Source: Lysobacterales bacterium
GTDB taxonomy: Bacteria > Pseudomonadota > Gammaproteobacteria > Xanthomonadales > SZUA-36
Direction of reading: 5' to 3'
Assembly (NCBI GenBank): GCA_021648125.1
Contig: JAKITK010000011.1
Span: 1 to 64,000 of the forward strand
DNA: 64,000 nt
A program made the translations under genes and the position numbers. The notes under the pieces are model-generated. The model made no database searches. It saw only the letters and a program-made list of their open reading frames with translations, and had not been told where the DNA came from. Positions 1 to 64,000 of the stretch are shown here, one piece after another; the stretch's first letter is position 1, and the number at the start of each line of letters is the position of its first letter.

Positions 1-282
1 ACCGCTTAAATAGTCGACGCCAGTCTCTGCAATCTTTTGATTCAAAAATGATCGAACTTCTTCAGTGGCTTGTTGTAATGTTTTACCTGAAGGCCCATTA
101 ATGGCCAACAAGGCTAGGTAGGCGTTATCCCTAGCAAACGGCTCAGCTTGTATATTTTTGATCGCAGCCACTTCGGGTAACAACTCTTCATCAAAGGCGG
201 GTAAATTGATCACCACAGTGATGATCAGTAACAAAGCGGCGAAGCCGAATAGATATAATAAGAATTTCTTGATTCTATTCAT
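1..282 (-). CDS. membrane-anchored hypothetical protein, 3' end cut by window edge
   Basis: The reading frame opens with ATG at 282 and stays open to base 1, so at least 94 residues are present and the C-terminus lies outside the window. Residues 1-27 are a short basic start (MNRIKK) followed by a hydrophobic stretch (FLLYLFGFAALLLIITVVI), which fits an uncleaved inner-membrane anchor or a signal peptide. The rest is soluble and presumably periplasmic, with a segment reading NAYLALLAINGPSG. I do not recognise the family. It is divergent from the small gene at 443 across a region holding five phased 11-bp repeats. Confidence 0.6.
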   Translation of the reverse strand, partial: MNRIKKFLLYLFGFAALLLIITVVINLPAFDEELLPEVAAIKNIQAEPFARDNAYLALLAINGPSGKTLQQATEEVRSFLNQKIAETGVDYLSG

Positions 283-351
283 GTTGATTGTCCTGTTTAT
301 TGTCAATTGATATAGCTTGTGTTCTATTTTACTCAGTTTCTCCACTTATCA

Positions 352-402
352 CCTGAGTAACACCTGAGTAATACCTGAGTTTGGCCTGAGCGATGCCTGA
401 GT
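352..402. repeat. five 11-bp direct repeats (CCTGAG core)
   Basis: CCTGAG begins at 352, 363, 374, 385 and 396, exactly 11 bp apart each time; the first three units read CCTGAGTAA and the last two have drifted outside the core. An inverted copy of the core (ACTCAG) sits at 331-336. The array lies between divergent genes at 282 (minus) and 443 (plus). An 11-bp step is about one helical turn, and is the spacing used by tandem OmpR/PhoB-type winged-helix monomers, so a multi-protomer operator is the simplest reading (inference). Confidence 0.6.
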
Positions 403-442
403 GCGGATCAATTGCTGCCTCTCAAGTGCTAAACTGTGTACC

Positions 443-679
443 ATGAGTCAAGAGCGTGACATATATTTCAGAACTGCCGATATGTTGATTAATTCCAATA
501 CCGGCGAAGTTTCGAACCAAAAACAAAAGCTGCGCTTGAGCCCGGTTAATTCACGGGTGCTTAATTTGATTGATGCCAAAACCGCACTGGTGATTTACAG
601 CCAACAACATCCATTCAAGCAAGTAGATGAACTCAAAGCCCATTGCAATGAGTTTGTGACTTTTGTGTCACAACTCTGA
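443..679 (+). CDS. small hypothetical protein with winged-helix-like N-terminus
   Basis: This 78-codon frame starts at ATG 443 (MSQERDIYF); an in-frame ATG at 401 would fall on the last CCTGAG repeat, so 443 is preferred. Residues 5-43 resemble the opening beta strands and first helix of an OmpR/CadC effector domain: a strand (FRTADMLINSNTGEV), then a strand and helix start (LRLSPVNSRVLNL). The recognition helix and wing expected next are missing. Instead the protein ends in QQHPFKQVDELKAHCNEF, which looks more like a helix-hairpin-helix type segment. It may be a truncated regulator joined to another fragment, or a genuine small protein. Confidence 0.45.
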   Translation: MSQERDIYFRTADMLINSNTGEVSNQKQKLRLSPVNSRVLNLIDAKTALVIYSQQHPFKQVDELKAHCNEFVTFVSQL

Positions 680-819
680 ATAAATCATTGGTTTGTGCTA
701 ATGACAATCAACAACCAGCTCTCTAGAATATTTTTGTATGGGCGCCAACAATTTAAACCACACCTCCAACCTTTTAACCACTTTTGTACGAGTCGGGTGT
801 AAAATTTAGTGCTTGTAAA

Positions 820-1275
820 TTATTCTTTTGATTCGCAGACAGCTAACGCCTTGTCATTCTGACTCACTGTAACGATTCCCCACAACTCTTCGGGTGTATA
901 GATAGGTAGGCTGGCATTCTTATAGTCTTTTATATTTCTAGTCACGAGACCACTCATGTCACAACATTTTCCAGAATAATATTGTACAGCATCTTCGAAA
1001 TCACCAAATTTTGAGTTCGCCGATAGCTCTAGAACTTTCGAGTTAACTTCAGCAATTTTGAAGATAGTCAGCAATTTTTTTACCTCTACCTTTGCCTGCT
1101 TTTTATTCATAGCTTTCGATATAAGATAATCTAAAGTGGTAATTGTGGTTGCGCATAAATAACCATCAATATGGTGGCTTTCAACCATCCCAACAAGCTT
1201 TGCTGAAAGTTCAACAAATTTTTTTCTATTCAGCAACACATCGAGAATAATGTTTGTATCGAATAAAACTCTCAA
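820..1275 (-). CDS. PIN-domain toxin, VapC-like (pair 1)
   Basis: A 151-residue PIN-domain protein, predicted Mg-dependent RNase toxin. The family start VLFDTNIILD gives the first acidic catalytic residue at D6. A second acidic cluster (KFGDFEDAVQYYSG) sits near residues 89-101, followed by LVTRNIKDYKN. The start codon is TTG at 1275 and overlaps the antitoxin stop in a TTGA junction, so translation is coupled. About 20 residues follow the PIN fold (after TPEELW) and look like a non-conserved tail. PIN toxins usually cleave tRNA or rRNA, but the target cannot be read from sequence. Confidence 0.85.
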   Translation of the reverse strand: MRVLFDTNIILDVLLNRKKFVELSAKLVGMVESHHIDGYLCATTITTLDYLISKAMNKKQAKVEVKKLLTIFKIAEVNSKVLELSANSKFGDFEDAVQYYSGKCCDMSGLVTRNIKDYKNASLPIYTPEELWGIVTVSQNDKALAVCESKE

Positions 1276-1508
1276 AGGTATTTTTCCTCTAAGTGCTTTT
1301 TATAATCATCCACCTCAATGCGGCCACCTTCTAAAACACCGATTAGTGATCGTGTAATAGGCGGCGCTTCCGCTTCTTCGACTTTTCGTGTCAATATTTG
1401 GAAATAATCGGACACCACCTGAGATAGAGATTTATCATGTTGTTTTGCGTGTCGTTTTGCTTGCTGAATCAGTGTTTTTTCCAACCTAAGTGTTAATTTA
1501 GTCTGCAT
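1272..1508 (-). CDS. antitoxin of the DUF6364-like / ribbon-helix-helix type (pair 1)
   Basis: This 78-residue protein is the upstream partner of the PIN toxin and overlaps it by 4 bases. I place the start at ATG 1508 (MQTKLTLRLEKTLIQQAKRH) rather than an upstream in-frame ATG at 1553. The motif TKLTLRLE is the usual first strand of the family, and an AGAGGT ribosome-binding site lies 7 bases upstream. Helix HDKSLSQVVSDYF matches the second half of a ribbon-helix-helix fold. The acidic C-terminus (DDYKKHLEEKYL) would wrap the toxin. It probably represses its own operon through the inverted repeat at 1520-1554. Confidence 0.8.
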   Translation of the reverse strand: MQTKLTLRLEKTLIQQAKRHAKQHDKSLSQVVSDYFQILTRKVEEAEAPPITRSLIGVLEGGRIEVDDYKKHLEEKYL

Positions 1509-1519
1509 AGCTCGAACCT

Positions 1520-1554
1520 CTTGCCGTATATTTTCATTAAAAGAATACGGCAAG
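1520..1554. promoter_or_regulatory. inverted repeat upstream of toxin-antitoxin pair 1
   Basis: CTTGCCGTAT (1520-1529) and ATACGGCAAG (1545-1554) are perfect 10-bp inverted arms around a 15-base centre that itself carries TTTT and AAAA. The site ends 11 bases upstream of the antitoxin start, where an autoregulatory operator is expected. No T-tract follows on the minus strand, so a terminator is less likely. Confidence 0.5.
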
Positions 1555-1559
1555 AAAAG

Positions 1560-1730
1560 ACGCTCGTCAATGAAGTATTACGATATTATTTTGCACAGCG
1601 TGCTGACATGCAACCAACCTTTTCAGACAATAGTTTTGGTTTTAGACCTAAACGAAATGGTCAACAAGCCGTTAGACAAGTTCATCGAGTCATTAAACAA
1701 AAACGGCGCATTGCTGTGGATGTTAATAAA
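1560..1730 (+). pseudogene. group II intron reverse transcriptase fragment
   Basis: The plus-strand translation contains FSDNSFGFRPKRNGQQAV followed by a helix and the strand RRIAVDVN. This matches the fingers/palm entry of LtrA-type group II intron reverse transcriptases (family pattern F.e.SFGFRPgRsahdAv...VvDiDl.kFF). Homology stops right after the first catalytic Asp (the D of AVDVN): the FFD part of that motif and all the rest of RT and maturase are missing. No complete intron flanks it. It is a decayed mobile-element scar about 50 bp from the antitoxin start. Confidence 0.7.
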
Positions 1731-1810
1731 CCACGGGGTCACATCTTGTTTACCGAGTTGAAAAGTTATTCAGTACTCGCGGATTTCATGGAAAAGGGGC
1801 TTTGTTCTTC

Positions 1811-1949
1811 TTAATACTCTGGATTTTTATCAGATATAATCACATTGGCTTGTTGCATGCATAACTCTAATGCAAGAACTGAGCTGAGCTGAACCGAGCC
1901 CGCCACAAGCACCAGTAAGAAAAATGGTTTTATTGTTTAAATTGTTCAT
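1811..1949 (-). pseudogene. short-chain dehydrogenase N-terminal remnant (frameshifted)
   Basis: From ATG 1949 the minus strand reads MNNLNNKTIFLTGACGGLGS, the beta1-TGxxxGxG-alpha1 start of an SDR Rossmann fold. The frame then slips within a CAGCTCAGCTCAG microrepeat. In the next frame it continues as ALELCMQQANVIISDKNPEY and stops at 1811; that is the expected alpha1-beta2 segment ending in the Asp that selects NAD. Only about 45 residues of a roughly 250-residue family remain, so this is a dead fragment. Confidence 0.7.
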
Positions 1950-2030
1950 GTACTTATTTTGCCATGAAAAGCTCAAAAACTAATGAAATAGTTTCAAATA
2001 ACGTGAAATAATAAGTTTAAACATTAATAA

Positions 2031-2058
2031 TTCACGATAATATTGCAAATATCGTGAA
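2031..2058. promoter_or_regulatory. inverted repeat at the fic start
   Basis: TTCACGATA (2031-2039) and TATCGTGAA (2050-2058) are perfect 9-bp arms spaced by 10 bases. A further half-site, CGTGAA, lies upstream near 2002. The position immediately before the Fic start codon suggests an operator, possibly bound by the Fic protein's own C-terminal helical domain or by an unlinked repressor. Confidence 0.5.
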
Positions 2059-2059
2059 C

Positions 2060-2935
2060 ATGTGTCAACATCCACATATGGAACAAATACATCAATTACG
2101 TAACCGCTACCTTAAAGTTGTAGATGGCAAAGAGTCTCTATTGCGAATGATTGGTGAAAGTGAAATTTCTGAGCAAGTGTATAACTCTAATGCGATTGAA
2201 AACAGTACTTTAAGCTTAGATGAAACTGAAAAAATTCTGTTGCAAATTGACTTGGATAGATACATCAATGAACGAGAGTTGTTTGAAGCTAAAAACCTCG
2301 CCCGTGTTGTTGAGTACATTAATAGTAAAGCCTTAGAAAAAAGAATTTCAATAGACTTGATATTATTGCTACACAAAATGCTTATTAGCAATATTCGCGA
2401 TGAGATTGCTGGTAGGTTTAGGGCTGAAAATGAATGGGTTCGTGTAGCTAATTATATTGCCCCAAACCCAAAAGATATTCTTGGCCTAATTCAGTCCATG
2501 ATGGTTGAATATCATGTACGAGATGATTTGCCTATGGTTAAGCGTATTGCAAAATTTCATTTAACCTTTGAACATATCCATCCTTTTGTCGATGGTAATG
2601 GTCGAATTGGGCGCTTGTTGAATAACTACCTACTTATTCGTGATAATTACGTGCCGATTAATATTAAGTTTATTGACCGCTCAATTTATTATCAAGCTTT
2701 CCAAGAGTACGATAAAAAAGGCAGCACCAAAATCATGGAAAAAATCGTTAAACACGCTTTGTGTGCTAGCTACCACAAGCGTTTAGCATACATGGAAGAT
2801 AAAAAAATCATCAAACTTTCAGAGTACGCAAAATCATCCAAGTACTCGCACTCAAATCTTCTGAACAAAGCTAACCGTCAAACCATAGAAGCCTTTATGG
2901 AAAAAGGCATTTGGAAAATTGGTTCTTTGAGATAA
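2060..2935 (+). CDS. Fic family protein, class II (probable AMP-transferase)
   Basis: A 291-residue Fic protein. The catalytic motif HPFVDGNGRIGR is complete (His near residue 174, DGNGR anion-binding loop intact), so it should be active in nucleotidylating a target hydroxyl side chain. Near the N-terminus SNAIEN matches the inhibitory [S/T]xxxE[G/N] helix motif, which makes it a class II, self-inhibited Fic. The C-terminal ~60 residues (LSEYAKSSKYSHSNLLNKAN onward) look like a helix-turn-helix add-on. ATG 2060 is chosen; GTG 2054 lies inside an inverted repeat and ATG 2078 is also possible. No partner gene is adjacent. Confidence 0.88.
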   Translation: MCQHPHMEQIHQLRNRYLKVVDGKESLLRMIGESEISEQVYNSNAIENSTLSLDETEKILLQIDLDRYINERELFEAKNLARVVEYINSKALEKRISIDLILLLHKMLISNIRDEIAGRFRAENEWVRVANYIAPNPKDILGLIQSMMVEYHVRDDLPMVKRIAKFHLTFEHIHPFVDGNGRIGRLLNNYLLIRDNYVPINIKFIDRSIYYQAFQEYDKKGSTKIMEKIVKHALCASYHKRLAYMEDKKIIKLSEYAKSSKYSHSNLLNKANRQTIEAFMEKGIWKIGSLR

Positions 2936-3061
2936 GCTTAATATTCTTGTTTTATTAAGTGTAAAGCTGTTTCTAAGGCCTTATCTGCTTGCCACTTTAA
3001 TATCTCCAATTTTATCGATTCTTTGACCGGAATATGCACTATCGCCGAGAAACGCGTTTAA

Positions 3062-3178
3062 ATGACTTGGGCGCAGCGATTAAAACGGGTTTTTGATATC
3101 GATATAGAGACTTGTAGTGATTGCGAAGGCGACATCAAAATTATACCCAGTATTGCACGGCTTATGTGCTACACTTAA
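3062..3178 (+). pseudogene. IS91-type transposase C-terminal fragment
   Basis: This 38-codon frame reads MTWAQRLKRVFDIDIETCSD then CEGDIKIIPSIA. It matches the C-terminal zinc-knuckle region of IS91-family transposases (pattern itWAqlLkRVFdiDie.CpxCgGkmkiIa.I). A TAA lies immediately upstream in frame and the catalytic tyrosine region is missing, so only the tail is left. It sits just upstream of toxin-antitoxin pair 2. Confidence 0.65.
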
Positions 3179-3215
3179 TCCGTGTGAAGCGTAATATATA
3201 AGAGACTGAGATATA

Positions 3216-3446
3216 ATGACTAATGTAACGATATCTATAGAGGAAGAAGACCTTAGGCAAGCTCGAATAGTTGCACTACAACAAGGTTCATCGTTGAATG
3301 CAGCAATACGTGAATTTGTGAAAAGCTACATCGGAAATACCAAGCGCTACAGCCAGGCGACAGAACGCATTTTAGAAAAAGCGGAACAATCTCAATTCAG
3401 TAGTGAAGAGTGCGAATGGACAAGAGAAGACTTGTATGAACGATAA
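3216..3446 (+). CDS. ribbon-helix-helix type antitoxin (pair 2)
   Basis: A 76-residue protein opening with a beta strand (NVTISIEEEDL) and two helices (RQARIVALQQG, SLNAAIREFVKSYI), the pattern of a ribbon-helix-helix DNA-binding antitoxin. The charged C-terminus (SSEECEWTREDLYER) would bind the toxin. It overlaps the PIN toxin gene by 11 bases. The 36 bases before ATG 3216 carry a TATATAAG box that could serve as -10. Confidence 0.8.
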   Translation: MTNVTISIEEEDLRQARIVALQQGSSLNAAIREFVKSYIGNTKRYSQATERILEKAEQSQFSSEECEWTREDLYER

Positions 3447-3864
3447 AGTCTTTTTTGATACCAATATATTGGTTTATGCCTATGACAAAAATGAACCAGA
3501 AAAGGGAGCAGTTGCTAAACAAGTCATCCGCGAACATGGAGCAGATGGAAGTCTTGTATTGAGTACACAGGTCATGCAGGAATTTTATGTCACTGTTACC
3601 AAAATCGGAAAACATATGCTGAGCAAAGAAGAGGCGGCCGATATAGTAAATGTTTTTGCTGAGTTTCCATTGGTGCAAATAAATCAAGCCATAATCACCC
3701 GAGCAATGAAACGCCATCAAACTAAGGTGTTTTCTTTTTGGGATAGCCTGATAGTAGAAGCAGCCTTACAGGCGGGGTGTTCGACATTGTTAAGCGAAGA
3801 CCTACAGGATGGGCTTGTAATTGATGCAATGGGAATACGCAATCCCTTTTTAAAGTCCCGGTAG
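3436..3864 (+). CDS. PIN-domain toxin, VapC-like (pair 2)
   Basis: A 142-residue PIN-domain RNase toxin starting at ATG 3436 inside the end of the antitoxin gene. Conserved acidic sites are visible: VFFDTNILVYAYD at the N-terminus, a Glu in VMQEFYVTV, and FWDSLIVEAAL followed by TLLSEDLQDG near the C-terminus, giving the usual four-acid metal site. An in-frame ATG at 3403 would add 11 residues that do not fit the family. Gene order antitoxin-toxin with overlap supports a functional VapBC-type unit unlike pair 1 in sequence. Confidence 0.87.
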   Translation: MNDKVFFDTNILVYAYDKNEPEKGAVAKQVIREHGADGSLVLSTQVMQEFYVTVTKIGKHMLSKEEAADIVNVFAEFPLVQINQAIITRAMKRHQTKVFSFWDSLIVEAALQAGCSTLLSEDLQDGLVIDAMGIRNPFLKSR

Positions 3865-4025
3865 GGGGTTTGCTGCTAGTTTATTCGCAAATCATCATCC
3901 CTATTTAACCCCAATTATTTAATTATTTTTTGCTACTTGTATGGCATCTCTTCCCACCAAACGAAATGCCATCAGTCGAATAAATTGCTGTTTTATTGCT
4001 TGAGAACTCGATTAATAGCTTAGTG

Positions 4026-6167
4026 CTATTCGTCACGCACCGGGAAGCTAAGCCGGAAAACTACCCCCGGCTGTTGGTTTACTACATCAATACTGCCACC
4101 CATGGCCTGTGTCATTTGCTGGACTAATGCAAGCCCGATACCTGTGCCGATGGTGTCGCGGGTTGTTTCATTTTCGCTGCGGTAAAACAGTTTAAAAATT
4201 GATTTCATCTGTTGTTTTTCGATCCCGGGCCCGTAGTCACGGATACTGAACTGGATAACATTATCGGCTAGTCGCTGACAGCTGATATCTATAGTTTTGT
4301 TATCGGCATTAGCAGAAAATTTGAGCGCATTGTCGACCAGGTTAAGGATAATTTGGGTAAACCAGTCCACATCGATGTTCACTTTTCCTTCAGCAGTACA
4401 TTCCAGCTTAAATTGAAAACCGGCATGGCCGATTTGTGAAGATACTTTAGATTCCAGTAATGAAACTAACTCCACCACCGTGATGCGGTGTAAATTTGCC
4501 TGCTGCTCATTGCGTGACATGCGTGCAAGTTGTAGTACATTATTAATCAGGCGGGAAAGACGCTCGCTCTCATCGAAAATAAAATTGTAATACTCAGACT
4601 TTTTATCTTCTGCCGCCCAGCCTTGCTTGAGCATTTCACCATACATACGAATCGATGTTAGCGGGGTTTTAAGTTCATGGCTAACTGCGGAAACAAAGTC
4701 CTGTTGCTGCCGCGCCAGCTCGATTTGGCGGGCCGCCAGACGATACATCAGGTAGAAACCGGAGAGTAAAATTAGCATAAGAATAATGGATAACCAAACC
4801 ACAACTCGGGCTCCGGGACCCGGTGGTAATTTATTGATATTAAATACAAGCTCCAGCTCCGCAAAAGGCTCGTTTAAACGGCTACGGTAGAGCGCTTGCC
4901 CATTGAATTGCGCCGACCCCCTGCTCGCACTCAAATACCTTTCATTACTACGCCCAGGATAAACTGCAATATTTGCGCCTCGGTAAGATACTAGTAGGTG
5001 GCTGGCAGTGGATAAACCCGTCTGCTGGAACAGTGTATTGATCAACTCTTGGAGAAAGGTTTGCTTCTGGATTAACAAACCCTGAATCGTGCGTTCACCG
5101 TTACGCCAGACCTTGCGAAAAAGCACAAAATGTCCGCTCTCGAGCTGACTAAAAACCAGCGGATCAATCTCACTTTCAAAAGTCCGCACCTTTAAACCCG
5201 GGTAGAACTGCGAAGCCCCGATAACAGTCGCAGTTGCAGTTGCACTTGTAGGAACGCTTGCTGGTGACTCAGGTTGCGGTATATTTTCTGTGGTAGCGGC
5301 GGTTTCTTCGGCAAGAATCGGTAGACTATTTAATTCTATTCGGGCTTTCTTTTTGGCTAATCCAGCATCAAACTGCTGTTTTTGCCTGCTTTCTCGGCCA
5401 TCCACTTCACTATCTGCCAGCCCCAAATCATTCGCATCTAGCCGGTTCTCAGCTACCTGCCTGTCTTTTTTAGGTGTTTTTCTCTCCAACTGGTCAAAAG
5501 CCGCCTGCGTATAGGGATTATTCTTATCTAATGACTCTGCTCGCTTGGCAAAATCTGGCTTGCGTTGCAAAACCTCTTCTTTTTCAGCTGCCAGCCTTGC
5601 AGTGATATTTTGTCGATTCGGACTGGAAGAATCCAGTGCTACAGCCTCAGCCGGTCTTGGCGAATTATCGAGCAAATGATTTTGTGACAAAATCTGGTAA
5701 ATTTGTGTCTGTAATGCAAGCCTAGCATTCTGTTCATCACTATCAATGCCGTAACTGCTGAATCTGCTGATGTCTATCGGCACCATTGGGGTCGATAATT
5801 CACCCTTTGCATCTAACTGGAAATAACCGATAAGCCCGGGAATTTCTGTGGCTACCGGGTATCTGGCGATGGGTGATAACTGCAGGAAATTAGCCTCTGG
5901 ATCACCCGCCAGATTCAGAAAAGCATAATCGGTAAACGGACGAGCCTCTTCAGCATTAATCAATTGTGAAAATCGCGCCTCGATACGCTGACTTAATTCC
6001 TCTGCCAGACCCCGTTGCTGGTGGAAAGATTCCCATTTTAACTGGCTATAAGTCTGTACAATTAACAGGCTTGTAGGTATGGCAATCGCCAGAAAAAACA
6101 CAAATAGCCAGCGGCGTAAACGCTTTATATCCATGCTTGAATACAGGCTGGCGCTAGCCCTGCTCAC
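4026..6167 (-). CDS. sensor histidine kinase of an envelope-linked two-component system
   Basis: A 713-residue membrane kinase. A TM segment lies near residues 17-35. A long periplasmic region follows (about 36-454) containing a charged, Ala/Pro/Thr-rich low-complexity stretch around 190-310. A second TM lies near 455-476, then HisKA with SHELKTP (His about 496) and HATPase_c with N-box NLVDNALKFS, G1 DYGPGI and G2 GTGIGLAL. No HAMP domain is obvious between TM2 and HisKA. The start is GTG 6167, directly after the regulator stop; ATG 6134 is an alternative. The partner regulator is immediately upstream, and the divergent PspA/vWA operon is the likely target. The large unusual sensor domain leaves the signal unknown. 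Confidence 0.9.
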   Translation of the reverse strand: MSRASASLYSSMDIKRLRRWLFVFFLAIAIPTSLLIVQTYSQLKWESFHQQRGLAEELSQRIEARFSQLINAEEARPFTDYAFLNLAGDPEANFLQLSPIARYPVATEIPGLIGYFQLDAKGELSTPMVPIDISRFSSYGIDSDEQNARLALQTQIYQILSQNHLLDNSPRPAEAVALDSSSPNRQNITARLAAEKEEVLQRKPDFAKRAESLDKNNPYTQAAFDQLERKTPKKDRQVAENRLDANDLGLADSEVDGRESRQKQQFDAGLAKKKARIELNSLPILAEETAATTENIPQPESPASVPTSATATATVIGASQFYPGLKVRTFESEIDPLVFSQLESGHFVLFRKVWRNGERTIQGLLIQKQTFLQELINTLFQQTGLSTASHLLVSYRGANIAVYPGRSNERYLSASRGSAQFNGQALYRSRLNEPFAELELVFNINKLPPGPGARVVVWLSIILMLILLSGFYLMYRLAARQIELARQQQDFVSAVSHELKTPLTSIRMYGEMLKQGWAAEDKKSEYYNFIFDESERLSRLINNVLQLARMSRNEQQANLHRITVVELVSLLESKVSSQIGHAGFQFKLECTAEGKVNIDVDWFTQIILNLVDNALKFSANADNKTIDISCQRLADNVIQFSIRDYGPGIEKQQMKSIFKLFYRSENETTRDTIGTGIGLALVQQMTQAMGGSIDVVNQQPGVVFRLSFPVRDE

Positions 6168-6881
6168 TTAACTATCCTGCGCCGCTGAGTGTAGACGATA
6201 ACCGGCACCACGGACAGTCAGTATAAATTGTGGTTGGGACGGTTCCGGTTCGAGTTTACGCCGGAGTTTTGCGATATGAATATCCACGGTTCTGGTCTCC
6301 AGGTCAGCATTATTAGCATAGCCCCAAACCTTATGCAGAAGTTCATCCCGACTAACCGGGCGTTCGCCATGTTGCTGCAAATAGCGTAATAAATCTATTT
6401 CTCGGCGAGTAAATAAAAGGCTTTCTTCATCGCGTTTTCCACACAGATTGAGGCAATCTATAGTAACTTTATCACTAAGATGAATGATATCTGTGGTGTT
6501 CTCCGGAGCCCGGGTTCTGCGTAGTACCGCCTGCACTCGCAATAGCAACTGGGTGATTGAAAAAGGCTTGGTAACATAGTCATCCGCACCCAGAGACAAA
6601 CCTTGAATAACATCTTCATCCATGCTCTTGGCGGTAAGCATAATAATTGCCAACTCGGGGTCACTTTGCCGCAGGCGATGACAAATTTCGAAACCATTTA
6701 TTTCCGGCAACATAACATCAAGCAACAACAGGTCAAAGCGGCCACTAAGCGCTTTTTCCATGCCTTCTCGACCACTAGCCGCGGCTTCCACCTGGTAGCC
6801 ATGATAGACCAATACATCTACCAGCCCGGTGCGAATTGCGACTTCATCTTCAACAATTAATATTTTCGAGGAGCTGTCCAT
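6168..6881 (-). CDS. OmpR-family response regulator
   Basis: A 237-residue response regulator. The receiver domain (about 5-118) has the acidic pair in VEDE, the phosphoacceptor Asp in LLLLDVMLP (about 55), the Thr in MLTAKS and the Lys in TKPFS. A C-terminal winged helix (about 140-232) ends with the typical TVDIHIAKLRRKLE recognition helix and VRGAGYRL wing. ATG 6881 is chosen; GTG 6884 is one codon earlier. It is followed without a gap by the kinase gene. OmpR-type regulators bind direct repeats with 11-bp spacing, and such a pair is found at 6970-6989 in the promoter region shared with the divergent operon. Confidence 0.93.
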   Translation of the reverse strand: MDSSSKILIVEDEVAIRTGLVDVLVYHGYQVEAAASGREGMEKALSGRFDLLLLDVMLPEINGFEICHRLRQSDPELAIIMLTAKSMDEDVIQGLSLGADDYVTKPFSITQLLLRVQAVLRRTRAPENTTDIIHLSDKVTIDCLNLCGKRDEESLLFTRREIDLLRYLQQHGERPVSRDELLHKVWGYANNADLETRTVDIHIAKLRRKLEPEPSQPQFILTVRGAGYRLHSAAQDS

Positions 6882-6969
6882 CACTATACCTGCTAAATAC
6901 TGTGCCCCAATCCCCAGATAGAGGCTATGGAATAGATACTACCCTGAACTTAGCGCTTGCGTGTGCTTG

Positions 6970-6989
6970 TTTTGTAAAACTTTTGTAAA
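6970..6989. promoter_or_regulatory. 11-bp spaced direct repeat, probable response-regulator operator
   Basis: TTTTGTAAA occurs at 6970-6978 and again at 6981-6989, exactly 11 bp apart, the geometry bound head-to-tail by OmpR/PhoB-type dimers. It lies in the 200-bp intergenic region between the response regulator (minus) and the PspA-like gene (plus), about 95 bp upstream of the latter, and could serve both operons. A TTTTACCAAAA element follows at about 7004-7014. Confidence 0.55.
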
Positions 6990-7084
6990 TATTATTTTTA
7001 TGATTTTACCAAAACCTGCCTATTCGCCGGGTATCTGCTTGCCTAGACTGTATACACCCACTCAACCACTATGGAGATTACAAA

Positions 7085-7621
7085 ATGGCATTAATTAATC
7101 GTATTACCAAACTGTTCCGGGCTGACCTGCACGCGGTGTTGGATAACATCGAGGAGCCTGAACAGTTGCTCAAGCAGGCCATCCGGGAAATGCAGCAGGA
7201 CCTTTACGCGACCGAAGACACAATTGCGCACTTGCAGAAATCACAACGGAAAATTGAGAGCCGGCATTCTCAGTTAAAACAATCGATGGATAAATATCCA
7301 GCGGAACTGGATCTTTGTTTTCAATCAGAGGAAGAAGATCTAGCCCGCTCTTTGATCAAACGCCAGCTGGAAACCACTCAACTGCGTGACCACCTAGCAA
7401 GCCAAAATGAATCGATTCAACAACAAATAGCCGAGCTTCAATCACGCCGGAGTGAAAAGCAGATGCAACTTGAAAGTATGCAACAAAAAGCCGAGCTGTT
7501 AATCGCTGAAGCTACGGTGCTACAGGGCGACCCCTTATCACCTTGGGATAACCCAGCAACTAGCATTAACACGGATGAAATCGAAATCGCTTTCCTCAAT
7601 GAAAAACAGCGGAGGCAATAA
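7085..7621 (+). CDS. PspA/IM30 family protein
   Basis: A 178-residue, almost entirely coiled-coil protein. It opens with an amphipathic helix (MALINRITKLFRADLHAVLD) and the family signature DNIEEPEQLLKQAIREMQ, as in PspA/IM30/Vipp1 proteins that bind stressed inner membrane and form ESCRT-III-like assemblies. It is shorter than E. coli PspA (about 220) and lacks some of the C-terminal helices. First gene of a three-gene operon with a membrane protein and a secreted vWA protein. No pspF, pspB or pspC is adjacent; the divergent two-component system probably takes the regulatory role (inference). Confidence 0.88.
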   Translation: MALINRITKLFRADLHAVLDNIEEPEQLLKQAIREMQQDLYATEDTIAHLQKSQRKIESRHSQLKQSMDKYPAELDLCFQSEEEDLARSLIKRQLETTQLRDHLASQNESIQQQIAELQSRRSEKQMQLESMQQKAELLIAEATVLQGDPLSPWDNPATSINTDEIEIAFLNEKQRRQ

Positions 7622-7622
7622 G

Positions 7623-8198
7623 ATGAAAAATCAAATCCATAAATCCGCAACTTTCAATGAAGGCCTGGCTATCGCCTTCAGCACCAGCCTTATCGGCAGT
7701 GTTTTGTATTATTTACTTTCAGCATTTATAGGCGACAGCCAATTGCTCCGCCTGCTGATCAGTATCGCCAGCTTCGGCTATATCTTGTATTTACTGAACC
7801 GCGGACAAACACGACTTGGGCGCGTCAGCATTATGGGATTGTGGCTCGTGATTAGCACTGCATTATGGTTTTATTCACCACCGGCGGTGTTGTTCTTGCT
7901 GGTACATATTTCCATGCTCTGGATCATTCGTTCCCTGTATTTTTATTCCAGTGCATTGTCCGCACTGGCAGATCTTGGACTGAACCTGCTGAGCATTGCC
8001 GCAGCGTTCTGGACAGCCCGATACACCGGCAGCGTATTTTTGAGCATTTGGTGTTTCTTTTTGATTCAGGCAATGTTCGTTGCTATCCCGAAAAACCTGT
8101 GGTCTGAAAACCGGCCACAAACAGTAGTCGATGACCACTTCCAGAACGCCTATCGTGCGGCGCAATCTGCCGTTATAAAACTATCAAACCGGGCATAA
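7623..8198 (+). CDS. polytopic inner-membrane protein of the PspA/vWA operon
   Basis: A 191-residue protein with about six hydrophobic segments (for example ISIASFGYILYLLN, ISTALWFYSPPAVLFLLVHI and a strand near SIWCFFLIQAMFVAI) and a soluble tail. The start at ATG 7623 is set by a GGAGG site a few bases upstream that overlaps the end of the PspA-like gene. I do not recognise a named family. Its place between a peripheral membrane-binding PspA homologue and a secreted vWA protein suggests that it links the two across the inner membrane (inference). Confidence 0.75.
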   Translation: MKNQIHKSATFNEGLAIAFSTSLIGSVLYYLLSAFIGDSQLLRLLISIASFGYILYLLNRGQTRLGRVSIMGLWLVISTALWFYSPPAVLFLLVHISMLWIIRSLYFYSSALSALADLGLNLLSIAAAFWTARYTGSVFLSIWCFFLIQAMFVAIPKNLWSENRPQTVVDDHFQNAYRAAQSAVIKLSNRA

Positions 8199-8216
8199 GC
8201 CCAAAAGGAGAAATAC

Positions 8217-9431
8217 ATGAAAACGAAATTAACCGCACTAATCATTTTAACCATTACCGCCGTTAGTGTAATGGCCTATCCGCATTTTGAATCGGCGATG
8301 GCTACACCTTATACCGGGAACCAGTTATCTGACCCCCTCCCTGCAGATTTAGTTATGCATCAACAGTCAAAAATCGAAGTGGTATTTGTACTCGATACCA
8401 CCAGCAGTATGAGCGGCATGATTGAGGCCGCCAAAGAAAAAATTTGGTCTATAGCCAGCACCATGGCGTCTGCGCAAAACGCACCTGAAATTAAAATGGG
8501 CCTAGTCGCTTTCCGCGACCGCGGCGATAGCTATGTTACCAAAGTGTTAGATTTATCCAGCGACCTCGACAGCATGTATGCAGCATTAATGGATTACCGC
8601 GCCGAAGGTGGTGGTGATGGCCCAGAGAGCGTAAACCAGGCAATTTATGATGCCGTACATAAAATCTCTTGGAGTCAGGACAAACAAACCTATCGGGTGG
8701 TTTTCTTATTAGGTGATGCACCACCACATATGGATTACCCGGATGATATACCCTACTCGCAAAGCTTAAAAATCGCACAGCAGAAAGGGATTAAGTTTAA
8801 TGCCATTCAAGCTGGCCAGAGCGCCAACACTACCCATCAGTGGAAGCAGATTGCTAGTCTGGGCGGTGGACTTTATTTTCAGGTAGAGCAAGGCGGCAGC
8901 GCAATTGCTATCAGCACACCCTATGATCAACAAATGGCTAAATTATCCAGCAAACTCGATGAAACCAAGCTATATTTTGGTAACCCGGAAGAACAAAAAC
9001 GCCAACAGCAAAAACTGGCTGCCGGCAGTAAGTTACGGGAAAATTCATCGCCCCAAGCGCAGGCTAGGCGTGTAGCTTTTAACACTTCAACCAGCGGCGA
9101 GAAAAACTTCCTCGGTGAAGGTGAGCTGGTAGATGCTGTTATCAGTGGTGCGGTGAGTCTTGAAGCTATTGATACAGATGAACTGCCTGAATCACTGCAA
9201 CGGCTGAAACCGGCCGCACAAATGGCCGTTATCCAAGAGCATGATGAGCGCCGCAAAAAACTGAAGCAGGATATCGCTGAGCTAAAAGATAAACGCGCCG
9301 ATTATTTGAAGAAAGAAGTTGCCAAACTTGGTGGTAGCAAGGGATCTTTGGATGACAATATCTATGAGGCCGTGCGTAGCCAGGCTGCAGAAAAAGGGCT
9401 GGTTTATGCGGATGAATCGGCCAGTTATTGA
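8217..9431 (+). CDS. secreted von Willebrand factor A domain protein
   Basis: A 404-residue protein. A signal peptide (MKTKLTALIILTITAVSVMA) is followed by a vWA domain from about residue 52 to 225. The MIDAS metal site DxSxS-like motif is visible as DTTSSMSG (about 59-66), with VVFLLGDAPPH supplying the later acidic site. The C-terminal third is charged and helical (EHDERRKKLKQDIAELKDKR) and looks like a coiled coil. A GGAG site precedes ATG 8217. Third gene of the PspA-like operon. The last ~170 bases are duplicated at 10621-10791 as a broken copy. Confidence 0.87.
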   Translation: MKTKLTALIILTITAVSVMAYPHFESAMATPYTGNQLSDPLPADLVMHQQSKIEVVFVLDTTSSMSGMIEAAKEKIWSIASTMASAQNAPEIKMGLVAFRDRGDSYVTKVLDLSSDLDSMYAALMDYRAEGGGDGPESVNQAIYDAVHKISWSQDKQTYRVVFLLGDAPPHMDYPDDIPYSQSLKIAQQKGIKFNAIQAGQSANTTHQWKQIASLGGGLYFQVEQGGSAIAISTPYDQQMAKLSSKLDETKLYFGNPEEQKRQQQKLAAGSKLRENSSPQAQARRVAFNTSTSGEKNFLGEGELVDAVISGAVSLEAIDTDELPESLQRLKPAAQMAVIQEHDERRKKLKQDIAELKDKRADYLKKEVAKLGGSKGSLDDNIYEAVRSQAAEKGLVYADESASY

Positions 9432-9488
9432 TTTTTCAAAGGCTGTGTTAACTAGCTTTTTACGCGTGGGCATAAATGCCCACGCGAT
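9261..9488 (+). repeat. vWA 3'-end / hairpin duplication, copy 1
   Basis: This segment runs from within the vWA gene through its stop codon to the hairpin at 9463-9486. It is near-identical to 10621-10845, with only scattered substitutions. Copy 1 retains the intact vWA reading frame; copy 2 has an in-frame TAG. The two copies bracket an IS3-type remnant and a VapBC pair. Confidence 0.85.
9463..9486. repeat. dispersed palindrome (GTGGGCAT/ATGCCCAC family), copy 1
   Basis: CGCGTGGGCAT, AA, ATGCCCACGCG: a perfect 11-bp palindrome 32 bases after the vWA stop codon. Related palindromes occur at 10826-10843, 10929-10952, 49978-49995 and 54054-54070, always between genes. It can form a strong hairpin and may serve as a 3'-end or REP-like element; no T-tract follows. 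Confidence 0.75.
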
Positions 9489-9495
9489 GATTTGC

Positions 9496-9565
9496 TTACG
9501 CTGCGATATTGGCGCGCATTTTTTCAGTGCGTTGGCTTCCAGATGACGGATACGCTCAGCGTTAA
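9496..9565 (-). pseudogene. duplicate fragment of the rpoH 3' end
   Basis: Bases 9496-9565 match the last ~24 codons of rpoH (10962-11033), including the TAA stop. The frame is broken by loss of one A in a poly-A run (six A where rpoH has seven), so the conserved ending LEANALKKMR is shifted. Homology ends at about 9565, where an IS3-type transposase remnant begins. Confidence 0.75.
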
Positions 9566-9567
9566 GT

Positions 9568-9685
9568 AAATTTATCGATAACCTGGACGAAGTCCAAGGC
9601 TATGCAACAAAGTGGTTATAAACTTTACAACCATGATCGACCGCATAAAGATAGTAGCGTATATCCACCATTGATGACGGTTTAA
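9568..9685 (+). pseudogene. IS3-family transposase C-terminal remnant
   Basis: Translation gives NLDEVQGYATKWL, then after a frameshift a segment ending YNHDRPHKDSSVYPPLMTV and a stop at 9685. This is the C-terminus of an IS3-family OrfB integrase (pattern eev...tw...YN.eRPH.sL...tP). Only about 40 codons are left, joined directly to the rpoH fragment. It records an old IS insertion next to the VapBC pair. Confidence 0.65.
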
Positions 9686-9774
9686 AGTCTACTTTTTGGC
9701 GACAACTAAATGCCGAGAAGTGTATGCCCTATATCTTTCGAATAATTCAGAGGTATATCAGCCCTAACAATGGC

Positions 9775-9792
9775 AATCAACACGGACATTTT
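9775..9792. repeat. 18-bp direct repeat flanking VapBC pair 3, left copy
   Basis: AATCAACACGGACATTTT here matches 10544-10561 (AATCAACACAGACATTTT) at 17 of 18 positions in the same orientation. The two copies flank the vapBC operon closely, so they may be ends of a mobile unit or a recombination site that brought the module in. Confidence 0.5.
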
Positions 9793-9800
9793 CCCGAGGT

Positions 9801-10202
9801 TTATTCACCTATCCAATTTTCTACAGAAAGATCAGGCACTCGATTAAATTCTCGAACGTTATTTGTAACCAGCATAGCATTCATACTTCGAGCATGAGCC
9901 GAAATAAGAAGATCGTTATTTCCAATTATATTTCCCTGTTTTTTTAACAGAGCTCTTATGAAGCCATAATGTCTAGCCGCACCTTCATCCCAAGGGTCGA
10001 TAAGTAATCGTTGAGTGAAAATATCAAGTTGATTCCAGCGAGCTTCTCTCATTGAACTATCGCCATTTTCAATACCGAAACATAGCTCGCCATATGTAAC
10101 CGACGAAATACAAATATTTTTGATAGCTTTAAATTTGTGTCGCAGTTTCTCGGAATGATTCTTCAAAACATATATACAAATATTTGTATCGAGCATGTAC
10201 AT
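9801..10202 (-). CDS. vapC: VapC-type PIN-domain toxin (pair 3)
   Basis: A 133-residue VapC of the classical plasmid/Salmonella type. It has MYMLDTNICIYVLKN at the N-terminus (first Asp), a Glu in VTYGELCFGIE, an acidic motif in GNNDLLISAHA and LVTNNVREFNRVPDL near the end, i.e. all expected metal-binding acids. By family knowledge this group cleaves initiator tRNA in the anticodon loop. The ATG at 10202 overlaps the antitoxin stop by one base (TGATG); a TTG at 10205 is the alternative. The module is embedded in a duplicated vWA-rpoH junction. Confidence 0.92.
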   Translation of the reverse strand: MYMLDTNICIYVLKNHSEKLRHKFKAIKNICISSVTYGELCFGIENGDSSMREARWNQLDIFTQRLLIDPWDEGAARHYGFIRALLKKQGNIIGNNDLLISAHARSMNAMLVTNNVREFNRVPDLSVENWIGE

Positions 10203-10435
10203 CAATCAAAATCTCTTTCTTGCGGCTGGACATCCAATCGGTCTGCTAAAAAATCATCGGTAAAAGCAGGCTTAGAGTCAAAGAACTCATCCCAAGTTGG
10301 TTTCTTTGCAGAAATGATTACATTTGATCCTTGCTTTGTAATGTAAACCTCTTCAGTATCAAAGCGGTATTCTTTGGGTAGGCGTACAGCTTGGCTTCGA
10401 CCGTTCATGAATATCTTGGCTATTCGGGGTTCCAT
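10202..10435 (-). CDS. vapB: VapB-type antitoxin, AbrB/SpoVT fold (pair 3)
   Basis: A 77-residue swapped-hairpin AbrB-fold antitoxin: IAKIFMNGRSQAVRLPKEYRF is the diagnostic N-terminal DNA-binding hairpin. The C-terminal part (PTWDEFFDSKPAFTDDFLAD) is the toxin-neutralising tail. ATG 10435 follows a GGAGAA site. An AT-rich inverted repeat at 10457-10480 sits just upstream and is the likely autorepression site. Confidence 0.92.
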   Translation of the reverse strand: MEPRIAKIFMNGRSQAVRLPKEYRFDTEEVYITKQGSNVIISAKKPTWDEFFDSKPAFTDDFLADRLDVQPQERDFD

Positions 10436-10456
10436 TTAAGTTCTCCAGCCTGTAGT

Positions 10457-10480
10457 GGTATATATCGTATAGTATATACC
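10457..10480. promoter_or_regulatory. vapBC operator-like inverted repeat
   Basis: GGTATATA (10457-10464) and TATATACC (10473-10480) are perfect 8-bp arms with an 8-base centre, 22 bases upstream of the vapB start. VapB AbrB-type dimers typically bind paired AT-rich palindromes of this kind over the promoter. Confidence 0.6.
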
Positions 10481-10543
10481 GTTTTAATGTAAAATCAAGG
10501 GTTAGATAAGCTGATGAAATACAAAGAAAAATATAACAAAAGT

Positions 10544-10561
10544 AATCAACACAGACATTTT
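10544..10561. repeat. 18-bp direct repeat flanking VapBC pair 3, right copy
   Basis: AATCAACACAGACATTTT, one mismatch from the left copy at 9775-9792. It lies about 60 bases before the point (10621) where the duplicated vWA sequence starts. Confidence 0.5.
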
Positions 10562-10620
10562 GGAGCGATAGCAAATTTACCGCCCGGTGGTAAGTGAACA
10601 TAATGGAATCTCACCAGTTG

Positions 10621-10791
10621 CTGAAGCAGGACATCGCTGAGCTAAAAGATAAACGCGCCGATTATTTAAACAAAGAAGTCGCCAAACTTGGTGGTAGCAA
10701 GGGATCCTTGGATGATAATATCTATGTGGCCGTGCGTAGCTAGGCAGCAGAAAAAGGGCTGGTTTATGAGAATGAATCGGCCAGTTATTGA
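10621..10791 (+). pseudogene. broken second copy of the vWA gene 3' end
   Basis: It is near-identical to 9261-9431, the last ~57 codons of the vWA gene. A TAG replaces a Gln codon near 10741, and another substitution changes GAG to GTG. There is no start codon or signal, so it is a non-coding duplicate. The following hairpin is duplicated too. Confidence 0.85.
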
Positions 10792-10825
10792 TTTTTCAAA
10801 GGCTGTGTTGACTAGCTTTTTACGC

Positions 10826-10843
10826 GTGGGCATTTATGCCCAC
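10826..10843. repeat. dispersed palindrome, copy 2
   Basis: GTGGGCAT, TT, ATGCCCAC: same arms as copy 1, with a TT centre. It belongs to the duplicated vWA 3' segment. Confidence 0.75.
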
Positions 10844-10852
10844 CCAACGAAT

Positions 10853-10878
10853 AAAAACCCGGCATTAGTCGGGTTTTT
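10853..10878. terminator. bidirectional rho-independent terminator
   Basis: AAAAACCCG and CGGGTTTTT flank a short loop (GCATTAGT), giving a GC stem with A and T tracts on either side, so it can stop transcription from both strands. It lies between the vWA duplicate (plus) and rpoH (minus). Confidence 0.75.
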
Positions 10879-10928
10879 ATGGGTTCAGAATATCGCTTTG
10901 TGACTGATGTGCTTAAAAGTGCTTTTTA

Positions 10929-10952
10929 CGCGTGGGCATAAATGCCCACGCG
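10929..10952. repeat. dispersed palindrome, copy 3 (rpoH 3' side)
   Basis: CGCGTGGGCAT, AA, ATGCCCACGCG: identical to copy 1, ending 9 bases downstream of the rpoH stop codon. The identical flank in copy 1 shows that the palindrome and the rpoH end were duplicated together. Confidence 0.75.
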
Positions 10953-10961
10953 ATGGTATGC

Positions 10962-11822
10962 TTACGCTGCGATACTGGCACGCATTTTTTTCAAGGCGTT
11001 GGCTTCCAGCTGACGAATTCGCTCGGCACTAACACCGTAATCATTGGCGAGTGTTTGCAGGGTATCTTTATGATCACCCAACCAACGCCGGCGAATAATA
11101 TCTTGGCTGCGTTCGTCAAGCTCACTCAAGCCGCTGTAGAGCAGAGAATTGTTATGCTCTTCCATATTGCTGGAAGTTGCCAGTTCTTCAGGGCTGGCGC
11201 TGTGGTTTTCTAAAAATGCGGCAGGCGCACTCCAGGCGGTTTCTTCATCAGCGCCCGGCGGCAGGTCAAAGCCGATATCCAGGCCACTGAGACGGGATTC
11301 CATTTCAACCACAACTTCAGGTTTAACCCCGAGGTTTTCTGCTACCACTTGAACTTCTTTATAATTTAACCAGCCAAGACGCTTTTTAGAGCGACGCAGG
11401 TTGAAGAACAGTTTCCGTTGCGCTTTTGTAGTGGCAACTTTAACAATACGCCAGTTGCGCAGAATGAATTCATGCATTTCTGCACGGATCCAGTGCACGG
11501 CAAATGACACCAGGCGTACGCCACGGTCTGGGTCAAAGCGCTTAACGGCTTTCATCAGGCCAATATTACCTTCCTGGATGAGATCAGCCAATTGCAGGCC
11601 GTAACCGTTATAACCACGGGCAACATGAACCACAAAACGCAGATGCGCCATGACCATTTGGCGGGCGGCATCAAGGTCCTCGGTTTCGAGAAATGCACGC
11701 GACAGTTGTTGCTCTTGTTCAACTGTAAGAACTGGGATTTTGTTAACTTGCTGGATATAAGCTTCTAAGGTGCCTACACCAGATAATATGGGTAAAGACT
11801 TGATCATTAATTCGTTGCTCAT
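10962..11822 (-). CDS. rpoH: heat-shock sigma factor RpoH (sigma-32)
   Basis: A 286-residue group 3 sigma-70 family factor that directs RNA polymerase to heat-shock promoters. Region 2 is clear (LADLIQEGNIGLMKAVKRFD, VHWIRAEMHEFILRNW). The RpoH box reads QRKLFFNLRRSKKR. Region 4 ends in an HTH (YGVSAERIRQLEANALKKMR). The start at ATG 11822 is fixed by a GGAGG site 5-6 bases upstream; an upstream ATG at 11855 has none. ftsEX lie upstream on the same strand as in other gammaproteobacteria, but a 250-base gap and a terminator-like hairpin separate them. A long inverted repeat at 11858-11938 suggests leader control. Confidence 0.96.
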   Translation of the reverse strand: MSNELMIKSLPILSGVGTLEAYIQQVNKIPVLTVEQEQQLSRAFLETEDLDAARQMVMAHLRFVVHVARGYNGYGLQLADLIQEGNIGLMKAVKRFDPDRGVRLVSFAVHWIRAEMHEFILRNWRIVKVATTKAQRKLFFNLRRSKKRLGWLNYKEVQVVAENLGVKPEVVVEMESRLSGLDIGFDLPPGADEETAWSAPAAFLENHSASPEELATSSNMEEHNNSLLYSGLSELDERSQDIIRRRWLGDHKDTLQTLANDYGVSAERIRQLEANALKKMRASIAA

Positions 11823-11857
11823 TAAGCCTCCGACAGAACCTATCAATGTTAGCATAA

Positions 11858-11938
11858 GTAGGTGTTCCAGCCAAGGAAAAATCTTTTGAAACCAAGCTAT
11901 AGCCGATGTTTCAAGAGATTTTTAGGCATTTCACCTAC
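11858..11938 (-). promoter_or_regulatory. long two-stem inverted repeat in the rpoH leader
   Basis: The inner arms AAAAATCTTTTGAAAC (11877-11892) and GTTTCAAGAGATTTTT (11908-11923) pair at 15 of 16 positions. The outer arms GTAGGTG (11858-11864) and CACCTAC (11932-11938) enclose them. The structure ends about 36 bases upstream of the rpoH ATG, leaving the ribosome-binding site free. It could be an mRNA leader element or an operator over the promoter. Confidence 0.5.
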
Positions 11939-12067
11939 GGGAAGATGTAAGGTTTTCAGGCAGAATACTGTCCAACCCCATGTTCCCTCGATGCAATTTT
12001 AGATACAAAAACAGGCAAAAAGTTCCCCATTTTCGGCAATAAAAGAGGCTAGAAAAGAATAAAAAAA

Positions 12068-12122
12068 GCAGCGCTTATGTCGGATTTAGATTTTGCAAAT
12101 GTCGCCTTACCGCAAGCGCTGC
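12068..12122 (-). terminator. terminator-like hairpin at the ftsX 3' end
   Basis: GCAGCGCTT (12068-12076) and AAGCGCTGC (12114-12122) pair around a 37-base loop containing the ftsX stop codon region; on the minus strand the stem is followed by seven T residues. The long loop makes it atypical, but stem plus T-tract right at the gene end supports termination between ftsX and rpoH. Confidence 0.5.
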
Positions 12123-13082
12123 ACCCAGTAATCCCAACACACCGCCCGTTAATAAAACCAGTAGACCACCGCTAAAGCCCGGAGTAATTAACTCAAATTC
12201 ACTTTGGTAGCTAAGTAGCAGTCGGTCCAGTGGTGAGCGGATCAAAGCCAAAGCGATCGACACAAGAATGACGGCTACCATGCCACCGAACAAACCGTAC
12301 CAAAAGCCGGTATAAAGAAAAGGCCGCCGAATAAATGCTTCGGTGGCACCAACCAGCGACATCACTTCGATTTCTTCTTTGCGATTATGAATATCCAGAC
12401 GAATGGTATTACCAACAACAAAAATTACTGCGAAACCAAAAAGCAGCGCCAATAAGCGACCTATACTTTCCCCTAGGCTCATCAAAGCGTGCAGGCGTTC
12501 TAGCCATTTAAGGTCATACTGGGCGAATTCAACCCCGGGTAATTCCTGTAGGCGGCTCAGAAGCTTATCCAATTGCTGTTTAAACTGGAGTTTACTTTCA
12601 GCAGCGCTACCCACGGCAGCTTCCAGCAACTGGATTTCCAGCACCCAGGGTAAAGGGTTTTCGCTAAGTGCATCGACTGCAGCAGCAAAACCCGAATTTT
12701 CCCGAAAATCGGTCAAGGCCTCCGCCGGTGACAAACTGGTGATTTTGTCCACTTCCGGCCAGCTTTGAATTGCAGCCGCAAGTTGCGTGGCCGCTGCGGT
12801 ATCTGTACCGGAATTGAGAAATACACTGATGCTTGAAAAATCTTCAGTTGCCGGATTCACCTGCTGAATATTTTTCAAGCCGACCCAGAGACCCAAAGGC
12901 AGGGCCAGCGCAATACCAAGTACCACAACCGTCATCAGTGTTCCCAGCGGGCTGCGCACCAGTGCCCCTAAACTGGAAAAAAAGCTGTATACATGCCGAC
13001 GCGCCCAAGCGCGAATCGCCAACGCTGATCCGGCACCCCTTGAATGTCGGCTTTGTCGCCGTTGTTTGCGTGTATTGACCAT
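12075..13082 (-). CDS. ftsX: cell-division ABC transporter-like permease FtsX
   Basis: A 335-residue FtsX. It has a basic cytoplasmic N-terminal extension (TRKQRRQSRHSRG), a first TM (LMTVVVLGIALALPLGLWVG), a periplasmic loop of about 110 residues, then three C-terminal TM segments around LLFGFAVIFVVGN, FGGMVAVILVSIALAL and LLVLLTGGVLGLLGAALAV. FtsEX couples ATP hydrolysis to activation of septal peptidoglycan hydrolases. The ATG overlaps the ftsE stop by one base (TGATG), so the two are translationally coupled. Confidence 0.95.
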   Translation of the reverse strand: MVNTRKQRRQSRHSRGAGSALAIRAWARRHVYSFFSSLGALVRSPLGTLMTVVVLGIALALPLGLWVGLKNIQQVNPATEDFSSISVFLNSGTDTAAATQLAAAIQSWPEVDKITSLSPAEALTDFRENSGFAAAVDALSENPLPWVLEIQLLEAAVGSAAESKLQFKQQLDKLLSRLQELPGVEFAQYDLKWLERLHALMSLGESIGRLLALLFGFAVIFVVGNTIRLDIHNRKEEIEVMSLVGATEAFIRRPFLYTGFWYGLFGGMVAVILVSIALALIRSPLDRLLLSYQSEFELITPGFSGGLLVLLTGGVLGLLGAALAVRRHLQNLNPT

Positions 13083-13741
13083 CAGCCTGAGCGGCTCATT
13101 CCACCGTGCTCCAGCACCAATACGCGGCGGTTTAACTGTTGGATCAGAGCGATGTCATGACTGGCAATCAATACTGTAGTACCCAGTTCATTCAAACGGC
13201 TAAACAGGGTCATTAAATCTGCGGAAAGATCCGGGTCCAAATTCCCGGTAGGTTCATCCGCTAGCAACACCGGCGGGTGACTGATAATCGCCCGGGCGAT
13301 ACCCACCCGTTGTTGTTCACCACCGGATAAAGCCAGCGGCATGGTTTTGATTTTACGCAGCAAATCAACTTGGTCGAGTGCCGCGCTAACGCGTTTTTGA
13401 ATTTCCTGATAACGCACTCCCGCAATAATTAACGGCAGTGCTACATTATCGAATACAGTTTTATCACTGAGTAGTTTATGGTCTTGAAAAATAACCCCGA
13501 CTTTTCGCCGTAACACCGGCAACTGCCGTCTTGAAACTTTTGCCAAATTACGCCCATCAAGAAACACCTGCCCACCGCTGGGTCTTTCCAGCAGGGCAAT
13601 CAATTTAAGCAGGGTGCTTTTACCTGCACCCGAATGGCCGGTAAGAAAGGCCATTTCACCGGCATCGAGGTGAAAACTAACATCGCTTAATGCCATCACG
13701 CTACCCGGATAGCGTTTGCTCACTCGCTCAAAACGAATCAT
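13082..13741 (-). CDS. ftsE: cell-division ATP-binding protein FtsE
   Basis: A 219-residue ABC ATPase with Walker A GHSGAGKSTLLKL, signature LSGGEQQRVGIARA, Walker B VLLADEPTGNLD and switch His in IASHD. It partners FtsX at the division ring. In most gammaproteobacteria ftsY precedes ftsE; here the upstream gene is gspF with a 13-base gap, so ftsEX appear to be read with the gsp genes. Confidence 0.96.
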   Translation of the reverse strand: MIRFERVSKRYPGSVMALSDVSFHLDAGEMAFLTGHSGAGKSTLLKLIALLERPSGGQVFLDGRNLAKVSRRQLPVLRRKVGVIFQDHKLLSDKTVFDNVALPLIIAGVRYQEIQKRVSAALDQVDLLRKIKTMPLALSGGEQQRVGIARAIISHPPVLLADEPTGNLDPDLSADLMTLFSRLNELGTTVLIASHDIALIQQLNRRVLVLEHGGMSRSG

Positions 13742-13754
13742 AGCCTTATGTGAC

Positions 13755-14960
13755 TCATGCTATTAGCTGGTTAAAACTGAGTATCGGCAACATTACCGCC
13801 AGCACGATCATCAGCACAAAACCCCCAACCAATAAAATTAAAGCCGGCTGTAGCAGCCCTACCAAAGTTTCCGATAAAGCAGTCAGATTTTCTTCCTGAG
13901 TATCTGCCGCACGCGACAGCATGTTGGCCAGTTGCCCGGAACTCTCGCCCACATCAACCAGTCGCAACACCAGTGGTGGAAAGGCTTCGCTGTTACGCAT
14001 CGCCCGACCCAGCGGACTACCTTCAACCACGCTGCGGGTAATTCCGGCTAGTTGTTTGCGTAAGGCATCATTAGGCATGGAACGCACTGCAACCGGTAAC
14101 GCCTCTGCCAGCGGTACCGCACTGGACACCAATAAACTTAGGGTACGGGTAAAACGGGAAGTATTTACCGACCGAATAAACCGCCCCAACAAAGGCAAAC
14201 GCAGGAAAACGCCTTGGATTCGCTGGCGTGCAGCTGGGGTGTTCCATGCGCGATGCAACAAAAACCCCAAGCCCACTAACGCCAGTAAAATATATATCCC
14301 ATAACTGTTAAGCGACTCACTCACACCCATTAACATACGCGTAAGTAGTGGCAACTCATCACCACTTTGAACAAACACCGCAGTGACTTTAGGCACAACC
14401 AAAATCATCATAGCGACTACCACTATGATTGCGACTACTGTGACCACCACAGGATAAATCAAGGTCATTCCCAAACGGCGGGTAATCGACAAGCGTTGCT
14501 CTGCATGATCCGCCAGGCGTTCGAGCACCGCATCCAACTGCCCGGATCGTTCACCGGCATCTACTGAAGATACCAACCAATTGGGAAACTGGCGGGGAAA
14601 GTCCGACATTGCCGTAGCCATAGAACGACCCTCAAGCACGGAAGACCGAATAGCTGCAAGTAACTCTCGGGATGCCGGTCTTTCGCTTTGTTCCGCAACC
14701 GTTGCCAGTGCTTCTTCCAGCGGCAATGAAGCCTGTGTTAGGGTCGCCAACTGGCGCAGGATAAGCACCAATTCATTGGCTGGTAGAGACAAACGACGAC
14801 CTTTGATTTTTCGATCACCATCAACAACCGTTGCCACATCCAGTGGGGTTAAGCCTTTATCACGCAGTTGCTGGCGTAGCTGTCGGGCAGAGTCCGCCTG
14901 GGCGATACCCTTTTGGGTTTTCCCCTGTTGATCGAGTGCCTGCCAGGAATACGCCGACAT
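13755..14960 (-). CDS. gspF: type II secretion inner-membrane platform protein GspF
   Basis: A 401-residue GspF. The N-terminal part (YSWQALDQQGKTQKGIAQAD) is typical; two T2SSF helical-bundle domains contain LRQLATLTQASLPLEEALAT and a second copy around FTRTLSLLVSSAVPLAEAL. Three TM segments lie near 165-190, 215-235 and 375-400. It contacts the GspE ATPase and GspL. The ATG overlaps the gspE stop by one base. Confidence 0.95.
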   Translation of the reverse strand: MSAYSWQALDQQGKTQKGIAQADSARQLRQQLRDKGLTPLDVATVVDGDRKIKGRRLSLPANELVLILRQLATLTQASLPLEEALATVAEQSERPASRELLAAIRSSVLEGRSMATAMSDFPRQFPNWLVSSVDAGERSGQLDAVLERLADHAEQRLSITRRLGMTLIYPVVVTVVAIIVVVAMMILVVPKVTAVFVQSGDELPLLTRMLMGVSESLNSYGIYILLALVGLGFLLHRAWNTPAARQRIQGVFLRLPLLGRFIRSVNTSRFTRTLSLLVSSAVPLAEALPVAVRSMPNDALRKQLAGITRSVVEGSPLGRAMRNSEAFPPLVLRLVDVGESSGQLANMLSRAADTQEENLTALSETLVGLLQPALILLVGGFVLMIVLAVMLPILSFNQLIA

Positions 14961-16429
14961 CAGCTGACCCGGGTCACCCTGACCAGTTCATCCAGACTGG
15001 TAAGCCCAGCTTCTACTTTAGCCCAGCCATCGGCCACAATTGATGGCCATTTTTTACGCGCGTGCTCCAACAAAACAACTTCTGAGGCTTGCTGGTGAAT
15101 CAGTTCGCGCAAATTATCATCTACACCCACTAGCTCATATATTCCGGTACGACCACGGTATGCCTGCTGACCTCTTGGTAAATCTTGCTGTGGTTGCCAG
15201 ATCATACTATCGGGCTTAAAGTCGAGATTAAGCGCATTGAAATCGGCTTCGGTAGCGAGCCGTTGCAAAGAAAACTCCGGATCCAGCTTGCGTACCAGTC
15301 GCTGCGAAATCACACCTAATAAAGAAGATGACAACAAAAAGGGCTCGATACCCATATCATGCAATCGAGTCATCGCCCCTATAGCACTATTGGTATGCAA
15401 TGTGGATAACACCAAATGACCGGTAAGGCTGGCCTGTACGGCAATTTTAGCGGTTTCCAAATCACGAATTTCACCGACCATCACCACATCAGGATCCTGT
15501 CGCAGAATCGCCCGCAGACCACGGGCAAAACTCATATCTACTTTAGAATTAACCTGGGTTTGACCAATGCCATCAATGTAATATTCAATTGGGTCTTCTA
15601 CCGTCATGATATTACGGCTTTGATCATTCAGCCGTGCCAGCGCCGCGTAAAGTGTGGTTGTTTTACCGCTGCCGGTAGGGCCTGTGACCAGTAAAATACC
15701 GTGCGCGCGGTGAATCATTGAATCAACCGCATCCATATGTGGCTGGCGCATACCCAGCTGTGCCAAATCTAAGCGCCCAGCTTGTTTATCCAGCAACCGC
15801 AGCACGACCCTTTCACCGTGACCTGATGGCAGTGTGGATACGCGGATATCAACTGGTCGGCCAGCAACTTTTAAAGAGATTCTGCCATCCTGAGGTAAAC
15901 GTTTTTCAGCAATATCCAGTCGCGACATCACTTTTATCCGCGAAACCAGCAAAGGTGCTAGCTTACGCGGCGGATTCATCACTTCATTGAGTATGCCATC
16001 GACCCGCAGGCGAATAGACAGCCGATTTTCGAAGGGTTCGATATGAATATCAGAAGCGCCTTCTTTAACCGCCTGAGTTAATAGTGCGTTTATTAGGCGG
16101 ATAATCGGCGCATCGTCCTGACTTTCTAGCAGGTCTTCGACCTGGGGGAGTTCATCGACGAGTTTGTCCAGATCCAGATTCTCACCTACATCGGCGGCAA
16201 CCGCACTGGCATCGCCCTGCTGATACAGACTTTCTAATAGTTGTTTGTATTCATCTTCCGGATAAAACTTTAACTCGATGGGGCAAGCTAAAAACCGTCG
16301 CATCTCGGTGATTGCCGCTGATTTACCCGGCTCCCTCACTGCAACTACGGCGGTACCGTCTTCAGCCTGTTCAAGCAAGGTTGCGCCCTGCTGGCGGGCA
16401 AACACATAAGGAGGCCGCAGTAGCGTCAT
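14960..16429 (-). CDS. gspE: type II secretion ATPase GspE
   Basis: A 489-residue secretion ATPase. The N-terminal N1E/N2E-like domain spans about 1-130, followed by the CTE core with SDIHIEP, Walker A GPTGSGKTTTLYAAL (about residue 247), Asp box TVEDPIEYYI, Walker B VVMVGEIRD and His box HLVLSTLHTN. The C-terminal CM subdomain that normally carries a CxxC...CxxC zinc site has no cysteine here: the segment between LVRKLDPEF and YRGRTGIYEL is cysteine-free. It begins 3 bases after gspD. Otherwise it is a standard GspE that powers pseudopilus assembly. Confidence 0.95.
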   Translation of the reverse strand: MTLLRPPYVFARQQGATLLEQAEDGTAVVAVREPGKSAAITEMRRFLACPIELKFYPEDEYKQLLESLYQQGDASAVAADVGENLDLDKLVDELPQVEDLLESQDDAPIIRLINALLTQAVKEGASDIHIEPFENRLSIRLRVDGILNEVMNPPRKLAPLLVSRIKVMSRLDIAEKRLPQDGRISLKVAGRPVDIRVSTLPSGHGERVVLRLLDKQAGRLDLAQLGMRQPHMDAVDSMIHRAHGILLVTGPTGSGKTTTLYAALARLNDQSRNIMTVEDPIEYYIDGIGQTQVNSKVDMSFARGLRAILRQDPDVVMVGEIRDLETAKIAVQASLTGHLVLSTLHTNSAIGAMTRLHDMGIEPFLLSSSLLGVISQRLVRKLDPEFSLQRLATEADFNALNLDFKPDSMIWQPQQDLPRGQQAYRGRTGIYELVGVDDNLRELIHQQASEVVLLEHARKKWPSIVADGWAKVEAGLTSLDELVRVTRVS

Positions 16430-16432
16430 TCC

Positions 16433-18364
16433 TTAGCCGCCTTCAGCGGTATATTCGGGTAAGGGTGCTTGCAGATAGTCAGTTAATTCCGGCAATAATG
16501 GCATCTGTTCTTGCGGGGTTAAACCATCGGATGTGCGTCGTGATTCTATCTGGCGTGCGCGCAGATAATTATACTTTTCGCTGGAAATACGAACACCATC
16601 ATCGTCAAGAATGCGCGGCCGAATAAAAATCATCAGATTGCGTTTAATCGTATTGGTAGTGCGGTTTTTGAACAGCTCGCCCAGAAATGGGATTTTACTT
16701 AAACCGGGAACCGCATCGATGGATTCACGTAATTCATCGGTAATTAACCCGCCAAGCACCAGAATGGAATTATCCGGTACTAAGACCCGGGTTCTTAGGG
16801 TGCGCTTATTGGTCACCAAGTCTACGGCACCAACCACGGAAGATATCGCTGAAAGTTCTTGTGAAATATCTAAAATCACAGAGTCACCCTTGTTGATGTG
16901 TGGGGTGACGGTAAGGCGAATACCAACTTCGGTTCGCTCAATGGTAGTAAATGGATTAACAATGCCATCTTGATCCGACGCCCCAGTATTGGAATATTGG
17001 CCGGTTATAAAGGGTACTTCCTGACCTACATAAATTTCGGCTTCGGCGTTATCCATGCTTACAATTGAGGGAGTAGATAAAACATTGGTGTCAGAATCAG
17101 TGCTCAAGGCAGTTAACAAGGCACCGATACCGATAATTTCTTCGCCGAGAATACTGATGGTGCCAGAGACATAGCCCAGATTAAGGCCAGTGCCTGGGTT
17201 AACCCCGTTACCAAACCCCGAGGCCAGGCCGAGGATGTTATCTCCGCCGGTGCCAAAGTTAGTACCACCAAAGATACCTTCACCACCGCCCAGGTTTTGC
17301 ATGCTTTGCCACTGCACGCCCAGTTCCTTGACCAGTGATTCTGAAACTTCGGCAATGATTGCCTCAACTTGAACCTGGCGACGGCGAATATCCAGTTGCC
17401 GAATCACCGGCATCAGTGAGCGCACCACCGCAGGCGAGCCGGTAATAATCAATGCATTGGTGCCTTCGTGAGCCTGGATGGTTGCCATTTTCTTTTCTGA
17501 CTCGCCGTCCACGGTTGTTACCGTATTTTCAAGCAAGGGCACCAACTCGACGGCACTGGCATATTGCAAATAAACCACACTGGAGCTACCGCCATCTTCC
17601 AGCGGAGTGTCGAGGTGACTAACCAACGCCCGGGTCTTCATACGGAAATCTTTGTCACCGGTAATCAATAAGGTGTTAGTGCGCGAGTCGGCGATCACCG
17701 GATTTTCGCTGCCATACAGTTTCTCAAGTGTGGTTGCCAGAGATACGGCCGATGCATGCTGCAAAACAATAACCTCAACATTTTCATCTGCTGAGCGGTC
17801 AATCCGGTCAACCAGTTTTTGCACTCTTGCAACATTAGCGGCACGATCTGAGACCAGTAATAAGCGCGCATTATCGTGCGCCACCAACTGGGCATTAGGG
17901 GGTAATAAAGGTCGTAATAAAGACAGCAATTCTGAAGGTGGAATATGTTTAACCGCAATAACCCGGGTCACAATTTCATCCGCAAACGAGCCGCTCTTAT
18001 GGCCGCCTTTTTGCATGGCTTTAAGGCTGGGTACAATTTTAATCACATTGCCGTTGTCTACAGCTGCTAGCCCATGTACTTCGAGCACCGAGAGGAAAGC
18101 CGCATAAATACCTTTTTCATCCATCGGCGCATTAGAAATAACCGTTACTTTGCCAGTAACCGAAGGATCCATTATAAAAGTTCGCCCGGTAATTTCTGAA
18201 ACTGTGGCTACCAGAGTCTGGACTTCAGCATCCTGTAAATTTAGGGTGTGTTCCTGCCCGTGGGCATGGAGGCTAAACAGGCTGAGATAGAAAAACAGGC
18301 TGAAAATGCTTGCTTTTAGGCGATTGGTTTTTAAGCGATTGACTTTTAAGCGATTGATTATCAT
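16433..18364 (-). CDS. gspD: type II secretion outer-membrane secretin GspD
   Basis: A 643-residue secretin. A signal peptide (about 1-36) is followed by an N0 domain (LNLQDAEVQTLVATVSEITG), N1-N3 repeats and the C-terminal secretin domain with RRQVQVEAIIAEV, a Gly-rich stretch near residues 350-400, VPFITGQYS and LVLGGLITDE. It ends with the usual FIRPRIL and NYLRARQ helix. It forms the outer-membrane gate of the secreton. The n-region carries three tandem 15-bp repeats giving NRLKV NRLKT NRLKA. It lies between gspC and gspE, the normal order. Confidence 0.96.
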   Translation of the reverse strand: MIINRLKVNRLKTNRLKASIFSLFFYLSLFSLHAHGQEHTLNLQDAEVQTLVATVSEITGRTFIMDPSVTGKVTVISNAPMDEKGIYAAFLSVLEVHGLAAVDNGNVIKIVPSLKAMQKGGHKSGSFADEIVTRVIAVKHIPPSELLSLLRPLLPPNAQLVAHDNARLLLVSDRAANVARVQKLVDRIDRSADENVEVIVLQHASAVSLATTLEKLYGSENPVIADSRTNTLLITGDKDFRMKTRALVSHLDTPLEDGGSSSVVYLQYASAVELVPLLENTVTTVDGESEKKMATIQAHEGTNALIITGSPAVVRSLMPVIRQLDIRRRQVQVEAIIAEVSESLVKELGVQWQSMQNLGGGEGIFGGTNFGTGGDNILGLASGFGNGVNPGTGLNLGYVSGTISILGEEIIGIGALLTALSTDSDTNVLSTPSIVSMDNAEAEIYVGQEVPFITGQYSNTGASDQDGIVNPFTTIERTEVGIRLTVTPHINKGDSVILDISQELSAISSVVGAVDLVTNKRTLRTRVLVPDNSILVLGGLITDELRESIDAVPGLSKIPFLGELFKNRTTNTIKRNLMIFIRPRILDDDGVRISSEKYNYLRARQIESRRTSDGLTPQEQMPLLPELTDYLQAPLPEYTAEGG

Positions 18365-18413
18365 ATTAACTATTAACCATTTGTTTGATTGTTATATTTG
18401 TATAGCCTACAAC

Positions 18414-19277
18414 TCAGGGCGATTGCAGCAAAGACTTCAAATCCGGCTGCAGCATCTGTTTTTGCCCATGCCGTAAAACCTCAAGGCTTAAACTCTCTCC
18501 CTGCATTACTTTACCTATCAAGCTCTCAACGGCCTGTTCATCGTCCAGTTTAACCCCATTTGCGCTGACAATGACATCGCCATTTCGCAGACCGAGCTTA
18601 ACCAACTGGCTGGCATTTCTCCCCAAGTTAATACGGTAACCCCCTGAGGGCACCTTTACCAGACCATAGCTGCTTGCCATGGCCGAAATATTGAGCGCAT
18701 ATCGACTACGGGCAGAAGGCACTGAACTCGCTGCCAACGGAGTTTTGTCAGTAACAGATGCAATGCTTACGGGACTTGCAGAAGAATCTACAGAGAACGA
18801 TTCTGTGCCTGCTGATTGTTGCTCCAGGCGCAGGCGCAGGGTTTCGTATTGACCGTCGCGGAACAAGACTACGCGGTCATAAAATATACCACGAACCTCG
18901 CCACCGCCGGGCAGATCCCTACCTACCCGATAGACGGCTTCCTTACCCTTGCTATTGCGAATAATGGCAAAGCCATCTTGATCCGTTTCTCCGGAGACAA
19001 TTCCTCTGAGTAGTAAATTAAGACTGGTTTCGGGAGCATCTACATAGTGGCTGACCAATTGCTTTTCTTCAAACACACCAAAAAGATGGCGACCGGACAA
19101 TGGCGCATAGGCTGCCCGTTGAACAGCAGACTGTACTTGTGCAACTGCGGCGGGTGGTAATATTGGATCTGCTGGCATCAGGCCAAGCCACAACAGACGA
19201 ATCAACATCCAGGCCACCAGCAGCATTAACAGCGCATTTAGTGGTTGATAAATGTTGTTTAGATTGAAACGATCCAT
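18414..19277 (-). CDS. gspC: type II secretion clamp protein GspC
   Basis: A 287-residue bitopic protein. One TM lies near residues 15-35 (LNALLMLLVAWMLIRLLWLG). The homology region follows (LFGVFEEKQ, LLLRGIVSGETDQDGFAIIR) and binds the GspD N0 domain. A C-terminal PDZ-like domain (about 200-285) includes LGLRNGDVIVSANGVKL. It links the inner-membrane platform to the secretin. First gene of the gspCDEF-ftsEX run; gspG-N are not in the window. Confidence 0.9.
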   Translation of the reverse strand: MDRFNLNNIYQPLNALLMLLVAWMLIRLLWLGLMPADPILPPAAVAQVQSAVQRAAYAPLSGRHLFGVFEEKQLVSHYVDAPETSLNLLLRGIVSGETDQDGFAIIRNSKGKEAVYRVGRDLPGGGEVRGIFYDRVVLFRDGQYETLRLRLEQQSAGTESFSVDSSASPVSIASVTDKTPLAASSVPSARSRYALNISAMASSYGLVKVPSGGYRINLGRNASQLVKLGLRNGDVIVSANGVKLDDEQAVESLIGKVMQGESLSLEVLRHGQKQMLQPDLKSLLQSP

Positions 19278-19386
19278 GTCTGGAATTATACGGTATAAAT
19301 CAGCAATTCAGCGGCCGGAGTCAAAATTTGGGTAAATAATAGCCACCAACACCACTAACCGTCGCATTAACTCCGGATTTTATAGA

Positions 19387-20673
19387 TTAACGCCGTCGAG
19401 ATTGTCCGTGGGAACGACCACCGCTCCTGCCACGATTTCCGGATTTTCCATGCGGACGGGGCTTGCGTGGTAGTGCTGGGGGAATGGTGACTCTGGGTAG
19501 ATTGCTGGTATCAACCTGATTCATTGGAATTCGATAACCAATCAGCTTTTCGATATCCGGCAAATAGATAGCAGAGTTCTCGCAAGCAAAACTAATCGCA
19601 TCGCCCTTAGCGCCCAGGCGCGCGGTCCGCCCTACCCGATGCACATAGTCTGCAGCGATTTGGGGCAGGTCAAAATTAATCACGTGGGTTACATCAGGAA
19701 TATGCAAACCCCGAGCAGCGACATCTGTGGCGGCCAATATCTTCAATTCGCCATCATGAAAGCGGCGCAACAATGTCTGGCGTTTGCGCTGATGTACTCG
19801 ACCAGATATTACCCCAGAACTAAAACCATTAGCGCGCAGTGTGCGATCAACCAAGTCGGCACCAGAACGGGTATTACTGAAGACCATCACATGGGAATCA
19901 TCTTCCATTTCATTTAACAGGTGTACCAGCAATTGTAATTTTTCTGAATTCGCAGGATATATAACCGACTGCACAACATTATCTGCAGTCACTTTTTCAC
20001 CCTCAATTACAATCATTTCCGGGTCGTTCATATAATCATATGCCAACTCGGTTACTTTGAAGCCGAGGGTGGCTGAGAACATCAGGCTTTGGCGACGATC
20101 CGGCTTAGGTAGTCGCCGCAGGATAAAACGAATATCATCGATAAAACCCAGGTCAAACATGCGGTCTGCTTCATCCAGCACCATAACCTCGACACCCGCG
20201 AGAGAATAAACCCCTTGCTTGGCGAAATCGATGACCCGACCCGGAGTACCAATCAGGATATCAACACCAGCCTGTAACGCTGTTCGTTGTTTATCATAAT
20301 CAACCCCGCCGTATGCCAGCCCGAAGCTAAGGCCAGTGTGTTTGCCTAGAGTCACTGCGTCATGGTGAATTTGTAAAGCCAGTTCACGCGTGGGTGCAAT
20401 CATTAGTGCACGAATTTTGTGGGGCTTACCTTCTACAGAAGGTTCAGCTGTTTGAGCCAAAAGCTTATGGAAAGTCGCCAACAGAAAAGCCGCCGTTTTA
20501 CCGGTACCAGTCTGTGCCTGTCCGGCCACATCTTTGCCCGCCAGGGCTATGGGTAGTGTGTCTGCCTGAATTGGAGTGCAATACTCAAATCCTGCGTCTT
20601 TTACACCTGCCAAAATTTCCGGCTGCAGATCAAGGCTATCGAAGCGAATATCAGATAAAGGGTTACTGCTCAT
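19387..20673 (-). CDS. rhlB: DEAD-box ATP-dependent RNA helicase RhlB
   Basis: A 428-residue DEAD-box helicase. The Q motif is FEYCTPIQADTLPI, motif I AQTGTGKTAAF, motif II VLDEADRM, motif III SAT, motif V/VI DVAARGLHIPDV and HRVGRTARLG. The C-terminal tail is basic and Gly/Arg/Ser-rich (GKSGNRGRSGGRSHGQSRRR), for RNA or RNase E contact. Divergence from trxA-rho matches the gammaproteobacterial rhlB locus, which supports RhlB over other paralogues. Confidence 0.9.
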   Translation of the reverse strand: MSSNPLSDIRFDSLDLQPEILAGVKDAGFEYCTPIQADTLPIALAGKDVAGQAQTGTGKTAAFLLATFHKLLAQTAEPSVEGKPHKIRALMIAPTRELALQIHHDAVTLGKHTGLSFGLAYGGVDYDKQRTALQAGVDILIGTPGRVIDFAKQGVYSLAGVEVMVLDEADRMFDLGFIDDIRFILRRLPKPDRRQSLMFSATLGFKVTELAYDYMNDPEMIVIEGEKVTADNVVQSVIYPANSEKLQLLVHLLNEMEDDSHVMVFSNTRSGADLVDRTLRANGFSSGVISGRVHQRKRQTLLRRFHDGELKILAATDVAARGLHIPDVTHVINFDLPQIAADYVHRVGRTARLGAKGDAISFACENSAIYLPDIEKLIGYRIPMNQVDTSNLPRVTIPPALPRKPRPHGKSGNRGRSGGRSHGQSRRR

Positions 20674-20923
20674 ATTTTTCTCATTCTCAGGACCAACCCG
20701 ACTGCCCCTGGCAACCCGTTTGAATCACTATAATTATTAGATACAGAGAAGTTTTATTAAAAACACTTGATTTTCACTTCACTGACCACGATATTAGTAG
20801 GTAGAAATTTTTACCTGTGGAAAGAATACCTCCCATCTGCAAGTTAATTATACTAAACAAACCGGCACTAAATACTCGGCGTCTACAGTACGCCACCAGC
20901 CAATGATACAGCAGGAGAACTCT

Positions 20924-21250
20924 GTGAGCGAAAATATCAAGAATATTACCGAAAATGAATTTGATTCTGAAGTCCTGGGCGCGGATGGTCCAGTACTTGT
21001 GGACTATTGGGCGGAGTGGTGTGGACCGTGCAAAATGATCGCCCCGGTACTGGAAGAACTCGCCAATGACTTCGATGGTAAAATTACCATTACCAAAGTT
21101 GATGTCGATACTAATGCCGCCATCGCCCAAAAATACGGCATCCGTGGCATTCCAACACTAATGATCTTCAAAGATGGTGAAGTGCACTCAACCCGCGTTG
21201 GTGCGGCTACTAAGGGTCAATTAAAAGAATTTATCGAAGCGGCTGTATAG
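20924..21250 (+). CDS. trxA: thioredoxin 1
   Basis: A 108-residue thioredoxin with the active site WAEWCGPCKMIAP, the cis-Pro loop IRGIPTLMIFK and the buried Asp in VLVDYWAEW. GTG 20924 is chosen because it gives the standard 108-residue length and has a GGAG site 7 bases upstream. It is the general disulfide reductant of the cytoplasm. Conserved neighbour of rho. Confidence 0.96.
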   Translation: MSENIKNITENEFDSEVLGADGPVLVDYWAEWCGPCKMIAPVLEELANDFDGKITITKVDVDTNAAIAQKYGIRGIPTLMIFKDGEVHSTRVGAATKGQLKEFIEAAV

Positions 21251-21266
21251 ATCACTCTTTTTAATA

Positions 21267-21295
21267 ATAAGCCTCCGTCAATTACGGAGGCTTAT
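21267..21295. terminator. hairpin downstream of trxA
   Basis: ATAAGCCTCCGT and ACGGAGGCTTAT are perfect 12-bp arms around CAATT, 16 bases after the trxA stop codon. The T-tract is weak, so it may attenuate rather than fully stop transcription into rho. A second GC-rich hairpin, CTGGCGG-AC-CCGCCAG, follows at 21353-21368 in the rho leader. Confidence 0.6.
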
Positions 21296-21482
21296 ATTCA
21301 GTGAGTTTTTCTGGACTGTGACCCACCAACTGTGTTAAATTAACTTGTCTTGCTGGCGGACCCGCCAGATTAGTTTCAAAACTATTCAAAAAAATATAAT
21401 TTAATAAAATAATTCACCCCCAATTGTGCCTGATTTTCAATCGGCCTCAACTTAAACCTATGACACTTAAACAAACAACTTC

Positions 21483-22739
21483 ATGAATCTATCTGATCTA
21501 AAGCAAAAATCCATCTCTGAACTATTCGAAATCGCCACAGAAAGTGGCATTGACAATGTCGGCCGATCCCGCAAACAGGACATTATTTTTAATATCCTCA
21601 AAAAACTCGCGCGTAAAGGTGACGACATTTATGGCGATGGGGTACTTGAAATCCTCCAGGATGGCTTCGGCTTCCTGCGCGGACCCTCCAGTTCTTATCT
21701 TGCAGGCCCAGATGATATCTATGTCTCGCCCAGCCAGATCCGGCGCTTTTCTTTGCGCACCGGCGATATGCTCGAAGGTAAAATCAGGCCGCCTAAAGAC
21801 AGTGAGCGGTATTTTGCGCTGCTTAAGGTCGAAAAACTTAATTATGAAACACCCGATAAAGCCAAACATAAAGTTCTGTTTGAAAACCTGACCCCTGAAT
21901 TCCCGCGCAAACAGTTAATTCTGGAACGCGGGAACGGTTCAACCGAAGATATTACTTCACGCATTATTGATTTGATGTCACCGATTGGTAAAGGTCAGCG
22001 TGGCTTGGTTGTTTCACCTCCAAAAGCTGGTAAAACTTTAATGCTGCAAAACATTGCTGCCAGCATTCGAGCCAACAGCCCCGATTGCAAAATGTTTATC
22101 CTACTGATTGATGAGCGTCCGGAAGAAGTCACAGAAATGATGCGCTCGGTGGATGCTGAAGTGATTTCCTCTACATTTGATGAACCAGCAACCCGCCATG
22201 TGCAGGTAGCCGAAATGGTTATCGAACGCGCTAAGCGCCTGGTTGAACACAAACATGATGTAGTAATCCTGCTGGACTCCATAACCCGCCTAGCGCGTGC
22301 CTATAACACGGTGGCGCCCTCTTCCGGCAAGGTACTCACCGGTGGTGTAGATGCCAACGCCCTGCAACGCCCGAAACGCTTCTTCGGTGCCGCAAGAAAT
22401 GTCGTAGAAGGTGGTTCATTAACCATTATCGCCACGGCTTTAGTAGATACCGGTTCGCGTATGGATGAGGTCATTTATGAAGAATTTAAAGGCACCGGTA
22501 ACATGGAAGTACACCTAAGCCGGCGTATTTCCGAAAAACGCGTGTTCCCTGCTATCGACATCAATAAATCCGGTACTCGCCGCGAAGAATTAATGATTGA
22601 TCAGGATCTGATTCAAAAGGTCTGGATTCTGCGCAAAGTATTACACCCGATGGATGAAATTCAGGCGATTGAATTTGTGTTGGATAAGATGAAAGCGACT
22701 AAAACCAATGATGAATTCTTTAACTTTATGAAGCGTTAG
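21483..22739 (+). CDS. rho: transcription termination factor Rho
   Basis: A 418-residue Rho. It has an N-terminal helix bundle ([18 protein letters not shown]), the cold-shock-like RNA-binding domain with DGFGFLRGP and [13 protein letters not shown], and the RecA-type motor with [12 protein letters not shown] (Walker A), [16 protein letters not shown] (Walker B) and the R-loop [15 protein letters not shown] 232-base leader with two hairpins precedes it; rho is commonly autoregulated through such leaders. It is the usual trxA neighbour. Confidence 0.98.
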
Positions 22740-22755
22740 TAGTTCACATTCATAA

Positions 22756-22791
22756 CATTAAAAAACCCGGTCAATGCCGGGTTTTTTAATG
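22756..22791. terminator. strong rho-independent terminator after rho
   Basis: A perfect 15-bp inverted repeat (CATTAAAAAACCCGG, loop TCAATG, mirror arm ending TTTTTTAATG) sits 17 bases after the rho stop. A and T tracts make it bidirectional. Confidence 0.85.
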
Positions 22792-22863
22792 TTTGGAGAC
22801 AGTACCTTAAAATACCGTCCCCTTTACTGCCCTTTGGCAACAAACTACTTATACCTCAGTGAG

Positions 22864-22892
22864 AAACCCGGGGTCAGATTGACCCCGGGTTT
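22864..22892. terminator. second hairpin between rho and the giant gene
   Basis: AAACCCGGGGTC, loop AGATT, GACCCCGGGTTT: a perfect 12-bp GC-rich stem 7 bases after the stop codon of the minus-strand giant gene. It probably terminates that convergent gene. Confidence 0.65.
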
Positions 22893-22898
22893 ATCTTA

Positions 22899-25800
22899 CT
22901 AAGAGAAGCTTCTCCGCTGATAGCGGTAGAAGCCAAACAACATCAGCATAAACATTGCCAACATTCCTTGCCAACTTAACGTCGGAACATTTATTGGTGG
23001 CAGGAGTGTTACCCCAGCGGCGGTGACGGTCACTGCATCATCGTTAGATTCAACATCATCTACCATTGCTACTGCAATATTGGTAAGCGTGCCATTATCC
23101 AAATCTAACTGAGTCACTGTATGTAAAGATGTACAGGTAACAGTGCCATTTGGCGGCAGTGGTGTTGGCAGTGGACAAATCACCAGCTCCTGGTCATCAA
23201 GTACAGATGCTAAACCAGGATCCAGAGTGTCTGGGCCGGTATTAGTAATCAGATAGGTATAGTTGATTACATCACCTATAGCTGCATAGGTTGCTACATC
23301 AGCAGTCTTGACCAACGATATGCTTGGCGGATTGAACGGTGTACAGGCCATGTTATCTGTCTGGTCATTATCCGAGGGGCTACCGCTTACATTATTCGTA
23401 AAGCCGGTATTGTTGCCGCCTGCATTATTAGCATCACAGTCGTTGCCTTCCGCAGTTACCTGACCAAGTACAATGCTAAAGGTTGCTGTAACAGTCCAAG
23501 TCTCTGTCGTATTGGCACCGATTTGCTCACCACTGACCGCTGTATCACCACTGTTAAACGGTGAGGTAATGGTACCTGTCTGGGTTTCCCCTCCCGCGTA
23601 TGCAATTTCTGCAGTATTCAGCGTAATACCCACTCCCGGGGTGAAAGTATCTACGATATCGTAGGTTCCCACGCCGTTAGTCGTATTGGTTGCAGTAATC
23701 GTATACACAACAGTGTAGATTCCAGCCGGTCCACGAACAGCAGGTCCATTAACTGTCTTAGCCAGGTTAACAGCTGGTTCCGGCAAGCCTGTACAAGCAT
23801 TGTTATCAGTAAAGTCAGTCTCAGTGGTACTACCATCCACATAGTTGTAGAAGCCGGTATTGATCGCTGGTGTACCCGCTGGGGCACACATCGCGGTCGC
23901 TGGATCGATTAATGCTGGATCAATGTTGAAGTTCGCCGTAATCGTCCACGACTCATCCATTCCACCTACCAGTGATTCACCACTGACCACCGTTGCACCG
24001 TTGGTAAACGGTGAGGTAATCGTACCCGACTGGTCGCTCTCCGTTCCCGCTAGATAAGCAGCCGTTGCCGTATTCAGGGTAATCCCTGCTGCTGGTGAGA
24101 AGGTATCTACCAGATCGTAAACACCAGGACCCTGACCGGTATTGGTCGCAGTCACTGTATAAACCACGGTATAAGTACCATCGTTCTCAAGCGTTGCCGG
24201 ACCATTGACGGTCTTCGCCAGATTAATACCTGGATCCGGTAAGCCGGTACAAGCATCGTTATCGCTCAAGTCAGTATCAGTAGCACTACCGGTTACAAAG
24301 TTGTAGAAGCCAGTATTGATCACTGGTGCATTAGCATCACAAGCACTGCTCGCTGGATCAACCAAAGTTGGGTCAACCGTAAAGTTGGCCGTTACTGTCC
24401 AGCTTTCATTCAAGCCCGCTGCCAGTGACTCATCAGCTACAAAGTTAGGATAGGCCGCCAGTGTACCTGTCTGTGCATTCTCCGTACCCGCAACATATAC
24501 CGCCGTTGCAGTGTTCAGCGTAATACCTGCTCCTGGTGAGAAGGTATCTACCAGATCATACATACCCGGACCTGCACCAGAGTTGCTTGCAGTAATGGTG
24601 TAAACCACATCATAGGTTCCATTACCTAACAATACTGCTGGTCCATTCACAACCTTCGCCAGATTAATACCTGGGTCCGGTAAGCCGGTACAAGCATCGT
24701 TATCGCTCAAGTCAGTATCAGTAGCACTACCGGTTACCAAGTTGTAGAAGCCGGTATTGATCACTGGTGTATTAGGATCACAAGCACTGCTCGCTGGATC
24801 AACCAACGCTGGGTCAACCGTAAAGTTGGCCGTTACTGTCCAGCTTTCATTCAAGCCCGCTGCCAGTGACTCACCCGCTACAAAGTTAGGATAGGCTGCT
24901 AGAGTTCCTGTCTGTAAGCTCTCCGTACCCGCAACATATACCGCCGTTGCAGTGTTCAGCGTAATACCTGCTCCTGGTGAGAAGGTATCTACCAGATCAT
25001 ACATACCCGGACCTGCACCAGAGTTGCTTGCAGTAATCGTGTAAACCACATCATAGGTTCCATTACCTAACAATACTGCTGCACCATTGACAACCTTCGC
25101 TAGATTAATGCCCGGGTCCGGTAAGCCGGTACAAGCATCGTTATCGCTCATGTCAGTATCAGTTGCACTACCTGTTACAAAGTTGTAGAAGCCGGTATTG
25201 ATCACTGGTGTATTAGGATCACAAGCACTGCTCGCTGGATCAATCGCAGCAGGATCAACTGTGAAGTTGGCTGTCACAGTCCAAAACTCATCAAGCCCAT
25301 CTCCCAGAGTTTCACCCGTTACAAAATTTGGATAAACACCTGTAGCTCCTGTCTGTGAGTTTTCACTCCCCGCCAGATAAGCGGCGGTAGCAGTATTCAG
25401 CGTAATACCAACACCTGGAGAGAAGGTATCCACAAGGTTATAAATACCCGGCCCACCACCAAGGTTAGTAGCAGTAATGGTATAGATCACAGTATAACTA
25501 CCGTTACCCTGCAATACCGCCGGGCCATTCACAGCTTTGGCCAGATTAATCCGAACCACATCAACTTGCTCGGTATCTTCATTACTTACTACCGGCGTAC
25601 CATCAACTTCCGCGTCCTGGGCGGTACCTGAGGCTATGTTGACTACATTACCAGCAAGCATATCTGCCTCAGTAATTGTATATGTAGCAGTACAAGTCAC
25701 GAACGCTCCCGGTGCCAATGCCGCCGGAGTTGTTGGACAGACCACTGTAGTCTTGTCATCGTTCACGCTGTAAGTCGGGTACAAGGTTATATTGCCAGCA

Positions 25801-28800
25801 TTGGTCAAGTCATATTCATAACTGATCAGAACACCCACCGAATTATAAGTAGCGGGGCTTGCTGATTTCACCAGTGTTAGCACAGGATTACCACCCAATG
25901 GCTGGGTATCAGGATCATCATCCGTTACCGGTGGGTCATTTGGTGGGGTACCAGTTACCGTCGCAGTATTAGTGAAGGTACCAGCATTAATATCAGCCTG
26001 GGTTAGCGTATAAGTTCCCGTAAAGGTCGTGCTATCGATTGCCCCTGGAGCTAATGTTGCGATCGTGCCACCGCTGATGGTTACACCAGGTATAGCATCT
26101 GTCAGCGTAATCCCAGTCAACGTCACATTACCCGTGTTGGTAACCGTGAAGGCATAACTAATAGTATCGCCAGCGTTCAGTCCTACCGGAGCTTCATCGT
26201 TCAGAGTTCCAACCTTCAACAGATCAATGGCTGGATTAGTGCTAGCAGTTACCGTTTCAGTATCCTGATTGCTAGGTACCGGAGCACCGCTAACAGCCGC
26301 ATCCATTGCTGAACCAACAGCAATATTGGTTACGAAACCAGCATCCAGGTCTGCCTGGGTAATTATATAGCCCGCAGTACAAGTCACACTCGCCAAAGGT
26401 ACCAGAGTCGCTGGACCTGCAGGACAAGTCACTGTCGCCTTATCATCGATAACCGCATAAACCGGGAATAGGTCGGTATTACCACTATTGGTTAAATCAT
26501 AAGTGTATGAAATAACTTCACCGACAGTACTATAGGTTAGCGGTGTTGCTGTTTTGACCAAGGTTAAACTAGGAACAGCATCATCATCATTGGTAATAGT
26601 ACAAGAGACATTATCTCCAGGTGCCAGCGTAACTGTATCCCCCAAAGCGGCTGGACAACCAGCGCCGGTTATCGATACAAAGCTATAACCAGCCACTAGA
26701 GTTTCATTTAACGCCAGTGCAACATTTGCATCATAGGCATTACTTACACCAGATACGACTGCTGCTCCACCTACCATTAGGTTAAAGTCATTCGGAACCG
26801 CAATACCGCCATTATCGTTATTCACCACTTTGGTTAAAGTCAAAGTCGGAGCAATATCATCATTGGTGATCTGACATACAGCCGACTCACCAAGTGCCAG
26901 CGTTAGCACATTACCTGCAAGAGAGCCTCCAGAACAAGCCCAAGTACTTGGAGCGTAGCCAGAAGGACCTCCGGTTTCTGTGAGCGTATAAACACCAGGA
27001 TCTACCGCAGTCAATACAACCGAACCTGCTCCAGATAACGGTGTCGGGCCTGCAGCTTCTACTGTCCAAGCCGTTGCTAGCTCTGTACCGCCATTGTCAT
27101 TGGTAACATTCTTAAGCAAAGACAAGAATGTCGAGTCATCATCATTGGTAATAGTACAAGAGACATTATCTCCAGGTGCCAGTGTAACTGTATCTCCCAG
27201 AGCGGCTGGACAAGCAGCATCTCCTGTTATCGATACAAAGCTGTAACCCGCCACCAGAGTTTCATTTAACGCCACTGCAACATTTGCATCATAGGCATTA
27301 CTTGCACCAGATACGACTGCTGCTCCACCTACCGTTAGGTTAAAGTCACTCGGAACCGCAATACCGCCATTATCGTTATTCACCACTTTGGTTAAAGTCA
27401 AAGTCGGGGCAATATCATCGTTGACAATAGTACAACTCGCACCACCGCCAGGCACCAGTGTCAACTGGTCACCAGATAATGAACCACCTGTACATGACCA
27501 TGCACCAGCAGTATAGCCAGCGGGACCTGTGCTTTCGCTTAAAGTATAAACTCCCGCATCCACAAAAGTTGCTGCGAAGCCACCAGCACCAGATACATTA
27601 GTCGGACCAGTAGCTGTTAAATTCCAGTCAGTTACTACCGCTGTACCACCGTTGTCATTAGTTACAAGCTTGGTTAGGGTTAAGGCTGCAGTCTCATCAT
27701 CATTTATGATAGTACAAGTGGCTGATTGACCCAAAGCCAACTCAAGAGAGTTGCCGGTCAAAGTACCAGCCGTACAAGACCAACTACCAGCGGCATAACC
27801 TGAAGGCCCACCAGCTTCTGTCAACACATAAGTGCCAGCATTAACTGCTGTCAGTACAACTCCACCCGCTCCAGATAATGGAGTAGGTCCAGCTGCACTC
27901 AAGACCCAGTCAGTTGCTACAGCTGTACCGCCATTGTCATTGGTAACATTCTTAATCAAGGACAGAAACGCAAATTGGTCATCATTATTAATGGTACAGG
28001 TAGTATCGGAACCTACTGGCAAGGTAGCCGTAGCACCGGAAATAGATCCTCCGCCGGAACCAACACATGACCACGAACTGGCAATATAACCTGCAGGACC
28101 CGCTGTTTCTGAGAGCACATAGTCTCCCGGGGTCACTACTACATTGGTGACTGCAGGTGTTCCGGTTACACCGGAAAGCGGGGTTGTGCCAGCTGCGTTT
28201 AATGTCCAGTCGGTTGCTGCTGCTGTACCGCCGCTGTTGTTAGTTATTGTTTTGACTAATGTTAATATTGTATCTTTTGTGTTTGTATAGGTACATATAA
28301 CAGTTTCACCAGCCGCTAGATCCACAGCTACTGTTGTATCACCAGGGTCAAAGTTGGGATCACCATTAAACTGAATGCCTGAGTTCACTGCGCCGGTACA
28401 GGAAATATCGGTTAATACCCAGTCAGCAGGTACTGTTTCTGTAGTGAAAATCACACCGCCACCAACCGTAATCGTGGTGCTTAATTCAGTCGCGGCAATG
28501 TCGAAGTCTGTGAGGGAGCCAGTGAGGGCGGCTATATTGCCATTGAAGCTAAAGCTCTGTGGATCCATATCCGGCAACGTTTGTTTGCGAACAATCAAGG
28601 TACCCAGATTAGTATTGGTGAAAGTACAGGTAACTACTTCATCCGTAGCTACACTTACATTAGGTAGCGTACTACCATTATCACAACTACTGGAAACCAG
28701 CGACCAGTTGGCTGGCACGGTTTCGCTAAGGTCATACACCCCCGGTGCCAATCCGGTAACGCTGGTAGTACCAGTGCCACCTACTGTGGTAATAGAGAGT

Positions 28801-31800
28801 GTCTGATCACCGCCGGTAAATGCCAGTGGGAATTCAAAGGTACCATCACCACTAGGGGCTACGGTGTTCTTAACAATTACTATGCTACCCAATGGTATCG
28901 GGGCACAATCAAACGCATCAACCGCAACCCCCAGAGTAGTTAGTATTGCACGATTAAGCAGACCAGTTCTAACTAGGTCACCAGTTAAGAGATCGCAATC
29001 GGCTATATCCGGGGTGATCAAACTTGCATCTGGAATGGTATAAATGAATTCAATCGTATAAGTTTCAGAATTACCTGGCTGTAACTGCTCATTCAGAGCA
29101 ATTTGGGGGTAACCTGGAGGAGCTGAGTTATTAGTTTCTAGAACATCTGGTGACGACCAGGTAACAGTTGGCACACCAACAATCGTAACACCTGCGCCGA
29201 AGCGCTCAAAGTCAGCAATGCTATACACGCCGACAGCTCCGCTGCCATTGGTGTTGCTAATAGCCGTATTGGTAACCGTAATATCGTAGATAATTGAGTA
29301 TTCGTTGAAGTTACCCGTGATTGCTGGCGCTTGAGTAACTACTTTAGTGTGGTTAAGTTGGCCCGGTACAAAGCCATAGTCAGCCAGTTCAGTATGGAAG
29401 CCTTCGTTAGGCATTACTAGTGTAACAGTCGCGTAAGTGTTACCAACATCAAGACCCGCATCAGAATCGATCTGATCAGCGGCATCACCCGGCGTAACTT
29501 GATTTACATTCACATCACTAAGCAATAAGTCACTTAATAAAGCATCATTAACAGTATCACCATCAACATCAACCGCTTGTGATAGGTCAATTCTAAGCTC
29601 ATAAGTATCCCCCGAAACCAGCCCATCATCCGATGAGAAAGAATAAATACCACTAGCATCTGTGGTTGCGCAGAGTTGGTTGCCGGTAAAACCGCCGCCG
29701 AATGCCAGCTCTGGCACGGCTACACCCGCGTTATCGAAGGCACAAACTTCCACCCCTGGAATAGGTGGCTCACCTGGGTCTTGAATACCATTGTTATTGG
29801 TGTCAAACCAGACGAAATCGCCAATGAAACTGACAGTGATTTTAAGCACCACATGGGTATCACGGCCGGTACCCGATTGGGTACTCTTAAAACCATCAAA
29901 TATTGGTACTTCACCACCCACAAAGTCAGCTCGATGTACCCCATCACGCCCGATAAGCGGGTGGGTATGAGAGTCGCTGCCAGTTAGTCCAAAATGACCT
30001 GTATGCATTGTGGTACCCAGATATAGTGCAAGATTATCGGTAAAAATATGATTAGCACCACGCGCTGCGCCAGTTCTGCCCAGGTAATCTTTCTTATCAC
30101 CACCAAGGTAAGTACCGAAAACCTGCTCATCCAAAGTGTTATTCAAAGCAGCGAAGACGATATCGGTTTTACTCAGATCTACACTAGAATCGGCTTCGTT
30201 GCCCCCTGTACCAGGAGTATATTCGCTATGAAAAAAAGTGCCTGCTGGGCCAAAATTTCGAGTCGGGAATGCTCCGGTGTCTGGTCCACCGCTATTAGAT
30301 GAGTTAGAGGTACCGTAAATAAAAACCCCACCAAAATACTGGGTTACTGCATTACCAAGATCTCTAAAACGCCCACCCAGATAAGTAGCAATCCACTCCC
30401 CGCCAGCGGCCGTACCATCGGCAAAGAAGCGTCCAATAATGATGTCCTCTGCGCCTGCATTGGCGGCCTGGAAAGGTGTATGCGCAGTTGCAGTATTAGA
30501 GTCTAATGAGAAATCTGTAGAGCTGGTAAAACCGGTTACGAAAATAGAGTAGTTCTGAGCTGCACCGGATTGTGAGATTCCTACAAAGCGATTGTCATCA
30601 TTACCCACAAAACGGCTTAACATCGAAAAGCCACCAGTTACCGGGTCAATTACACCCACAATCGCATCTTCATTACCTGTCGGTGCCGTCACTACTCCGT
30701 TAACTGTACCTAAATCATTAACTAGTGTCGGAAAAGTTGCCTGAGAAGATGTGGTAAAACCTGCGAACGCTACCCTACCATCATTCAGAACAATCATCTG
30801 GTCGGCCTGATCACGGTCGTTACCACCTACATAGGTGCCGTAAACCAGGGTGCTATAAGAGGTAAAGTGACCTATATATATATCCGAAGAATCACCACCA
30901 TAGGTGGTATCAGCACCGGTGCCACCGATGAAATCGCCGGGCTGCTCTAAGGGATCACCAAAGTTACCCATCATCCAGAACTCTTGATCACCAATAATTT
31001 GTAATGAAACTATGTCTTCATCGTGCTCAGAACCTGACCCACTGGCACCATCACCACCACTAGTACTACCGATATAAGTGGAATATCTAAGCGTAGTTAA
31101 GTCAGGATCGAAAACTGCAACAAAGCCATCAAAGCTACCATCCAAATCATTATCTATGGGGTTTTGCATGGGTAAATCAGTTGATCCGGTAGTGCCCGCA
31201 ATCCAGACATCGCCATTCGGGCCTAATTTAATTTCATAAGCTTGGTCCCTGCCATTACCACCGAAATGAGTTGCTCTAACCACTTCCTCGCCGTTGGCAG
31301 AAAATACATAAATAATTGCATCTGCACTAGCAGCTTTGGTAGAGTCGTATGGAACAACGCCAGGGTAGACAACACCGTCGGCTGTGGTACCACCACTACG
31401 AACAAAACCCATATAGTCTGCGGCATTGCTCATTGGGATAGTCTCATCAGTAGCACCGGCGGCATAAACTTCTTGAGTGGTGGGGTGAACTGTTATCGCA
31501 AATAGGTATTCATCGAAGCCGGACAACGGTCCTTGGTCTCGGCCATCCATCCAGTTGCCCCACTCAAGCACTGGGTCAATAATCAGTGGCAGGTCAGGAT
31601 TGATTTCGCCTTCAACATGGTAGGCAATTAGGTTATCCGTTGATAAATCGAAGTTAACTTCGACTGGAAGCTTACCATTGGCATCAACCTGATAGCTTTC
31701 CGGTATATCCAAAGCTAACGCGCCATTAAATAGCGCAATAGAGAGGTTATCTTTTTCATTTAAGCTAATGCCATCATGGCCATCTGCGCGTAGTTTAATT

Positions 31801-32429
31801 TGCTTATAATCAACGCCAGCGGCGATAATCCAGTCAAACTCAAGGCGACCATCTTCGCGACCATATAGGCGCAGGTCGATTCCAGCGTATACATTTTGCA
31901 GGGTAATATCATGTAGAGCTTTTACTCCAGCAGTTGTATCTTCACCGCGGAAATAACTAAAACTGGTCGAATATGCCTCACCTTCTACAATCCCGGTGCT
32001 GCCGGGGGAGCCGTCAAAAGCAAGTTCCCAGTATTGCATTCCGTGAGTGTCTTCACTTTTATTACCACGAGGGGTGATAAAACTGAGGCGGTCGTTTTTA
32101 ACCAGCACAATGCCAGTCAAAGATTTGCCCACATAGAGCACATCTTGCGGCCATTGGCCCTGGTTTCTTATAAACTGAATGGTTTTGAGATTTTCTCGCA
32201 GCGAATCCTTTACTTTCTCAAGGATTTTTTTGAGCTCCTCATCATCAGCTCCTACAGATTCAACTAATGGAACTAACGGCGCTTGACCAATAACCTTTGT
32301 GGCAGGTATCCCGGCAGACAAATTGCCCGCGGCAACTGTCACCAAAATAGTTGGAATCAAAACACAAATTAATTTTTGAATAGAAAAAAATCGCGTCCAC
32401 GATGTGGCCCGAATTGTAAAATTCCCCAT
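22899..32429 (-). CDS. giant repetitive IPTL-CTERM surface protein (SBBP propeller, SdrD-B, prealbumin-like and DUF11-like repeats)
   Basis: A 3176-residue exported protein. Signal peptide about 1-40; a conserved N-terminal domain (FIRNQGQWPQDVLYVG) about 80-290; an SBBP-type beta-propeller about 295-865 with repeated YVGGNDRDQAD-like blades; an SdrD B-like domain about 867-1015 (GDFVWFDTNNNGIQDPGEP). Next, a DUF11-like domain, eight prealbumin/SpaA-like repeats (TNDNGGTAV...LSGAGG) to about 1955, three DUF11-like domains, five 147-residue NLAK repeats, one more DUF11-like domain and a C-terminal sorting signal (VPTLSWQGMLAMFMLMLFGF, then YRYQRR). The C-terminus fits the IPTL-CTERM class processed by exosortase H, which is not in the window. 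A GGGAG site precedes ATG 32429. Probable adhesin or surface-layer protein; substrate unknown. Confidence 0.88.
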   Translation of the reverse strand: MGNFTIRATSWTRFFSIQKLICVLIPTILVTVAAGNLSAGIPATKVIGQAPLVPLVESVGADDEELKKILEKVKDSLRENLKTIQFIRNQGQWPQDVLYVGKSLTGIVLVKNDRLSFITPRGNKSEDTHGMQYWELAFDGSPGSTGIVEGEAYSTSFSYFRGEDTTAGVKALHDITLQNVYAGIDLRLYGREDGRLEFDWIIAAGVDYKQIKLRADGHDGISLNEKDNLSIALFNGALALDIPESYQVDANGKLPVEVNFDLSTDNLIAYHVEGEINPDLPLIIDPVLEWGNWMDGRDQGPLSGFDEYLFAITVHPTTQEVYAAGATDETIPMSNAADYMGFVRSGGTTADGVVYPGVVPYDSTKAASADAIIYVFSANGEEVVRATHFGGNGRDQAYEIKLGPNGDVWIAGTTGSTDLPMQNPIDNDLDGSFDGFVAVFDPDLTTLRYSTYIGSTSGGDGASGSGSEHDEDIVSLQIIGDQEFWMMGNFGDPLEQPGDFIGGTGADTTYGGDSSDIYIGHFTSYSTLVYGTYVGGNDRDQADQMIVLNDGRVAFAGFTTSSQATFPTLVNDLGTVNGVVTAPTGNEDAIVGVIDPVTGGFSMLSRFVGNDDNRFVGISQSGAAQNYSIFVTGFTSSTDFSLDSNTATAHTPFQAANAGAEDIIIGRFFADGTAAGGEWIATYLGGRFRDLGNAVTQYFGGVFIYGTSNSSNSGGPDTGAFPTRNFGPAGTFFHSEYTPGTGGNEADSSVDLSKTDIVFAALNNTLDEQVFGTYLGGDKKDYLGRTGAARGANHIFTDNLALYLGTTMHTGHFGLTGSDSHTHPLIGRDGVHRADFVGGEVPIFDGFKSTQSGTGRDTHVVLKITVSFIGDFVWFDTNNNGIQDPGEPPIPGVEVCAFDNAGVAVPELAFGGGFTGNQLCATTDASGIYSFSSDDGLVSGDTYELRIDLSQAVDVDGDTVNDALLSDLLLSDVNVNQVTPGDAADQIDSDAGLDVGNTYATVTLVMPNEGFHTELADYGFVPGQLNHTKVVTQAPAITGNFNEYSIIYDITVTNTAISNTNGSGAVGVYSIADFERFGAGVTIVGVPTVTWSSPDVLETNNSAPPGYPQIALNEQLQPGNSETYTIEFIYTIPDASLITPDIADCDLLTGDLVRTGLLNRAILTTLGVAVDAFDCAPIPLGSIVIVKNTVAPSGDGTFEFPLAFTGGDQTLSITTVGGTGTTSVTGLAPGVYDLSETVPANWSLVSSSCDNGSTLPNVSVATDEVVTCTFTNTNLGTLIVRKQTLPDMDPQSFSFNGNIAALTGSLTDFDIAATELSTTITVGGGVIFTTETVPADWVLTDISCTGAVNSGIQFNGDPNFDPGDTTVAVDLAAGETVICTYTNTKDTILTLVKTITNNSGGTAAATDWTLNAAGTTPLSGVTGTPAVTNVVVTPGDYVLSETAGPAGYIASSWSCVGSGGGSISGATATLPVGSDTTCTINNDDQFAFLSLIKNVTNDNGGTAVATDWVLSAAGPTPLSGAGGVVLTAVNAGTYVLTEAGGPSGYAAGSWSCTAGTLTGNSLELALGQSATCTIINDDETAALTLTKLVTNDNGGTAVVTDWNLTATGPTNVSGAGGFAATFVDAGVYTLSESTGPAGYTAGAWSCTGGSLSGDQLTLVPGGGASCTIVNDDIAPTLTLTKVVNNDNGGIAVPSDFNLTVGGAAVVSGASNAYDANVAVALNETLVAGYSFVSITGDAACPAALGDTVTLAPGDNVSCTITNDDDSTFLSLLKNVTNDNGGTELATAWTVEAAGPTPLSGAGSVVLTAVDPGVYTLTETGGPSGYAPSTWACSGGSLAGNVLTLALGESAVCQITNDDIAPTLTLTKVVNNDNGGIAVPNDFNLMVGGAAVVSGVSNAYDANVALALNETLVAGYSFVSITGAGCPAALGDTVTLAPGDNVSCTITNDDDAVPSLTLVKTATPLTYSTVGEVISYTYDLTNSGNTDLFPVYAVIDDKATVTCPAGPATLVPLASVTCTAGYIITQADLDAGFVTNIAVGSAMDAAVSGAPVPSNQDTETVTASTNPAIDLLKVGTLNDEAPVGLNAGDTISYAFTVTNTGNVTLTGITLTDAIPGVTISGGTIATLAPGAIDSTTFTGTYTLTQADINAGTFTNTATVTGTPPNDPPVTDDDPDTQPLGGNPVLTLVKSASPATYNSVGVLISYEYDLTNAGNITLYPTYSVNDDKTTVVCPTTPAALAPGAFVTCTATYTITEADMLAGNVVNIASGTAQDAEVDGTPVVSNEDTEQVDVVRINLAKAVNGPAVLQGNGSYTVIYTITATNLGGGPGIYNLVDTFSPGVGITLNTATAAYLAGSENSQTGATGVYPNFVTGETLGDGLDEFWTVTANFTVDPAAIDPASSACDPNTPVINTGFYNFVTGSATDTDMSDNDACTGLPDPGINLAKVVNGAAVLLGNGTYDVVYTITASNSGAGPGMYDLVDTFSPGAGITLNTATAVYVAGTESLQTGTLAAYPNFVAGESLAAGLNESWTVTANFTVDPALVDPASSACDPNTPVINTGFYNLVTGSATDTDLSDNDACTGLPDPGINLAKVVNGPAVLLGNGTYDVVYTITASNSGAGPGMYDLVDTFSPGAGITLNTATAVYVAGTENAQTGTLAAYPNFVADESLAAGLNESWTVTANFTVDPTLVDPASSACDANAPVINTGFYNFVTGSATDTDLSDNDACTGLPDPGINLAKTVNGPATLENDGTYTVVYTVTATNTGQGPGVYDLVDTFSPAAGITLNTATAAYLAGTESDQSGTITSPFTNGATVVSGESLVGGMDESWTITANFNIDPALIDPATAMCAPAGTPAINTGFYNYVDGSTTETDFTDNNACTGLPEPAVNLAKTVNGPAVRGPAGIYTVVYTITATNTTNGVGTYDIVDTFTPGVGITLNTAEIAYAGGETQTGTITSPFNSGDTAVSGEQIGANTTETWTVTATFSIVLGQVTAEGNDCDANNAGGNNTGFTNNVSGSPSDNDQTDNMACTPFNPPSISLVKTADVATYAAIGDVINYTYLITNTGPDTLDPGLASVLDDQELVICPLPTPLPPNGTVTCTSLHTVTQLDLDNGTLTNIAVAMVDDVESNDDAVTVTAAGVTLLPPINVPTLSWQGMLAMFMLMLFGFYRYQRRSFS
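23335..25560. repeat. five tandem ~441-bp coding repeats in the giant gene
   Basis: Five successive units encode ~147-residue domains starting (I/V)NLAK(V/T/A)VNGPA and ending SDNDACTGLPDP. The middle three are nearly identical in DNA: the marker AAGCCGGTAC falls at 24241, 24682 and 25123, exactly 441 bp apart. Recent tandem duplication and a site for length variation by slippage or recombination. Confidence 0.85.
26579..27690. repeat. ~555-bp coding duplication in the giant gene
   Basis: The block encoding two prealbumin-like repeats recurs at a 555-bp offset: GGTAATAGTACAAGAGACAT begins at 26592 and again at 27147. Following sequence (NETLVAGYSFVSITG, then VTLAPGDNVSCTITNDD) is near-identical in both copies. 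Confidence 0.8.
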
Positions 32430-32739
32430 AACATCTAGCTCCCAAGCGGGCCGGATATTTCCGTACCCTGTTAGTTTAATTCAAATTACTTTTAGCTAAC
32501 AACTTCTAAATAACCCTTTGATTATCAGTCACATACCCTAATACAGAAACTAACAATCATTGTCGAAACAATCCAATTGTTTCGATATTACTAGCAACTA
32601 AGCGTGAAAGCTTAATGCCAATCAAACCAGAACCTGCAACTACATTTAGCATTTAAATATACAGGCCCCATGACAGGATAATCCATTAGCGTGTTACTCA
32701 CAACAATTATCTGTCACAAAACCATATTTTATGCTAGCC
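32430..32739. other. intergenic region between the giant gene and prpD with a 10-bp palindrome
   Basis: No gene is seen in these 310 bases. TCGAAACAAT (32563-32572), CCA, ATTGTTTCGA (32576-32585) is a perfect inverted repeat 134 bases upstream of the giant gene's start, so it is either the operator/promoter region of that gene or a 3' hairpin of the prp operon. No T-tract follows on either strand. Confidence 0.5.
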
Positions 32740-34188
32740 TCAGCGCTGCCACAGATCAAAAAATCTATTGACCAACATGTAGTCAAGAATATTAGCATCA
32801 GCAAAAACCGCTTCAATGGCGGCTGTTTGACGGTTGGAATAATAGCCTGCCAATGCAGCACGGAATTTGGCTTCCAATACCGGCATGCCCTCTTCTCTGC
32901 GCCGCCGGTGACCGATGGGGTAGTCGATGTGGATTCTTTCGCTACTGCTACCATCTTTATAAAAAACCTGAATTGCATTGCCGATAGCGCGTTTTTCCGG
33001 GTCGAAATACTCTACTGTAAACTGCGAATTTTCACTTACGCTCATTTTTTCGCGCAAGATATCTACCCGCGGATCGTTGGCAACATCATCGTTATAACTG
33101 GCTGCGGTTAATTCACCAAAGATCATCGGAATGGCTATCATGTATTGTAAACAGTGGTCCCGATCGGCAAAATTTGCCAAGGGGCCGGACTTATCAATAA
33201 TACGCGCACCGGCTTCCTGGGTTTCTACGGTGATTTTTTCTATGTCATCAAGGCGGTCTTTGACTTCAGAATGTAGCTTATAAGCACACTCCACTGCCGT
33301 TTGTGCGTGGAACTCGGCAGGGAATGAAATTTTAAACAGCACATTCTCCATTACATAAGAACCATAGCCGCGCTGGAATTTAAATTCATTGCCTTTGAAC
33401 AGCACATCATAAAAGCCCCAGACTTTGGCAGTTAGCGCGGATGGATAACCCATTTCGCCTTTTACTGCCATCAGTGCCAGCATAACCGCACGCCTACAAG
33501 CATCGCCTGCGGCCCAAGATTTACGCGAACCGGTATTGGGGGCATGCCGATAAGTACGTAAAGCACCGCCATCAACAAAGGCATTGGAAACAGCATTGAT
33601 AATATCATCACGGCTGCCACCCAGCATTTGTGTACACACAGCGGTAGATGCGATCCGCACCAGTATTACATGGTCGAGACCGACTTTATTAAAACTGTTT
33701 TCCAATGCCAATACACCCTGTATTTCGTGGGCTTTTATCATCGCGACCAATACTTCACGCATGGTGATGGGTGCATCACCGTTAGCAATGTTACGCCGGG
33801 AAATATAATCAGCGACAGATAAAATGGCGCCGAGGTTATCGGAAGGATGACCCCATTCGGCCGCCAACCAAGTGTCATTGAAATCCAGATAACGGATCAA
33901 CATACCGGTATTAAAAGCCGCCTGCGCCGGATCTAATTCCCAGGCAGTGCCAGGCACCCGTGCACCATTGGGCAATATTGCCCCCGGCACCAACGGCCCC
34001 AGCAATTTGGTACATTCGGGAAAATCCATCGCCAAGGTTGCACAAGCTAATGAGTCCATCAGGCAGTAACGCGCGGTCTTCCATGCTTCATCCGAGGTGA
34101 TTTCGTAATCACAAACATAATCAGCGATATCGACCAATACCTGGTCGTAATTCGGGCGTTCTGTGCTTTTAGTTCCGATCTGGGACAT
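32740..34188 (-). CDS. prpD: 2-methylcitrate dehydratase PrpD
   Basis: A 482-residue MmgE/PrpD-family protein that dehydrates 2-methylcitrate to 2-methyl-cis-aconitate. Recognisable segments include WELDPAQAAFNTGMLIRYLD, LAAEWGHPSDNLGAILSVAD, HEIQGVLALENSFN, AGDACRRAVMLALMA and SFPAEFHAQTAVECA, which are PrpD rather than immunity-type MmgE. Last gene of the mdh-prpB-prpC-prpD operon; no acnD or prpF is present, consistent with the PrpD route. The start ATG 34188 lies 18 bases after prpC. Confidence 0.96.
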   Translation of the reverse strand: MSQIGTKSTERPNYDQVLVDIADYVCDYEITSDEAWKTARYCLMDSLACATLAMDFPECTKLLGPLVPGAILPNGARVPGTAWELDPAQAAFNTGMLIRYLDFNDTWLAAEWGHPSDNLGAILSVADYISRRNIANGDAPITMREVLVAMIKAHEIQGVLALENSFNKVGLDHVILVRIASTAVCTQMLGGSRDDIINAVSNAFVDGGALRTYRHAPNTGSRKSWAAGDACRRAVMLALMAVKGEMGYPSALTAKVWGFYDVLFKGNEFKFQRGYGSYVMENVLFKISFPAEFHAQTAVECAYKLHSEVKDRLDDIEKITVETQEAGARIIDKSGPLANFADRDHCLQYMIAIPMIFGELTAASYNDDVANDPRVDILREKMSVSENSQFTVEYFDPEKRAIGNAIQVFYKDGSSSERIHIDYPIGHRRRREEGMPVLEAKFRAALAGYYSNRQTAAIEAVFADANILDYMLVNRFFDLWQR

Positions 34189-34206
34189 TGGGTAAATTTC
34201 CTTTAA

Positions 34207-35328
34207 TCAATTCCGTTCTTCAATTGAGTTAACTGTTCTGTCTTCAGGGCCGATGTAGTCGGCGGTCGGGCGGATAATACGATTATTGGCACGCTGTTCG
34301 AAACAGTGTGCGGTCCAGCCGGTGACTCGGGACATTACAAATATCGGGGTAAACAGGCGGGTTGGAATACCTAGAAAGTGATAGGCGGATGCATGAAAGA
34401 AATCGGCATTGGCAAACATGCCCTTTTCTTCTTTCATTACCCGCTCTACGGTTTCAGAGACTGAATACAGCACGCTGTCACCGGCCTCTTGCGCCAGTTG
34501 TTTTGACCAGTGTTTGATAATTGAATTACGCGGGTCGCGTTTTTTATATACCGCGTGCCCAAAACCCATAATCAATTCACGCGCCGCCAGCTTGCGTTTG
34601 ATTTCAGTTTCAGCATGTTCGGCTGAATCCAAAGTTTCAATTAGCGCCATGGCTTCTTCGTTGGCTCCACCGTGTAGCGGTCCGCGCAGTGCGCCGATGG
34701 CGGCGGTTACACAAGAAAATAAATCAGATAATGTAGATGCAACCACTCTGCCGGTGAAGGTAGAGGCATTAAATTCATGCTCTGCATACAGCGTTAGCGA
34801 TACATCCATCACCCGCGCGTGCAATTCAGATGGCTTTTTACCGTGCAACATGTGCAGGAAGTGTCCACCAATAGAATCATCATCAGTTTGTGTATCAATA
34901 CGGATACCATCATGCGAATAGCGATACCAGTAACAAATGATTGATGGGAAAGCCGCCAGCAGCCTTTCAGCAACCTGTTGTTGGTGGCTAAAATCACCTT
35001 CCGGTTCAATATTACCAAGGAAAGAACAACCGGTACGCATCACATCCATGGGGTGGGTGTCGGCTGGAATGCGTTCCAATACTTCGCACAAGGCCTGTGG
35101 CAATCCACGCTGGCTGATGCTGCTTGCTTGTAAATTAGTCAGTTGCTGCTGATTGGGCAATTCACCATGCCAAATTAAGTAAGCAGTTTCATAAAATGTG
35201 GCGTTTTCTGCTAGGTCATCAACAGCATAACCCCGATAGCGCAGGCTGTTGCCTTCAGCACCCACTGTACAAATACTGGTCTCACCCGCAGACTGGCCGC
35301 GTAGACCGGCTGATTTTGAATCACTCAT
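34207..35328 (-). CDS. prpC: 2-methylcitrate synthase PrpC
   Basis: A 373-residue short-form citrate synthase-fold enzyme that condenses propionyl-CoA with oxaloacetate. The N-terminal GLRGQSAGETSICTVG (about 8-23) is characteristic of PrpC. Catalytic His segments GALRGPLHGGANEEAM and MGFGHAVYKKRDPR and the later DFFHAS acidic residue are visible. It sits between prpB and prpD. Its co-substrate oxaloacetate could be supplied by the mdh gene at the head of the operon. Confidence 0.96.
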   Translation of the reverse strand: MSDSKSAGLRGQSAGETSICTVGAEGNSLRYRGYAVDDLAENATFYETAYLIWHGELPNQQQLTNLQASSISQRGLPQALCEVLERIPADTHPMDVMRTGCSFLGNIEPEGDFSHQQQVAERLLAAFPSIICYWYRYSHDGIRIDTQTDDDSIGGHFLHMLHGKKPSELHARVMDVSLTLYAEHEFNASTFTGRVVASTLSDLFSCVTAAIGALRGPLHGGANEEAMALIETLDSAEHAETEIKRKLAARELIMGFGHAVYKKRDPRNSIIKHWSKQLAQEAGDSVLYSVSETVERVMKEEKGMFANADFFHASAYHFLGIPTRLFTPIFVMSRVTGWTAHCFEQRANNRIIRPTADYIGPEDRTVNSIEERN

Positions 35329-35337
35329 AATTTTTCC

Positions 35338-36222
35338 TTACTTTTTGTTGTCTTTCTGTTCAGCAAACAGCTGATCCAGTTTTTGTTCATATTGGTGGTA
35401 ACCCAGATAGTCGTATAGCTCTTCCCGGGTTTGCATGATGTCGATCACATTGCGTTGATGACCGTCATTAATTAAGGCTTCATAAACACTCATTGCCGCC
35501 TTGTTCATTGCCCGATATGCACCGCAGCAATAAAGCACGATATCGACACCGGCTTGACCTAATTCCGGGGTAGAAAATAGCGGGGTATGCCCAAATTCGG
35601 TGATATTGGCGAGCATAGGCACACCAATTGCTGCACGGAATTTACGATAGTCATCAAGTTCCAGCATGGCTTCCGGAAAAACCATATCGGCACCGGCTTC
35701 AACATAGGCTATCGCCCGTTCGATGACAGCATCAATACCTTCAACCGCGCGTGCATCGGTACGCGCCATAATGACAAAACTTTCATCGGTTCTGGCATCA
35801 ACTGCGGCTTTTATCCGGTCGCACATCTCCGCTTTACTAACCACTTCCTTACCCGGCCGATGGCCACAGCGTTTTTGGGCCACCTGGTCTTCTATGTGCA
35901 TTGCCGCTGCACCCGCTTTGCTCACCGCGCGTACGGTGCGGGCAATATTAAATGCTCCACCAAAACCGGTGTCGACATCGACTAACAAGGGCAAGTCGCA
36001 AACGTCGGTAATTCGACGGATATCAATAAGGATGTCTTCCAGTGCGGAAATGCCCAGATCGGGCATTCCCAATGAATTCGCCGCTACGCCGCCACCGGAA
36101 AGATATATTGCCTGATGTCCGGCGCGTTTGGCCATTCGTGCGGTATAGGCATTGATGGTTCCAACCACCTGCAAAGGTGCGTGCTTGGCTACCAGTTGGC
36201 GAAATTGCTTGCCGGTACTCAC
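35338..36222 (-). CDS. prpB: 2-methylisocitrate lyase PrpB
   Basis: A 294-residue ICL/PEPM-family lyase that splits 2-methylisocitrate into pyruvate and succinate. The motif [10 protein letters not shown] carries the catalytic Cys (isocitrate-lyase KKCGH equivalent); Mg-binding acids are in VDVDTGFGG and HIEDQ. The start is GTG 36222 within a GTGA overlap with the mdh stop, so it is coupled to mdh. prpC follows after 9 bases. Confidence 0.96.
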
Positions 36223-37190
36223 AGCAGGTTGCTGACGGCTTCGGCTTCTTCGCGCAGTTCTTTATCAGTGGCATCCATCAGTGCACGGCTGAATTCGGAA
36301 ACTTCCAAACCCTGAACAATTTCGTATTCGCCATCTTTACATACACAAGGGTAGGAATAGATAACGCCAGGCTCAATGCCGTAACTACCGTCTGCGGGAA
36401 CTGCCATCGAGACCCAATCGCCCTCGGCTGTGCCCAGTGCCCAGCTGCGCATATGGTCGATTGCAGAAGATGCCGCTGAAGCTGCTGATGAAGCACCACG
36501 AGCTTTAATAATTGCTGCACCGCGTTGCTGAACCGATGGAATAAAGGTATCAACATACCAATCATTATCAACTTCCAGTGTATGCCCACCAATTTCAACA
36601 TTGCTGATATCCGGGTACTGAGTTGATGAATGATTACCCCAAATGGTCATTTTGCGGATATCCGCATTATGCGCACCGGTTTTGTTGGCTAATTGCGCTA
36701 GCGAACGGTTGTGATCCAAACGGGTCATGGCAGTAAAATTACGCGGGTTTAAATCCGGCGCTGCAGCGCGTGCAATCAGCGCGTTGGTATTGGCAGGATT
36801 ACCCACCACCAGCACTTTAATATCACGACTGGAATGCGCATTCATCGCCCTGCCCTGCGGTCCAAAAATTGCCCCATTGGCGGAGAGTAAATCAGCACGC
36901 TCCATGCCCGGCCCGCGAGGTCGCGCGCCAACCAGTAAGGCATAATCGGTGTCTTTGAAGGCTATATTGGCATCATCGGTAGTAACCACCCCGTGCAATA
37001 ACGGGAAAGCCGCATCGTCCAGCTCCATAGCCACACCTTCAAGTGCGCCCAAGGCCGGGGTGATTTCCAATAACTGCAAAATCACCGGTTGATCTGCGCC
37101 CAGCATATCGCCGGATGCGATGCGGAAACAAAGTTGGTAACCGATTTGGCCAGCGGCTCCAGTAATGGCAATGCGAACGGGGTCTTTCAT
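36219..37190 (-). CDS. mdh: malate dehydrogenase, first gene of the prp operon
   Basis: A 323-residue NAD-dependent malate dehydrogenase of the cytosolic-type/group I family. The Rossmann motif is [17 protein letters not shown]; substrate arginines appear in [15 protein letters not shown] and [13 protein letters not shown]; the catalytic His is in [15 protein letters not shown]. It overlaps prpB by 4 bases, so it belongs to the methylcitrate operon and can regenerate oxaloacetate from the succinate/fumarate/malate branch. An AGGAG site precedes ATG 37190. Confidence 0.95.
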
Positions 37191-37334
37191 TAGAATGCTC
37201 CTGCTTGTATAGATGTTTATCCCAGTTTTTAACGAGCCTGGATGAAATATGGAAACTACTCGTCAATACAGCAAAACCGAAGGTCATGCAGACGAGCTGA
37301 TCAACTTGATATTGTACCGCAAACTGAACCCGCC

Positions 37335-37416
37335 GGTGCGCCCGCCTACGGCTTGACAGCACCCTACCCAACACCATGAATTTCGTAGGGTGTGTTAGCC
37401 GCAGGCGTAACGCACC
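37335..37416. repeat. imperfect long inverted repeat (GGTGCG...CCCTAC type)
   Basis: Arm 37335-37367 (starting GGTGCG, containing GCCTACGGCTTGACA, ending CACCCTAC) pairs with arm 37384-37416 (CGTAGGGTGTGTTAGCCGCA, ending AACGCACC) at roughly 80 percent, with one small indel on each side. Elements with the wording GTAGGGTG(C/T)GTTAGC...AACGCACC are familiar as dispersed intergenic repeats in many bacteria. Here it may also act as a hairpin. Confidence 0.55.
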
Positions 37417-37454
37417 AGTCTTTTCCATATACGTTAAGAAAAAACGGCTAACCT

Positions 37455-37524
37455 CAATCTTAAACCTAAGTTGTATATTATCTCAACCTGGTTTAAAATT
37501 ATTTTTATATGTAGTTTAAGATTG
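37455..37524 (+). promoter_or_regulatory. paired 11-bp half-sites upstream of the winged-helix/GHKL gene
   Basis: CAATCTTAAAC (37455-37465) and GTTTAAGATTG (37514-37524) are perfect inverted repeats 48 bp apart; a near copy GTTTAAAATT lies at 37491. The last site ends 10 bases before the ATG, so a bound protein would block initiation. The encoded protein's own winged helix is an obvious candidate binder (inference). Confidence 0.55.
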
Positions 37525-37534
37525 AAATAAGATT

Positions 37535-38542
37535 ATGAAAGCAATCCTAAAAATCCTGACCCTGGTAAAGAAAAACAAAGAGGGTTGCAGCGCGAGCGTG
37601 TTAGAAAAAGAGCTGGGTTACTCCCGACAATATATTGTACGACTACTGAACCAGTTAATTTCACAGGGCGAAATATACCGACTGGGTAAAACCCGTGCGG
37701 CTAAATACTACCTTGGTAAAGCCACCGATACTAGCAACTCCCTGCAACTGATCAAAGAAAGAAAGGGCCTGTCGGAATCCGTGGTTTTTGAGGAAATCAG
37801 AACAAGAATGCAGCTTAATCGACTGCTTAATAAAAATTGCCTGACAATTTTTGATTATTCCTTCACCGAAATGCTAAACAATGCCATAGACCACTCACAA
37901 AGCCGGAAAGTCTGGATAAGCGTTAACATTGATCCGACCAGTATTTCATTTATAGTTAAGGACTTAGGCATAGGTGCAATCGAAAACATCAAGCAAGGCT
38001 TCAAAATAAAGGATAACTTTCAAGCACTAGAACACCTGTTTAAAGGCAAACAAACAACGGCTGCAGAAGCACACAGTGGACAGGGGATATTTTTTACCTC
38101 AAAGGTGGTGGATGTTTTTAAACTAAGCACCTCAGGTATGGAGTTCACCATCGACAACCTCAGAACTGATGAATTTCTGAAAGATATACGACAGCGAAAA
38201 GGCACCAGTGTAAGTTGTACAATAAAGAAAAATACCCGACGAAAAATTAAGGCGGTTTTCGACAAATATACTGGGGAAGATTACGAGTTTAATCAGAATA
38301 TTGTCAAAATCAACCTATCCGGTCACAGCCGTCTTATGTCCAGATCTGAAGCCAAAAGGTTATTGCTGGGGCTTGATGAATACGCGGTGTTGGACTTTAA
38401 CTTCCAGAGCGTGGATGTCGTTGGCCAGGGGTTCTGTGACGAAATATTCAGAGTTTATGCGAACAAACATCCAGATAAAACCCTGAGTTATCACAACACT
38501 TCAGATGTGGTTCGCTATATGATTGAAAGATCTCGGGGATAA
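37535..38542 (+). CDS. winged-helix / GHKL ATPase / STAS-like (DUF4325) fusion protein
   Basis: A 335-residue three-domain protein. Residues 1-70 form a winged helix (SASVLEKELGYSRQYIVRLL). Residues about 95-240 are a GHKL ATP-binding domain with N-box FTEMLNNAIDHS, G1 KDLGIGAIENI and G2 HSGQGIFFTSK. There is no phosphoacceptor His domain, so it is not a classical kinase. Residues about 265-330 match the DUF4325 STAS-like family (EYAVLDFNFQSVDVVGQGFC, then DEIFRVYA). Its architecture resembles an anti-sigma kinase and its STAS antagonist fused in one chain with a DNA-binding domain. It is a lone gene between the prp operon and a toxin-antitoxin pair. Role unknown; a phage-defence or stress switch is possible. 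Confidence 0.82.
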   Translation: MKAILKILTLVKKNKEGCSASVLEKELGYSRQYIVRLLNQLISQGEIYRLGKTRAAKYYLGKATDTSNSLQLIKERKGLSESVVFEEIRTRMQLNRLLNKNCLTIFDYSFTEMLNNAIDHSQSRKVWISVNIDPTSISFIVKDLGIGAIENIKQGFKIKDNFQALEHLFKGKQTTAAEAHSGQGIFFTSKVVDVFKLSTSGMEFTIDNLRTDEFLKDIRQRKGTSVSCTIKKNTRRKIKAVFDKYTGEDYEFNQNIVKINLSGHSRLMSRSEAKRLLLGLDEYAVLDFNFQSVDVVGQGFCDEIFRVYANKHPDKTLSYHNTSDVVRYMIERSRG

Positions 38543-38718
38543 GTTGTAGTAAAAGGGTAGCGAATAAAAGAGAACTGGGTGGCTGACCAGAGTGGCACTC
38601 ATCAGAAGGGCGTTTAGCGGCTCCCCCGAACTTCACCTTTTCTCCTTTTAATCATCTATGTAATTATAGACCGCAAGCCCAATTTTGCAATGTTAATGGC
38701 AACTGACCTTACGCCGGT

Positions 38719-39087
38719 TCAAGCCATCAACTCAAGATCAGGAATATATTGAAAGTCTTTGCTGTTATAGGTGAATAATTGAGCTTTTTTATTCAAGGCC
38801 GTGGCGCTGATCAGGGCATCGGGGATATCTAATCCATGGCTTTTGGCAAAACGGGTAATCAGTTTAAGTGCCCTATGGGAAATAACAGGATCAAAATGAA
38901 TGATCAAAAACTTGGCAATAAACTGTGTTAACAAGCGAATTTCTTTTTTATTTCTGGCACCAACCATTAACTCCATAGCTGTAATCGAAGATATTGCCAG
39001 TGGTGGGGTCAAGGCAGATACCTGCTTAATTGTATGCTGATTGTTTTTAAGTATCTCAATCAGCACATTGGTGTCCAGCAAGATCAT
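38719..39087 (-). CDS. VapC-type PIN-domain toxin (pair 4)
   Basis: A 122-residue PIN toxin. It has MILLDTNVLIEIL with the first Asp, a Glu in ITAMELMVGARNK, an acidic pair in HGLDIPDALISATAL and the end motif FTYNSKDFQYIPDLEL. The ATG overlaps the antitoxin stop as ATGA. The sequence is of the type paired with ribbon-helix-helix antitoxins and differs from pairs 1-3, so the four pairs came separately rather than by local duplication. Confidence 0.9.
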   Translation of the reverse strand: MILLDTNVLIEILKNNQHTIKQVSALTPPLAISSITAMELMVGARNKKEIRLLTQFIAKFLIIHFDPVISHRALKLITRFAKSHGLDIPDALISATALNKKAQLFTYNSKDFQYIPDLELMA

Positions 39088-39308
39088 TTCCAGGCTTTTT
39101 GGCGAAGACTTTCCTGACTGATTTCAGAATCTTCCCAAAGCCCTGCAAAGCCGGAGAAATCAACCGGCACCATCAATTCCTTTTCTAATTCCAGCTCTTT
39201 TTGTATAAGCTCTCTGATATAGGCGGATATCGAAAGATTGGCCCTTGCTGCCCTCTGGCGGATGGCTGCAAATAAGGGTTCATCAAAATAGATTTGAGTG
39301 CGGTGCAT
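39084..39308 (-). CDS. ribbon-helix-helix antitoxin (pair 4)
   Basis: A 74-residue antitoxin with an N-terminal strand (HRTQIYFDEPLFAAI) and helices (RQRAARANLSISAYIRELIQ), the CopG/Arc ribbon-helix-helix pattern. Its acidic C-terminus (LWEDSEISQESLRQKAWK) would contact the toxin. ATG 39308 has a GAGGAG site. A direct repeat upstream (39332-39354) is the probable operator. Confidence 0.88.
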   Translation of the reverse strand: MHRTQIYFDEPLFAAIRQRAARANLSISAYIRELIQKELELEKELMVPVDFSGFAGLWEDSEISQESLRQKAWK

Positions 39309-39331
39309 GTGTTTCTCCTCTGAGAGGTGAT

Positions 39332-39354
39332 TTATACATCACAATTATACATCA
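39332..39354 (-). promoter_or_regulatory. direct repeat over the pair-4 antitoxin promoter
   Basis: TTATACATCA occurs at 39332-39341 and 39345-39354, 13 bp apart; on the minus strand each unit contains TGTATAA, so at least one overlaps a -10-like TATAAT. Ribbon-helix-helix antitoxins bind such paired sites. Confidence 0.5.
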
Positions 39355-39457
39355 ATACGACAAATTCATCAATGAGACTGGGCTGAGTGTTGGTAGCACG
39401 CAGGTGGTATTAGAAAACACTAGTGCTTGGGGCTTGCCTTTAGTTCTGATGGTGGAG

Positions 39458-39479
39458 AGGCGGGATTGAAGTCCCGCCT
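39458..39479. repeat. short palindrome between antitoxin and ggt
   Basis: AGGCGGGA, TTGAAG, TCCCGCCT: 8-bp arms, no T-tract, about 115 bases upstream of ggt. It is a GC-rich extragenic palindrome, sequence-unrelated to the GTGGGCAT family. Confidence 0.5.
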
Positions 39480-39592
39480 GGTGGGTATAGGTTCTCTACC
39501 CTAAGCTGTCAGGTAGCTTAATACCAACCAAATCCCCACCGCTTCCATACTGGGTGTACTATGTAGCCATATTTAATCCCAACGAGAATTAG

Positions 39593-41290
39593 ATGAAATT
39601 TTTAGCCATCTGTATCATTATTTTTAGCATTTCCAGCCCGATGCTCGCCGCCGACCGGGTAACGGGGAAAGCTTTTGTCACCCGTTCAGAAGTCATTTCC
39701 AGCGAGGCTATGGCGGCTTCATCACAGCCGTTGGCAACGCAAATTGGTCTGGATATCATGCGTCAAGGCGGCAATGCCATTGATGCAGCTATTGCTATGA
39801 ATGCCGCATTGGGGTTAATGGAACCTACTGGCAATGGTATCGGCGGCGATCTGTTCGCTATTGTTTGGGATGCCAAGTCGCAAAACTTATATGGCCTCAA
39901 TGCCAGCGGGCGCTCCCCTTTGGGGCTAAGTCGGGAGTGGTTTATTGAAAACCAGCATAAATCCATCCCCAAGTATGGGCCCTTGCCGGTTTCAGTCCCC
40001 GGTACTGTGGATGGCTGGTTTGAATTACATCAGCGCTTTGGCAGCCTGCCGATGCAACAAATATTGGCACCGGCGATTGGCTATGCGCGTAAAGGTTTTC
40101 CGGTTTCAGAGTTAATCGCTTATTACTGGGATTTGTCGATAGCGACTCGGCAACAATATCCGGGCTTCCTTGAGCAATACACCCTCGCTGGGCGTGCACC
40201 GAAAACGGGTGAAATCTGGAAAAACCCCAACCTTGCCAATACGCTGGAAAAAATTGCCAAAGGCGGCCGTGAGGTTTTCTACAAAGGCGAAATTGCGCAT
40301 ATCATTGCCGACTATATGCAGGCTAATGGTGGTTTTTTGAGTTATGAAGATCTTAGCCTGCACAGCTCGGAATGGGTCACCCCGGTTTCGACCAATTACC
40401 GTGGCTACGATGTTTGGGAGTTGCCGCCTAATGGTCAGGGTATAGCTGCCTTGCAAATGTTAAATATTTTGGAACCCTATAATATTAAAGCGATGGGCTT
40501 TGGCAGTGCCGATGCCCTGCACCTGATGCTGGAGGCTAAGAAAATTGTTTATGAAGACCGTGCCAGGTTTTATGCCGACCCTGCATTTAATAAAATCCCG
40601 GTTGAATTTTTGATTTCCAAAAATTATGCGCAAAAAAAGCAGGCTTTATTGGACATGGAAAAAGCTGCTAAAAGTTACCCCAGCGGCGACCCTGAAGTAC
40701 TTCGTGATGGCGACACCATTTACCTGACCACCGCTGACAAGCACGGCAATATGGTGTCGTTAATACAAAGCAACTATCGCGGCATGGGTTCTGGCATGAC
40801 TCCGCCCGGATTGGGGTTTATTCTGCAAAATCGTGGGGAGATGTTTTCTTTGGAAGAACAGCATTTCAACCGCTTTGAACCCGGTAAACGGCCTTTCCAC
40901 ACAATCATCCCCGCTTTTATCACCAAAGATGGCCTACCCTGGGTAAGTTTCGGCTTGATGGGTGGTGGCATGCAGCCACAAGGCCATGTACAAATTGTCA
41001 CCAACCTGATTGATTTCGACATGAACCTGCAAGCCGCGGGCGATGCGCCCCGCTGGCACCACTATGGCTCCAGCCAACCCGATGGTGGCACTATGACTGA
41101 TGGTGGCGTAGTTAACCTAGAAACCGGGTTTGATTTTGAAGTTGTGCGTGAACTCATGCGCCGCGGTCATAAAATTGAAGCCGCCAATGGGCCTTATGGT
41201 GGCTATCAGGCAATTATGAAAAGCCCGCTTAACGGCGTTTATTATGGCGCTTCTGAGTCGCGCAAAGATGGTCAGGCTGCGGGGTATTAG
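39593..41290 (+). CDS. ggt: gamma-glutamyltransferase
   Basis: A 565-residue periplasmic Ntn-hydrolase precursor that cleaves gamma-glutamyl bonds such as glutathione. Residues 1-20 form a signal peptide (FLAICIIIFSISSPMLA). Family segments GGNAIDAAIAMNAALGLMEP and GNGIGGDLFAIVWD are clear. The self-processing site aligns with the Thr of GDTIYLTTADKHGN; the second residue is Ile where many enzymes have Thr. MGSGMTPPGLGFILQNRG and GLMGGGMQPQGHVQ follow. Single gene with its own upstream region. Confidence 0.93.
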   Translation: MKFLAICIIIFSISSPMLAADRVTGKAFVTRSEVISSEAMAASSQPLATQIGLDIMRQGGNAIDAAIAMNAALGLMEPTGNGIGGDLFAIVWDAKSQNLYGLNASGRSPLGLSREWFIENQHKSIPKYGPLPVSVPGTVDGWFELHQRFGSLPMQQILAPAIGYARKGFPVSELIAYYWDLSIATRQQYPGFLEQYTLAGRAPKTGEIWKNPNLANTLEKIAKGGREVFYKGEIAHIIADYMQANGGFLSYEDLSLHSSEWVTPVSTNYRGYDVWELPPNGQGIAALQMLNILEPYNIKAMGFGSADALHLMLEAKKIVYEDRARFYADPAFNKIPVEFLISKNYAQKKQALLDMEKAAKSYPSGDPEVLRDGDTIYLTTADKHGNMVSLIQSNYRGMGSGMTPPGLGFILQNRGEMFSLEEQHFNRFEPGKRPFHTIIPAFITKDGLPWVSFGLMGGGMQPQGHVQIVTNLIDFDMNLQAAGDAPRWHHYGSSQPDGGTMTDGGVVNLETGFDFEVVRELMRRGHKIEAANGPYGGYQAIMKSPLNGVYYGASESRKDGQAAGY

Positions 41291-41409
41291 TTTAATTATA
41301 GTTCCCGAGATAGACTAACCGGATTTTAGATCACGCAAATCGTGTTTCCTAAATGACAGGTAAGCAAGAGGTCGTGAATAATCGCTAAATCTCAGTGGTT
41401 GCTGTACAA

Positions 41410-41438
41410 TTGACCGGCTAAGCCGCCTGTATTTTAAT
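41410..41438 (+). promoter_or_regulatory. candidate sigma-70 promoter for bipA
   Basis: TTGACC (41410-41415) and TTTAAT (41433-41438) are separated by 17 bases, about 70 bp upstream of the bipA start. An inverted repeat, CCGCCTG near 41423 and CAGGCGG near 41458, overlaps the start region. Confidence 0.4.
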
Positions 41439-41509
41439 TGAATATTAATTAACTCCCAGGCGGTTATTTATAGTTTTATTATGTGTTTAATAATATAGTC
41501 GGCCAAATT

Positions 41510-43333
41510 ATGATTACCAAACTTCGCAATATCGCCATTATCGCCCATGTTGACCACGGCAAAACAACCCTAGTTGATTGCCTGTTAAAACAATCAGGCA
41601 CCATTGATACCCGTAAAGAAACCACTGAACGGATGATGGATTCCAACGACCTTGAAAGAGAACGCGGAATTACCATTCTGTCTAAAAATACCGCGATTAA
41701 GTGGGGCGATTATCGAATTAATATTGTTGATACCCCCGGACACGCGGATTTTGGTGGTGAAGTAGAGCGCGTACTTTCCATGGTTGATTCGGTGTTGTTG
41801 TTGGTTGATGCGGTTGAAGGGCCGATGCCACAGACCCGCTTTGTTACTCAGAAAGCCTTTGAAATGGGCTTTAAACCGATTGTAGTAATCAATAAAATTG
41901 ACCGTGATGGCGCCCGCCCAGATTGGGTTATGGATCAGACTTTTGATTTATTCGACCGCCTTGGTGCTAGTGAAGAACAGTTGGATTTTCCGGTGGTTTA
42001 TGCATCCGCTATCAACGGCTACGCCAGCCTTAGCGATGATGTTCGCGATGGCGATATGACAGCCTTGTTTGAAACTATCATTAAAGAAGTCAGCCCGCCG
42101 GATGTAGACCGTGACGGCACATTCCAGATGCGTATTACTTCGCTTGATTACAACAGTTATGTTGGCATTATCGGTATTGGCAGAATTCAGCGCGGCAGCA
42201 TCAAAACCGGCGCACAAATCAAAATCATCGACCGTAATGAAAAAGTCCGCAAGGGAAAAGTCATGCAGGTGCTGGGTTTTATGGGCCTGGAACGACTTGA
42301 ATTTAAAGAAGCTCACGCAGGCGATATTATTGCAGTTACCGGGCTTGATCCATTAAACATCTCCGACACCTTATGTGATCCCGAAAATGTAGAAGCTCTG
42401 CCGGCGCTGAAAATTGATGAACCAACCATCAGCATGACTTTTCAGCCCAATAGCTCACCCTTTGCTGGTAAAGAAGGCAAATATGTGACTTCCCGGAATA
42501 TCTGGGATCGCTTAATGCAGGAAGTTAAACACAATGTTGCCCTGCGGGTTGAAGAAGCCGGTGGGGAAAAATTTCTAGTTTCCGGACGCGGTGAATTGCA
42601 CCTTTCGGTATTAATTGAAACCATGCGCCGTGAAGGTTTCGAGCTTGCAGTTAGTCGTCCGCAGGTTATTTTGCGGGAAGTTGATGGGCAAACGCTTGAG
42701 CCTTATGAGCAACTGACTGTGGATATCGAAGATCAACACCAGGGTGCGGTAATGGAAGCCTTGGGTGTTCGCAAAGGTGAGCTGCGCGATATGCTTCCAG
42801 ACGGTCGTGGCCGGGTGCGCATGGACTACCTGATACCTGCACGCGGGTTGATCGGTTTCCGTACCGATTTTATGACAATGACCGCGGGTACTGGTTTAAT
42901 CTACAGCGTATATGACCATTACGGCCCCTACAAAACCGGTGAAATCGGTCAACGCCTCAAAGGTGTGCTGATTTCTAAGGGCATGGGTAAAGCCTTGGGT
43001 TATGCCCTGTTTAACCTGCAGGAGCGTGGAAAACTGTTTATTGGTCATGGTGTCGAAGTATACGGCGGCATGATTATCGGCATACACGCACGCGCCAATG
43101 ACCTTACGGTAAATCCGTTAAAAGCCAAACAACTGACAAACATCCGCGCCGCAGGTACTGATGAAAACCTAGTACTGGTACGACCGATTGAGTTCACCCT
43201 AGAACAGGCATTGGAATTCATTGATGATGATGAACTCGTTGAGGTAACGCCTAAAAACATCCGTATTCGTAAGAAGCATTTACTTGAGCATGAGCGTAAA
43301 AAAGCTGGTCGCGAGAAAACATCAACTGAATAA
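41510..43333 (+). CDS. typA: ribosome-associated GTPase BipA/TypA
   Basis: A 607-residue translational GTPase. It has G1 [12 protein letters not shown], switch I/G2 [12 protein letters not shown]3 [12 protein letters not shown] and G4 INKID, followed by EF-G-like domains and the BipA-specific C-terminal domain ([19 protein letters not shown], then YDHYGPYK). ATG 41510 ([13 protein letters not shown]) is the family start; GTG 41483 would add nine residues. BipA acts in ribosome assembly and low-temperature or stress growth. Confidence 0.96.
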
Positions 43334-43339
43334 ATATAC

Positions 43340-43418
43340 TCTCGCAAAGGCGCAGAGATCGTAGAGGAAGATCAAAAACTACTTTGGTTTTCTTTGCACT
43401 CTTTGCGCCTCTGCGAGA
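43340..43418. repeat. inverted repeat between convergent bipA and the DAHP synthase gene
   Basis: TCTCGCAAAGGCGCAGAG (43340-43357) and CTTTGCGCCTCTGCGAGA (43401-43418) pair at 16 of 18 positions. This wording (CTTTGCGCCTCTGCGAGA) is common as an intergenic repeat in unrelated bacteria. Lying seven bases after bipA and 83 bases before the end of the convergent gene, it may act as a transcript end for both. Confidence 0.6.
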
Positions 43419-43500
43419 AATAATCTTTTTTTCATACAGAAGTCCAGGCCTCTGCTATTCGCAGCCCTGGGATACCGAGTTTTATTCACCTTTAGGTTGT

Positions 43501-44883
43501 TTAACTTCTATCCTGAGATGAACTCTTAATACTAACAATCTGCATCGCCAACTCAAGTGCCTGTTCATAGTTTAAGCGTGGATCTACCGTTGTAGTATAG
43601 GCTCTGGCAAGATCGGCTTCGGTTAAATCACGCGCACCGCCGGTGCATTCGGTGACATTCTCACCGGTTAATTCAAGATGCACACCACCGAGATGGGTCC
43701 CCATCTGCTGATGGATTTTTACGGCTTTTTTCACTTCACCACGAATTTTACGAAATCGTCGGGTTTTAACCCCGTTGGCAACGGTTTCGGTATTACCGTG
43801 CATCGGATCAGCCATCCACAACACCGGGGTTTTTAAGCTTTGTACTGTTTCGATCAAAGGCGGCAGGTGTTCTTCGATATGGTCGACACCCATACGGTGA
43901 ATTAATACAATACGACCATCTTCTTTATTCGGATTGAGGGTTTGCAATAACTCCTGCAGCCATTGATTGTCCATTCCCGGGCCAATCTTTATACCAATGG
44001 GGTTCTGGATACCGCGGAAAAATTCAACATGGGCCATATCCATTTCCGCTGTACGCATGCCGATCCAGGGAAAGTGGGTGGAGAGGTTATAGAAACCTTC
44101 GGCATTAGGCACCTGGCGGGTTAATGCGGTTTCATACTGCAGATGCAGGGCCTCATGGGAGGTATAAAAATCGGCTCGTTTTAAACTGCCTGCGGCACGC
44201 CCGCTGATAGCTTCAACAAAATGTAATGAATTGCCGATGGACTCTGCTAAACGCCTAAACTCATCCGCCAGTTGAGAGTGCTCTACCCAGCTGAGATCCC
44301 AGTATTCCGGATGATGTAAATCTGCAAAACCACCATCCACTAGGGCACGGACGAAATTGATGGTCAAGGCGGAATGATTATGTGCCTGTAACAAGCGCTT
44401 GGGGTCTGGATTGCGAGCTTCCGGGGTAAATTCCGGCGAATTCACCAGATCGCCACGATAGCTGGCTAAAGTAACCCCGTCACGACTTTCGGTATCGGAA
44501 GATCGTGGTTTGGCGTACTGACCAGCGAAACGACCGATACGGGTGACCGGCTTATGCAAACCATGCAACAACACCAATGACATCTGCAGTAATACTTTCA
44601 GGCGATTGGTGATGATGGTCGGGGTGCAATCGGCAAAAGTTTCCGCACAATCGCCGCCCTGAAGAATAAATCGTTTACCCTGTTGCGCCTCGGCAATTTG
44701 CTGACGCAGGTTGTTGACCTCCCATGAAGTCACCAACGGCGGCAGCACTGAGAGTTTTTCCAAGGCTTGAGACAGCGATCCGGCATCCGGGTATACAGCC
44801 TGTTGGGTGATTCTTTTGCTTTTCCAGCTATCAGGCTGCCAGTTCGCTGCCTGTTTTAGTGGGGTTAATCCTGAGTTATTCAT
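43501..44883 (-). CDS. class II 3-deoxy-D-arabino-heptulosonate 7-phosphate synthase
   Basis: A 460-residue type II (plant/AroAII-like) DAHP synthase catalysing the first step of the shikimate pathway from PEP and erythrose-4-phosphate. Conserved RFILQGGDCAETFADC supplies the metal Cys; RIGRFAGQYAKPRSSDTES, WIGMRTAEMDMAHVEF, KIGPGMDNQWL, HRMGVDHIEEHLP and MADPMHGNT are typical. It is unrelated to E. coli AroFGH. Single gene, with dsbB downstream-facing upstream of it on the same strand. Confidence 0.95.
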   Translation of the reverse strand: MNNSGLTPLKQAANWQPDSWKSKRITQQAVYPDAGSLSQALEKLSVLPPLVTSWEVNNLRQQIAEAQQGKRFILQGGDCAETFADCTPTIITNRLKVLLQMSLVLLHGLHKPVTRIGRFAGQYAKPRSSDTESRDGVTLASYRGDLVNSPEFTPEARNPDPKRLLQAHNHSALTINFVRALVDGGFADLHHPEYWDLSWVEHSQLADEFRRLAESIGNSLHFVEAISGRAAGSLKRADFYTSHEALHLQYETALTRQVPNAEGFYNLSTHFPWIGMRTAEMDMAHVEFFRGIQNPIGIKIGPGMDNQWLQELLQTLNPNKEDGRIVLIHRMGVDHIEEHLPPLIETVQSLKTPVLWMADPMHGNTETVANGVKTRRFRKIRGEVKKAVKIHQQMGTHLGGVHLELTGENVTECTGGARDLTEADLARAYTTTVDPRLNYEQALELAMQIVSIKSSSQDRS

Positions 44884-44917
44884 CCGTTACATCCATTTTA
44901 AAAAAATAAAACTACAT

Positions 44918-45424
44918 TCAGTGTTGTTGCGTTGAACGCGCCCGCTGCCACATCCACCAGCTTGCGATGAAGATTGTTAGATAAGCTATTAGTGTCCATT
45001 CGGGCATGCTCAAACCGATAAACTGCCAGCTGATTTCAGCGCAACTACCTGAGCCTTTGAAAATCATGCTTAGGGCATCTGCCAGCGGGAACACATCCAG
45101 CATGTAGTCTAGTCCCGGCCCGCAATCCGGTACTTTGTCTGCAGGTAAGTGTTGCAGCCAGACATGCCGTCCGGCAATCGCAACGCCGACAAGTGCGGTA
45201 AAACTAATAACCAGGGTGTATATAAGCCGCCCGAGTGCTGCCGGATTATGTAGGGCTGCGAGCAGAGCAAAGCCACCGATCACCACAAACACTAGCCGTT
45301 GGATGATACACAGCGGACAGGGTTCGAGCATATCGACTTCCTGCAACCACATAGCGTATGCCAATAGCCCGGCACAGCCAACAAAAACCAACAAAAACCA
45401 TTTTCTAATCGTTAACCACTGCAT
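44918..45424 (-). CDS. dsbB: disulfide bond formation protein DsbB
   Basis: A 168-residue four-TM quinone reductase that reoxidises periplasmic DsbA. The first periplasmic pair is EPCPLCIIQR (CxxC); the second is formed by Cys in DCGPGLDYM and SGSCAEISW, matching the C104/C130 pair of E. coli. The TM segments are clear. It lies 35 bases upstream of the DAHP synthase gene on the same strand and may be cotranscribed. Confidence 0.92.
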   Translation of the reverse strand: MQWLTIRKWFLLVFVGCAGLLAYAMWLQEVDMLEPCPLCIIQRLVFVVIGGFALLAALHNPAALGRLIYTLVISFTALVGVAIAGRHVWLQHLPADKVPDCGPGLDYMLDVFPLADALSMIFKGSGSCAEISWQFIGLSMPEWTLIAYLTIFIASWWMWQRARSTQQH

Positions 45425-45498
45425 TTTATCAACCTGTTGTTATCTATTTGCGCTATCACTTCCTAACTGGATTGTTGGAGTATAATTCAGCACATATT

Positions 45499-45530
45499 GG
45501 TTTAAATTTAGGTTTAAATTTGTTTAAATT
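45499..45530 (+). promoter_or_regulatory. triple TTTAAATT repeat upstream of hutU
   Basis: TTTAAATT occurs at 45501, 45513 and 45523 within 30 bp, ending 18 bases before the hutU ATG; a TATAAT box stands at 45481. The phased AT-rich palindromes could be a repressor site for the hut operon. They do not resemble the usual HutC motif, so this is tentative. Confidence 0.35.
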
Positions 45531-45547
45531 ATCTAGTAGGTCGAATA

Positions 45548-47242
45548 ATGAATGCAAGTACCCCTCAAAGCAAGCTTCAATCGCAATCTCCGGGGAAAAT
45601 TATTGCCCCGCATGGCACAACACTCTCCTGCAAAGGCTGGCATCAGGAAGCCGCTATGCGCATGCTGATGAATAACCTCGACCCCAATGTTGCAGAAAAG
45701 CCAGATGAATTAATCGTTTACGGCGGCACGGGCCGGGCGGCACGCAACTGGGAATCTTATCATCGGATTATTTCCACCCTGCAACGGCTGGAAAATGATG
45801 AAACACTAATTATTCAAAGTGGTAAGCCTGTTGGTGTTTTTCGCACCCATGATGAGGCCCCTCGAGTGCTGATCGCAAACTCCAATCTAGTACCCCGCTG
45901 GGGCAATTGGGATGTTTTTCGCGAGCTGGAGCAACAGGGCTTGACTATGTACGGGCAGATGACGGCCGGCTCATGGATTTATATTGGCTCCCAGGGCATT
46001 GTTCAGGGCACTTATGAAACCTTTGCCGAATTAGCCAATCAGGAATTTGGCGGCAGTATGCGTGGGCGGTTGGTGGTTACTGCCGGTCTCGGTGGCATGG
46101 GCGGCGCGCAACCACTTTCTGTCACCATGAACGACGGTAAATGCCTGGCGGTAGAAGTCGACCCGTGGCGCATCGACCGGCGAGTTGAAACCGGCTATTG
46201 CGACCGTAAAGCCACCAGCTTGGATGAAGCTTTACAGATGCTGAATGAGAATGATGAGGCACTATCAGTGGGTTTATTAGGCAATATAGCCGAGGTATTA
46301 CCGGAACTGGTACGCCGTGGGATTGTTCCGGATGTAGTCACTGACCAGACCTCTGCGCATGATTTACGCGAAGGTTATATTCCTGCCGGTTACGATCTAC
46401 AAGCCGCCGCTGAACTGCGGGCTACAGACCCGAAAGGCTATGACAACAAAGTTCTCGACTCTATGGTGGTGCATGTTGAGGCCATACTCGAACTTAAAAA
46501 ACTCGGCTCTATCTGCTTTGACTACGGCAACAATTTGCGCGGTCAGGTAGCCGATCATCGCGGTTTAAAACAGGCTTTCGATTATCCGGGTTTTGTGCCC
46601 GCCTATATCCGCCCGTTATTCTGTAAAGGTGCCGGGCCTTTTCGCTGGGCGGCGCTTTCGGGTAACCCACAGGACATTTACACTACGGATAAAGCCATTC
46701 TAGAATTATTTCCGCAAAAAGATTCCCTGCACCGCTGGATAGATAAAGCCCAAAAACAGATTCAGTTTCAGGGTTTACCTGCGCGAATCTGTTGGCTGGA
46801 ATACGGTGAACGCGCTGAAGCCGGAGAAAAATTCAACTGGTTGGTTAAAAAAGGTCTGGTCGATGCACCATTAGTGATAGGTCGTGATCATCTGGATACC
46901 GGCTCTGTGGCTTCACCCAATCGCGAAACCGAAGCAATGATGGATGGTTCGGATGCCATTGCCGACTGGCCTTTATTAAATGCCATGCTGAATACCGCCT
47001 GTGGTGCTTCTTGGGTTTCCTTACACCACGGTGGCGGTGTCGGCATTGGATATTCTATGCACTCAGGCATGGTTTGTGTTGCCGATGGCAGCAAATCGGC
47101 AAGCCGGCGTCTTAACCGGGTACTGACCGCAGACCCCGGCACTGGCGTAATGCGCCATGCCGATGCCGGCTACCCGCTGGCAATAGAGACGGCAAACGAG
47201 CGCGGTGTCGATTTACCCATGATTAACGGCGAGGGTAAATAG
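45548..47242 (+). CDS. hutU: urocanate hydratase
   Basis: A 564-residue NAD-dependent urocanase, second step of histidine degradation (urocanate to imidazolone propionate). It has [15 protein letters not shown]-binding [32 protein letters not shown] and the active-site segment [20 protein letters not shown], then [16 protein letters not shown]. First gene of hutUHI; the upstream region carries the TTTAAATT repeats. Confidence 0.97.
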
Positions 47243-47244
47243 CC

Positions 47245-48750
47245 GTGGCCGCTACCCGCTTACATTTACGCAGCTTAGTTGCTGATCTAAACACCAGCAT
47301 GGCGGCACTGAATACTGATCATAGCCGGGTCAGTGACTCCCGTAAGGTGGTGGAACAGGCACTGACTTCCGGCAAAGCACATTACGGTATTAATACCGGC
47401 TTCGGCATTCTTGCCAATAAGCGTATAAGCACGCCTGAGCTGAGTAAATTACAACGCAATATTCTACTCAGCCATGCCTGTGGTGTGGGTGATCCGGTGC
47501 CTTTTGAGATTAGCCAGCTGATGCTGCAACTTAAAATTCATTCGCTGGGTTTAGGATTTTCCGGGATTTCCAATGAAACTTTTGCACAACTACTGGCTTA
47601 CAATTCAGCCGGACTTATTTCACGCATACCCAGCCAGGGTAGTGTTGGCGCCTCCGGCGATCTGGCGCCACTGGCACATATGTGTTTGCCACTGATCGGC
47701 TGTGGTGAGGTTTGGAATCAACAAAAAAATGGTTTTATGCCAGCGACTGAACGCATGACCGAACTCGGGCTTAAGCCGGTTGAATTAAGCGCAAAAGATG
47801 GTCTGGCCTTAATTAACGGTACGCAGCTTATGCTTGCCTATGGCAGCTACTGTGTTGAAAGAGCACTCACGCTGTGTAAGGCAGCTGATATTCTTGCCTG
47901 CATGAGCCTTGAGGCACTGCAGGGCAGCGCAGCACCCTTTGATGCGCGGGTGCATGCGCTAAGACCACACAAAGGTCAGTTACAGGTTGCTACTAATGTG
48001 CGCGCACTGCTGATGGATTCTGAAATTATGGATTCTCATCGCAATTGCGGCAAAGTGCAGGATCCCTACTCCCTGCGCTGTGTACCGCAGGTTCATGGCG
48101 CCAGCCGCGATGCTTTTGATGCTATCGTTAAAACACTCGAAGTCGAACTGAATTCAGTCACCGATAACCCATTGGTATTTCCCGATGGGGATATTATTTC
48201 CGGCGGAAATTTTCACGGCCAACCATTAGCTCTATCTTTAGACTATGCCGCCATCGCCTTGGCCGAACTGGGTAGCATTTCCGAGCGTCGCAGTTACTTG
48301 CTGCTTGAAGGACATGACGGCTTGCCAACATTACTGATGAGCGACACCGGGGTTAATTCCGGCTTTATGATTCCGCAATATACTGCAGCCGCTTTGGTAT
48401 CAGAAAACAAAATACTCTGCCACCCGGCCTCTGTGGACTCCATCCCAACATCCCTAGGGCAGGAAGATCATGTCAGCATGGGCTCGATCAGTGCGCTGAA
48501 ATTACTGAGTGTATTGAAAAATGTGGAGCGAGTACTTGCAGTTGAACTGCTCTGTGCCGCCCAGGCACTGGATTTCCGTCGCCCGATCAAACCGGGTAAA
48601 GGTGTAGATGCCGCTTACCGCTTCCTGCGCGAAAGAATCAATCATGCAGAAGAAGATTATGAGGTTAGAAACGACTTGGATATATGTGCCGCAATTTTAC
48701 GCAGCGGTGAATTAGTTAGCGTGGTTGAGCAGGCCACGGACTTTAGTTAA
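47245..48750 (+). CDS. hutH: histidine ammonia-lyase
   Basis: A 501-residue lyase that deaminates histidine to urocanate. The MIO cofactor-forming Ala-Ser-Gly is visible in SQGSVGASGDLAPLAHM; NTGFGILANKRIS and the later SGGNFHGQPLALSLDYA and FMIPQYTAAALVSENK are family landmarks. The GTG start lies two bases after the hutU stop, and hutI starts two bases after its own stop, so the three genes are a tight operon. Confidence 0.97.
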   Translation: MAATRLHLRSLVADLNTSMAALNTDHSRVSDSRKVVEQALTSGKAHYGINTGFGILANKRISTPELSKLQRNILLSHACGVGDPVPFEISQLMLQLKIHSLGLGFSGISNETFAQLLAYNSAGLISRIPSQGSVGASGDLAPLAHMCLPLIGCGEVWNQQKNGFMPATERMTELGLKPVELSAKDGLALINGTQLMLAYGSYCVERALTLCKAADILACMSLEALQGSAAPFDARVHALRPHKGQLQVATNVRALLMDSEIMDSHRNCGKVQDPYSLRCVPQVHGASRDAFDAIVKTLEVELNSVTDNPLVFPDGDIISGGNFHGQPLALSLDYAAIALAELGSISERRSYLLLEGHDGLPTLLMSDTGVNSGFMIPQYTAAALVSENKILCHPASVDSIPTSLGQEDHVSMGSISALKLLSVLKNVERVLAVELLCAAQALDFRRPIKPGKGVDAAYRFLRERINHAEEDYEVRNDLDICAAILRSGELVSVVEQATDFS

Positions 48751-48752
48751 AT

Positions 48753-49976
48753 ATGGATATTTTAACCAATATTTCCCAACTGGCCACCTGCCCGGATAAT
48801 TCTGATCAGGCAGATATTGGCAGTATTGAAGATGCTGCATTGGTTTGGGAACATGGGAAAATTCTGTGGCTGGGTAAACAGTTAGATTTACCTGCAGAAT
48901 ATCAAAATGGTTATGCTCAAGATTGTAGCGGTAAGCTGGTTATTCCCGGACTGATTGATTGTCATACCCATCTGTGTTTTGGCGGTTGGCGTGGGAATGA
49001 ATTTGCCCAGCGAATCGCGGGTAAAAGCTATCTGGAAATTGCTGCTGGCGGCGGCGGGATTGCCAGCACTGTAACTGCTACCCGAGATGCTTCTTTTCAA
49101 GATTTAAAACAAAAAGCAGCCGGCCTGCTGGGTGAAATGCTGGCACTGGGTGTCACTACGGTTGAATGTAAATCAGGTTATGGCCTGGATTTTGACAATG
49201 AAATAAAACAATTGAAAGTCTATGCGGCTTTACAGCAGGAACAAGCTATCGACTTGGTTGCCACTTTTTTGGGTGCACATATTATCCCGGCGGAGTTTAA
49301 AGATAATCGAACTGAATATATTGAACTACTGATTGGGCAACTCCTACCTGAAATCAAGCAATGTCAATTGGCGGAATTTTGTGACTGCTATATTGATGAG
49401 GGTGCATATACGCTTGAAGAAGGCAGACAAATTTTACAGGCCGCTGGTGAGTTGGGTTTTGGATTAAAAATTCACGCGGAACAATTAACCCATACAGGTG
49501 CTGCTGCACTAGCGGCAGAATTAGGGGCGATTTCAGCAGAGCACTTAGAGCGCATCAGTTCGGATGATCAAAAACGCCTTGCCAAAGCAGGAACAGTAGC
49601 CGTTAGCCTACCGCTGGCATCGATGTACTTAAAAGACGACTATATTGATGCTCGTAGTCTGATTCAAGCCGGTGTACCGGTTGCTGTGGCCACCGACTTA
49701 AACCCGGGCTCATCACCCAGCGGCCATCTACCACTGGCAATGTTGCAAGCCTGTCTTCATCAGGCTATGAGCCCTGCTGAAGTACTAAAAGGCGCTACCA
49801 GCGTCGCTGCAAAGGCCATTGCTAGAGAATCTACCGTCGGTAGCTTATTGCCGGGCTATCAGGCAGATATAGCAATCATTGATGCCGAAGGTATTAATCA
49901 CTGGATGTACCACTTCCGCGCAAATGCCTGTGTTGGGGTAATAAAAAAAGGTGTCTGGCAACACAACCGTCTGTAA
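48753..49976 (+). CDS. hutI: imidazolonepropionase
   Basis: A 407-residue amidohydrolase for the third step of histidine degradation. The metal-binding HTHLCFGGWRGNEF, KSGYGLD, the His pair in KIHAEQLTHTGAA and the acidic ATDLNPGSSPSGHLP are in place. It ends the hutUHI operon; no hutG/hutF or hutC regulator is next to it, so formiminoglutamate handling and control lie elsewhere. Confidence 0.97.
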   Translation: MDILTNISQLATCPDNSDQADIGSIEDAALVWEHGKILWLGKQLDLPAEYQNGYAQDCSGKLVIPGLIDCHTHLCFGGWRGNEFAQRIAGKSYLEIAAGGGGIASTVTATRDASFQDLKQKAAGLLGEMLALGVTTVECKSGYGLDFDNEIKQLKVYAALQQEQAIDLVATFLGAHIIPAEFKDNRTEYIELLIGQLLPEIKQCQLAEFCDCYIDEGAYTLEEGRQILQAAGELGFGLKIHAEQLTHTGAAALAAELGAISAEHLERISSDDQKRLAKAGTVAVSLPLASMYLKDDYIDARSLIQAGVPVAVATDLNPGSSPSGHLPLAMLQACLHQAMSPAEVLKGATSVAAKAIARESTVGSLLPGYQADIAIIDAEGINHWMYHFRANACVGVIKKGVWQHNRL

Positions 49977-49977
49977 T

Positions 49978-49995
49978 GTGGGCATAAATGCCCAC
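49978..49995. repeat. dispersed palindrome, copy 4 (hutI 3' side)
   Basis: GTGGGCAT, AA, ATGCCCAC, immediately after the hutI stop codon and followed by GCGTAAGGGTAGAAACCCT, which forms a second small hairpin. It separates hutI from the convergent protease gene. Confidence 0.75.
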
Positions 49996-50021
49996 GCGTA
50001 AGGGTAGAAACCCTGCGGATT

Positions 50022-53000
50022 TTAGTCGCAGGTTAATCCACAGACATTACTGACCATATCCAGGCAAACCTGGGTAAATGCCGTATCACAACAACTAGGC
50101 TCAATGGCACATATGTCGACAACACAAGTGTGACACTCAGCAACCATCGGTTCGGTGCTGACTTCACACAGGCTTTGGCCACAAACTTTGGCCTCCATCA
50201 AACCACCGGTTTCAACAGTAAATCCGGCACCCAGGGTAATACCTAAACCGGCTGCCAGACTCAGTTCGCCAGTTGCAGTTACATACGCTGAAGGGTCGGT
50301 TAAAACATTATCACAGGCCTCCACCACAACGCCCGCACTATTAACCATGCCGGAGGCGGTGGTAACACGACAAGTAGTTACACAGCTAACAGCTACATTA
50401 ATTATATTTGCACCCATCAGTGTGCCACTGCCTGTGCTGACACTGCAACTCTGATCGGGAATAGGCGGACTGCTGTCGACGGTTACCGCATAAACTGAAC
50501 TATCGAGTAATGCAGTGGCAAAGGTAAAGCTACCGTCAGCATTAACCGCCAGATCATCACCGCCATTGTTTTGCAACACCAGACCCGGACCTAAAACCCC
50601 ACTAACAGTACCGCCAATGGTATAGGAATTGGTGACACAAGCGACCTCCACATTACTAATATTGGCACCACTAAGCGTTCCGCCAGCGTTATTGACGGTA
50701 CAGGTTTGGGCAAGATTTAATGGATCAGTTAATACGGTTACCGCATAATTGCTGCCATCATTTAACGCACTAACAAAGGTAAAGTTGCCATTGCTGTTCA
50801 CCGGCAAATCATCGCCTGCATTGTTCTGTAGGATCAGTCCGCTACCGGCCAGGCCACTAACGCTGCCACCAACTGTGTAGGTAGTAATACAACTCACCGT
50901 AACATCGGTGACATTCGCACCGGCTAATGTGCCACTGGCATTGGTGATGCTGCAGTTTTGTGCCGGGCTGCCCGGTTGCGACTGTACTGTCACGCTGTAT
51001 GCACTGCCATCATTGAGTGAAGTGGCAAAGGTAAAGCTGCCATCGGCGTTTACCGCCAAATCATCACCGCCGTTATTTCGAAGTACCAGCCCCGTTCCTG
51101 TTAGACCACTGGTCGTACCACCGATTGTGTAGGTAGGGGGTGGTGGAGGTGTGAAACAGATTTCCAAACCCCAGGTATTTATTGAGCCGCCATCGAGATC
51201 CCATGAATCATCCACAGTTAATGTCCACATACCGGACATTTGTTCGCCGTCGAATGTTGATAGTGATCCTGCCGGTTGATAAGCCAGCCCATCGGTTGGT
51301 GGGCAGGGTAGCGTAGCGCTGCCAGCCTCATCATCCAAAATCAGGTCCCAGTCATTCAGGTTACCGCAAACTCTATTAATTAATGTGATTTCACTGGCTG
51401 CGGGTGATGTCAAAGTAAACACCAAATCGCTAACAAATGTATGTTCCCCAGTTAAATCAACCACATTAATATCTGTAATTGTGCCTGAATCTAAAATATT
51501 CAGGGTGGAGGTGACTGCCCCAGGTGGTGGTGTATCTGCGATATTTTTGGGAATATCCGTACTGGTATAAATTGCACAAACTTGACTTACTGTGGTAAAT
51601 AAAAACACACTGGAAAGCTGCAGACCACAGGGATTTATCGCGGTAACGCGCCAATAATACTGTGTTGCTTGGTCTAGGGGAGCATCTAAACTAACCGTGT
51701 TAGTTACAAGGCCGGATTCGGTCACCAAAATATTACTGAATGCCGGGTCGCTTGCCAGTTCGAAGGTGTAACTGATTACCTGAGCGGCAGCTGCCCAACT
51801 AAAGCTTGGCTGCAGGTCAACTGCAGCCGCTCCGTCAGCCGGTAAGCTTAAGCTTGGGGCTGGCGGTAAGGCTGAAAAGGTATTCAGGGTGATATCTGAA
51901 CTTTGTGTATTGCTAGGATCAACATCATCGGTAGCGGTTAAGGTGATAACCGAACTAGCAAATGCCAAACCATTGAGATTACTCACAGTAAATGCACTGG
52001 TAGTTGCCGGAAAGGTAATACTTGCGGGTGAATACGCACCATTGGTGCCTGCAGGCAGACCGCTAAAGCTCATATTGGTAGTACCGGTAAACTGCCCATC
52101 AAGGGTGATGTTATACACCGCGTCCGCAGCTGTCGGAATGGTGCAAGCATTGATAGTCAGGGGCAGTACATCAAAGCTGAGCGGACAAGTTGAGCCGAAA
52201 CGTTGATTACCTAAATCTAGAGCATCTTTTAACTGCACCAGGCCAAAGCCGGTATGTACATCCCAGCCAGGGCCATAGGCATCACCACTGAAATCGTGGG
52301 TGCCGGATAAATCCCTGGCACTGTCGCGCAACAACTGGCGTAATTGTTTATTGGTAATCCCAGTCGGACCACCACAGGCATCCCATGCCCAGGCCACACC
52401 AGCTGCAACACCGGGGGTGGCCATTGAAGTACCACTAATGGTGTTATACCCACCAACACAACCAACACAAGCCGTGCCATCATCAACCAATACTCGGGTA
52501 GCAAGACCCAAGCCGTTGGCAGCTAAAAACTGACCTTCAGCCTGAGTAATTGTGACCCCGGGTATGCCAGCCCCGGAAGTACAGTTACCCCCGCAAGTTG
52601 CATTAAGGCTGCCAGATAAATTGTTATACAAAACCACCGCAAGTCCACCTGCAGTAGCGACATTGTTCATTTTATTAGCAAATGAGATGGCCCCGCGCTC
52701 ACAAAGCACAACCTCACCTGCCCAACTGGCATTTATATCCCCGGCATCACACAAATTACCATCTACTAGATTTTGGGTTACATCACCGGTGGAGGTTTCA
52801 TCAATCTGCAGTGCAGAATAACTAGTGCCCGAATTAGTAACCTGAGTTATAGGCACCGAACCATTCGGCCCGGGATAGGTACTAAGTACATTTTCCCCAC
52901 CACCGGAAAGTTCAACTACATCCCATTCTGTATTTGCCGGTTGATTTAGCGGGTCATGCGCAGTTGCCGGGTATTGAGAAAAGTCGGCAATATTATCTGT

Positions 53001-53942
53001 CTGGCGAACAGCCGCTACAGAGATTACTGATTCGTAGCTGGCCGGGTAACTCCTCGCAGTTGCATCATTTATGTCAGGCTCATCACCATCATTACCTGCT
53101 GCGGCAATAGAAATCATATTGTTATTATCGTAGATGCTATCAAAAAGATCACGCTCATTACTATCGAAGCCCCCGCCAAGACTCATGCTGATGACATTGG
53201 CGCCTTCGTCCCGACAGTACTCTACTGCTGCCAGCAGATTAGATTGCCCATCTACCCAAAGTCCGGCATTATTAAATATTTTAACAATCACCAACTCTGC
53301 ACCACCGGGCATAACACCGACTACGCCGATATTGTTATTGACTGCGTTGGCGGTACCAGCAACATGAGTACCGTGACCGTTGCCGTCTTCAGTATATAAC
53401 TCACCCACAATTTGCGACATACCACTATGTACGATACCCTGAAAATCATCATGAGCCGCAAAAAATCCGGTGTCGATAATACAAAATTTAACCCCGTTAC
53501 CATTTGCAGCACCCGGATCTGCCTGCCCGTCACGATCAACATCCCAGACATCTCTGGCCTGAAATTGATCGATATTCCAAGGGACCACCTGGGCTTGAAG
53601 TTTGTGCTCAGGCACCGGTGAAAGACGGACCACACCGCTGAGTTTCATTAACACGGAGGCGACTTGCTCCGGCAAGTTGATCACCAAAACATCAAGCCGG
53701 TCGAGTTGATAGCTTATATTGGCGCCAAGACCTTTGACCTGACTCATCAGTGCAGACTTTTTAGCGGGTTGGTATTTCAGGTAATAGGCTTTGAATCCCG
53801 CAGCATTAGGTACACTCGAGGTTGAGCTTGCTGTCTTATCTGCTGGATTATCTGTTTGCGGTTTCTGGACTGCGTTAGCTTGAGTTGCGCTGAAAAGCAG
53901 TATTGAAAGGATAATTATTTGAACGAGTTTAGTATTTATCAA
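50022..53942 (-). CDS. secreted multidomain subtilisin-like serine protease (S8, PA and P domains)
   Basis: A 1306-residue exported protease. Signal peptide about 1-24; an inhibitor-like propeptide about 50-115; S8 catalytic domain with Asp in CIIDTGFFAAHDD (about 155), His in GNGHGTHVAGTA (about 191) and Ser in ISGTSMATPGVAAG (about 506). A PA domain (about 385-470) is inserted before the Ser. Then Ig/fibronectin-like domains; a proprotein-convertase P domain about 790-930; three ~84-residue repeats (IGGTVSGLxGxGLVLQNNGG type) and a Cys-rich tail (CHTCVVDICAIEPSCCD). Probably a type II secretion substrate (inference). Confidence 0.93.
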   Translation of the reverse strand: MINTKLVQIIILSILLFSATQANAVQKPQTDNPADKTASSTSSVPNAAGFKAYYLKYQPAKKSALMSQVKGLGANISYQLDRLDVLVINLPEQVASVLMKLSGVVRLSPVPEHKLQAQVVPWNIDQFQARDVWDVDRDGQADPGAANGNGVKFCIIDTGFFAAHDDFQGIVHSGMSQIVGELYTEDGNGHGTHVAGTANAVNNNIGVVGVMPGGAELVIVKIFNNAGLWVDGQSNLLAAVEYCRDEGANVISMSLGGGFDSNERDLFDSIYDNNNMISIAAAGNDGDEPDINDATARSYPASYESVISVAAVRQTDNIADFSQYPATAHDPLNQPANTEWDVVELSGGGENVLSTYPGPNGSVPITQVTNSGTSYSALQIDETSTGDVTQNLVDGNLCDAGDINASWAGEVVLCERGAISFANKMNNVATAGGLAVVLYNNLSGSLNATCGGNCTSGAGIPGVTITQAEGQFLAANGLGLATRVLVDDGTACVGCVGGYNTISGTSMATPGVAAGVAWAWDACGGPTGITNKQLRQLLRDSARDLSGTHDFSGDAYGPGWDVHTGFGLVQLKDALDLGNQRFGSTCPLSFDVLPLTINACTIPTAADAVYNITLDGQFTGTTNMSFSGLPAGTNGAYSPASITFPATTSAFTVSNLNGLAFASSVITLTATDDVDPSNTQSSDITLNTFSALPPAPSLSLPADGAAAVDLQPSFSWAAAAQVISYTFELASDPAFSNILVTESGLVTNTVSLDAPLDQATQYYWRVTAINPCGLQLSSVFLFTTVSQVCAIYTSTDIPKNIADTPPPGAVTSTLNILDSGTITDINVVDLTGEHTFVSDLVFTLTSPAASEITLINRVCGNLNDWDLILDDEAGSATLPCPPTDGLAYQPAGSLSTFDGEQMSGMWTLTVDDSWDLDGGSINTWGLEICFTPPPPPTYTIGGTTSGLTGTGLVLRNNGGDDLAVNADGSFTFATSLNDGSAYSVTVQSQPGSPAQNCSITNASGTLAGANVTDVTVSCITTYTVGGSVSGLAGSGLILQNNAGDDLPVNSNGNFTFVSALNDGSNYAVTVLTDPLNLAQTCTVNNAGGTLSGANISNVEVACVTNSYTIGGTVSGVLGPGLVLQNNGGDDLAVNADGSFTFATALLDSSVYAVTVDSSPPIPDQSCSVSTGSGTLMGANIINVAVSCVTTCRVTTASGMVNSAGVVVEACDNVLTDPSAYVTATGELSLAAGLGITLGAGFTVETGGLMEAKVCGQSLCEVSTEPMVAECHTCVVDICAIEPSCCDTAFTQVCLDMVSNVCGLTCD
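50450..51140. repeat. three tandem ~252-255-bp coding repeats in the protease gene
   Basis: The marker AAGGTAAAG falls at 50521, 50776 and 51028, spacing 255 and 252 bp. Each unit encodes a domain with YxIGGxxSGLxGxGLxLxNN, GDDLxVNxxGxFTF and a closing Cys pair. Confidence 0.8.
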
Positions 53943-54053
53943 CTGTCTGTCCCCACTGAAGTTGGTTGATACCCTTAGGATAAAGGATTTTACTCCAACA
54001 GTCGACTGTCAGGTGGGCACTCCGCGCATAATGCTTAAAATTTCACACTGCTC

Positions 54054-54070
54054 GTGGGCACAATGCCCAC
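54054..54070. repeat. dispersed palindrome, copy 5
   Basis: GTGGGCA, CAA, TGCCCAC: shorter, degenerate member of the family, between the DUF2007 gene and the protease gene. A separate 12-bp palindrome, ACAGTCGACTGT, lies at 53998-54009. Confidence 0.6.
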
Positions 54071-54109
54071 TCTACCTGGATACACAGTAATGATTGAAAT
54101 TTAACGCTA

Positions 54110-54352
54110 CTAATTGTCTACATCATCGAAATCAAAGACTAAATTACCATCTTGATAATCCTGAACTAGCTTGGCTGCCTCTGTGTATTGATTATCAGGG
54201 ATACGTAAAATATAGACATCGGATGCGGGTAGCTCACCAAGACCACCCACAAGAAATTCTCCACTCGACTCTACCGCAAAGCCTTCGTTTTGCAGTAGAC
54301 CGTTAACAATCTGAGCTTCCATATAATCGGATGTTCGGAATACTTTTTTCAT
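54110..54352 (-). CDS. DUF2007 family protein (putative signal-transducing protein)
   Basis: An 80-residue protein matching DUF2007: MKKVFRTSDYMEAQIVNGLL, then GFAVESSGEFLVGGLGELPA and DVYILRIPDNQYTEAAKLV. This ferredoxin-like small fold is widespread and also found fused to zinc ribbons; its function is unknown. It is read in the same direction as the ribosomal operon but is separated from rplQ by a strong terminator. Confidence 0.85.
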   Translation of the reverse strand: MKKVFRTSDYMEAQIVNGLLQNEGFAVESSGEFLVGGLGELPASDVYILRIPDNQYTEAAKLVQDYQDGNLVFDFDDVDN

Positions 54353-54377
54353 TCGGTATTTATTTAATCCCAGACTA

Positions 54378-54407
54378 AAAAAAACCCGGTATATGCCGGG
54401 TTTTTTT
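54378..54407 (-). terminator. terminator of the alpha (rpsM-rplQ) operon
   Basis: A-tract, CCCGG, TATATG, CCGGG and T-tract: a GC stem with long A/T flanks 22 bases after rplQ, able to act on both strands. Confidence 0.85.
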
Positions 54408-54428
54408 GTTTACCACTAGAGTTGAAAC

Positions 54429-54818
54429 TTATTCAGCATCAACGACTATATCTTCGGCCTTAGGTCTATCAACCAATTCTACAATCGCCATTGGCGCTTT
54501 ATCACCGGTGCGGTAACCGCATTTGAGAATACGCAGATAACCACCTGGGCGTTCTACATAGCGAGGACCCAAATCAGCAAACAGTATGCCTACGGCTTCT
54601 TTATCCCGCAGGCGTGCAAAGGCTAGCCTGCGATGGGCAACGCTGTCTTCTTTGGCTAAGGTAATCAGAGGCTCTGCGACACGACGCAGTTCCTTTGCTT
54701 TAGGCAAAGTGGTTTTGATAATTTCGTGCTTGAACAGTGACGAGGCCATGTTTTTAAACATGGCTTTACGATGAGAACTGTTACGATTTAACTTACGTCC
54801 GGACTTTTGATGACGCAT
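54429..54818 (-). CDS. rplQ: 50S ribosomal protein L17
   Basis: A 129-residue bacterial L17 ([58 protein letters not shown]). Last gene of the alpha operon, directly before its terminator. It sits near the peptide exit tunnel of the large subunit. Confidence 0.98.
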
Positions 54819-54844
54819 TGTATTTTCCTGTTTTCAGTGGCAAC

Positions 54845-55834
54845 TTATATGCTTGTTTGTAACGAAGCAGGTGGCCAGTTTTCCAATTTCATTCCCAATG
54901 ACAACTCATGAGAAGCGAGTACATCTTTAATCTCGGTTAATGACTTCTTACCAAGGTTAGGGGTTTTAAGTAATTCAACTTCGGTACGCTGCACCAGATC
55001 GCCAATGTATAGAATGCTTTCTGCTTTCAGGCAGTTGGTTGAACGAACGGTTAGTTCCAAGTCATCGATTGGTTGTAGCAGAATCGGATCAACTTCGATT
55101 TCTGGCTCTACTTCTTCAACCTTGGCACGCTTTTCAAAATCGATGAAGACAAACATCTGATCAACCAGAATGTTGGCTGCGAGTTTAACCGCTTCTTCGC
55201 AATCTACCGTGCCATTGGTTTCAATATCCATAGTAAGACTGTCGAGATTGGTGCGCTGTTCTACCCGGGCTGCTTCAACTTCGTATGACACGCGTCGAAT
55301 AGGCGAGAAAGAAGCATCCAGCATCAGTGCACCGATTGAACGACTTTCTTCGGACTCATCCTTGCTGCGAATAGCCGGACGGTAACCAACGCCTTTTTCG
55401 ACTTTGATTTCCATGTTCAGCGAACCGTCTTTGCTTAAATTAGCAAGCAAGTGATCAGGATTTACGATTTCTATATCGTGATCAACAATTATATCGCCAG
55501 CAGTTACCGCACCAGGACCATTTTTTGACAGGCGTAATACCGCAGATTCATGCTCATGCATAATCAGCGCAACACCTTTGAGATTCAACATGACCTCAAT
55601 GATGTCTTCCTGCAAATTCTCAATGGTAGTGTACTCATGACTGACACCATCAATGGTGACTTCAGTGATGGCACAGCCAGGAATTGATGATAACAGTACC
55701 CGCCGCAGGGCATTACCCAGCGTGTGTCCAAAACCGCGTTCCAGCGGCTCCAGCTTAACCCGCGAACGGGTTGGGCTGATTTCATCGACGATAACCCCAG
55801 TGGGTTTCAACATTTTTTCAGTAACATCCAGCAT
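54845..55834 (-). CDS. rpoA: RNA polymerase alpha subunit
   Basis: A 329-residue alpha subunit. The N-terminal assembly domain ([20 protein letters not shown]) spans about 1-235. The C-terminal domain (about 250-325) has the helix-hairpin-helix [20 protein letters not shown] that contacts UP elements and activators. 26 bases upstream of rplQ. Confidence 0.98.
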
Positions 55835-55909
55835 GGATGCGGCCTCTCTGTATCAGCGACAAAAAAGCAGCCAGGGTAAAACACGCCCGGCCACAGATTG
55901 TCTGGGTTA

Positions 55910-56536
55910 TTACTTGGAGTAAAGCTCTACGATCAGGTTTTCGTTGATATCAACGGGTAAATCATCCCGTAATGGCAATGCTTTGAAGATACCTTCTTTT
56001 TTCTTGCTATCAACATCTACCCATTCCGGGGCAAGATCCAGCTCTTTGGAAATCCGCAGGGCTTCTTCGATCCGGAGTTGGTTTTTCGCTTTATCACGAA
56101 TATTCACCTTGTCACCAGCTTTAACCTGGTAAGAAGGGATGTTGACCACTACGCCATTTACTGTAATTGATTTATGGCTAACTAATTGGCGCCCTTCTGC
56201 GCGAGTTACTGAATAACCCATCCGATAAACAACATTATCAAGACGACCTTCGAGTAACTGCAGCAGGTTGCTACCGGTAGCACCTTTAATCCGTGCTGCC
56301 TTTTTGTAGTAATTACGGAACTGTTTTTCCAGTACTCCGTAAATACGACGAACTTTCTGTTTTTCACGCAACTGCAATGCATAATCAGACAAGCGCTGAC
56401 GACGACCGCCGGCCTTGGTACCGGGTACCTGGTCTAATTTACATTTTGATTCCAATCCACGAACCGGGCTCTTTAAAAAGAGATCCACGCCTTCGCGACG
56501 GGCAAGTTTACATGTAGGTCCTATATATCTAGCCAT
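55910..56536 (-). CDS. rpsD: 30S ribosomal protein S4
   Basis: A 208-residue S4 starting at ATG 56536 ([20 protein letters not shown]); a longer in-frame start would extend into rpsK and is not used. S4 RNA-binding domain segment: [20 protein letters not shown]. By family knowledge S4 primes 30S assembly and represses the alpha operon; a candidate leader target is upstream of rpsM. Confidence 0.97.
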
Positions 56537-56547
56537 GATTTCAGTCC

Positions 56548-56937
56548 TTACACACGACGTTTCTTGGGTGGGCGACAACCGTTATGTGGAATCGGTGTCA
56601 CATCCAGAATACTGGTAATTTTATAACCGACGGCGTTGAGTGCGCGTACGGAAGATTCACGACCTGGACCCGGGCCTTTTACCCGTACTTCCAGATTCTG
56701 CAGACCGTATTCCAATGCAGCTTTACCAGCATTTTCAGCAGCTACCTGAGCAGCAAACGGTGTACTCTTACGCGAACCACGGAAACCTGCACCACCGGCG
56801 GTTGCCCACGCAAGTGCATTACCCTGACGATCGGTAATCATAATAATAGTATTGTTAAATGAAGCATGCACATGTGCGATGCCATCAACAATCGTTTTTT
56901 TGACCTTTTTACGAGGCTTGGTACTCGGCTTTGCCAT
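56548..56937 (-). CDS. rpsK: 30S ribosomal protein S11
   Basis: A 129-residue S11 ([66 protein letters not shown] end). It forms the platform near the mRNA exit. Standard place between rpsM and rpsD. Confidence 0.98.
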
Positions 56938-56955
56938 AATTGCTCTCGCTAATCC

Positions 56956-57312
56956 TTATCTTTTAATCGGCCGCTTCGGACCCTTACGGGTACGCGCGTT
57001 ATTTTTAGTATGTTGTCCACGGACTGGCAAACCACGACGATGACGAATACCGCGATAACAGCCAAGGTCCATAAGACGCTTAATGTTCATCGCAACTTCA
57101 CGCCGCAGGTCGCCTTCAACAAACAACTTGGCAACTTCTGAGCGTAAGTTCTCGACTTCGGGATCGGTTAGATCACGAATTTTAACAGTCGGTTCTACAC
57201 CAGCTGAACTACAAACTTGGTATGCCCGTGTCCGGCCAATACCATAGATACTCGTTAAACCAATCCATATATGCTTCTGAACTGGTAAATTGACACCCGC
57301 TATGCGAGCCAT
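56956..57312 (-). CDS. rpsM: 30S ribosomal protein S13
   Basis: A 118-residue S13 ([56 protein letters not shown]). First gene of the alpha operon; contacts the P-site tRNA and L5. The ATG follows AGGAG. Confidence 0.98.
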
Positions 57313-57421
57313 CGCATTCTCCTGAAATTTCTTGCAGCTTGGATTCCCCTAACGGGTTTAGCCAAACGGCGTATTGTAACCTAAATTATAATATTATTAA
57401 AGATAATATACCGATCTAAAA
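57313..57421 (-). promoter_or_regulatory. alpha-operon leader region (candidate S4 target)
   Basis: 109 bases between rpmJ and rpsM. On the transcribed strand the distal end is AT-rich with TATAAT-like boxes, followed by a GC-richer part (GCCGTTTGGCTAAACCCGTT) and the rpsM ribosome-binding site. In gammaproteobacteria the S4-binding pseudoknot lies here, but the pseudoknot pairing was not worked out, so this is a positional assignment. Confidence 0.35.
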
Positions 57422-57538
57422 TTAACCCTGACGCTGCTTATGTTTCTTATCTTTACTACAGATAACAAACAGAACACGCTTGCGTCGAACAATTTTACAA
57501 TCGCGACAAATTTTCTTTACTGAAGCTTGAACTTTCAT
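57422..57538 (-). CDS. rpmJ: 50S ribosomal protein L36
   Basis: A 38-residue L36: [20 protein letters not shown], then [18 protein letters not shown]. Zinc-binding residues are Cys11, Cys14, Cys27 and His33, so this is the zinc-containing (C+) form. Very short, between secY and rpsM as usual. Confidence 0.97.
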
Positions 57539-57583
57539 CGTTTTTCTCCGTGGTGTCTCATCATGCAGACACTCTTTCATTAC

Positions 57584-58945
57584 TTAGCGCCGGACAACCC
57601 CGGAACGACCATAAGATTTCAAATTGGTTTTCTTCATTACCCCATCGTACTGATGGGAAATTAGATGCGCCTGAACCTGTGACATGAAATCCATAATCAC
57701 AACAACAATAATCAACAACGAAGTACCACCAAAGTAAAACGGTACATTCCACATTGCGATTAGAAAACCAGGTAACAGACAAACTGCTACCAGATATGCG
57801 GCACCAACTGCAGTCAACCGGGATAACACTCGATCCACATATTCTGCGGTTTGTTTACCCGGACGAATCCCTGGTATAAACGCTCCCGATTTCTTCAAAT
57901 TATCAGCGGTTTCCTTAGAATTGAAAACAATCGCTGTATAGAAGAAGCAGAAAAATATAATTAGCACTGAATAAAACACTGAGTACGGTAAGGTACCCGG
58001 GGTTAGTGCTGCCGAAATATCCTGCAACCATCGAGCCCCACTCGATTGTCCAAACCAGGTTGCAATGGTGGCTGGGAACATCACCAGTGCCGATGCAAAA
58101 ATGGCTGGAATAACACCTGACATATTTACTTTTAAGGGTAAATGTGTCGCATTATTCTGATACGCAACCCGACCTTGCCGGCGCGCATAGTTAACCGTTA
58201 TTTTACGCTGCCCGCGCTCCACAAATACCACAAAAGCGATAGTTGCAAACGCCAACACACCTAGGAACAGAACAATTAATGGTGATAACTGCCCGTTCTG
58301 AGCTAATGATAATGTTCCACCAATAGCTGACGGTAGCCCGGCTACAATACCTGCGAAAATAATCAGAGATATACCATTACCAATACCGCGCTCGGTAATT
58401 TGTTCGCCCAACCACATCAGGAACATAGTACCTGCGGTGAGAGAAACAATAGCCGTAAACAAAAAGCCGAAACCTGGTGTCATTACGATGGGTAATGCCA
58501 CACCGGCTCCACTCTGTGCTTGCAACGCAAAAGCCACGCCACCGCCCTGAACGGCTGCTAACACAAGTGTAAATATACGCGTGTACTGGGTGATTTTATT
58601 GCGCCCAGCCTGGCCTTCTTTTTTCAGTTGTGCCAGGTGTGGAATCGCCGAGGTCATTAACTGGATGATAATAGATGCCGAAATATATGGCATTACACCC
58701 AGCGCAAATAACGAAAAGCGTTCCAACGCACCACCGGAAAACATATTGAATATATCAATAATGGTGCCTTTTTGTGAATCCATCAGCGATGCCAATGCCG
58801 CAGGATTAACGCCCGGTACTGGTATAAATGTACCAATACGGAACACAATCAGTGCAGCAACGACAAACAGGATACGCCGGCGAAGTTCTTTCAGCCGACC
58901 CATGCTTCCCAGTGTATCTGCGATTTGTGAAGCGTTACCGACCAT
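57584..58945 (-). CDS. secY: preprotein translocase subunit SecY
   Basis: A 453-residue, ten-TM channel of the Sec translocon. Landmarks are [11 protein letters not shown] in the plug region, [19 protein letters not shown], the cytoplasmic loop [17 protein letters not shown], and [20 protein letters not shown]. The start overlaps the rplO stop by one base (TAATG). Confidence 0.98.
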
Positions 58946-59376
58946 TACTCGACCTTACCACCGGCTGCTTCAATGGCAGCAGTTGCGCCTTTGGTAGCCA
59001 ACAAACCTTGTAGAGTAATTGCACGGGTTATATCACCGGTGTTGATCACTTTAACTTTCTTGATCCGGCGACTAACTATCCCTGCTTCCACCAGCACTTC
59101 AAAGTCGATTACATCAGCTTTCAATACTTCTAGTTGATACAGACGAACTTCTTCTGAAAACTTAGCAGTACGGGACGCAAAACCAATTTTTGGTAAGCGC
59201 CGTTGTAGAGGCATCTGACCGCCTTCAAAACCGATTTTCACTTTACCACCAGAACGCGATTTTTGACCTTTATGGCCCCGTCCACCGGTTTTACCCAGTC
59301 CGGATCCTATGCCACGTCCACGGCGTTTTGCATTTGTTTTACTACCCGGTGCCGGGCTTAATGTATTCATTTTCAT
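58945..59376 (-). CDS. rplO: 50S ribosomal protein L15
   Basis: A 143-residue L15 ([56 protein letters not shown]). The first Met is used because MKMNTLSPA aligns with the family start. Translationally coupled to secY. Confidence 0.98.
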
Positions 59377-59422
59377 TTTCGTACTTTCCTATTTTGGAGC
59401 GCAAAAGAATCGCTGATAAAAA

Positions 59423-59608
59423 TCAGGCGTCTTCCACTCGTACCAGGTAATTTACCTTATTGACCATGCCCCGTGTTGAGGGGGTATCTTCAACTACAAC
59501 CGTATGGTTGATGCGACGAAGACCTAAACCTCTAACGGTTTCACGGTGACTTCCAATGGTGCCGTTAGTTGAACGGACCAGGGTTACTTTCATCTGTTTG
59601 TTAGCCAT
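59423..59608 (-). CDS. rpmD: 50S ribosomal protein L30
   Basis: A 61-residue L30 ([55 protein letters not shown]). ATG 59608 ([10 protein letters not shown]) overlaps the rpsE stop region; ATG 59593 (MKVTLV) is the shorter option. Confidence 0.96.
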
Positions 59609-60113
59609 GATTCGCAAGTATCTCATCTACGGATTTACCACGCTTAGCCGCAACACTTTCAGGGCTCTGCATGCTTTGCAGTCCTTTAATAGTCGCTCTT
59701 ACGAGGTTAATCGGGTTGTTGGAACCATTACTCTTAGCGAGTACATTGTGAACACCTACGGTTTCAAATACTGCACGCATCGCACCACCGGCAATTACGC
59801 CAGTACCTTTTGATGCCGGTTGCATGTAAACACGCGAACCACTGTGCCGTGATTTAATCGGATGCCACAAAGTATCACCTTTAAGAGTGATAGTAATCAT
59901 GTTTTGACGGGCTTTTTCCATTGATTTCTGGATAGCCAGCGGCACTTCACGCGCCTTGCCATAGCCAAAACCAATCTTGCCGTTGCCATCACCGACTACG
60001 CTCAATGCGGTAAAGCCGAATTGACGACCACCTTTAACAACTTTGGCAACACGGTTAACTGCTACCAGTTTTTCCAGCATGCCGTCGCCGATATCTTTAT
60101 CTCTATTCGCCAT
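59601..60113 (-). CDS. rpsE: 30S ribosomal protein S5
   Basis: A 170-residue S5 with the dsRBD-like [40 protein letters not shown] and the C-terminal [20 protein letters not shown]. It acts in decoding fidelity at the mRNA entry. Overlaps rpmD. Confidence 0.98.
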
Positions 60114-60150
60114 TGTACTTTTACCTGTTTATATACTTTAAAAAGCCAGC

Positions 60151-60507
60151 TTAAAACTGCAGGCCGTTTTCACGGGCTGCATCAGCCAGTGCTTTAATCC
60201 GACCGTGGTAGCGGAAACCTGAACGATCGAAAGCTACTTCTTTAATACCTGCAGCAACAGCTTTTTCAGCAATTGCTTTACCAACGGCTGCAGCAGCTTC
60301 AATGTTTTTTGTTCCCTTCAAGCCATCTTGGAGGTCTTTTTGCAATGTGGAAGCACTTGCAATTACAGTTTGTTCAGGTGAAATAACCTGTGCGTAAATG
60401 TACTTGCCGGTGCGATGTACGCTTAAGCGCGGTACACCCAGAATGCGAATCTTGGCGCGAGTTTTACGCGCGCGTCGAATGCGTGCAATGTTCTTATTAA
60501 TAGCCAT
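60151..60507 (-). CDS. rplR: 50S ribosomal protein L18
   Basis: A 118-residue L18 ([60 protein letters not shown]). It binds 5S rRNA together with L5 and L25. Standard position between rplF and rpsE. Confidence 0.98.
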
Positions 60508-60537
60508 GCTGATCTATCCTTCCTAGCAAGAACGCCC

Positions 60538-61065
60538 TTAGGCTTTCTTGGCTTCCTTACGAGCAACATATTCATCCGCGTAACGAACCCCTTTACCTTT
60601 ATAAGGCTCAGGTGGGCGAAATGCACGAATTTCAGATGCAACTTGTCCAACTTTCTGTTTATCGGTACCAGTGATAATAATTTCTGTCTGGCTTGGAGTT
60701 TCTGCTTTAATACCTTCCGGAATTGCATAATTAACCGGATGGGAAAAACCCAGGGTGAGGTTCAGGTTATTACCCTGAGCCGTAGCCCGATAACCAACGC
60801 CGACTAACTTGAGTTTTTTCTCAAAACCGTCAGTCACTCCGATAACCAAATTGTTTAGCAACGCACGCATAGTGCCAGCCATAGCCACATGTTGTTTACT
60901 AGGTAGCTGAATTTGCAAACTGTTGTCTTCCATAACCAGTGCTACAGAAGGATGCAAGTTCAGTTCCATTGTGCCCTTAGGGCCTTTTACCTTAACATTC
61001 TGGCCGTTGATGCTGACATCAACACCGGCAGGTATGCAGATCGGAGCTTTTGCTATACGAGACAT
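60538..61065 (-). CDS. rplF: 50S ribosomal protein L6
   Basis: A 175-residue L6 with two related domains ([54 protein letters not shown] and the signature [15 protein letters not shown]). It lies by the factor-binding site of the large subunit. Confidence 0.98.
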
Positions 61066-61077
61066 ATTATTTCTTCC

Positions 61078-61473
61078 TTATGACACGATGCAGAGCACTT
61101 CACCACCAAAACCGGCGGCGCGCGCTTGCGCATCTGTCATGATGCCTTTAGATGTGCTGATCACAGCAATTCCAAGACCGTTTAATACTTTAGGTAACTC
61201 TTCCTTACCACGGTAGTGACGCAAACCGGGGCGGGAGATCCGTTTCATGTTATCAATGACACCACGACCCTGAGAATATTTCAGAGTAATTTCTAAAGTG
61301 GGTTTGCCATCAAGCTCTGTATTGCTGTGACTTTTGATATAACCTTCGCCTTTAAGGACATTGGCTATACCAACTTTTACCGTTGATAACGGCATGCTCA
61401 CAGATACTTTGTTCATCGCCTGGGCGTTGCGAATACGGGTTAACATATCTGCTATAGGGTCGCTCATGCTCAT
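61078..61473 (-). CDS. rpsH: 30S ribosomal protein S8
   Basis: A 131-residue S8 ([60 protein letters not shown]). S8 represses the spc operon by binding the L5 leader in enterics; that site was not traced here. Confidence 0.98.
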
Positions 61474-61516
61474 AATAACTACCTTCTAAATCAAGGGGTT
61501 TAAATAACCCAAATTC

Positions 61517-61822
61517 TTACCAGCTGGCTTTACGCAAACCAGGAATATCACCACGCATACAGGCTTCACGCAAGGTATTACGGCTTAGGCCGAATTTGCG
61601 ATAGTAGCCATGCGGACGGCCAGTTATTGCACAACGATTACGTTGGCGTGACGGGCTGGAATCGCGAGGCAATTTTGAAAGTGCCATTACAGCCGCCTGC
61701 TTTTCCTCAAATCCTATTTCAGGATTGGAAATAATTAATTTCAATTCAGCCCGCTTAGCAGCATATTTTGCTACCAGCTTGGTTCTTTTCAGCTCACGCT
61801 GGATCATTGACACCTTTGCCAT
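61517..61822 (-). CDS. rpsN: 30S ribosomal protein S14
   Basis: A 101-residue S14 of the long, zinc-free (C-) form: there is no CxxC pair, and [20 protein letters not shown] ends in [18 protein letters not shown]. Between rplE and rpsH as usual. Confidence 0.98.
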
Positions 61823-61833
61823 GAATAATTCCT

Positions 61834-62379
61834 TTACTTATCTTTGAACGGGAAGTTGAAGGCTTTAAGTAACGCCAGGCCTTCCGCATTATTTTTCGCA
61901 GTGGTGGTAATGGTAATATCCATACCGCGAATCTTATCGATCTTGTCGAAATCAATTTCCGGGAACATGATCTGCTCGGTAACACCCATGCTGAAATTTC
62001 CACGGCCATCAAATGATTTACGGTTTAAACCACGGAAATCACGAATTCGCGGAATGGAAACATTAACCAAACGGTCCATGAATTCCCACATGTTGTTACG
62101 CCGTAATGTAACTTTACAGCCCACCGGCCAGCCATCACGAATTTTGAATGTGGCAACTGATTTGCGCGCTAAGCGTACAATCGGTTTTTGCCCGGCGATC
62201 AGGGTCATGTCATTAACCGCGAACTCCATTACCTTCTTATTGGCAGCAGCTTCACCAACACCCATATTCAGGATGATTTTGCTGATTCGTGGTACTTCCA
62301 TCACATTGCTAAAACCAAATTCTTCCATCAATTGTGGAACTACGGTTTCGCGATAGTGTTGTTGTAATCTTGCAATCAT
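61834..62379 (-). CDS. rplE: 50S ribosomal protein L5
   Basis: A 181-residue L5 ([75 protein letters not shown]). It contacts 5S rRNA and P-site tRNA. Confidence 0.98.
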
Positions 62380-62390
62380 TACTATAAACC

Positions 62391-62708
62391 TCAGATATCG
62401 ACGACTTCGCCGGTCGACTTAAATACACGCACTTTAGTGCCGTCTTCCAGGAGTTTAAAACCGACCCGCTCGCCTTTATTAACAGCAGGGTTATACAGCA
62501 TTACATTAGAATTTTGAATTGCAGATTCTTTTTCAATAATGCCGCCCGCAACATTACGCTGCGGATCCGGTTTGGTATGGCGTTTAACCATATTTACATT
62601 TTCAACGATCAACTTACCGTTAGACTGAACGGTCAACACATGGCCACGCTGGCCTTTGCTGCGTCCTGCAATAACAATAACTTCATCACCTTTACGAATT
62701 CTTTTCAT
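62391..62708 (-). CDS. rplX: 50S ribosomal protein L24
   Basis: A 105-residue L24 with a KOW motif ([20 protein letters not shown]) and [20 protein letters not shown]. An early large-subunit assembly initiator. Follows rplN. Confidence 0.98.
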
Positions 62709-62722
62709 CTTTCTACCCTGCC

Positions 62723-63091
62723 TTACAGTACTTCAGGTGCGAGAGAAACGATTTTCATAAACCTGCTAGTACGCAATTCGCGTGTTACAGGTCCGAAAAT
62801 ACGGGTGCCAATTGGCTCTAATTTCGGGTTAAGCAGTACGGCTGCATTGCCATCGAAACGAATCAAGGAACCGTCTGGACGACGAACACCCTGAGCCGTA
62901 CGCACAACAACTGCATCGTAGACTTCACCTTTCTTTACCTTGCCGCGTGGAATAGCATCTTTAACGGTAACTTTGATAATGTCGCCAATCCGCGCATAAC
63001 GCCGCTTGGAACCACCCAGTACCTTGATACACTGCACTCGACGCGCACCGGAGTTATCGGCTGCGCTCAGCATGGTTTGCATCTGAATCAT
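62723..63091 (-). CDS. rplN: 50S ribosomal protein L14
   Basis: A 122-residue L14 ([60 protein letters not shown]). First gene of the spc operon in the usual naming. Confidence 0.98.
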
Positions 63092-63123
63092 TGTTTAATC
63101 CTCAATTCCTGTGTAAACGGGGC

Positions 63124-63384
63124 TTATTGACCGCGTTCCAGAATTTCTACTACTTTCCAGGACTTTGTCTTCGACAGTGGCCTGCATTGGGCAATTTTCA
63201 CAGTATCGCCTTCACCGCAATCGTTGGTTTCATCATGCGCGTGCACCTTAGTGGATCGTTTGATGTATTTACCATACAGCGGGTGCTTAACTTTTCTTTC
63301 AAGCATAACCGTTACTGTTTTATCTGCTTTATTACTTACAACACGACCGGTCTGGGTCTGTTGGACTTTTTCTGTTGTACTCAT
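63124..63384 (-). CDS. rpsQ: 30S ribosomal protein S17
   Basis: An 86-residue S17 ([60 protein letters not shown]). Last gene of the S10 operon; overlaps rpmC by four bases. Confidence 0.98.
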
Positions 63385-63587
63385 GCCGTACTACCTTGTT
63401 TGCTTACTTGTGTCAGTACGGTTTTTATCCGCGCGATATCGCGGCGTACTTCCAACAATAAATGGCTACCTGCCAATTGGCCTGCACCTTTCTGCATCCG
63501 CATATTGAACTGTTCCTGAAGTTTATTTTTCAACTCTTCATTCAGTTCAGCCACAGATTTTTGGCGTAATTCGTTTGCATTAATCAC
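63381..63587 (-). CDS. rpmC: 50S ribosomal protein L29
   Basis: A 68-residue L29: two helices ([38 protein letters not shown]) at the exit tunnel. Coupled by 4-base overlaps to rplP upstream and rpsQ downstream. Confidence 0.97.
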
Positions 63588-63997
63588 AGCATTGACCTCG
63601 TTACAAAGGTGGTTTTAACCGCCAGTTTAGCTGCCGCACGGGCAAATGCCTCGCGTGCTACTTCTTCTGTCACACCCTGGATTTCATATAACATCCGGCC
63701 CGGCTGAATTGGGGCTACCCAATACTCAACATTACCCTTACCTTTACCCATACGAACTTCTACCGGCTTTTTGGTAATTGGCTTATCTGGAAACACACGG
63801 ATCCAGAGCTTACCGCCACGACGAACATGACGAGTAATAGCACGACGAGCCGCTTCGATTTGACGAGCGGTAATAAACCCACGAGTCGTAGCTTTCAGTC
63901 CATATTCACCGAAGCTTACGCGGTTGCCACGGTTGGCCATACCACGATTACGACCTTTATGGGTCTTTCTAAATTTTGTTCTTTTAGGCTGTAACAT
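63584..63997 (-). CDS. rplP: 50S ribosomal protein L16
   Basis: A 137-residue L16, complete, with its ATG three bases from the window edge ([60 protein letters not shown]). It helps to place A-site tRNA. The S10 operon continues upstream outside the window. Confidence 0.98.
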
Positions 63998-64000
63998 TGC

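Follow-up and report, generated by a model that had tools for sequence, protein, structure and literature searches.

The gene and its three domains

The window analysed here, a stretch of 64,000 nucleotides, contains on its forward strand an open reading frame of 335 amino acids (37535-38542) in which three domains are joined in a single chain. These are a winged-helix DNA-binding domain of the IclR/MarR type (residues 1-66; 37535-37732), a GHKL ATPase domain of the SpoIIAB/RsbW type (residues 66-234; 37730-38236) and, at residues 236-335 (38240-38539), a DUF4325 domain of STAS fold, all on the forward strand. Within the winged helix we have taken residues 28-44 to be the recognition helix. 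The gene is preceded by a putative operator array (37456-37523), and a VapBC segment (38719-39308), encoding a VapC-like PIN toxin and a ribbon-helix-helix antitoxin on the reverse strand, lies 176 bp downstream. The gene and VapBC sit together between a gene of the malate dehydrogenase type and a gamma-glutamyltranspeptidase gene. We note two further features on the reverse strand of the window. Citrate synthase-type, PEP mutase/isocitrate lyase-type and malate dehydrogenase-type genes lie in a row (34207-37190), which is perhaps a methylcitrate-like cluster, and a repetitive open reading frame of 3176 amino acids (22899-32429) has by eye the look of a surface protein. No tRNA was found in the window.

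Comparison with Pfam matched DUF4325 (PF14213, STAS-like) to residues 288-326, with an E-value of 7.5e-8 and 32.4 bits against a gathering score of 23. HATPase_c matched residues 110-231 (E 1.2e-5) with 26.2 bits, just under its cut-off of 26.4, and MarR_2 (residues 7-49, E 2.3e-5) and HTH_11 (residues 5-48, E 0.0026) were both matched under their cut-offs. The full protein was modelled as a monomer with AlphaFold2 from 29 sequences (mean pLDDT 82.5, pTM 0.66). In this model residues 1-66 resemble the winged helices of IclR/MarR proteins (TtgV, 2xrn_A; Z 12.0, 64 residues aligned, 1.1 Å), while residues 66-234 are closest to SpoIIAB (1til_E; Z 13.6, 135 residues aligned, 2.8 Å) and are RsbW-like too. 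The Foldseek rows from the full model left the C-terminus uncovered, and the last 100 residues were modelled separately (pLDDT 83.7). Mostly STAS domains were matched by this segment (those of RsbS, SpoIIAA, RsfB and SLC26), with a best Z of 7.5 and a best Foldseek E-value of 0.028. The Z value is middling on the scale of the tool, but the rows agree with Pfam and the comparison supports a predicted STAS fold rather than another fold for the C-terminus. Searching solved structures by sequence gave weak matches alone, including HTH and kinase/anti-sigma GHKL entries. The fusion of a DNA binder, an ATPase and a STAS-like domain proposed in the preliminary description of this DNA is thus borne out by Pfam and by the comparison of folds.

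That description also held that the protein lacks a histidine kinase domain. There was no HisKA-type or DHp dimerization domain among the Pfam matches listed at E ≤ 1, and what precedes the ATPase domain is a winged helix, not a DHp/HisKA domain with a phospho-histidine. Identity as a histidine kinase was dropped on both grounds.

The ATP-binding site comprises an N box (residues 112-121), a G1 motif (143-147), a conserved KGKxTT sequence (170-175) and a G2 motif (180-187). Twelve of its residues (N115, N116, H120, D143, G145, G147, K170, G171, T174, G182, G184 and F186) are present in 43 out of 43 aligned homologues, and E112 is kept in 42; the near-copies L002 and L008 were left out of this alignment. 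The invariance of these residues in 43 fusions indicates that the site is under strong selection. The N/G1/G2 site is therefore complete, as had been read from the single sequence, and it has not been lost in the orthologues. We propose that the GHKL domain, which is of the anti-sigma-kinase type, binds ATP.

The STAS domain has Q298 and G299 at the two positions that we take, from setting it against the SpoIIAA motif without gaps, to correspond to Ser58 and Ser59 of SpoIIAA. In the DUF4325 domain alignment none of 60 cellular fusions (again excluding L002 and L008) carries serine or threonine at either position, and the same is true of 26 of the 27 viral fusions, the remaining one having S299. 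By contrast, S or T is present in one of the two columns in every one of 21 DUF4325 proteins with a different architecture, among them that of phage AS1. The fusions are perhaps one lineage, so that loss of the acceptor may have been a single evolutionary event. With the acceptor missing, we rejected an in-chain phospho-relay through the canonical residue, and the expectation of an ordinary phosphorylatable STAS antagonist was not borne out.

Other arrangements of these domains were also seen. L034, L042 and L050 encode proteins of about 425 amino acids with the GHKL domain near residues 138-260 and a C-terminal DUF4325 domain in which the serine is kept, possibly a different branch of GHKL-STAS fusions. 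In L053 a second short STAS-like frame (G426:C72:55902-56114) lies about 0.9 kb downstream of a full-length fusion, and is a possible trans partner or remnant.

Putative operator boxes and their relation to the winged helix

Four putative operator boxes precede the gene. Box 1 (AATCTTAAAC, 37456-37465, forward strand) is the outer left half-site; it is the exact complement of box 4 and is conserved in L002. The inner left half-site, box 2 (TATCTCAACC, 37479-37488, forward strand), begins 23 bp after box 1 and is degenerate in the window, with TATCTTAATC at the same place in L002. The two right half-sites are on the reverse strand. Box 3 (inner, 37491-37500) reads GTTTAAAATT on the forward strand, its counterparts being GTTTAAGATT in L002 and GTTTAAGATA in L003, and box 4 (outer, 37514-37523), which follows box 3 by 23 bp and lies 11 bp ahead of the ATG, reads GTTTAAGATT on the forward strand. 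The four-box array is also found in the orthologues of 92% and 76% identity, and in L014.

The inverted repeat noticed in the preliminary description is exact, with 12-nt arms (37454-37465 and 37514-37525) that are 100% complementary, and no more than 1 in 200 shuffles gave a repeat of this quality. It had been placed over the start of the gene; that part does not stand, as the repeat ends 9 bp before the ATG and leaves the start uncovered. The repeat is the outer pair of a nested dyad of four boxes with a common centre at 37489/37490. Over 45 positions the dyad scores 26, a value that none of 200 shuffles attained (mean 20.4, maximum 25). A consensus search of the same strand upstream of the gene gave no sigma-70-like promoter, so the geometry of a repressor is an assumption; counts of promoter and terminator consensus matches were about those in shuffled sequence. 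Just upstream of the operator, at 37376-37416, there is a short repeat that occurs at many places in the four genomes of the genus, a REP-like dispersed element.

Direct repeats were sought in the upstream regions of the family, defined from the first in-frame start codon as an assumption, by requiring 8 of 9 positions to match at every lag from 6 to 59. Among 54 cellular regions (leaving out L158, L160 and L161, whose upstream sequences are near-identical) repeats were present at a lag of 21 in 16, of 22 in 28 and of 23 in 4, whereas the expectation for each of these lags is 0.5-0.9 by shuffling, or 0.8-1.1 when the counts in 349 regions upstream of neighbouring genes are scaled. Other lags were mostly found in 0-4 regions, with further peaks at 43 and 44 (7 each, due to third copies) and at 32 (5). 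Taking lags 21-23 together, 38/54 cellular loci have a repeat, compared with 2.4 by shuffling and 15/349 in the upstream regions of neighbouring control genes. The viral loci, a set that was found separately and that keeps the near-copies L215/216, L218/219, L199/200 and L198/201, gave 19/26 against 1.8 by shuffling. At the chosen threshold 16/54 cellular and 7/26 viral upstream regions have no pair at 21-23 bp. A strong inverted repeat is the exception in the family: of 57 upstream regions 17 have one at p ≤ 0.01, and a single clade accounts for at least 9 of these.

The sequence of the box varies by clade, taking the forms GTTTAAGATT, CCTTTAAGAAAA, TTGACAAT, TTTACAAT, TTGTCGA and TAGTTATAAT. 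A viral clade comprising L210, L214, L215 and L216 has its own type of box, around TATAGTTAAAA, with a spacing of 21 bp. The occurrence of a distinct box at this spacing in a distinct viral clade indicates that the operator layout spans deep branches. Box similarity was compared with identity in the recognition helix for the 51 of 82 members with a box, or 43 after dropping those at least 80% identical to one already kept. When the rest of the protein was removed, box similarity correlated with helix identity with a partial r of 0.239 (permutation p 0.0005); given the helix, the partial r with the rest of the protein was 0.010 (p 0.43). The correlation with the helix is modest and covers box-bearing members only. 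Boxes that track the recognition helix and not the rest of the protein are the signature expected if the winged helix of the protein reads them, and the statistics of the family strongly suggest that it binds its own promoter.

The places at which the boxes occur were then counted in 24 genomes, chosen because the member that each carries has the box type concerned. In 9 genomes of the CCTTTAAGAAA class the 12-mer was found at 25 places, of which 22 are at the promoter of the gene itself; the reversed pattern gave 6, and the three single matches elsewhere are in G629, G819 and G769. Paired-box patterns of two other classes were searched in 15 genomes, and 18 of 20 places are at the gene, the others being G696:C11:7238 and G873:C130:32930; reversed controls gave 3 places for one pattern and 0 for the other, and three of the genomes (G668, G882 and G870) had no exact match. 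Combining these, 40 of 45 places are at the gene's own promoter and the 5 others are not above the reversed controls, for exact patterns that will overlook degenerate or differently spaced sites. The own genome of the window protein has 72 box matches with one mismatch allowed, compared with 65 for the reversed control, and among the matches listed no pair lies within 100 bp except at this promoter. The idea of a regulon of boxes in that genome was dropped on both counts. Sequence statistics thus support the view that the protein acts mainly or solely on the promoter of its own gene. The self-regulation by way of this repeat that the preliminary description had suggested is accordingly supported at the level of the family by the repeats, by the relation of box to helix and by the self-targeting.

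Distribution and genomic setting

The family is more common than the preliminary description implied. Counting its own genome, matches are present in 13 of 101 relatives and in 10 of 39 genomes of the same taxonomic family. In a sample of the class 36 of 369 genomes match, of which 30 have a match over 230 or more of the 335 residues and 6 a shorter one, and the DUF4325 domain by itself occurs in 26 of 299 genomes of the phylum. An alignment scan found relatives on 29 viral contigs, 27 of them with frames of at least 273 amino acids. Scanning the viral contigs with a single protein matched none of them, and a tblastn search with the window protein gave no match in phages or plasmids; the plasmids queried with L156 gave one distant record. 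Several relatives are fragments or frames with stops only, some of which are at contig ends while others fit decay. L016, L017 and L018, from the same family of genomes, have C-terminal fragments alone, with an in-frame stop in L016, and are probably decayed copies of the same gene.

Neighbourhoods were fetched for 42 loci, and the 7 without a member by BLAST were left out to give 35. The commonest clusters of neighbours, each named from one representative, were ABC transporters (6 loci), phage-type integrases (5) and LysR regulators (4), at varying distances. No family was found in more than 6 of the 42 loci, and a conserved operon was dropped as an explanation, since neither a conserved partner nor a recurrent downstream gene was present in the 35 neighbourhoods. 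The neighbourhood comparison proposed in the preliminary description thus gave no conserved partner, and VapBC is not recurrent among the shared clusters. The locus of the 92% identical orthologue (G003) has the fusion gene and is otherwise matching but lacks the VapBC segment, which must therefore have been gained in the window or lost in G003. The hint of a role taken from the toxin-antitoxin neighbour did not survive this comparison, and involvement of VapBC was rejected.

For 4 of the 35 members (L084, L105, L091 and L080, the last being the locus of the 76% identical orthologue) a phage-type integrase is encoded nearby, and in L091 the integrase-cluster protein (L091:10218-11381) is encoded by the gene adjacent to the family member. 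In a genome of the same genus (G001) the flanking genes are joined directly, with about 160 bp between them and no gene, as read by eye. Ten viral neighbours were compared with PHROGs. Six of these were terminase, portal, tape-measure or tail-sheath genes (in L215, L214, L213 and L202), one was transposase-like (L200) and three were unmatched or of unknown function. When ten other viral neighbours were compared with Pfam four were matched (chitinase-type, transposase, serine recombinase and baseplate hub) and six were not. A quick tree of 84 rows has at least 15 switches between viral and cellular labels, of which 11 are forced by well-supported branches. Under shuffling the mean is 22.5 and 1 in 500 is as low as observed. 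The switches are fewer than under shuffling and yet number at least 15, indicating clustering as well as exchange between phages and bacteria. Carriage by phages, integrases near 4/35 members and the empty site in a sister species together make it likely that the gene resides in a mobile-element setting.

Known systems and a proposed mechanism

In SpoIIAB/SpoIIAA and RsbW/RsbV the kinase and its STAS partner are separate proteins, a serine is phosphorylated and there is no DNA-binding domain. These partner switches are described in the same way in PMC13373217. The GHKL and STAS domains of the window protein are predicted to have folds of the same type, but they are fused, the serine is missing and a winged helix has been added.

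The nearest characterized system that we found is CapK-CapS (Chambers et al. 2026, PMC13373217). As described in that report, it consists of two genes, encoding a kinase of HTH-STAS-GHKL order and a repressor of STAS-wHTH order with the phospho-acceptor Ser54 in its STAS domain. The repressor acts at its own promoter, binding repeated half-sites cooperatively at one of two sites; an immune operon lies directly downstream in 348 of 443 cases, and the system is activated by single-stranded DNA. HTH, STAS and SpoIIAB-like GHKL domains are thus brought together in one regulatory system in both cases, and self-regulation by a winged helix, predicted here, would be a further likeness. The window protein, however, is a single chain of order wHTH-GHKL-STAS, its acceptor is absent where CapS has Ser54, its family has boxes repeating at 21-23 bp unlike those of CapK-CapS, and it has no conserved neighbouring operon, the downstream VapBC being on the other strand and absent in G003. 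The missing serine or threonine argues against an in-cis counterpart of the phosphorylation of CapS by CapK. As a home for the window protein CapK-CapS fails on its two-gene layout, its acceptor serine and its downstream immune operon. Neither 'DUF4325' nor 'fusion' is used as a word anywhere in PMC13373217.

Split pairs of genes are known in phages. In Marinobacter phage AS1 (L193:4567-6017) AS1_41 (371 amino acids, with no Pfam match at E ≤ 0.05) and AS1_40 (DUF4325, with serine at both acceptor positions) lie just past a Cro/CI gene, and a table passage of PMC7924643 gives Fhv_0046/0047 of Francisella phage KIRK as a split DUF4325 pair. Both have a DUF4325 gene after a larger protein and near Cro/CI genes, as separate genes unlike the fusion in the window. 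No description of the single-chain family was present in the literature searched, which covered few subscription papers and in which DUF4325 appears as table entries only. We regard the protein as a fusion of known parts in a new single-chain arrangement, one that is not unique to the window.

We think it probable, with moderate confidence, that the gene is a mobile, stand-alone autorepressor that targets itself, with a SpoIIAB-like ATPase gated by a STAS domain that serves as a pseudo-substrate. The winged helix would bind an array of boxes of about 10 bp that are two helical turns apart and end near its own start codon, and occupancy of the array would lead to cooperative autorepression. Lacking a phosphorylatable residue, the STAS domain could dock in cis on the GHKL domain as a pseudo-substrate. 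Either the state of ATP or some signal to which the GHKL-STAS unit responds would then alter the geometry of the dimer or the array and release the promoter; by analogy with CapK the best guess for the signal is single-stranded DNA. After release the protein would build up and act on a protein partner. Since the gene seems to target itself alone, the output is probably such a contact, with a sigma factor or STAS partner, when derepressed. The domains, the conservation of the ATP site, the array read by the winged helix, the self-targeting, the absent acceptor and the mobility are supported by sequence statistics, and we infer repression rather than activation, gating by ATP, docking in cis, the signal and the output.

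The output step is where a kinase acting in trans, similar to CapK or RsbW, would be compatible with this autorepressor. The GHKL domain would phosphorylate a separate STAS protein, or sequester a sigma factor, encoded elsewhere, with the C-terminal STAS domain no more than a regulatory lid and the winged helix just setting the level of the protein. The structural similarity of the modelled domain to SpoIIAB and RsbW is in keeping with this, as are the occurrence in other genomes of stand-alone DUF4325 genes that have the serine or threonine and the example of CapK, which also has HTH and STAS domains and phosphorylates CapS in trans (PMC13373217). Yet no STAS partner gene recurs beside the fusion, and in its own genome both the protein and DUF4325 are matched at this gene only, leaving this reading plausible at a little short of an even prospect. 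The carriage of relatives on 29 viral contigs raises instead a moron gene of phages or prophages for superinfection exclusion or anti-phage defence, silenced by its own array and freed on infection. Genes of the terminase, portal, tape-measure and tail-sheath kinds lie within about 1.3 kb in L215, L214, L213 and L202, the labels on the tree change at least 15 times, and GHKL-STAS regulators of phage defence are known (PMC13373217). A role in defence or superinfection is plausible from carriage, but carriage on phages is not proof of function, the viral contigs L200 and L209 have transposase or recombinase genes nearby instead, and the best match of the protein in PADLOC was a CARF-type HTH (E 0.0014) that covers the winged helix only. 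We hold the moron reading to be possible and on balance somewhat doubtful.

An ordinary one-component transcription factor, having a regulon that exact patterns overlook, is suggested by the MarR/IclR type of the winged helix, by the single boxes elsewhere in G629, G819 and G769 and by the pairs elsewhere in G696 and G873. These five places do not exceed the reversed controls (6, 3 and 0), the other 40 of 45 are at the gene, and there is no conserved neighbouring target operon, making such a factor improbable. Membership of the adjacent toxin-antitoxin system has a precedent in VapKSC (PMC13373217), in which a GHKL kinase and a STAS protein, parts also found in the window protein, accompany VapC, the STAS protein being its antitoxin; here a CapK-like kinase would act over the VapC that is encoded 176 bp downstream. 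There is no three-gene operon in the window, however, and VapC is on the opposite strand and pairs with its own ribbon-helix-helix antitoxin. The lack of VapBC beside the 92% identical orthologue largely refutes the proposal. No VapBC recurs in the shared clusters either, and we give this reading almost no weight.

The autorepressor can be extended to a self-contained mobile switch, a single gene that would bring together a sensor ATPase, a STAS gate that is dead, and a repressor along with the sole operator array on which it acts. ATP-driven assembly on two-turn repeats would replace the phosphorylation of SpoIIAB/AA and CapK/CapS, and phage infection or DNA damage would derepress the gene, with the protein then filling the cell and disabling a sigma factor of host or phage. 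We offer this tentatively, and consider it rather unlikely to hold as a whole.

Partner switching between a GHKL kinase and a STAS protein through a phosphorylated serine or threonine governs sporulation, stress responses and, in the 2026 report, immune operons. Here the parts are fused in a widespread family of phages and bacteria, with the acceptor absent, the ATP site intact and a conserved, self-directed operator layout. Self-regulation would be a candidate role for the HTH domain of CapK, to which its authors assigned no function (PMC13373217). The family would show a phospho-switch turned into an ATP-gated repressor of one chain, and would provide a compact system for direct tests.
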